7,404 nt of DNA from a bacterium (GTDB lineage: Bacteria > CSSED10-310 > JAJRTK01): positions 1 to 7,404 of the forward strand of contig JAJRTK010000476.1 in the NCBI GenBank assembly GCA_024278345.1. The letters run 5' to 3'. Shown here piece by piece: positions 1 through 7,404 of this stretch. The translations under genes and the position numbers were made by a program. Position 1 is the stretch's first letter. Each line of letters opens with the position of its first letter. Below the pieces are notes generated by a model. The model saw nothing but the letters and a program-made list of their open reading frames with translations, did no database searches and was not told the origin of the DNA.

Positions 1-152
1 GACCTATCAGATCCGGTTGACAAGTCCACGCACGAAAGGAACCCACCGTTCAATTCCGTGAATCCCGTCCAGCCCGCCACCGGCAAGATGCCGGTGCCAC
101 CAGGGCGGCACCGCGGAGTGTAAAGCAAAAACGGGGGGATTTGATAGGTCCC
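1..152 (+). mobile_element. MITE-like repeat element, copy A (left end cut by window edge)
   Basis: The stretch is a non-coding element whose second copy lies inverted at 3328-3481. Four blocks match copy B: 1-23 (23 of 23 identical), 78-101 (24 of 24, containing a hairpin), 119-132 (TGTAAAGCAAAAAC) and 139-152 (ATTTGATAGGTCCC). The right end TGATAGGTCCC is the inverted repeat of the left end GGGACCTATCA, of which two G residues must lie just outside the window. With those two bases the element is 154 bp, exactly the length of copy B. The spacers between blocks are clearly diverged but of equal length (54, 17 and about 6 bp). It carries no plausible protein gene. The right flank is CAAGAGCA; the left flank is outside the window, so a target duplication cannot be tested. 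It ends 93 bp before the TTG start of the ATPase gene. Confidence 0.75.
79..95. repeat. Perfect hairpin at the centre of repeat copy A
   Basis: ACCGGCA and TGCCGGT form a 7-bp perfect stem around the loop AGA. The same hairpin sits at the same internal position of copy B (3385-3401). Conservation while the surrounding spacers have drifted suggests that it matters for the element, for example as RNA structure or a protein binding site. That role is inferred. No T run follows, so it is not a standard intrinsic terminator. Confidence 0.7.
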
Positions 153-204
153 CAAGAGCAGGCATCCCCGATCTGCCCCTTGCTTGGTACGAGGATGTTC
201 CACT

Positions 205-249
205 ATGGTAATGAAAACTTTGTTTAGAGCCCAGAGGTTCCCGCGTTGA
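205..249 (+). CDS. Possible 14-residue leader ORF ahead of the ATPase gene
   Basis: An ATG at 205 opens a 14-codon frame, MVMKTLFRAQRFPR, that ends in TGA at 247-249. The stop overlaps the TTG start of the next gene (TTGA at 246-249), the geometry seen in translational coupling. GAGG at 191-194 lies about 10 bases upstream and could act as a weak ribosome binding site. Nothing else supports it, and short ORFs of this size arise by chance. Confidence 0.15.
   Translation: MVMKTLFRAQRFPR
233..237 (+). promoter_or_regulatory. Ribosome binding site supporting the TTG start
   Basis: AGAGG stands 8 bases before TTG at 246. It is the reason for accepting a TTG start: the encoded protein then begins directly with the receiver-fold strand (residues 7-12, VLVVDD), and no ATG or GTG nearby gives a better N terminus. 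Confidence 0.55.
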
Positions 250-1802
250 GAATAGCAGCGTCTGTTCTGGTGGTCGATGATAGCGCCCTGCATCGTAAGC
301 AGATGGCTTCCCTCCTTCAGCGTCAAGGCTACGACGCCAAGTTGGCGGCTTCCGCCTCGGAGGCTTTCAGACTTTTGTTGAGGGAGTCCGTGTTCTTGGT
401 CATAGCAAGTGCCAAAATGCCGCGCTGGCAGGCTTTTGCCATGGCAAAACAGATGAAGGAGGCTCCTCGGCTCCAGCATATACCATTTTTCCTGATCATG
501 CCCCGGACAATCAGGAATCCGAAAGTGGAAGGGTTTCTGGAAAAATATGTGGACGAGACATTTGTCCAGCCGATCCAGGTGGCTCCATTTTTGGAAAAGG
601 TCGATGGTCACGCTAGAAGGGTGCCCGATCCCGTGGCGCCCAAGCCCTCTTTGCCAGAGAATCGGGCTGGTGCTCTTCCCGGGGCTCCCAAGAATCGGGC
701 TGGTGCTCTTCCCGGGGCTCCCAAGGAAGGATCTACTCCTTTTTCCCCGCCATCCCGCACTGAAGCGCCCCTTTCCCCCTTGTCCCCTGCCAGTTCCCTG
801 GCGATGCGGCCATCCCCTCCGGTGACGGAAGCTGCCGCTTCGCCGGCCGAGGCTGGCGAGCGGGAATCGCGGACGATGATTGCCGAGCTCGAGGCAGAGG
901 CGAATCGCCAGCTCCTTGGCGTTTTGCGGGGATCCCGGGCGCCGGTAGAGCATACCGTGGATGCCGACCAAGGCGGATATCTCAATTATTTTGGGTTCCG
1001 GTTCAGGCCCTTTTCCAACACTCCAGACGACCGTTTTTACTACTCGAGCTCCGAACATTCCAAGGCATTGCTCCGGTTGAGCTACGTCGTGGAAAACATG
1101 GAGGGGCTCGCGACTTTGATAGGCAACATCGGCGCCGGGAAGACGACGCTGGCCAGAAGATTGCTCGCCTCCTTGGATCCCGACGAATTCGAAGCAGCTC
1201 TCATGGTCATTGTCCACTCCAGCGTGACTCCGGATTGGTTGCTCCACCGTGTCTCTACGGAGCTGGGAGTAATCAACGCCCCGAAGGACAAGCTCCAGCT
1301 CATCGGCGAGCTTTACCGGCGCTTGATCGAAATCCATCAGGAGGGCCGTAGGGCCGTCATCCTCATCGACGAGGCCCAAATGCTGCAAACCAGGGCTCTC
1401 ATGGAGGAGCTCCGGGGACTCTTGAATCTCGAAGTGCCGGGCAAAAAGCTGTTGACCTTTGTCCTGTTCGGTCTATCGAGCCTCGACGATGTCTTGAACC
1501 TCGACCCGCCGCTGCGGCAGAGGGTCGCCATTCGATATCGCCTTCTCTCTTTCGATCGCCCCACCGTGGCCGACTATGTGATGCACCGCATGAGAATTGC
1601 CGGCGTGGATGAGGAGCTTTTCGCGACGGAGGCGCTCGATCTCATCTATGCCAAGTCTCACGGCATCCCAAGGCTCATCAACACGCTCTGCAACAATTGC
1701 TTGCTGGAGGCCTATTTGGGGGGCGAGGAACTGGTGAGCCGAGAGCTTGTCGTCACGGTTTGTGACAGCCTTTTGCTCGAAGCCGCGGTCACGGAGCCAT
1801 AG
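246..1802 (+). CDS. Degenerate receiver domain fused to ExeA/GspA-type AAA+ ATPase
   Basis: The 518-residue protein has two domains. Residues 5-120 resemble a response-regulator receiver: the acidic pair D11-D12 is present in VLVVDDS, but the phospho-acceptor position in LVIASAKMP is Ser55, the Thr/Ser switch region reads LIMPR, and the usual Lys before Pro is Gln108. It is therefore probably not phosphorylated. Residues 125-240 form a Pro/Ala/Ser/Glu-rich linker containing two exact copies of NRAGALPGAPK. Residues 245-510 match the ExeA/GspA AAA+ family: YFGFRFRPFSNTPDDRFYY at 248-266, Walker A GNIGAGKTT at 293-301, Walker B VILIDEAQ at 371-378, LRQRV at 423-427, and GIPRLINTLCNN at 473-484. 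The family uses ATP hydrolysis in secretion or pilus assembly and peptidoglycan remodelling. No membrane segment or peptidoglycan-binding domain follows here, so this protein is probably cytoplasmic. No secretion genes are adjacent; the process served is unknown. murG follows after 64 bp on the same strand. Confidence 0.85.
   Translation: MRIAASVLVVDDSALHRKQMASLLQRQGYDAKLAASASEAFRLLLRESVFLVIASAKMPRWQAFAMAKQMKEAPRLQHIPFFLIMPRTIRNPKVEGFLEKYVDETFVQPIQVAPFLEKVDGHARRVPDPVAPKPSLPENRAGALPGAPKNRAGALPGAPKEGSTPFSPPSRTEAPLSPLSPASSLAMRPSPPVTEAAASPAEAGERESRTMIAELEAEANRQLLGVLRGSRAPVEHTVDADQGGYLNYFGFRFRPFSNTPDDRFYYSSSEHSKALLRLSYVVENMEGLATLIGNIGAGKTTLARRLLASLDPDEFEAALMVIVHSSVTPDWLLHRVSTELGVINAPKDKLQLIGELYRRLIEIHQEGRRAVILIDEAQMLQTRALMEELRGLLNLEVPGKKLLTFVLFGLSSLDDVLNLDPPLRQRVAIRYRLLSFDRPTVADYVMHRMRIAGVDEELFATEALDLIYAKSHGIPRLINTLCNNCLLEAYLGGEELVSRELVVTVCDSLLLEAAVTEP
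658..725 (+). repeat. Perfect 33-bp tandem duplication inside the ATPase-gene linker
   Basis: The unit at 660-692 is repeated without a mismatch at 693-725, and the identity extends 2 bp to the left (658-659 match 691-692). It keeps the reading frame and encodes NRAGALPGAPK twice (residues 139-149 and 150-160). Perfect DNA identity including third codon positions points to a recent duplication or a locus that still expands and contracts. Confidence 0.95.
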
Positions 1803-1866
1803 CGCGAGGGGGGAAGGGCGGCTCCCGGGCCTCTCCCTTCTGGGAGATCGGGACGGAGACAAGATC

Positions 1867-3018
1867 ATGGCGCGACCCCTGAAAGTTGTCCTGAGCTGTG
1901 GAGGTACCGGCGGCCATATCATGCCGGCGCTGGCCGTGGCGGCTCGGCTACGCCAGCTCGATCCGCCCGCCGAGGTCTCCTTTGTGGGGACGGCGGATCG
2001 GCTGGAGGCCAAACTGATCCCAGATGCCGGGTACCTTCTCAGGACCATTGATGTGAGGGGATTCGCACGGTCTCTTCGGCCAAGGAGCCTTTTGCGCAAC
2101 GGGGCTTTGCTGTTGCGGTTGGCGAGTTTGGCCCCCCTTCGTCAAGCCAGGGGGATCTTGCGGGAGCTTCGCCCCGACCTCGTTCTGGGGACGGGGGGAT
2201 ATGTCACGGGGCCGGTCTTGTTGGCTGCGGCCCTCAGGCGTCTCCCCACGATGATCCTGGAACAGAACGCCAATCCGGGACTGACGAACCGCCTACTGGC
2301 GCCCGTTGTGCGGCGGATCGGCCTGCCTCACGAGACGGCTCACCCCTTCTGGGCCAAGCGTGCCCACAAGACGGTGGTGGTTGGCAACCCCGTGCGCCAG
2401 GCAATTTTGGAGACGACAAGGGCGGAAGGAATTCGACGCCTGGGCCTCGATTCCGCACGAAGGACACTGGGTTGTTTAGGCGGTAGCCTGGGTTCGCGAA
2501 TGCTCAACGAAAGATTCCAGCAGTTGCTCCGGGCACCTGAGTTAGCGAGCTTTTCTGGGCAGCTCCAAGCGGTCCACGGCTGCGGCACGAGATTCCTGGG
2601 GGAAGTCGAGGAGGCTGGGGCAGAGGGAACCTTTCCATGCCGTCTCCTTGATTTCATCCAGGACATGGGAGCCTTTTACGCAGCGATGGATCTGCTGGTC
2701 TGCCGCGGCGGCGCCACGACTCTGGCGGAAGCGACCGCCCGGGGGATTCCCATGGTCGTCGTCCCTTGGGAAGGTGCTTCGAACGCCGAGCAGAAAGAGA
2801 ATGCGGCCCGCTTGGTGGAGCATGGAGCCGCCATTGTGCTTTCGGAATCCGAAGTCGCCAGCGGAAAGCTGAGGAAAACCGTCGCCGAGCTTTTCCATGA
2901 ACCGCGAAAACTGGCCGAAATGCGCCGCTGCTCTTCCGCGGTCGGCGCTCCTCGAGCCGCACAGGCAGTGGTTGATGAACTCCTTGGATTGGCGGAAGCC
3001 AAAGGAAATACTCAATAA
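1867..3018 (+). CDS. murG: MurG, UDP-GlcNAc:lipid I N-acetylglucosamine transferase
   Basis: MurG adds GlcNAc from UDP-GlcNAc to lipid I at the cytoplasmic face of the inner membrane, giving lipid II, the last intracellular step of peptidoglycan precursor synthesis. The 383-residue protein has the two-Rossmann (GT-B) layout: the first glycine loop GGTGGH at 12-17, GTGGY at 108-112, LEQNANPGLTNR at 131-142, GNPVR at 173-177, the C-domain loop GGSLGS at 205-210, and the UDP-GlcNAc binding stretch CRGGATTLAEAT at 279-290 followed by P300 and AEQKENA at 307-313. Length is close to the usual 350-390. The ATG at 1867 is chosen because the N-terminal motif follows at the normal distance and GGAG (1855-1858) lies 8 bases upstream; the frame is open back to 1747 but that part overlaps the previous gene. 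No other cell-division or cell-wall genes are nearby, so murG is detached from the usual dcw cluster here. Its 3' end overlaps the convergent PC4-like gene by 7 bp. Confidence 0.96.
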   Translation: MARPLKVVLSCGGTGGHIMPALAVAARLRQLDPPAEVSFVGTADRLEAKLIPDAGYLLRTIDVRGFARSLRPRSLLRNGALLLRLASLAPLRQARGILRELRPDLVLGTGGYVTGPVLLAAALRRLPTMILEQNANPGLTNRLLAPVVRRIGLPHETAHPFWAKRAHKTVVVGNPVRQAILETTRAEGIRRLGLDSARRTLGCLGGSLGSRMLNERFQQLLRAPELASFSGQLQAVHGCGTRFLGEVEEAGAEGTFPCRLLDFIQDMGAFYAAMDLLVCRGGATTLAEATARGIPMVVVPWEGASNAEQKENAARLVEHGAAIVLSESEVASGKLRKTVAELFHEPRKLAEMRRCSSAVGAPRAAQAVVDELLGLAEAKGNTQ

Positions 3019-3242
3019 GTCTCTTCGATTTTTTTGTCGAGTTTTTTCACTAACTCCATGAACTGCGGCCAATTTTCGCAGTGGAATCGGATGCCCTTGC
3101 GGGTGGGGCCGGTGAACTTTTCCGACTCGATGAACTCGCGGAGGTCGGCGTAGAGATTTCCTTTCCATTCAGAGATGGATGCCCGGATGAAGGTGCCGTC
3201 ACGAATCTCAATTCGACCGATTTCGGTTTGCTCGGCAGCCAT
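3012..3242 (-). CDS. PC4-like (transcriptional coactivator p15 family) small protein
   Basis: The 76-residue product fits the PC4 fold: a short polar N terminus, then IRASISEWKGNLYADLREF at 19-37, which matches the family pattern of a beta strand, an S-x-W/F-K-G turn and D-L/I-R-E, then GPTRKGIRF at 45-53 (the usual GxxGI-type strand) and a C-terminal helix (WPQFMELVKKLDKKIEE, 58-74). Family members bind single-stranded DNA and often dimerise; bacterial versions may act in transcription or nucleoid functions, but the role of this one is unknown. The ATG at 3242 is preferred over upstream starts (frame open to 3323) because AGGAG (complement of 3250-3254) lies 7 bases before it and the family domain begins soon after. 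The longer frame would also run through the predicted promoter. It overlaps the convergent murG by 7 bp. Confidence 0.85.
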   Translation of the reverse strand: MAAEQTEIGRIEIRDGTFIRASISEWKGNLYADLREFIESEKFTGPTRKGIRFHCENWPQFMELVKKLDKKIEETY

Positions 3243-3294
3243 GGGTGGTCTCCTTTCTTGAGTGTTGTCGATGGAATGTTGGATCTGACGTGTG

Positions 3295-3323
3295 GACATA
3301 GCGCCGGCCCGTGGGCTTGTCAA
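3295..3323 (-). promoter_or_regulatory. Predicted sigma-70-type promoter for the PC4-like gene
   Basis: Read on the minus strand, a perfect -35 box TTGACA (complement of 3318-3323) is followed after exactly 17 bp by TATGTC (complement of 3295-3300), a weak -10 box. Transcription would start near 3288, leaving a leader of about 45 bases with the AGGAG site. The -35 box overlaps the left target-site duplication of repeat copy B (3320-3327), so the element sits immediately upstream of the promoter. Confidence 0.5.
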
Positions 3324-3327
3324 GACG
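3320..3327. repeat. Left 8-bp target-site duplication of repeat copy B
   Basis: TCAAGACG directly abuts the left terminal repeat GGGACCTATC and is repeated exactly at 3482-3489 after the right terminal repeat. Identity continues for two more bases (GG) only because the element begins with G and the right flank also reads GG. Confidence 0.75.
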
Positions 3328-3481
3328 GGGACCTATCAAATTGTCGTGTTTTTGCTTTACAATTTTCTTCGCCGAAACGGTGGCACCGGCATCTTGCCGG
3401 TGTAGCGCCCTCCGGGCTGCACGGAGCCGGGAAGGAGACCCGCCCCAGCGGTGATGTTGTCAACCGGATCTGATAGGTCCC
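3328..3481 (-). mobile_element. MITE-like repeat element, copy B (complete, 154 bp)
   Basis: This is the complete copy, inverted relative to copy A at 1-152. Terminal inverted repeats are GGGACCTATCAAAT at 3328-3341 and ATCTGATAGGTCCC at 3468-3481 (14 bp, one mismatch). Internal conserved blocks shared with copy A lie at 3348-3361, 3379-3402 (with the hairpin 3385-3401) and 3457-3481. Exact 8-bp direct repeats TCAAGACG flank it, the mark of transposition. No convincing reading frame fills it, so it must be moved by an enzyme encoded elsewhere. An 8-bp duplication is seen with several insertion-sequence families (for example IS66, ISL3 and IS256), so it does not identify the partner. It occupies the region between the PC4-like gene and the TolC-family gene. 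Its end is 85 bp from the PC4 start codon, close to the 93 bp between copy A and its downstream gene. Confidence 0.82.
3385..3401. repeat. Perfect hairpin at the centre of repeat copy B
   Basis: A 7-bp stem ACCGGCA/TGCCGGT closes the loop TCT. It is the reverse complement of the hairpin at 79-95 and occupies the same position (about 81 to 97) within the 154-bp element. Confidence 0.7.
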
Positions 3482-3489
3482 TCAAGACG
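3482..3489. repeat. Right 8-bp target-site duplication of repeat copy B
   Basis: TCAAGACG directly follows the right terminal repeat and is an exact copy of 3320-3327. Confidence 0.75.
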
Positions 3490-3688
3490 GGTCGCTTTTT
3501 TGCCCGGCAATGGTGTTGCTTTGGATGGCTCGTCGTTCTACTTTCGCCCCAGCGGGTTGAGTCGCGTGCTTGCTTTGGAGGGAGGTCTGCAAGAAAAGGC
3601 TCGGTGAAAGCCGGGTCCAATTCGGAACCTCGCCCGCTGTTTGGTGGTGGACTACCCGGATTTCTTATCTGGTGATGGAGTTCGAGTG
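3490..3688. other. Intergenic region upstream of the TolC-family gene
   Basis: With repeat copy B and the PC4 promoter, this completes the 446-bp gene-free stretch from 3243 to 3688. I see no gene and no convincing hairpin-plus-T-run here. A frame is open from 3641 into the TolC gene, but its first 16 codons do not look like part of that protein. TTGCTT near 3520 followed after 17 bp by TACTTT is at best a weak promoter. GGAG at 3677-3680 is the likely ribosome binding site of the next gene. Confidence 0.4.
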
Positions 3689-5371
3689 ATGAAATGGAAG
3701 GTACTGGTTGGCGTGGCACTTTTGGTCTGGGGTCTCCTTGGACAAGCGGATGCGCAGGAGATTGACGCTCGATTTGAGGCCCCCGAAATGGGGTTGACCG
3801 CCGTGGATAGCTCGGCCCAACCCGGCCTGTCGGTGGATGAGCAAACCTCGCTTTTGGCTGGGCGGCCCAAGCTCGAGCTTTCACTCGCCGAGGCCGTCCG
3901 TTTGACCTTGCGGAAAAACCTCAACGCACAGGTAAGGGCACTGGACTGGGTTTCGGCCAAAAGCATTGTGGAGAGCGCCCATGCCGGCTACGATCCGATC
4001 TTCCAGAGTACCACCGAGGCAAATCGGTTCCAAGGTTCCACCACAAGCGCCATCAATTCCGCCGCCGGCCAGTTCATCCAGGAAAAGGTCAAGCTCGACA
4101 CGAGTCTGAGCCAGGTGCTTCCCATCGGCGGGAGTTACAACCTGAGCCTGTCCACGGAGAGAACCAAGACGAACTCGCCCTTTAGCCTTCTCCCAGAATC
4201 CTTTTCGTCCACGTTGACCCTGGCCGTCAATTACCCCCTCCTCAAGGACAGAGGCGGTAAAGCCCTCAAGACGCCCATCAAGCAGGCCGAGAACAATCGC
4301 GACATTGCCGAGCTACAATTGCGCCAAGAGCTCATCAATGCCGTGGCCCAGACGCAGAACGATTATCTTGACCTCATCTTGGCAAGGCAGATCCTGGAGC
4401 TGCGCCTCAAATCCTTGAGCCAGGCCAAGAACCTTTTGGAGATCGCTCGCGCCCAGGAACGAGTCGGCACCATCGCCCCGATTGAAGTCTTGTCGGCCGA
4501 GGCCGGAGTCTCAACGCGGGAAGAGGCCGTCGTGGTTGCGGAAGCCGCCGTTCTCGAGGCCGAGGACGCACTTCGAAGCAGTATGAACCTGCCCGATAGC
4601 CTCGCAATGTGGAAAATCGCCCTGATCCCCTCGGACTCACCCGGAATTCCAGCGCCCGAGCCGGATTTCGAGGCCGCGGTGGAGCAGGCATTTCAGATTC
4701 GCCCCGACTACTTGCAGGCGAAGCTCAACCTGGAAAACTTTCTCTTGGAACTGGGGCTTTCTCGAGACCAAATAAGACCCCAGCTCGATTTCACCGGAAG
4801 CTACTCTTATATCGGTAACTCGAGGTTGAAGCCCACCATCAAGGATGACGGCAACATTGGCCTGGCTCCCGAGGAGGGCATTTTTCTCACCCATATCGAG
4901 GATCTGCTCAGCTTGGACAACCGGGCTTGGAGCGTGTCGTTGACCTACAGTTTACCTCTTCGGAATCGGGCGGCGCGGGGGAAGCTCCAGCGCGACAAGC
5001 TGGCCTACCAGAAGGCGATGCTGCAACTGAGGAATCTCGATCTTGCCATCGTGACTCAGGTGCGCACCGCGCTCCGGACCATCGAATCCAGCAGAAAACG
5101 GCTGGCGGCGGCCTCCATTACCGTACGCCTCCAGGAGCGGCAGCTGGAGGCCGAGCAAAAGAAGTTCCAGGTGGGAACCGCCACCAGCTTTGACGTTCTC
5201 CGCTTTGAGGAAGATCTCCTTTCGGCCCAGACGGGCCAGCGGGAGGCCCTGGTCTCCTTGAACCGAGCCGTATTGGCACTCCATCAGGCTTTGGGGGCGA
5301 CGCTGGAAGTGAACCACATCACCATCGGCGGCGAGGGCTTCCAGATCGCATCCACCGGGCAATCGCCTTAG
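3689..5371 (+). CDS. TolC-family outer-membrane efflux protein
   Basis: The 560-residue protein begins with a Sec signal peptide: K2 and K4, a hydrophobic core at 5-18, and an ADA site at 20-22 predicting cleavage before Q23. Two homologous outer-membrane efflux repeats follow, about 62-300 and 325-540, each with long Ala/Leu/Glu-rich helices. The duplicated signature is visible as VGTIAPIEVLSAEAGV at 259-274 and VGTATSFDVLRFEEDLLSAQ at 495-514. Strand-like stretches at 135-185 and 365-425 would supply the membrane barrel. Such proteins trimerise into an outer-membrane channel with a periplasmic tunnel and work with an inner-membrane pump and an adaptor. Neither partner gene is in the window, so drug, metal or protein export cannot be told apart. 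The ATG at 3689 is chosen because it starts the signal peptide and has GGAG 8 bases upstream; the frame is open back to 3641. At 560 residues it is longer than the usual 420-500, partly from the 40-residue polar stretch after the signal peptide and an insertion near 376-410. Confidence 0.92.
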   Translation: MKWKVLVGVALLVWGLLGQADAQEIDARFEAPEMGLTAVDSSAQPGLSVDEQTSLLAGRPKLELSLAEAVRLTLRKNLNAQVRALDWVSAKSIVESAHAGYDPIFQSTTEANRFQGSTTSAINSAAGQFIQEKVKLDTSLSQVLPIGGSYNLSLSTERTKTNSPFSLLPESFSSTLTLAVNYPLLKDRGGKALKTPIKQAENNRDIAELQLRQELINAVAQTQNDYLDLILARQILELRLKSLSQAKNLLEIARAQERVGTIAPIEVLSAEAGVSTREEAVVVAEAAVLEAEDALRSSMNLPDSLAMWKIALIPSDSPGIPAPEPDFEAAVEQAFQIRPDYLQAKLNLENFLLELGLSRDQIRPQLDFTGSYSYIGNSRLKPTIKDDGNIGLAPEEGIFLTHIEDLLSLDNRAWSVSLTYSLPLRNRAARGKLQRDKLAYQKAMLQLRNLDLAIVTQVRTALRTIESSRKRLAAASITVRLQERQLEAEQKKFQVGTATSFDVLRFEEDLLSAQTGQREALVSLNRAVLALHQALGATLEVNHITIGGEGFQIASTGQSP

Positions 5372-5431
5372 CCTCTTCCCGGTGGAGGTGAGCGACGGGA
5401 GTGGACCTCAACCCAAGGGAAGATCCGTGCT

Positions 5432-5692
5432 CTAGCCCAATTCGCCACCCTCGAGGAAATCTGTCTTGTCTCCCCGCTGACTACCTGTGCCTTCGCCGCC
5501 TCTCGATCCCGCGATCCGGTATTTCTCAGAGGCCCACTCCCCCAGATCGATGAGCTTGCACCGCTCCGAGCAGAAGGGGCGGTACGGGTTGCGGGAGCCA
5601 AAAATGGCCGCCTTCCGGCAAGTGGGGCAGGGAACAGTCTGGGGAACACTTTCAATACCGCGTGACCGTAGGTTGGATGGATGACTCTTCAT
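5432..5692 (-). CDS. yacG: YacG-like zinc-binding protein (DNA gyrase inhibitor family)
   Basis: The 86-residue product contains the YacG zinc site: CPTC at 22-25, 15 residues, then CSERC at 41-45, giving C-x2-C-x15-C-x3-C. It is followed by the family stretch [15 protein letters not shown] at 46-60. In E. coli YacG binds GyrB and inhibits gyrase; carrying that role over to this protein is by family only. The protein is longer than typical YacG (about 65 residues) owing to a 20-residue polar N terminus and a Gly/Glu-rich tail after residue 60. The ATG at 5692 is the first standard start in the frame and has GGGAG on the minus strand about 9 bases upstream. The frame stays open without a standard start for another 41 codons, to a TAA at 5816-5818. 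coaE, a common neighbour in Proteobacteria, is not seen. It converges on the TolC-family gene with a 60-bp gap. Confidence 0.85.
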
Positions 5693-5938
5693 GCTGGGGG
5701 TCTCCCGCGCTGTTTTCGGCTGGGTGGAGGTGGCTTCCTCGTTGGACAGGTTGTCTTGGAATGAGGGCAGCCCCGGGAGCTGCTCCAGTTCCTGGCTGCT
5801 GTTTCTCCAAGTTCCTTACGCCCACTCATGGGAATCTTCTCAGTAGGGCGGAGCCCCAATGAATCTCATGGCCTGGAAGTTGCAAACGTAGCTGGTGATG
5901 ACAAGGTGATCAAAAGTTGTACGACCGAGGAGGCTGCC
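5693..5938. other. Divergent intergenic region between yacG and lipoprotein gene
   Basis: This 246-bp stretch should hold the promoters of both flanking genes, but I find no pair of boxes good enough to call. On the minus strand the yacG frame is open up to 5816 and reads as a polar Ser/Thr/Glu/Pro-rich stretch with no ATG, GTG or TTG. On the plus strand the lipoprotein frame is open from 5828, but those 37 codons precede a clear signal peptide and are not counted as coding. GAGGAGG at 5927-5933 is the ribosome binding site of the lipoprotein gene. Confidence 0.4.
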
Positions 5939-6319
5939 ATGAAAAGGGCTTTTGGACTGTTTGGATTGTTGCTCGGCGCGTCTGTGTTTGCCGCGGGCTG
6001 CGTCATTATCGATGACGGGTATGGTGGTTATGATGAGACCGAAATCATCCGATTCCAGAACTACACGGGGCTCCGGGTCGATAATTACATTGACGAAATC
6101 TTCGTCGGGGCCGTTCCCGCCTTTGGTTCCATAGAAATCGAAGGTGACTACGAGGGGATTCACCTTTTTGAATCTTGGGGCGAGGACGACCTCATGCACT
6201 GGGGGCCGTCGGAGTTCAGTATTCTGGATGGCGAGATCTTCGTTGTGGACCTGGTGACGGACGAAGGTTTCAAAACCCATTCCGAGCCGAAACCAACCTC
6301 GGCAAAGGCTGGTTCCTGA
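5939..6319 (+). CDS. Small predicted lipoprotein, function unknown
   Basis: The 126-residue product has a lipoprotein signal peptide: K2-R3, hydrophobic core at 4-19, and the lipobox AAGC with Cys21 as the lipidation site. Val at +2 instead of Asp suggests transport to the outer membrane by the E. coli rule. The mature part is acidic and strand-rich: IIRFQNYTGLRVDNYIDEIFVG at 36-57 has the look of small beta-sandwich domains of the type N-x-T-x-x-x-V-x-x-Y-x-D-x-x-x-V-G, followed by AFGSIEIEGDYEGIHLFESWG and FVVDL. The tail from 112 is polar and probably disordered. I do not recognise a named family. The ATG at 5939 is preferred over 5828 because GAGGAGG ends 5 bases before it and it starts the signal peptide. 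It lies divergent from yacG and converges on the XdhC-like gene with a 21-bp gap. Confidence 0.8.
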   Translation: MKRAFGLFGLLLGASVFAAGCVIIDDGYGGYDETEIIRFQNYTGLRVDNYIDEIFVGAVPAFGSIEIEGDYEGIHLFESWGEDDLMHWGPSEFSILDGEIFVVDLVTDEGFKTHSEPKPTSAKAGS

Positions 6320-6329
6320 TGCCGGAACC
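6311..6329. terminator. Weak stem-loop at the lipoprotein/xdhC convergence
   Basis: GGTTCC (6311-6316) and GGAACC (6324-6329) pair as a perfect 6-bp stem, with the TGA stop of the lipoprotein gene in the 7-base loop. A third copy, GGTTCC at 6344-6349, just inside the end of the xdhC-like gene, could form an alternative stem with 6324-6329. Only a loose pyrimidine-rich stretch follows instead of a T run, so it is a poor intrinsic terminator; it could serve both convergent transcripts. Confidence 0.3.
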
Positions 6330-6340
6330 CCACTCTTTCC

Positions 6341-7144
6341 TTAGGTTCCTTCTCCTGAGAAGAAAGGCGGCGTGTTGACGGTTTTGACCTTGAACCGCCC
6401 TTTTGAACGGCAAAGGGAGAGGATTTCCGCGATGATGCTCACGGCAATTTCCTCCGGGGTCTCGGCACCGATGGACAGGCCGACTGGAGTGTGAATGTCG
6501 TCCAGCTCAGCCTTGGAAAAGCCCTGTTCACCAAGGCTTGAGCGGATCTCCAGAGCTTTGCGCTTCGAGCCAAGAAGGCCCAGATAGGCCCGGGGCTTCC
6601 TGAGCATGGCGCCCACGGCGAACTCATCGTATTTGTGGCCCCGCGTGCAGATCACGATGTAACTGTAACCGTGGGTGGGAAGGCTGGGTAGAAGCTCCTC
6701 GAAAGGGCCGGAATGGACGGAGCGGGCCATGGGGAAGCGGGAGGGGCTGGCGAAGCTCTGCCGGTCGTCCGCTACCACCACGGAGAGAGCGACGAAATCC
6801 GCCAGCTTGGCGACCGCTTTGCCCACGTGCCCCGCCCCGATGATCACGACTTCCGGGGTGGGCGCGTGGATTTCGGTGTAAATCCTTATTTCGCCGCCAG
6901 GCCGAAGTGGAACCCGGAGATCGTAGAAATGCGATTCGCACAAGGCACCGTAGAAGGCCTGTGCCACGGTAGCCGCGAGCTCGGGACAACCAAGATCCCC
7001 TCGAAAGCTCCCGTCCTGCCGTAGAAGGAGCTTCTCGCCGGGACTCGTCAAAGTTGTCTCTTTGGCCGTGATGACGGTAGCCAGTGCTGTCCATTCGCCC
7101 CTGTCTAACGTCGCCTGGATCTCGTGCAGCCAGTGGGTTTTCAT
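6341..7144 (-). CDS. xdhC: XdhC/CoxI-family protein (molybdenum hydroxylase maturation)
   Basis: The 267-residue protein has the two-part XdhC layout. Residues 8-62 match the N-terminal XdhC/CoxI domain (ALATVITAKETTLTSPGEKLL, ending in GDLGCPEL at 49-56 with the conserved Cys53). Residues 97-245 form the C-terminal Rossmann domain: EVVIIGAGHVG at 98-108, the acidic strand end VVVADDR at 122-128, ICTRGHKYDEFAV at 165-177, YLGLLGSKRKALEI at 187-200 and the family signature VGLSIGAETPEEIAVSIIAEIL at 221-242. XdhC proteins bind molybdenum cofactor, promote its sulfuration and deliver it to xanthine dehydrogenase-type enzymes. No molybdenum hydroxylase gene is in the window, so the client enzyme is unknown and the symbol reflects the family only. 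The frame is open to 7366, but ATG 7144 is chosen because AGGAGG lies 6 bases upstream, a promoter precedes it, and the family N terminus starts there. Confidence 0.9.
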   Translation of the reverse strand: MKTHWLHEIQATLDRGEWTALATVITAKETTLTSPGEKLLLRQDGSFRGDLGCPELAATVAQAFYGALCESHFYDLRVPLRPGGEIRIYTEIHAPTPEVVIIGAGHVGKAVAKLADFVALSVVVADDRQSFASPSRFPMARSVHSGPFEELLPSLPTHGYSYIVICTRGHKYDEFAVGAMLRKPRAYLGLLGSKRKALEIRSSLGEQGFSKAELDDIHTPVGLSIGAETPEEIAVSIIAEILSLCRSKGRFKVKTVNTPPFFSGEGT

Positions 7145-7150
7145 CGTCCG

Positions 7151-7156
7151 CCTCCT
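7151..7156 (-). promoter_or_regulatory. Strong ribosome binding site of the xdhC-like gene
   Basis: The complement reads AGGAGG, 6 bases before the ATG at 7144. It decides the start against the longer open frame reaching 7366. Confidence 0.85.
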
Positions 7157-7168
7157 AATGTCCACCAG

Positions 7169-7197
7169 GTAATAGACGTGCAGCCCCGGTTTGGCAA
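7169..7197 (-). promoter_or_regulatory. Predicted sigma-70-type promoter for the xdhC-like gene
   Basis: On the minus strand TTGCCA (complement of 7192-7197) matches the -35 consensus at 5 of 6 positions. After exactly 17 bp, TATTAC (complement of 7169-7174) matches the -10 consensus at 4 of 6. Transcription would begin near 7162, giving a leader of about 18 bases that just includes the ribosome binding site. Confidence 0.55.
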
Positions 7198-7404
7198 GTT
7201 CTTGGGTCGAGAGTCGTCTTGGGGCCACAGGCCTGTTTGCGGGGGGGGAGGGGGGGCGGACGGACTGCCGCCGACCCGACCGGACCCCAACCAGAAGAAA
7301 CGCCAGGGTTTTCAGGAATCGGGTATCCACGCAAGGCGGGACAAAGATTGGAAATAAAAGGCACACGCGCAGCGCACAAAAATGTGGGTCCAGGGAGCTG
7401 GCTC
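7198..7404. other. Upstream region of the xdhC-like gene, no gene seen
   Basis: Together with the promoter region this is about 250 bp without a supported gene. Frames on both strands cross it, but none has recognisable protein character or a good start site. Its one notable feature is the G tract at 7241-7256. Confidence 0.4.
7241..7256 (+). repeat. Long G tract G8-A-G7 upstream of the xdhC-like promoter
   Basis: Eight G, one A and seven G follow one another on the plus strand, 44 bp upstream of the predicted -35 box. Such a run can slip during replication and has enough GGG triplets to fold into a G-quadruplex. On the xdhC sense strand it reads as C. It stands out against a window otherwise free of G runs longer than six. 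Confidence 0.9.

Follow-up and report, generated by a model that had tools for sequence, protein, structure and literature searches.

The two related segments at positions 1-152 and 3328-3481 of the window, by which we mean the whole 7,404-nucleotide stretch of bacterial DNA analysed here, belong to a true MITE family, an ordinary kind of element and a new family, which occupies well over a hundred places in the genome although it has no gene of its own. We put the probability at about 93% that the element is a non-autonomous MITE of 154 bp that is mobilised in trans and whose subfamilies derive from source copies, as in the mechanism proposed below. The host bacterium is uncultivated and its phylum sparsely sampled. 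The family shows several waves there, and the divergence between its subfamilies, its hybrids with swapped arms and its compensatory changes help to tell the likely functional parts (ends and hairpin) from replaceable filler.

Two copies of a 154-bp element in the window

Comparison with the contigs of the assembly showed that the window is one entire contig (C419), the start of which cuts the first copy. The initial annotation had described two inverted copies with shared terminal repeats and blocks, and this description was confirmed: when oriented alike, the copies aligned without gaps and matched at 104 of 152 positions, the identical runs were found at the places first given, and 14-bp terminal inverted repeats (TIRs; GGGACCTATCARAT) bounded both copies, with the first two bases of copy 1 lying beyond the contig start. 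A self-comparison of the window returned the TIR pairs 1-14/137-150 and 3328-3341/3468-3481, together with an inverted match of 23 nt at 100% (1-23/3457-3479) and a second match of 99 nt at 75%. The parts of the two copies are as follows.

1..152, + strand: subfamily B copy of the MITE, running from element position 3 to 154; B-type at 31/31 left and 14/14 right diagnostic sites
1..23, + strand: left end of copy B, TIR from element base 3, then inner block CCGGTTGACAA
78..96, + strand: central hairpin of copy B, CACCGGCA-AGA-TGCCGGTG, with an 8-bp stem
119..132, + strand: right inner block of copy B, TGTAAAGCAAAAAC, A and B being the same at 14/14 positions
139..152, + strand: right TIR of copy B, ATTTGATAGGTCCC
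3320..3327 and 3482..3489, + strand: 8-bp target-site duplication TCAAGACG in the flanks of copy A
3328..3481, - strand: complete MITE copy of subfamily A, 154 bp; sites of type A at 31/31 and 14/14
3328..3341, - strand: right TIR of copy A, reading GGGACCTATCAAAT on the + strand
3348..3361, - strand: right inner block of copy A, TGTAAAGCAAAAAC on the - strand
3384..3402, - strand: central hairpin of copy A
3457..3481, - strand: left end of copy A, TIR GGGACCTATCAGAT and CCGGTTGACAA

Both copies are intergenic, and the gene content of the window is ordinary.

246-1802: gene for a receiver-AAA protein
1867-3018: MurG-like GT28 gene
3012-3242, minus strand: PC4-like gene
3689-5371: OEP/TolC-like gene
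5432-5692, minus strand: YacG gene
6341-7168, minus strand: XdhC-like gene

In the receiver-AAA gene, an exact 33-bp tandem duplication (658-723) separates the receiver from the AAA domain.

Copies in the host genome and their insertion sites

The genome sampled was the window's own (6,061,821 bases, or 6.06 Mb, in 550 contigs; 87.9% complete, with a bin contamination estimate of 2%), and 1.27 Mb of it, including the window, was examined in stretches most of which had been picked for containing copies. A search of the genome gave 40 scored matches to the second window copy at 97-100% identity, the other A copies being 97-99% identical to it. The TIR GGGACCTATCARAT was present exactly at 261 ends (149 + 112), versus 0 for a reversed control pattern, indicating that the resemblance within the window is not due to chance. 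Copies with both ends exact numbered 57, with a span of 153-162 bp among the matches listed, and a profile search of the 1.27 Mb returned 87 matches, of which 61 were full length. The search of the terminal pair across the host genome that had been suggested at the outset thus found numerous further copies, and the proposal held in so far as it described a MITE-like family whose ends are fixed, whose central hairpin is conserved and whose length is nearly constant. It is scarcely credible that the two window copies arose by a single recent segmental duplication or were created by the assembly; the contig does start inside copy 1 and the element stands at many contig ends, but the 57 complete copies sit at separate loci, 8-bp duplications of their own flank most of those that were examined, and the window copies come from two different subfamilies. 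The element was found within many contig breaks of the assembly, with contigs starting or stopping inside copies, and as a repeat it is a likely cause of these breaks. Many of these contigs, C166, C176, C179 and C185 among them, break at a similar element offset, the TIR lying at 127-140 from the contig start. Twenty contigs chosen blind to the element (C2, C5, C10, C30, C50 and others; L155-L174; ~0.2 Mb) contained 0 copies versus about four expected from the genome-wide count; the copies may be spread unevenly, or the bin may be mixed.

Outside this genome, the two-ended pattern was found 0 times in 40 comparison genomes, including 7 others sampled from the phylum. Plasmids and viral contigs gave no match to the element, and phages gave only 28-bp matches at E 0.5. 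The left-end pattern had 6 matches in 84,980 species genomes, 0 with the full TIR, which is chance level for a pattern built on the older TTTACAA inner motif, from which TTGACAA relatives would escape, in a collection that perhaps does not include the window's own genome. A literature search with the letters of the TIR and the hairpin returned only unrelated papers, by their titles on eukaryotic or animal-gene work.

The insertion sites carry the marks of transposition. An exact 8-bp target duplication flanked 41 of the approximately 58 full copies with readable flanks, most of the others matching at 7 of 8 positions, and the target preference was weak (for example, position 2 of the duplication avoids G and position 7 avoids C). 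At one locus (L125), a B copy is nested in an A copy, each with its own 8-bp duplication, TGGGGCGG for B and GATCACCC for A. When pre-insertion sites were rebuilt by deleting the insertion and one target copy, 19 of 50 (38%) fell in an open reading frame (ORF) of at least 200 aa, versus 2477 of 3000 random sites (83%); the element mostly inserts outside long ORFs. Its ends, the 8-bp duplications, the nesting and the avoidance of ORFs together identify it as a MITE. In line with this class, the element is far from the upper length of about 500 bp (51 of the 61 full copies measure exactly 154 bp, the remaining 10 between 149 and 156 bp) and too short to encode a transposase, it probably lacks any conserved reading frame, and it combines 14-bp TIRs and a constant 8-bp target duplication with many dispersed, mostly intergenic copies.

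To our knowledge, the TIR is not that of Correia/NEMIS, ERIC, RUP or similar MITEs. Correia/NEMIS, ERIC and RUP are small mobile repeats with TIRs, mostly intergenic, foldable and thought to be mobilised in trans, and at the level of description they share these general traits with the family described here (PMC2229807, PMC10969869). The Chunjie MITE of Geobacter uraniireducens is likewise short and non-coding, with TIRs, direct repeats and tens of intergenic copies in one genome, many of them partial, but its size varies from 178 to 235 bp compared to 154 bp here, a distinction again made by description (PMC10969869). The BrickBuilt MITE of Porphyromonas gingivalis is intergenic, its two end arms differ from each other, and it has an internal unit that may occur in tandem (PMC4596501); the start of its TIR, GAGACCTTCGCA, is somewhat like the GRGACCTATCA of the family described here. 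In contrast to this family, in which the hairpin is normally single and the target duplication is 8 bp, full-length forms of BrickBuilt always have 23-nt tandem repeats, its target duplication is inconsistent in length, and its TIR resembles an IS5-family element, ISNme1 (PMC4596501).

Subfamilies, spacers and element length

Clustering of the copies gave subfamily A (n=31, including 3328-3481 of the window), subfamily B (n=22, including 1-152) and minor ones, and thus the window holds one A copy and one B copy. The four blocks described at fixed coordinates were fully identical between the A and B consensus sequences (25/25 at 1-25, 24/24 at 80-103, 14/14 at 121-134 and 14/14 at 141-154; 77/77 in all), compared to 32/77 (42%) for the spacers (23/54, 7/17 and 2/6, in order). 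The A and B spacers are probably homologous though diverged, because they agree more often than the 28% that chance alone would give (P about 0.009) and the older copies look more alike. Per-site variation within A was 0.7-2.3% in the blocks and 1.1-2.8% in the spacers, and within B it was 0.6-1.3% and 1.5-4.8%, respectively. The strong divergence of the spacers that had been reported therefore holds between A and B but not within the subfamilies, where about 1-5% per site is near the level of the blocks, and the idea that spacer sequence is free had to be given up, since conservation within A and within B is almost as high in the spacers as in the blocks. The original contrast between blocks and spacers arose because one A copy had been set against one B copy; given the low variation within both subfamilies, it belongs to a few source lineages and not to the copies. 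At element positions 19-25 of the left end, lineage E and most of F, which are older, read TTTACAA, and A, B and D read TTGACAA; because A groups with F and B with E, this T to G change seems, judging from the sequences, to have been parallel or transferred.

Lineages A, B, D and E are 154 bp each, and the older F copies are 149-158 bp, two of which (151 and 155 bp) have exact 8-bp duplications. The same single base of the left spacer (element position ~66) is missing from three A copies, which occupy separate loci and are each flanked by an exact 8-bp duplication; this deletion lies in a C-run and could have recurred. The left arm of one copy (L097) is interrupted by some 158 bp of foreign sequence, and another copy (contig C28, L042:1571-1737) contains 4.8 tandem 35-bp units centred on the hairpin. 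Constancy of spacer length, which had been described as complete, is true of the A and B founders, between which 45 spacer substitutions were found and no indel, but 10 of the 61 full copies differ. The copies themselves show 10 indels to 145 substitutions, a ratio that predicts approximately 6 indels between the A and B spacers, where 0 were seen. This is a rough estimate from small numbers, and because of the shortfall some pressure for keeping the length is plausible. Such a modest pressure on total length would probably come from pairing of the ends in the transposition complex or from folding of the element.

A stronger interpretation is that a protein complex or a folded RNA or DNA needs the blocks at set distances, with the element acting as a regulatory RNA or terminator module of the host. 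The common length of 154 bp and ungapped spacers in A, B, D and E, although A and B are only 42% identical there, and the missing indels of the rough estimate above agree with this interpretation, as do the folding of the element, which was better than that of shuffled sequences (z -2.6 to -3.9, or -1.6 to -2.9 for the interior alone), and the covariation in the central hairpin. However, intact target duplications are also found on copies of other lengths, the shared one-base spacer deletion is present at three sites with exact duplications, and hybrids lacking A- or B-specific arm pairing moved nonetheless. In addition, Rfam gave no match, and a promoter-like site was not found in the window, leaving the idea of an outward promoter unsupported there. 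We consider this interpretation unlikely, and favor the trans-mobilised MITE with a few source copies.

Central hairpin, proposed mobilisation and a second family

REP/BIME palindromic repeats have a GC-rich hairpin and are intergenic. The hairpin of the family described here is similar, but it is always found within TIRs and 8-bp target duplications: all 77 occurrences of the core CACCGGCA-AGA-TGCCGGTG in the 1.27 Mb were inside the element, and none was free-standing as in REP/RAYT systems. A wider hairpin pattern, GGCACNGGCATCTTGCCNGTG, occurred 219 times in the window's own genome versus 1 time in 144 other genomes. It is conceivable that the hairpin was an independent REP-like repeat captured by the element and that the hairpin, and not the TIRs, drives the spread; the roughly 4.8 tandem 35-bp units in one copy indicate that the hairpin can amplify alone inside an element. 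With no core outside the element in the 1.27 Mb and a single match among the 144 other genomes, we regard such a capture as very improbable.

Among 13 lineage representatives, base pair 83:95 of the hairpin was C-G six times, A-U six times and G-C once, so that all of them had it intact, and the outer stem (67-71/106-110) showed paired changes between A-type and B-type arms. The covariation score was 0.170 versus 0.106 +/- 0.012 in shuffles (0/500), with few lineages and few independent compensatory events behind it; the counts of changed pairs and of pair types in the 13 representatives were not above shuffles. Three full copies (L119:4727, L122:2746 and L127:4541) were hybrids. Their left arms matched B at 30-31 of 31 diagnostic sites and their right arms matched A at 13-14 of 14, with a switch point within the shared hairpin block (80-103). 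All three had exact 8-bp duplications, indicating that the hybrid itself moved. In the older copies L092 and L136, a B-like left arm is joined to a mixed right arm. Conservation of the hairpin and the ends could reflect selection, or gene conversion and recombination. A tentative possibility, to which we give a minor share of belief, is that the hairpin is a required third cis-element, which either the transposase or some host factor would recognise by its structure, and that sources swap arms there while the 154-bp spacing is kept; if true, this would be a cis-requirement for movement that is not usually assumed for MITEs. Specialist attention is best directed at the central hairpin, which is unusually well conserved and covaries, and at the arm-swapping hybrids.

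In the mechanism that we propose, a DDE transposase made elsewhere would bind the TIR and the inner motif TTKACAA (19-25 at the left end, further in at the right), the element would be joined to a staggered 8-bp cut, and the duplication would then result from repair. A few source copies would have diverged to give subfamilies A, B, D, E and F; the central hairpin may have been kept by selection or homogenised by recombination, and it may have served as the switch point producing mobile A/B hybrids. A search of the window's own genome for six transposase families, namely ISKra4, PF01609, IS256, ISL3, IS1595 and IS6, found no transposase gene with the element's ends, and a scan of TIR pairs up to 4 kb apart in the 1.27 Mb gave only nested, inserted or chance cases. 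The full-length element with the same ends and a transposase, for which a check had been advised, was absent from the ends listed, in a genome that is 88% complete and fragmented at repeats. Since the assembly breaks at repeats and is incomplete to that degree, the mobiliser may be missing from it, or may be extinct.

The genome contains ISKra4 remnants, one remnant found with PF01609, which from its residues we take to be ISAs1-like, an ISL3 gene broken by another repeat, and IS1595-like fragments. A derivation of the MITE from ISKra4, ISL3, IS1595 or ISAs1 was not supported, as these remnants had other ends or no visible ones and none terminated in GGGACCTATC, an absence that falls short of proof because most of them are cut or broken. 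The end of the ISL3 copy seems to be ...GGCGAAGAGCC, and the IS1595-like one seems to begin with GGCTCTATATGCG. Searches of the same genome for IS256 (PF00872) and IS6 (PF13610) transposases gave no match, and a derivation from either was likewise not supported. Another MITE-like family, ~200 bp long and with ends that are inverted copies of GGCCTCGGTCATGGTACCGGCCAC, was also noted (L156:335-535, on contig C5). One of its copies lies in the ISL3 transposase gene with a 9-bp duplication, GTTCAAGCG. This second family gave 85 matches in the 1.27 Mb, 10 of them full length, and the right edge of the window (7364-7404) carries a piece of it.
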